A DNA stretch of 13,989 nucleotides from Chloroflexota bacterium (GTDB taxonomy: Bacteria; Chloroflexota; Anaerolineae; Promineifilales; Promineifilaceae). Where the stretch lies: the NCBI GenBank assembly GCA_008501785.1, contig QQUD01000272.1, positions 1 to 13,989 of the forward strand, in the 5' to 3' direction. The notes below the pieces were generated by a model. The model saw only the letters and a list, made by a program, of their open reading frames with translations. It did no database searches and was not told the DNA's origin. Position numbers and translations under genes: made by a program. This document shows, one piece after another, positions 1-13,989 of this stretch. Position 1 is the first letter of the stretch. The number at the start of each line of letters is the position of its first letter.

Positions 1-437
1 CTGGGGTGGTTGTGATAGATGATCAGGGTCGTGTGTTGTTGTTGAACCATGTGTTTCACCCATACATTCCTTGGGATGTACCGGGGGGGTGGCTCAACCG
101 CAATGAAGACCCGGCAGCAGGCGCTCTGCGTGAATTATGGGAAGAAACGGGAATAATTGCCGAATTGGGGCCTGTCGTTCGCCTAAAACATGAGGAGTAC
201 CCGGCACATCTGGGCATTGCATTTTTGGCTTTTGCCAATCCACAGCCTATGGTGTTAAGCAACGAAATTATTGAAGCAAGATGGTTTGCACCGGATGCAT
301 TGCCAGAAAAACTGGTTCCTTTTACACGGGCTGCGATTGAAACGGCCGTTTACACCTACCAAACCCAATTCGTCAGCAACCCTTCGCCTTTGAAAAAATC
401 AAGGGTTGGCGAAGAGGAGGTATCACATCATGAATAG
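1..437 (+). CDS. Nudix hydrolase, 5'-truncated by the window edge
   Basis: Hydrolase of the Nudix superfamily, which cleaves nucleoside diphosphates linked to another moiety (X); the substrate cannot be read from the sequence. The reading frame is open to the left edge. Counting from the GTG at 6, a perfect Nudix box lies at residues 28-50: Gly, five residues, Glu34, seven residues, then REL-W-EE-TG-I with Arg42, Glu43, Glu46 and Glu47. It is preceded by the usual beta strand (VVVIDDQGRVLLL) and the PGG turn. The GTG at 6 would leave almost nothing before the first strand, so the true start is probably outside the window. The last 8 bases overlap the next gene, suggesting translational coupling and an operon with the two beta-lactamase-fold genes. 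The family call is very safe; substrate specificity is unknown. Confidence 0.93.
   Translation, partial: GVVVIDDQGRVLLLNHVFHPYIPWDVPGGWLNRNEDPAAGALRELWEETGIIAELGPVVRLKHEEYPAHLGIAFLAFANPQPMVLSNEIIEARWFAPDALPEKLVPFTRAAIETAVYTYQTQFVSNPSPLKKSRVGEEEVSHHE
415..421 (+). promoter_or_regulatory. Strong Shine-Dalgarno that fixes the start at 430
   Basis: The sequence AGGAGGT lies 8 bases before the ATG at 430, inside the end of the Nudix gene. It argues for ATG 430 rather than the in-frame TTG at 406, which would place this motif inside the coding region. Confidence 0.8.
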
Positions 438-1908
438 ACGTTCTTCACCTGGCGTCGGTCAATGGTTTACTGTTGCCGTCCTCGTGTCGACGACCCTTTT
501 TTTGCTGATCAAGCTGTATCAATATGCCAGTATCAGCGATACGTATCCGACTGGCCTCACCCTTGCTGGGGTAGATGTTGGTGGTATGAATCAACAGCAA
601 GCCAGCGATGTTTTGAGCAATCGTTTCATTGAAGCCCCCATTATCATTTATCATGGTGAGGAGTCTTATGAGATTAGCCCCACCGAAACAGAGTTTCAGC
701 TTGATATGGAGGGATTGTTTAGTCAGGCGGAATATGAAAGGTCGCGACAAGATTTCTGGGCTGGCTTTTGGGGTTTTTTGTGGGGAAGGCCAATTGAAGT
801 AAGTCCGGTTCCGATTCAAGCAACACACGACCGAGAAGCCCTCATTCAAGTCTTGGGCAAAATAAAAACATTGATGGACAAGCCCGCGCAGCCTGCGCAG
901 CCAGTTCCGGGTACACTGAGCTTTCAATATGGCGAGTCTGGTACTGAAACTAATATTGAAGCCAGCCTGGATGATGTGGAAGCAGCACTGTATCGGCACA
1001 TTAATCGAGAAGCACACCTGGTGGTTGAACCAAAAGAGCCAGAAAGACCGGATATGAATTTGCTGGTGCGTTTGTTGGTGAACCAGATTCAAGATTTTGA
1101 GCAGGCAACGGGTGGCGTTGGCAGCTTGTTTATCATGGATTTACAAACAGGGGAAGAGATTCCGATCAATGCAGATGAGCCGATGTCGGGTATTGATTTG
1201 ATGAAGGTGCCGATTGTTTTGGAAACGTACCGCGTGTTAGACCAACCGCCGACGCTGACCCAAAATGAGCTTATTTCGAACACCCTGGTGATTCAGGTTG
1301 AAAATGAGAGTGCCAATACGCTGCTGCGCACGATTGCGGGGCAGGATGACCCATATTTAGGCACACAGCTTGTGACTACGTCGATGCAGCGATTGGGTTT
1401 GCAAAATAGTTATATGATGACGCCGTATGAATCGGACCCGCAGGTGGGAACGGCCGTTCCGCAAACCCCCGCCAACCAAGCCGAAGACATTCGCACACGT
1501 CCCAATACTTACATCCAAACCACTGCCGAAGATATTGGCACTTTTCTGGCAATGGTCTATTACTGTGCAGAAGGGCAAGGTGGCGCACTGCAAGCCGCCT
1601 TTAACGGGGAGATTACCCAACTAGAATGTGAAACATTGCTGGCATATATGATGCAAAATCGCATTGGCAGTTTGATTGAAGAAGGGGTTCCTTCTGATGT
1701 GACGGTGGCACACCGGCATGGATGGGTGAGCGACACACATGCTGATGCTGGCATTGTTTATACGCCTGCTGGCGATTATGTGATTGTGCAGATTTTGTAT
1801 AAACCAGACTGGCTCGAATGGGAACTAAGCTCACCACTGATGTCCGATATTTCCCGTGCAACATATAACTTTTTCAACTTCGATAATCCCTATTTGGATG
1901 ATAGTTAG
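430..1908 (+). CDS. Membrane-anchored beta-lactamase-fold protein, probable pseudoenzyme (paralogue 1)
   Basis: 492 residues. One N-terminal membrane helix (about 13-33) predicts an exported, anchored protein. About residues 40-105 resemble the peptidoglycan-binding domain seen beside VanW-like proteins and L,D-transpeptidases (GVDVGGM followed by Gln/Ala-rich helix). The C-terminal half, from about 225, is a class A beta-lactamase-like (Beta-lactamase2) domain with the VGSLFIMDLQTGEEI strand pair and the late H-G-W...DAGIVYTP block. The catalytic motifs are degenerate. Where SxxK is expected the sequence reads D256-L-M-K259; where SDN is expected it reads V290-E-N292; where KTG is expected it reads R429-H-G431. 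The paralogue six bases downstream has Ser247, Ser280 and Lys419 at these places. Known for the family: the first serine is the acylated nucleophile. Inferred: this copy is catalytically dead and may bind peptidoglycan or regulate its partner. Confidence 0.85.
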   Translation: MNRRSSPGVGQWFTVAVLVSTTLFLLIKLYQYASISDTYPTGLTLAGVDVGGMNQQQASDVLSNRFIEAPIIIYHGEESYEISPTETEFQLDMEGLFSQAEYERSRQDFWAGFWGFLWGRPIEVSPVPIQATHDREALIQVLGKIKTLMDKPAQPAQPVPGTLSFQYGESGTETNIEASLDDVEAALYRHINREAHLVVEPKEPERPDMNLLVRLLVNQIQDFEQATGGVGSLFIMDLQTGEEIPINADEPMSGIDLMKVPIVLETYRVLDQPPTLTQNELISNTLVIQVENESANTLLRTIAGQDDPYLGTQLVTTSMQRLGLQNSYMMTPYESDPQVGTAVPQTPANQAEDIRTRPNTYIQTTAEDIGTFLAMVYYCAEGQGGALQAAFNGEITQLECETLLAYMMQNRIGSLIEEGVPSDVTVAHRHGWVSDTHADAGIVYTPAGDYVIVQILYKPDWLEWELSSPLMSDISRATYNFFNFDNPYLDDS

Positions 1909-1914
1909 GTCAAC

Positions 1915-3528
1915 ATGCTCAAAAAAATACAACGCTTTCTCACCATCCTCCTCTTTTTTGCTGGCGCACTTTATTTACTGTACCAGGGATTTTTGTACAT
2001 GCAGGCACGAGAATTGATGCCGCCGGGGATGGGGATTGCCGGTGTTGATGTGTCGGGATTGAATCGTGAGGAAGCTGTCTCTGAAGTGAAGGCTCACTAT
2101 CTCGCTCCAGTTACAGTTGTTCATCAAGAAGAGCGGGTTCCAATTAATCCTGAAGACGTTGGATTTGTGATTGATGTTGATGGCATGTTGGACAAAGCAG
2201 AATCCTACAAAAGCGAACAAGAGGTTTGGCGTGGGTTTGTTGAATTCTTGCTCAACCGTCCCTTACAAGCAACCCAAATTGAGCTGCGTGCATCGCATGA
2301 TCGGGATGCACTCACAGAACAACTGCAAATGATTGCAGATTTTTTGGATGAACCGGCACGTTCGCCCCAGTTTTCTGGTATTTCTGATGGGTATGAGCTT
2401 GGGAAAGTTGGGTTCGTGACGGATGTGGAAGCCAGTTTGCCGGAAGCTGAAGCCGCGCTGTATCGTCCAGTGGAGCGGGATGTTGACCTGGTAATTGTAG
2501 AGCAAGAAGCGCCGGAATTGACGATGGATTCGCTGCGGGAAAATATTGAGCGTCAGTTGCAAAACTTTAATGGCGTGGGCAGTGTGTTTGTGATGGACCT
2601 GGAAACGGGTGAAGAGATTAGCATTAATGCCGATATGGCGATTTCAGGTTTGAGCATTCTAAAAATTGGCATTTTTCTGGAAACGTACCGGGTACTGAAT
2701 AATCCACCGAATGAATATGTGCAGGCTTTGTTGGAGGAAACGGCCGTTCGCTCTTCAAACTTCGATGCCAACCTGCTGCTGCACGTGATTGCCCAACAAG
2801 ACAATACCTATCTCGGGGCCGAACTGCTGACTGATTCTTTCAAACGACTTGGTTTGGTAAACACATTTATGGCAATTCCCTACGATGCGCCGGTTGTTTC
2901 TACGCGCCCGAGTACGTTTACGACACCTGCTAATTCACGTCCCGATTTGGTCACTGTGCCTGACCCGGCGCGACAAACGACTGCGGAAGAAATGGGAACC
3001 ATGCTCTCCATGATTTACTATTGCTCCCAAGGCGGCGGCGCGTTAATGGCAATTTATGATGGCGAAATTACCCAACAGGAATGTCAGGCGCTGATCGATT
3101 TGATGGTGAATAATGTGGAAGGCAACCTGATTCGTTTTGGCGTGCCGGAGGATGTGCCTGTTTCGCATAAGCATGGATGGGACAGTGTGACGCATGGCGA
3201 TGCGGGCATTGTGCTATCTCCTGGCCGGGATTATGTGTTGGTTTATTATTTGCATGATCCGGTAGGGGATTTTTTAGTCTCGGAATATAGTTTTCCCATT
3301 ATGTGGGAAATGTCACGGTCTATTTATAATTATTTTAACTACGAAAATCCGAATACGGAAAGCCCACAGGTACGTGCAGAACGAGAGGCGGCTGCCCGTG
3401 CTGCTGCCGAAGCGGCTGCTGCGGCTGAAGCGGCTGCTGCGGCTGAAGCGGCTGCTGGGGCTGAAGAAACGGCCGTTCCCGAATCAGACCCCCCCCCGAC
3501 CACTGACGACCAGACGCAAGGAAATTAA
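1915..3528 (+). CDS. Membrane-anchored beta-lactamase-like serine hydrolase with Ala-rich tail (paralogue 2)
   Basis: 537 residues, same layout as the preceding gene: N-terminal membrane helix (about 6-27), peptidoglycan-binding-like domain (about 35-100, GVDVSGLNREEA), then a class A beta-lactamase/PBP-like domain from about 215. All three active-site motifs are present: S247-I-L-K250, S280-S-N282 (followed by FDANLLL, matching the TEM pattern SDNxAANLLL) and K419-H-G421-W. No clear ExxLN motif (the Glu166 region of true beta-lactamases) is seen, so a D,D-peptidase-like or wall hydrolase role is as likely as antibiotic hydrolysis. The end of the protein is a low-complexity Ala/Glu segment (about 485-517) and an acidic/Pro/Thr tail. 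It lies 6 bases after the previous stop, with only a weak ribosome site (TAGGT), so translational coupling is likely. Confidence 0.88.
   Translation: MLKKIQRFLTILLFFAGALYLLYQGFLYMQARELMPPGMGIAGVDVSGLNREEAVSEVKAHYLAPVTVVHQEERVPINPEDVGFVIDVDGMLDKAESYKSEQEVWRGFVEFLLNRPLQATQIELRASHDRDALTEQLQMIADFLDEPARSPQFSGISDGYELGKVGFVTDVEASLPEAEAALYRPVERDVDLVIVEQEAPELTMDSLRENIERQLQNFNGVGSVFVMDLETGEEISINADMAISGLSILKIGIFLETYRVLNNPPNEYVQALLEETAVRSSNFDANLLLHVIAQQDNTYLGAELLTDSFKRLGLVNTFMAIPYDAPVVSTRPSTFTTPANSRPDLVTVPDPARQTTAEEMGTMLSMIYYCSQGGGALMAIYDGEITQQECQALIDLMVNNVEGNLIRFGVPEDVPVSHKHGWDSVTHGDAGIVLSPGRDYVLVYYLHDPVGDFLVSEYSFPIMWEMSRSIYNYFNYENPNTESPQVRAEREAAARAAAEAAAAAEAAAAAEAAAGAEETAVPESDPPPTTDDQTQGN
3412..3465 (+). 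repeat. Three tandem 18-bp repeats encoding AAAAAE
   Basis: Three copies of an 18-bp unit starting GCGGCTGCT, at 3412-3429, 3430-3447 and 3448-3465. The third has one C-to-G change (Ala to Gly). They encode the Ala/Glu-rich tail of the serine hydrolase and are in frame, so copy number could change without breaking the gene. An ACGGCCGT octamer follows 3 bases later. Confidence 0.9.
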
Positions 3529-3537
3529 AACACCGTT

Positions 3538-3584
3538 GGAGTGGAGGCTTTAGCCAGAACCGTTCCGGCTAAAGCCTCCACTCC
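3538..3584. repeat. Perfect 18-bp inverted repeat, REP-like
   Basis: Left arm 3538-3555 (GGAGTGGAGGCTTTAGCC) is exactly complementary to right arm 3567-3584. The 11-base centre continues as 4 further pairs (GAAC/GTTC, 3557-3560 with 3562-3565) after one mismatch, so the whole 47-base element is nearly a full palindrome. It lies 10 bases after the stop of the serine hydrolase and 28 bases before the aldo/keto reductase start. There is no T-run after it, so it is not a classical intrinsic terminator. The form fits a dispersed extragenic palindrome, but only one copy is in this window. Confidence 0.85.
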
Positions 3585-3612
3585 GGTACATCTATCTCAA
3601 GGAGTATCAATT

Positions 3613-4578
3613 ATGGAATATCGACGTTTAGGAAGAACTGGACTCAAGGTATCGACGATTTGTTTAGGCACGATGCAGTTTGGCTGGTCGTCGGATACAT
3701 TAACAGGGCATGACATTATGAGTCGTGCCGTCGAGTTGGGCTGCAATTTTATTGATACGGCCGATATTTACTCCCGCTGGGTAGAGGGCAATAATGGCGG
3801 TGTGAGTGAAGAGATCATTGGTGAGTGGCTGCAGAAAAGCGGAATTCGGCGTGAAGACCTCATTTTGGCAACCAAAGTGCGCGGCCAGATGGGAGATGGG
3901 CCGAATGATGAAGGACTTTCGCGTCAGCATATTCTCAATGGTGTTGAAGCCAGTTTGGAACGTTTGCAAACGGATTATATCGATTTGTATCAAGTCCATT
4001 GGCCGGATGAAGAAACGCCGCTGGCTGAGACATTAACCGTCCTCAACGACTTGGTGCGTGCTGGCACGGTGCGCTACATTGGCTGCTCAAATTATCCAGC
4101 GTGGTTGTTAACCAAATCACTGTGGGTGAGCGATGTGAAAAATTTGGTACGGTTTGACAGCTTGCAGCCGCATTACAGTTTGGTCCATCGTGCCGAATTC
4201 GAGCGTGAACTGCAACCGCTTTGCCTGGATCAGGGTATTGGCGTAATTCCTTACAGCCCGTTAGCGGCTGGCTTTTTAACGGGTAAATATCGTCGCGATA
4301 CGCCGCTGCCTGAATCAGCCCGCGCCGATGGCGTGCGCAATCGGTACATGAATGAGCAAGGGTTTACGGTCGTTGACAAACTCGAAGAAATTGGCAAGGC
4401 GCACAATGCCACGATTGCGCAAACTGCGATTGCGTGGGTGCTGGCGAATACGGCCGTTTCCTCTGCCATCATCGGGGCTAACTCCATCGCCCAGCTTGAA
4501 GACACAATCAAAGGGACTGAGGTCAAGTTAACGCAAGAAGAAAAAGAAGCGTTGGATGCGACGACTGCTTGGAAGTAG
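3613..4578 (+). CDS. Aldo/keto reductase
   Basis: 321 residues, cytosolic NAD(P)H-dependent oxidoreductase of the aldo/keto reductase superfamily (TIM barrel), reducing aldehydes or ketones; the substrate is not predictable. It opens with the typical MEYRRLGRTGLKVS strand. The catalytic tetrad is complete: Asp48 and Tyr53 (FIDTADIY), Lys88 (LATKVRG) and His129 (YQVHWPD). The C-terminal cofactor-binding region (SSAIIGANSIAQLED) is present. The start is ATG 3613, with AAGGAG at 3599-3604 eight bases ahead. A GTG at 3541 in the same frame is rejected because it lies inside the inverted repeat and would add a nonsense-looking 24-residue extension. It could be co-transcribed with the genes on either side, but spacers with palindromes separate it from both. 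Confidence 0.92.
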   Translation: MEYRRLGRTGLKVSTICLGTMQFGWSSDTLTGHDIMSRAVELGCNFIDTADIYSRWVEGNNGGVSEEIIGEWLQKSGIRREDLILATKVRGQMGDGPNDEGLSRQHILNGVEASLERLQTDYIDLYQVHWPDEETPLAETLTVLNDLVRAGTVRYIGCSNYPAWLLTKSLWVSDVKNLVRFDSLQPHYSLVHRAEFERELQPLCLDQGIGVIPYSPLAAGFLTGKYRRDTPLPESARADGVRNRYMNEQGFTVVDKLEEIGKAHNATIAQTAIAWVLANTAVSSAIIGANSIAQLEDTIKGTEVKLTQEEKEALDATTAWK

Positions 4579-4593
4579 GAAGAGGGAGAAGAG

Positions 4594-4679
4594 AATAATT
4601 AATTTGTGAATTGTTGAATTTGTGAATTGTTAATGACTGGAGCCGCAGACTCTTTCTAACAATTCAACAATTAATTATT
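4594..4679. repeat. AT-rich inverted repeat with internal tandem repeat
   Basis: Between the reductase and the decarboxylase. Outer arms AATAATTAATT (4594-4604) and its complement (4669-4679) enclose inner arms GAATTGTTA (4624-4632) and TAACAATTC (4657-4665). The left side also carries a 16-bp unit twice in tandem (4601-4616 and 4617-4632, one difference), which looks like a duplication that lengthened the left arm by 19 bases. The loop is 4633-4656. It is AT-rich without a GC stem, so it is a poor fit to an intrinsic terminator. The 10-mer TGAATTGTTA (4623-4632) recurs at 13191-13200 in another repeat-rich spacer. Confidence 0.7.
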
Positions 4680-4718
4680 TTCCGATTAGCAATTACCCAT
4701 ATGCCAAAGAGGAAAATA

Positions 4719-6158
4719 ATGTCTGAAAAAACCAATTATCACATGACGCCAGATGAGTTTCGGAAATACGGCCGTTTACTGGTCGATTGGATTGCTGATT
4801 ATTACGAAAACGTGGAGCAGTATCCGGTGATGTCGCAGGTGCAGCCGGGAGAGATTCGGCAATCGCTGCCGGAATCGCCACCGCAGCAGGGTGAGCCATT
4901 CGAAGCCATGCTGAAGGATGTGAATGAGTTGATCATGCCGGGGATTACGCATTGGCAATCGCCAAACTTCTATGCTTACTTTCCGGCAAATGCGTCTGGT
5001 CCAGCAATTTTGGGCGATTTGTTGGCTTCAGGTCTGGGTGTACAGGGGATGATCTGGTTAACCAGTCCGGCCTGTACCGAGCTAGAAACGCATGTGATGG
5101 ATTGGCTGGTGGAGATGATGGGACTGCCCCACAAGTTCAAATCTACTTCGGCTGGTGGCGGCGTGATTCAAGATACGGCGTCAAGTGCGTCCCTGGTGGC
5201 GCTGTTGGCGGCGCGGGAACGGGCGACCCATTTTGTGAGCAATGAGGAGGGGGGAAACGGCCGTCTCATTGCCTACACCTCCACCCAAACCCACTCCTCG
5301 GTTGCCAAAGCTGTCAAAATTGCCGGGATTGGCAGCAAAAACTTGCGGTTGATTGCGGTTGATGATGATTTTGCCGCACGTCCAGAATCATTAGCGGCAC
5401 AAATTAAAGCAGATAAAGCGGCGGGATTAACGCCCTTCTTTGTCTGTGCCACAGTAGGTACAACCTCATCGTTGGCGATGGACCCACTTCGTACCATCGG
5501 CGAGATTTGCCAGGAAGAAGGGGTGTGGTTCCATGTTGATGGCGCGATGGCTGGAACGGCCGCATTGTGCCCTGAATTTCGCCATTTTCTTGACGGGTTG
5601 GAACTGGCTGACAGCTACTGTTTTAATCCGCACAAATGGATGTTTACCAATTTTGACTGCAATGCCTTTTTTGTAGCGGATCGAGCGACATTGATAAATA
5701 CTTTGAGTATTTTGCCCGAATATTTGCGTAATCAGGCAACAGAATCGGGTGCAGTGTTTGATTATCGAGATTGGCATGTACAGTTGGGGCGGCGTTTCCG
5801 GGCACTAAAGCTGTGGTTTGTGATTCGTCATTATGGCGTTGAGGGGTTGCAGCATCATGTGCGTGAACATGTGCGTATCTCGCAGGCATTTGCGAGTTGG
5901 GTAGAAGCATCGGCGGACTTTGAGTTGATGGCTCCTAACCCACTCAATTTAGTTTGTTTCCGACATGTGGCTGGAGATGAATTCAACGAAAAATTGATGA
6001 ACCGGCTGAATGCGGATGGGGAAATTTATTTGACACATACGAAGTTAAACGGCCGTTTCGCCCTCCGCCTCTCAATCGGACAAACCAACACCGAGATGCG
6101 GCATGTGGAGCGGGCGTGGGAATTGATGCAGGAAGCGGTCTTAGACATCATTCAATGA
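4719..6158 (+). CDS. Aromatic-L-amino-acid decarboxylase (group II PLP enzyme)
   Basis: 479 residues, close to the 480 of human DDC and alignable over its whole length. PLP-dependent decarboxylation of tyrosine, tryptophan, DOPA or phenylalanine to the amine, in the cytosol; which substrate is preferred cannot be told. Visible: the N-terminal region ending in IMPGITHWQSPNFYAYFP, then SPACTELE; active-site His192 (QTHSS), Asp274 (HVDGAMAG) contacting the PLP ring, Lys306 (NPHKW) forming the Schiff base, and Tyr335 (PEYLRN), equivalent to human Tyr332, which protonates the product. Its retention points to decarboxylase rather than aldehyde synthase activity. The start is taken as ATG 4719 because AAGAGGA lies at 4707-4713; ATG 4701 is also in frame but lacks a ribosome site. 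It ends convergently with the kinase gene. No transporter for an amino acid/amine exchange is next to it. Confidence 0.93.
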   Translation: MSEKTNYHMTPDEFRKYGRLLVDWIADYYENVEQYPVMSQVQPGEIRQSLPESPPQQGEPFEAMLKDVNELIMPGITHWQSPNFYAYFPANASGPAILGDLLASGLGVQGMIWLTSPACTELETHVMDWLVEMMGLPHKFKSTSAGGGVIQDTASSASLVALLAARERATHFVSNEEGGNGRLIAYTSTQTHSSVAKAVKIAGIGSKNLRLIAVDDDFAARPESLAAQIKADKAAGLTPFFVCATVGTTSSLAMDPLRTIGEICQEEGVWFHVDGAMAGTAALCPEFRHFLDGLELADSYCFNPHKWMFTNFDCNAFFVADRATLINTLSILPEYLRNQATESGAVFDYRDWHVQLGRRFRALKLWFVIRHYGVEGLQHHVREHVRISQAFASWVEASADFELMAPNPLNLVCFRHVAGDEFNEKLMNRLNADGEIYLTHTKLNGRFALRLSIGQTNTEMRHVERAWELMQEAVLDIIQ

Positions 6159-6166
6159 GGTCCTTC

Positions 6167-6227
6167 ATTTTCCCGGAAGCTGGGAGAGGCTTTTGTTTAA
6201 GTTGTTCGTGCTAGCTTCCGGGAAAAT
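6167..6227. repeat. 15-bp perfect inverted repeat between convergent genes
   Basis: Arms 6167-6181 (ATTTTCCCGGAAGCT) and 6213-6227 are exact complements with a 31-base loop. It sits 8 bases after the decarboxylase stop, and the right arm contains the last codons and stop of the kinase gene (stop at 6211-6213). On both strands the T-run is at the 5' side of the stem and the A-run at the 3' side, opposite to a Rho-independent terminator. It could still slow or end transcription from both sides, but it is described here as an extragenic palindrome. Confidence 0.8.
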
Positions 6228-8451
6228 TAGCGGTTTCAACTTTTTGCATGGTTCCATTTTTTTGATGTGGAACTGAATTTAATGCCGCAGTCAACACTTC
6301 AATGGTTGCAGGCTTGCTGACGAAATCATTCATGCCTGCATCACGGCACATTTTGATGGCGTCATCAATGACATCTGCGGTCATCGCGATAATCCAAGGT
6401 TGTGCTGCATCATTGGTCATCACACGAATCTGGCGCGTGGCTTCCAAACCATCCATTACCGGCATATGCACATCCATAAGAATGACATCATACGTTTGGC
6501 GCTTGATTGCATCAACGGCTTCTTCCCCATTTGAAGCGACATCAGCTTGATAACCCAATCGATCTAACATGCGGGTGGCGACTTTTTGGTTGATGGCATT
6601 ATCTTCGGCAACTAGGATGCGCAAAGACGGCCGTTGTATATCACGAGCGGAGTCAGGTTTCGGTTCTTTTACAGAAAGCGCTATCGGTTGTGGTCCATTG
6701 AAAATTTGGCACAATATGCGTAATAATTGGTCTTTTTTGACTGGTTTATACAGCCAATAATCCACAAATTCTCGATGTTTCTTGTCTACTTCAGCAGCAC
6801 TGCTCAAAATAACGATTGGCAGGTTTGGATTGGTGCTGGTTAACGCTTTTGCCAACATGCCGCCATCCATCTCTGGCATGTTGAAGTCCAATAAGGCGAC
6901 ATCAAATTGAGAACCCATTTCGATAGCCGACAATGCATCCGGGCCAGATTCAAATGATTCTGACTGCATGCCCCAATGGTCTACGATGCGTGAAAGAATG
7001 TCGCGATTTGTGGCGTTATCATCAACAATCAAAGCTTTCTTTTTAGCTAATTCAGATTGATTGATCAATATTTTTGCTTTTTCGGGTAATGGGGTTGATT
7101 CTGCCAATATCGTAAATGAGAAGGTAGACCCGTTTCCTGCATCACTTTCCACCCAAATATTGCCACCCATCAATTCACAAAGCCGTTTGCAAATCACTAG
7201 CCCCAGACCTGTCCCCCCAAACTTTCGCGTTGTCGATGCATCAACCTGGCTAAATGGTTTGAAAAGACGATCGATTTTCTCCTGTGGAATACCTATCCCG
7301 GTATCATGCACTGAAATTTTGATTTGATGTTGATTTGATTTGAGCAGTTGGCTGCTGACACGGACGACAACTTCGCCTTTTTCTGTAAACTTAACCGCAT
7401 TTGACAATAAATTTACCAGCACCTGCCGCAATCGGGTTGAATCTGAGATGATGCCACGCGGCACACTTTTTTCAAAGGTGCAGGCCAACTCAAGCCCCTT
7501 TTTGGCAGATTGAAGAGAAAGCAGGTCCATCGCGCTTTCAATACAATGATGCAAGTCAAATGGATGATTTTCTAATTCTAACTGACCTGCTTCGATCTTG
7601 GAGAAATCAAGGATGTCATTAATGATGGTCAGCAATGAATCACCACTTGTCCGAATCACATCTACGAAGTTGTGCTGATCATTATCCAAACTTGTTTCTA
7701 AGAGCAGGCTGGTCATGCCAATCACACCATTCATAGGGGTGCGAATCTCATGACTCATCGAGGCTAGAAATTGACTTTTGGCGATGGTGGCTGTTTCTGC
7801 GACTTTTTTTGCCTCGTCCAAATCCTTGTTCATTGTTTTTAACAATTTATTGACATGTCGCAGTTCTTCTTTGGTTGCAAACAACTCATCTCGGCGAAAA
7901 CGCGCCTTTAGGTAAAGCTTGCTGATTGATTCAAGAGCAAAATGCCATTCGTGAAGTGCGACATTGGCAACAAGTGCAAACATGAAATTCAGCCCAATGG
8001 GTGCCAAAAGGAATTTTATGTCTGCCGCAGAATTTGATTCAATTGCTAATATAGACCCAATCATGAGGAATGTGGAAATGCCCCATACACGAATGCCGGC
8101 AGCAGGTTCCACTATCAGACTGCTGATTATGATGATGACACCAAAGATATAGGGGAGAAAACTGCCAGGTACCCAGGCATGGACCATAAAAAACGCAAAC
8201 AGCAATTCATGTGAGACCAGGAAAAGATGGATACCTGCAAAATAATGTTCACGTTCGATTAATTTCCAGGCAATTCTGGAAAATATTGGTGAATATAGTA
8301 TTGCAAACCAGAAGAAGAGTGAATTCCAATCCTTTCCAAAAATAGGGGAAATTGAAAATACAATCATTAAACAAATTGAAATGGAAATTACCGGGATGGC
8401 GACTCTTGCACTATCTGCACTTAATTGTTGCGAATATGATTGTTTCTCCAT
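6211..8451 (-). CDS. Hybrid sensor histidine kinase with two receiver domains (copy 1)
   Basis: 746 residues. About six hydrophobic segments lie between residues 16 and 165 (membrane sensor without recognisable ligand-binding or PAS domain), then a coiled-coil linker (about 185-222). The HisKA domain has phospho-acceptor His234 (SMSHEIRTP). The HATPase has an N-box at about 343-355 (Asn347, Asn351), DTGIGI, FKPFSQ and GGTGLGL. REC1 (about 471-587) has acceptor Asp522 and Lys in YKP; REC2 (about 610-728) has acceptor Asp660 and Lys in SKP. No HPt domain is present, so phosphate must pass to an HPt or regulator encoded elsewhere. Codons 274-664 are identical at the DNA level with the neighbouring copy, whereas the sensor half is only distantly similar. 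The tail (residues after KNGTMQKV) is unique and runs into an inverted repeat. No clear Shine-Dalgarno is seen before ATG 8451. Confidence 0.95.
6250..7632 (-). repeat. Near-identical duplicated segment, copy 1 (with 8716-10098)
   Basis: 1383 bp aligned without gaps to 8716-10098 (offset 2466). By eye there are eight differences, all near the left end: 6367, 6369, 6370, 6376, 6379, 6385, 6454 and 6459. From 6460 to 7632 (1173 bp) I found none. Beyond 7632 similarity falls abruptly to what I judge to be about three quarters. Confidence 0.9.
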
Positions 8452-8673
8452 TGTGGCAGTATAGAGTAAACTTATTTTTTCAAAAATAAATGATTGGTAC
8501 CGGTTGACGAAAGTACTATGGGTTTGTGGTCATGGCTACACGGTAACAGATGAATTTATTTGCTTCGGAAGTAATGAAATAGATGGGAGGTGCGCTGTAG
8601 GCCACATCAAGAGGGAGGCGTGGCAGGAGTCTACACTTACCATATATGCGCAGGAAAACGGCCGTTTAAATTA
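8452..8673. other. Spacer between the tandem kinase genes
   Basis: 222 bases with no convincing gene. It holds an AT-rich palindrome just upstream of copy 1 (TTATTTTT 8472-8479, 2-base loop, AAAAATAA 8482-8489), possibly an operator or promoter element, and one extragenic AAACGGCCGTTT palindrome (octamer at 8658-8665) next to the stop of copy 2. It is not a duplicate of the spacer before copy 2. Confidence 0.6.
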
Positions 8674-10917
8674 CTATTTAGCCTTATTCATTGGCATGGA
8701 AACAACCTTTTGCAAGGTTCCATTTTTTTGATGTGGAACTGAATTTAATGCCGCAGTCAACACTTCAATGGTTGCAGGCTTGCTGACGAAATCATTCATG
8801 CCTGCATCACGGCACATTTTGATGGCGTCATCCAAAACATCAGCAGTCATAGCGATAATCCAAGGTTGTGCTGCATCATTGGTCATCACACGAATCTGGC
8901 GCGTGGCTTCCAAACCATCTATTATCGGCATATGCACATCCATAAGAATGACATCATACGTTTGGCGCTTGATTGCATCAACGGCTTCTTCCCCATTTGA
9001 AGCGACATCAGCTTGATAACCCAATCGATCTAACATGCGGGTGGCGACTTTTTGGTTGATGGCATTATCTTCGGCAACTAGGATGCGCAAAGACGGCCGT
9101 TGTATATCACGAGCGGAGTCAGGTTTCGGTTCTTTTACAGAAAGCGCTATCGGTTGTGGTCCATTGAAAATTTGGCACAATATGCGTAATAATTGGTCTT
9201 TTTTGACTGGTTTATACAGCCAATAATCCACAAATTCTCGATGTTTCTTGTCTACTTCAGCAGCACTGCTCAAAATAACGATTGGCAGGTTTGGATTGGT
9301 GCTGGTTAACGCTTTTGCCAACATGCCGCCATCCATCTCTGGCATGTTGAAGTCCAATAAGGCGACATCAAATTGAGAACCCATTTCGATAGCCGACAAT
9401 GCATCCGGGCCAGATTCAAATGATTCTGACTGCATGCCCCAATGGTCTACGATGCGTGAAAGAATGTCGCGATTTGTGGCGTTATCATCAACAATCAAAG
9501 CTTTCTTTTTAGCTAATTCAGATTGATTGATCAATATTTTTGCTTTTTCGGGTAATGGGGTTGATTCTGCCAATATCGTAAATGAGAAGGTAGACCCGTT
9601 TCCTGCATCACTTTCCACCCAAATATTGCCACCCATCAATTCACAAAGCCGTTTGCAAATCACTAGCCCCAGACCTGTCCCCCCAAACTTTCGCGTTGTC
9701 GATGCATCAACCTGGCTAAATGGTTTGAAAAGACGATCGATTTTCTCCTGTGGAATACCTATCCCGGTATCATGCACTGAAATTTTGATTTGATGTTGAT
9801 TTGATTTGAGCAGTTGGCTGCTGACACGGACGACAACTTCGCCTTTTTCTGTAAACTTAACCGCATTTGACAATAAATTTACCAGCACCTGCCGCAATCG
9901 GGTTGAATCTGAGATGATGCCACGCGGCACACTTTTTTCAAAGGTGCAGGCCAACTCAAGCCCCTTTTTGGCAGATTGAAGAGAAAGCAGGTCCATCGCG
10001 CTTTCAATACAATGATGCAAGTCAAATGGATGATTTTCTAATTCTAACTGACCTGCTTCGATCTTGGAGAAATCAAGGATGTCATTAATGATGGTCAGTA
10101 ATGATTCGCCACTTGAACGAATGACCTCAACGAAATTGTGATGCTCTTGATCCAATTCAGCTTCCATGAGCAGGCTGGTCATGCCAATCACGCCATTCAT
10201 GGGCGTGCGAATTTCGTGGCTCATTGAGGCCAGAAATTGGCTTTTGGCGACTGTAGCAGCTTCGGCGGCCTCTTTAGCTTTCGCTAATTCCTCGTTCACA
10301 TTTTTCAACAATTTGTTTGCGTGATGCAGCTCCTCTTTTGTGGCATATAATTCATCCCGACGAAAACGCGCTTTACTGTAAAGCGTGCTAATTGATTCAG
10401 CTGCAAAATGCCATTCGTTAAATGCAGCATATGTAATCCCAGCCAATAGAAGGTTAATAATAAACGGGGCTATCAATGCTTTTAAATCAGCAATAATAAA
10501 CCCATCTTTGGTGATAACTGCACCAATTGTAATTAGGCCTGAGATGGCCCACACATGAAAACTAGTGTATGGAAGCAACAACATGCTGCTGATGACAATC
10601 AAAATGCTAAAAAGATAGGGATGAAAGCTTACCTGAGGCCATGATTGCTGGATGAAGTATGCAATGATTAGCTCATTGATTCCCAGGAATAGTTGTACAC
10701 CAAAATAAAAGTGATCGCGTTTTATTAATTGCCAAGAAAAGATGGAAAGTGGCAGCCAAAGAATGAGAAGAAACCGAAATATCGAAGATCCCCAATCTTG
10801 GTCAAATGCATAAAACAAAGTCAGGATATTAACCAATGCAGTTAGAGAAATTATTATCGGAATTACTACTTTTCCACTATCAGAGTTTAATTGTTGTATA
10901 TAGGATCTCTTCCTCAT
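8674..10917 (-). CDS. Hybrid sensor histidine kinase with two receiver domains (copy 2)
   Basis: 747 residues from ATG 10917, with the same domain order as copy 1: six-helix membrane sensor (about 16-165), coiled-coil linker, HisKA with His234, HATPase, REC1 with Asp522, REC2 with Asp660. Starting at the ATG rather than the TTG three bases earlier makes all these residues fall at the same numbers as in copy 1 and aligns the N-termini ([10 protein letters not shown] against [10 protein letters not shown]). In the shared part only three residues differ in REC2 (HMPII for HMPVM, and ADVL for ADVI). The sensor helices differ widely, so the two kinases probably respond to different membrane signals while sharing catalytic and receiver surfaces. 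It lies 65 bases downstream of the SUMF1-like gene on the same strand and could belong to its transcript. No clear ribosome site is visible. Confidence 0.95.
8716..10098 (-). repeat. Near-identical duplicated segment, copy 2 (with 6250-7632)
   Basis: Partner of the segment in copy 1. The uninterrupted identical tract is 8926-10098. It ends at codon 274, within the second helix of the DHp domain, and at codon 664, just after the phospho-acceptor loop of REC2. Confidence 0.9.
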
Positions 10918-10982
10918 CAACTAATGATAAGAAGCTAGTTGTAATTTATGTATGACTATGAAGTACTGATTAAACTTTTGTA
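10918..10982. other. Short spacer with 6-bp inverted repeat before kinase copy 2
   Basis: 65 bases between the SUMF1-like stop and kinase copy 2. CAACTA (10918-10923) and TAGTTG (10936-10941) form an inverted repeat with a 12-base spacer, directly before the start codon in transcription sense. It may be a regulator site or chance; nothing else stands out. Confidence 0.35.
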
Positions 10983-11798
10983 CTATTTTGACAGGGACAT
11001 AGCCACGCGAAACCCGATAAAGTCATCTGCTTCAGCCGCAATGAACCGGATGCGGGTGGCACTGCGGGCGGCATCGGGGGTGTCGTGCCAGGAGCCGCCG
11101 CGAATGATGCTGTAGGGGGTGGGGTGGGATGCTGCCCAAACACGGCCGTTTCTCGGCGCACCCTCATAATTTTTGTGCCAGGGGTCTGCACACCATTCCA
11201 ATACATTGCCGTGCATGTCAAACAGCCCAAATGCGTTAGGCGGAAAGCTCCCCACGTTGGTTGGCACGTGGCGATAAATACCTTTGGGAGCCTGCCCATA
11301 AACAAATTCACCCTGGAAATTGACAAATTCAGTGGTGATTGTTTCGCCAAAATAAAATGGCGTGGTGGTTCCGGCACGACACGCAAACTCCCACTGCGCT
11401 TCGCTGGGCAGGTAGAATTCGTTGCTTGTGTGATCGGTGAGCAGTTGACAATAAGCTTGAGCGTCGAGCCAATTGACATTGTCAATCGGCAAATTGGGAC
11501 CTTTGAACCGGGATGGATGATCATCCACGCCCATTACAGCTTTCCATTGAGCCTGCGTGATTGGATAAATGCCCATCCAAAATGGGTCGATGGTGACGGG
11601 GTGATACGGCCGTTCATCATCATGCCCGACACCAGGAGGCGACCCCATCATAAATTCACCACCTGGAATGGCAACTAGTTTTAGGGATATATCATTATTT
11701 AACGGAACCGTGAGCTGTTCTGCTGTGTGTGTTGATCGACCAATTATCTCTCCAAACTGGTTGAGCTGCACCGTTTCAAACTGAATTTTGTTCCTCAT
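10983..11798 (-). CDS. SUMF1/FGE-like domain protein lacking the catalytic cysteines
   Basis: 271 residues. After a short N-terminal strand region (about 1-38) the FGE-sulfatase (SUMF1) domain fills the protein: VAIPGGEFMMGS, PVTIDPFWMGIYPITQAQW, YLPSEAQWEFACRAG, FGLFDMHGNVLEWCAD, IRGGSW and a terminal GFRVAM. True formylglycine-generating enzymes have two cysteines shortly after the GGS-aromatic motif (human Cys336 and Cys341). Here those places are Asp239 and Ala244, so copper-dependent sulfatase activation is unlikely; the fold is often reused as a binding or accessory module. No sulfatase is in the window. No signal peptide is seen. Its start overlaps the radical SAM gene by 23 bases and has AGAGGA (11805-11810, - strand) six bases ahead, so the two are translated from one mRNA and probably work in one process. 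Confidence 0.9.
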   Translation of the reverse strand: MRNKIQFETVQLNQFGEIIGRSTHTAEQLTVPLNNDISLKLVAIPGGEFMMGSPPGVGHDDERPYHPVTIDPFWMGIYPITQAQWKAVMGVDDHPSRFKGPNLPIDNVNWLDAQAYCQLLTDHTSNEFYLPSEAQWEFACRAGTTTPFYFGETITTEFVNFQGEFVYGQAPKGIYRHVPTNVGSFPPNAFGLFDMHGNVLEWCADPWHKNYEGAPRNGRVWAASHPTPYSIIRGGSWHDTPDAARSATRIRFIAAEADDFIGFRVAMSLSK

Positions 11799-12909
11799 CT
11801 AAAATCCTCTGAATCCGTTTTAGGATGTTGCCTCTCACATTTTTGATGGTAGCAAGTTCCCCCCGTGCCGCAATAGCTTCGATGGCTTCAGGCAGCAGTT
11901 GAACATTTTGCCCTGCCCAAAATAAGGTTTCATAACTTTGCCCAAACATTTGCCGCTGGTAAGAGGCATTAAGCATGCGTTCGGCGATTTTGTAGTTGGT
12001 TTTGCGATAATCGTTGGGGATGTAGCGTTTGATGCGGTAGGGAAGATTATGTTTTTCGCAGAGTTCCGTCAGCATTTTATGTTTGGTGATCATGTAGTCG
12101 CCGGTTGGAACATAGCTGCCGTCGTAGGTTTCTGATGTTTCTGTAAATTTGTACAGTTTTGCATATTTTGTCACTAGTTCAGGGTAAGTGACACGTAAAT
12201 GTTTGAGAAACCAATCTGCTTGTAAGTTGCGCAGTGTCATTGCGCCGCCAAACATGAGATAGTCGGCGTTGGATTGGGAAACGGCCGTTATCAACTCCTC
12301 AACTCCCACTTCATCATCGCTCAAAAACGGCACCAATGGCATCAACAGCACGCCGGTTTGCACTTCCGGTGCTTTTTCTTTGATTTGGCGCAGCGTGTCC
12401 AGCCGTTTTGCTGGCGAAGGCGCATGATTGTCCAAAAACTTTGCCATTTTTGGGTCGATGGTTGTGATTGTGAACGAGACTGTACACCATGTTTGTGCGG
12501 CAATTTCGGCCAGCAAATCCAAATCGCGCAGCACCAGTGTTGATTTGGTAATGATGTGAACCGGGTATTGATGTTTGGCCAAGACTTTTAGAATGTTGCG
12601 CGTATTTTCATACTTTTTCTCAGCGGGTTGGTAACTATCTGTCACCCCGCCAATGCCAACAACGTCTGGCTGAAATGTGCGAGCGCGAGTGATACGCTGA
12701 TCGAGCATCGTGTCCACATTGGTTTTGATCATGATTTCGTTGTGGAAATCTTCGGGCATGTGGTAATGCTCGCTGCGTGAATCGCAGTAGATGCAGCCAA
12801 ACTGACAGCCGTTGTACGGATTGATGCCGTACCGCGTCCAAAACCAATGGTCGATATATTTGCGCTTGTTGATGATCGATTTGTATTGTTTTTCGATAAA
12901 TTTAACCAT
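11776..12909 (-). CDS. Radical SAM protein, SplB-like family
   Basis: 377 residues. The cluster motif is C35-x3-C39-x2-C42 within NPYNGCQFGCIYCD, which binds the [4Fe-4S] cluster that cleaves S-adenosylmethionine. The following blocks (GIGGVTDSYQPAEKKYENTR, VHIITKSTL, VSFTITTIDPKMA, TGVLLMPLVPFLSDDE) match the spore photoproduct lyase-like group (COG1533). Most members of that group in non-spore-formers have no known reaction, so spore photoproduct lyase activity should not be assumed. There is no SPASM-type Cys-rich C-terminus, so it is not an anaerobic sulfatase-maturating enzyme. A TAA lies in frame two codons before ATG 12909, limiting the start; no strong ribosome site is seen. It overlaps the SUMF1-like gene downstream. 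Upstream is the repeat-rich spacer 12910-13197. Confidence 0.9.
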   Translation of the reverse strand: MVKFIEKQYKSIINKRKYIDHWFWTRYGINPYNGCQFGCIYCDSRSEHYHMPEDFHNEIMIKTNVDTMLDQRITRARTFQPDVVGIGGVTDSYQPAEKKYENTRNILKVLAKHQYPVHIITKSTLVLRDLDLLAEIAAQTWCTVSFTITTIDPKMAKFLDNHAPSPAKRLDTLRQIKEKAPEVQTGVLLMPLVPFLSDDEVGVEELITAVSQSNADYLMFGGAMTLRNLQADWFLKHLRVTYPELVTKYAKLYKFTETSETYDGSYVPTGDYMITKHKMLTELCEKHNLPYRIKRYIPNDYRKTNYKIAERMLNASYQRQMFGQSYETLFWAGQNVQLLPEAIEAIAARGELATIKNVRGNILKRIQRILDEEQNSV

Positions 12910-13031
12910 ATTTAAGAATTGGCGGCGTTGCCGGTGAAGGTGTGTATGGCGTTGATGCTGCTTTTTTATTTAAAAACGGCCGTATTTTAACGTAAGCCTA
13001 TCAATCCAATTATGTTTCATAATAAGCTAGT
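12910..13031. other. Upstream region of the radical SAM gene
   Basis: 122 bases with no gene. It contains an ACGGCCGT octamer (12976-12983) flanked by A and T runs. On the - strand, TAAAAT just upstream of the octamer could be a -10 element, but no convincing -35 partner is seen. Confidence 0.4.
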
Positions 13032-13134
13032 ACTGAAGCAAACATCTTTTGACGGGTAGAATTGTCGCAAATTGCTTCAGTTTAAGTGTTCCGACTTGAC
13101 TGTTTACCCGTCAAAATTTGTTTGTCGGAACACT
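13032..13134. repeat. Two adjacent hairpins with complementary loops
   Basis: Hairpin 1: arms 13032-13041 (ACTGAAGCAA) and 13072-13081. Hairpin 2: arms 13085-13095 (AGTGTTCCGAC) and 13124-13134. Both span exactly 50 bases. A 12-base block in loop 1 (TTTTGACGGGTA, 13047-13058) is the exact complement of 13105-13116 in loop 2. All three pairings are perfect (10, 11 and 12 bp) and give the interleaved order A-B-A'-C-B'-C', a kissing-hairpin topology. It may be a structured RNA, a mobile-element end or a scar of repeat insertions; the function is unknown. Confidence 0.75.
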
Positions 13135-13135
13135 A

Positions 13136-13197
13136 GTCAGCTAGTCAGCAATTCAGCCTATAAAGCTGACTAGCTGACCTGCTGACCTGCTGAATTG
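13136..13197. repeat. Third hairpin with pseudoknot partner and 8-bp tandem repeats
   Basis: Arms 13136-13149 (GTCAGCTAGTCAGC) and 13165-13178 are exact 14-bp complements with a 15-base loop. The loop segment 13149-13157 (CAATTCAGC) is the complement of 13189-13197, outside the stem, giving a pseudoknot order D-E-D'-E'. Tandem GCTGACCT units occupy 13173-13188, followed by GCTGAATT. The block ends at the base before the nitroreductase stop codon, so it would form the 3' end of that transcript. Confidence 0.75.
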
Positions 13198-13848
13198 TTA
13201 TTTTTGCCACTGTTCCCAGGATGTTACTTCGGTTGCTGGCATGCGTTTGGCAGGTTTGAAATCGTCGCCTAAAAAGTAGGCAATGGGCAATAATGCAGCC
13301 TGTGTTAAATGCGGTGGAATGCCCAGCAGTTCTGCAATTTCAGGTTCGTAGCGTAGATGCAGTGAAGTCCAGGCTGCACCCAATCCACGTGCCCGCAGTG
13401 CCAGCATCAACGACCATGTTGCTGGCAAAATGGAGCCATACAGCCCAGCCTGGTTCATTGGGGATCCATGTTCTGCACGTCCTTCAATACATGGAATAAT
13501 CATCACTGGTACGCGATGCATATTGTTTGCCAAATAAACGGCCGAATTCACCACACGCATCATTTGTGAATCAGGTTGGGTTGGCGCATCTGATTGGGAT
13601 GCTTCCTCTTGTCCTGCGCGTGCATAGATAAAAAATGACTTTTTATACAGCTTGCCAATTTTGGCACGTTTTACTGCATCTGTGATAACCAAGAAGTGCC
13701 AACCTTGCGCATTGCTGCCGGTTGGTGCCTGAATGGCAATGTTTAGGCATTCTTCAATGACAGTGCGTGGCACAGGTCTATCCAGATCAAGTCGTTTGCG
13801 TACGGTGCGAGTGGTGGTGAGTAGTTTGTCAACGGTTGCCAGGTCCAT
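13198..13848 (-). CDS. Nitroreductase family FMN-dependent oxidoreductase
   Basis: 216 residues, within the usual range for the nitroreductase superfamily of homodimeric FMN enzymes using NAD(P)H. The first FMN contact region TRTVRKR (13-19) and the second, APTGSNAQGWHF (41-52), are both present, as are RARGLGAAWTS and the final LLGIPPHL...IAYFLGD...W region. Physiological substrates vary across the family (quinones, flavins, nitroaromatics, iodotyrosine), and none can be assigned. The start is ATG 13848, with AGGAG on the - strand at 13855-13859 six bases ahead; an upstream ATG at 13893 would add 15 residues that do not resemble the family. It is separated from the radical SAM gene by 288 bases full of inverted repeats, so it is probably a separate unit. 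Confidence 0.92.
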   Translation of the reverse strand: MDLATVDKLLTTTRTVRKRLDLDRPVPRTVIEECLNIAIQAPTGSNAQGWHFLVITDAVKRAKIGKLYKKSFFIYARAGQEEASQSDAPTQPDSQMMRVVNSAVYLANNMHRVPVMIIPCIEGRAEHGSPMNQAGLYGSILPATWSLMLALRARGLGAAWTSLHLRYEPEIAELLGIPPHLTQAALLPIAYFLGDDFKPAKRMPATEVTSWEQWQK

Positions 13849-13854
13849 AAAAAT

Positions 13855-13859
13855 CTCCT
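13855..13859 (-). promoter_or_regulatory. Ribosome site that fixes the nitroreductase start
   Basis: AGGAG read on the - strand, 6 bases before ATG 13848. It favours this start over the upstream in-frame ATG at 13893. Confidence 0.75.
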
Positions 13860-13971
13860 GAAGATAATTTGACATAAAGAAGTAAAGGTGCAAGGTGGGC
13901 AGAATTTGTAATACCGGTTAGGATTGCCTAAATATATTTTGACACAGGCAAGGAAAATGACAACTAACCAA

Positions 13972-13989
13972 CCCCCAACCCCCGACCCC
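13972..13989 (-). other. G-rich tract at window edge
   Basis: On the - strand there are runs of 4, 5 and 5 G separated by two bases, followed by GG, with the first run cut by the window end. The pattern could form a G-quadruplex upstream of the nitroreductase. It may also be the end of a longer low-complexity repeat. Confidence 0.45.

Follow-up and report, generated by a model that had tools for sequence, protein, structure and literature searches.

A probable REPIN/MITE-type palindromic element stacked with an inverted octamer array in an intergenic region of a probable Chloroflexota genome

Cyanobacterial repeats of the STRR type are intergenic short tandem repeats with units of 7-8 nt. Palindromic repeats of the REP class are described in passages of PMC3733652 as head-to-head dimers that can form either two separate folds or a single large structure and whose partners may have different stems. 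The same passages also place REP elements or dimers inside palindromes in some species, including dimers in Anabaena variabilis and elements in Thermomicrobium roseum. REPINs are defined in PMC3116915, part of which mentions two alternative folds.

Here, we analyze a stretch of 13,989 bases (the window), in which a block of interleaved inverted repeats lies in the gap between a nitroreductase-family gene and a radical SAM gene (Table 1), a location that an earlier note had given correctly. That note treated 13032-13197 as one unit, but the block comprises two neighboring things, and the terminal repeat of the first runs over 13027-13136, slightly past these limits. In our preferred reading, which we consider probable, two intergenic palindromic repeats are stacked, namely a REPIN/MITE-type element and an inverted array of octamers. 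The first would be a small non-autonomous element made of two oppositely oriented copies of one hairpin-forming end, able to fold as two 50-nt hairpins or, via its complementary loops, as one long hairpin. Its spread was probably driven by a transposase that recognizes the ends in trans, and it would adjoin, or have gone into, an inverted 8-nt array of a class common in the lineage. We infer that this element is mobile and has no function as RNA.

Table 1. Features of the intergenic block and its flanking genes (window positions).
Feature	Position	Strand	Details
Whole palindromic element	13027..13136	.	110 bp; bounded by own terminal inverted repeats
Left terminal inverted repeat	13027..13058	+	CTAGT-N7-CAAACA-NN-TTTTGACGGGTA, N7 = ACTGAAG
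Right terminal inverted repeat	13105..13136	-	same pattern, N7 = GTTCCGA
Hairpin 1	13032..13081	+	stem A/A' 10 bp, 30-nt loop
Hairpin 2	13085..13134	-	stem C/C' 11 bp, 28-nt loop; minus-strand reading aligns with hairpin 1
Centre A'-TTA-C	13072..13095	.	inverted copies of both element tips, abutting over 3 bases
Pair A/A'	13032-13041/13072-13081		10 bp, perfect
Pair B/B'	13047-13058/13105-13116		12 bp; B in loop of hairpin 1, B' in loop of hairpin 2
Pair C/C'	13085-13095/13124-13134		11 bp, perfect
Pair D/D'	13136-13149/13165-13178		14 bp, perfect
Pair E/E'	13149-13157/13189-13197		9 bp, perfect
Inverted octamer array (D, E, D', E')	13133..13197	.	TRF period 8 at 13133-13157 and 13164-13193
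Nitroreductase-family gene (PF00881)	13198..13848	-	stop codon touches octamer array
Radical SAM gene (PF04055)	11776..12909	-	next gene, same strand as nitroreductase-family gene

The radical SAM protein matches the fragment P0002 with 100% identity over 87% and P0020 partially (83%), while its best matches otherwise reach about 75% identity. The named ones among these belong to Candidatus Leptofilum (75%) and Ardenticatenaceae (74%), and the window thus probably derives from Chloroflexota. Chloroflexota is named in none of the 80 proteins listed among 117 relatives of this protein, and genome searches with it gave 0/158 at E 1e-80 and 0/400 at E 1e-60; these radical SAM searches thus missed the window's relatives. 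A 16S probe pattern gave 0/79 and 1/386, the one match being an off-target variant. Elsewhere in the window, two adjacent hybrid histidine kinase genes (6211-8451 and 8674-10920) have, by eye, near-identical C-terminal and differing N-terminal parts.

Inverted pairs and predicted folds of the palindromic element

All five perfect pairs described in the earlier note are found at their given positions and above chance, and its observation that the first two hairpins have equal lengths of 50 nt and loops complementary over 12 bases is likewise correct. The 180 bases at 13022-13201 fold with z scores of -7.68 on the plus and -7.64 on the minus strand, and 0/200 shuffles are as good on either strand. 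Moreover, adjacent hairpins whose loops are complementary to each other for 8 or more bases occur once in the window and in none of 150 first-order Markov copies amounting to 2.1 Mb in total.

The terminal inverted repeat that bounds the element is 32 nt long, and both ends match at 23 fixed positions with the same spacing. As the pattern was derived from these two ends, the 0 mismatches there hold by construction; in 200 shuffles, 0 matches occur at up to 3 mismatches. The 'kissing' pair B/B' constitutes the inner part, or core, of this repeat and extends to arms of 20 nt with 90% pairing (13039-13058/13105-13124). The two N7 segments differ at 6/7 positions, and each of them is perfectly complementary to part of the centre, which gives rise to stems A/A' and C/C'. 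Hairpin 1 aligns with hairpin 2 once the latter is reverse-complemented, the units being alike only on opposite strands. A covariance model built from hairpin 2 alone recovers hairpin 1 on the opposite strand with 17.5 bits (E 0.01 within the window, 0.94 in a 1.31-Mb search). The plus strand is predicted to form the long B/B' hairpin and the minus strand two hairpins, and 13027-13136 is thereby a predicted inverted doublet that can fold singly or jointly.

Relatives of the terminal repeat and alternative readings

Relatives sharing the ACGGCCGT signature of the window were selected by means of AACGGCCGTT, of which five of 305 genomes (class inferred as Anaerolineae from GC content and size) carry 2306-3261 copies each. 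In these genomes (G1006, G1036, G1061, G1079, and G1106), 1,542,643 called bases (1.54 Mb) were examined. The aldo-keto reductases of G1106 and the window share 79% identity. One G1106 locus, L283, contains a 24-base match (E 0.010 within the 20 loci searched), which led to a 119-bp stretch with inverted terminal repeats that deviate from the pattern by 6 and 3 mismatches at the 23 fixed positions. With settings fixed only after this match had been seen, it is the sole inverted terminal-repeat pair in 1.54 Mb at up to 8 mismatches per end, with 0 in 6.17 Mb of Markov controls. Perfect pairing of its ends is down to 8 bp (GACAAACA). The L283 locus has no matches to the proteins of the window and different gene neighbors.

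The centre of the L283 stretch is a GTAG-hairpin-hairpin-CTAC doublet that resembles a GTAG-tagged REP dimer; four GTAG...CTAC doublets were found in all, the other three having no terminal repeats evident by eye. Stems A/A' and C/C' and the centre A'-TTA-C are absent from this relative. Its doublet nevertheless consists of two hairpins and a cross-pairing segment overlapping their stems, an arrangement similar to that in the window and to be expected of any head-to-head pair of similar hairpins. A second, weak relative in G1006 (L207, E 0.11) has, by eye, a GTAG...CTAC doublet between degenerate ends and does not pass the inverted terminal-repeat pair test. From one clear and one doubtful relative, the terminal repeat thus appears to recur and the kissing stems do not. 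The search of relatives proposed earlier yields one clear case (n = 1), which keeps the terminal repeat, lacks the pairings A/A' and C/C', and leans toward the refutation of the layout that the note itself had named.

When up to 2 mismatches are allowed, the pattern AAACANNTTTTGACGGGTA matches 65 places in 52/400 genomes (inferred Chloroflexota), all with exactly 2 mismatches and fewer than the reversed-pattern control (about 107, counted by hand). This search is a weak negative, since one L283 end has 3 mismatches and would be missed. Three exact patterns with the terminal-repeat core, a form that would also miss the L283 relative, match 0 viral-contig stretches; shorter terminal-repeat patterns match 11 and 106 viral stretches, and 0 of the 86 loci kept contain two terminal-repeat matches. 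With RayT of E. coli as the query, phmmer gave no match at E 1 among 4042 ORFs (window plus first 100 loci), and neither did tblastn over these 100 loci. We reject a phage element (12980-13135 hits 23 phage records, of which the 20 listed are 19-22-base matches at E 6; the stem-A pattern has a single viral match, L081, with no further likeness in the 301 bases read) and a plasmid element (13022-13201 hits one record, from Pantoea, at 8 places, the best, with E 0.04, covering 29 bases of the array).

The two-hairpin scan detects no case with a loop match of at least 9 bases in 1.30 Mb of the relatives. With at least 8 bases, it returns 12 rows over 1.54 Mb, all of them from three places, two in L276 and a third in L286 that arises through ACGGCCGT. 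Because this looser scan also matches relatives, the window is not alone in having such stacks. L276 of G1106 harbors another interleaved hairpin stack at 3630-3783, made of GTGATCCAACC-type repeats. Further, single-linkage clustering of 397 hairpins in the relatives reveals several dispersed hairpin families (at L190, L251, L254, L265, and others), for example, one with a TTGACAAATTT stem (12 members, 11 of them in G1006) and one with a GTGACAGTCACTT stem (8 in G1079).

Several other readings bear on these observations. It is possible, albeit doubtful, that the element belongs to an undescribed foldback family in ACGGCCGT-rich Anaerolineae, with CTAGT-N7-CAAACA tips, an exchangeable centre (REP doublet or inverted tip copies), switching between one and two hairpins, and preferential insertion at short-repeat arrays.

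We consider it unlikely that the block is a by-product of replication template switching, in which a palindrome hot spot would have given rise to the short inverted copies in the absence of any mobile element. Inverted repeats are frequent relative to one Markov copy in the window (16 versus 0) and, among the first 20 relative loci, in those of G1006 (26 versus 6), G1061 (37 versus 13), G1079 (73 versus 11), and G1106 (50 versus 8), with G1036 at just 9 versus 7 and the ACGGCCGT palindrome left unmasked in these counts. Inverted short arrays of many different units are common, a statement made on counts without a shuffled control, and the centre of the element is made of inverted copies of both tips. 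However, the terminal repeat recurs with its tip and spacing in another genome and another neighborhood, for which a local event offers no explanation. For the array and the centre, template switching, as raised in the earlier note, is still a candidate.

Two complete 50-bp mini-elements with perfect terminal repeats of 10-11 bp, inserted head to head 3 bp apart, would account for the exact 50-nt length of both units and for a centre that looks like two abutting tips. Yet no solo 50-nt unit was detected: when run on the window plus 84 of the first 100 loci, the covariance model R1 recovered nothing but the hairpins of the window itself, and its two matches in 20 further loci are a plain stem without the loop core (20.0 bits, E 0.042) and a match of 13.6 bits (E 1.8). 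We regard this arrangement, too, as unlikely.

A structured RNA, whether regulatory or non-coding, that acts within the nitroreductase/radical SAM transcript and whose hairpins kiss via their loops would agree with the strong folding seen for either strand (z about -7.7), with the two separate hairpins predicted on the minus strand, which is the coding strand of both neighbors, and with two stems that pair perfectly although 6/7 variable stem bases differ between the hairpins; it is nonetheless improbable, as the units are alike only on opposite strands, like DNA inverted repeats, Rfam 15 gives 0 matches in the window at gathering scores, and the L283 relative, with its other neighbors, lacks both stems. 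As L283 keeps the terminal repeat without A/A' and C/C', the layout as a whole is not conserved in it as an RNA fold, and we reject a conserved kissing RNA. An intrinsic terminator is rejected as well, for no T run follows the hairpins by eye.

The octamer array and its junction with the element

Comparable tandem arrays with units of 5-10 nt are contained in 71/785 inverted-repeat clusters from the first 1.30 Mb of relative sequence (a raw count without shuffled control), distributed as 28/249 in G1079, 28/205 in G1106, 11/230 in G1006, 4/56 in G1061, and 0/45 in G1036. Their units vary from site to site. By the same threshold, 1/8 clusters of the window passes, namely the block itself. Interleaved helix pairs, counted without a control, number 57 in G1079, 43 in G1106, 39 in G1006, 3 in G1036, and 2 in G1061. 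A second inverted 8-nt array of the window (TGAATTGT-type) lies at 4591-4682 between the aldo-keto reductase and decarboxylase genes.

Arrays like the one at 13133-13197 are thus common in the lineage. The interleaving reported for the block stands insofar as all pairs exist, but the D-E pseudoknot consists largely of alternative registers, D and E sharing base 13149 and being built from the same octamers. A non-autonomous mobile element, one of the options listed beforehand, is the best-supported reading for A-B-A'-C-B'-C'. Among 71 arrays in the window and in loci of at least 5 kb, 40 lie between tandem genes, 19 inside predicted ORFs, 7 between convergent, and 5 between divergent genes, whereas the background gaps number 293 between tandem, 47 between convergent, and 92 between divergent genes (crude gene calls); from these counts, we reject a tie of the arrays to one gene arrangement.

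The left flank of the element ends in AAGCTAGT and the array resumes with CTAGTCAGCTAGTCAGC, resembling an octamer array that was split with CTAGT duplicated. This split-array fit comprises 10/13 bases, a score equalled nowhere among the window's 13,777 other places; beyond the shared CTAGT, 5/8 flank bases fit the array by our own count. The rejoined flanks fold at -33.5 kcal/mol, a value also reached by 268/2000 real 20-mers, by 216/2000 shuffles of the outer 15 bases, and by 62/2000 shuffles of the full 20 bases of the left flank, so the folding of the empty site is unconvincing as proof of insertion. CTAGT flanks both sides but is just as much the tip in each terminal repeat; instead of a duplicated target site, it may represent the tip of the element itself. 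We regard insertion of 13027-13136 into the octamer array as no more than plausible.

Comparison with known repeat systems

Like the cyanobacterial HIP1, ACGGCCGT is an overrepresented palindrome in the window, with 15 copies in 13,989 bases against 0.16 expected (e.g. at 342, 1450, 2740, and 12976), 13/15 of them inside ORFs. AACGGCCGTT is present in intermediate numbers (83-840) in six more of the 305 genomes. A term search of the main text of PMC4390886 on highly iterated palindromes returned neither CGGCCG nor Chloroflex, and among the open-licence papers searched we found none that links any two of ACGGCCGT, an overrepresented palindrome, and Chloroflexota. Palindrome-rich, Anaerolineae-like genomes could be a place to study REP-like elements and their enzymes beyond the usual groups.

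The array shares with STRR-type repeats its intergenic position and tandem 8-nt units, but here each array precedes its inverted counterpart and the units differ by site. As in MITEs, the element is short and non-coding and has terminal inverted repeats, here of 32 nt. In contrast to MITEs, few copies were found, and exact patterns in viral contigs revealed no autonomous parent; we do not file it as a MITE because the target-site duplication is ambiguous.

From REP repeats, the element differs in its outer tag, which is CTAGT at both feet instead of GTAG or CGTC, and in its loops of 28-30 nt, compared with 2-20 nt for GTAG repeats in Table 1 of PMC3733652. In a scan of the window, no hairpin carries a GTAG tag; the left end contains an internal GTAG (13056-13059) whose counterpart in the right end is GTAA. 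The five relatives yield one clear pair in 1.54 Mb, and in view of this copy-number evidence and the different tag we do not file the element as a REP. It was too strong to say that no named element has this layout, given the REP dimers and REPINs described in parts of PMC3733652 and PMC3116915. With GTAG- or CGTC-tagged REP doublets and REPINs, as passages of PMC3733652 portray them, the element has in common opposed hairpin units, a length of about 110 bp, an intergenic position, and a predicted single or joint fold. A seemingly unique kissing-hairpin layout can thus arise from a head-to-head repeat dimer together with an inverted short-repeat array.
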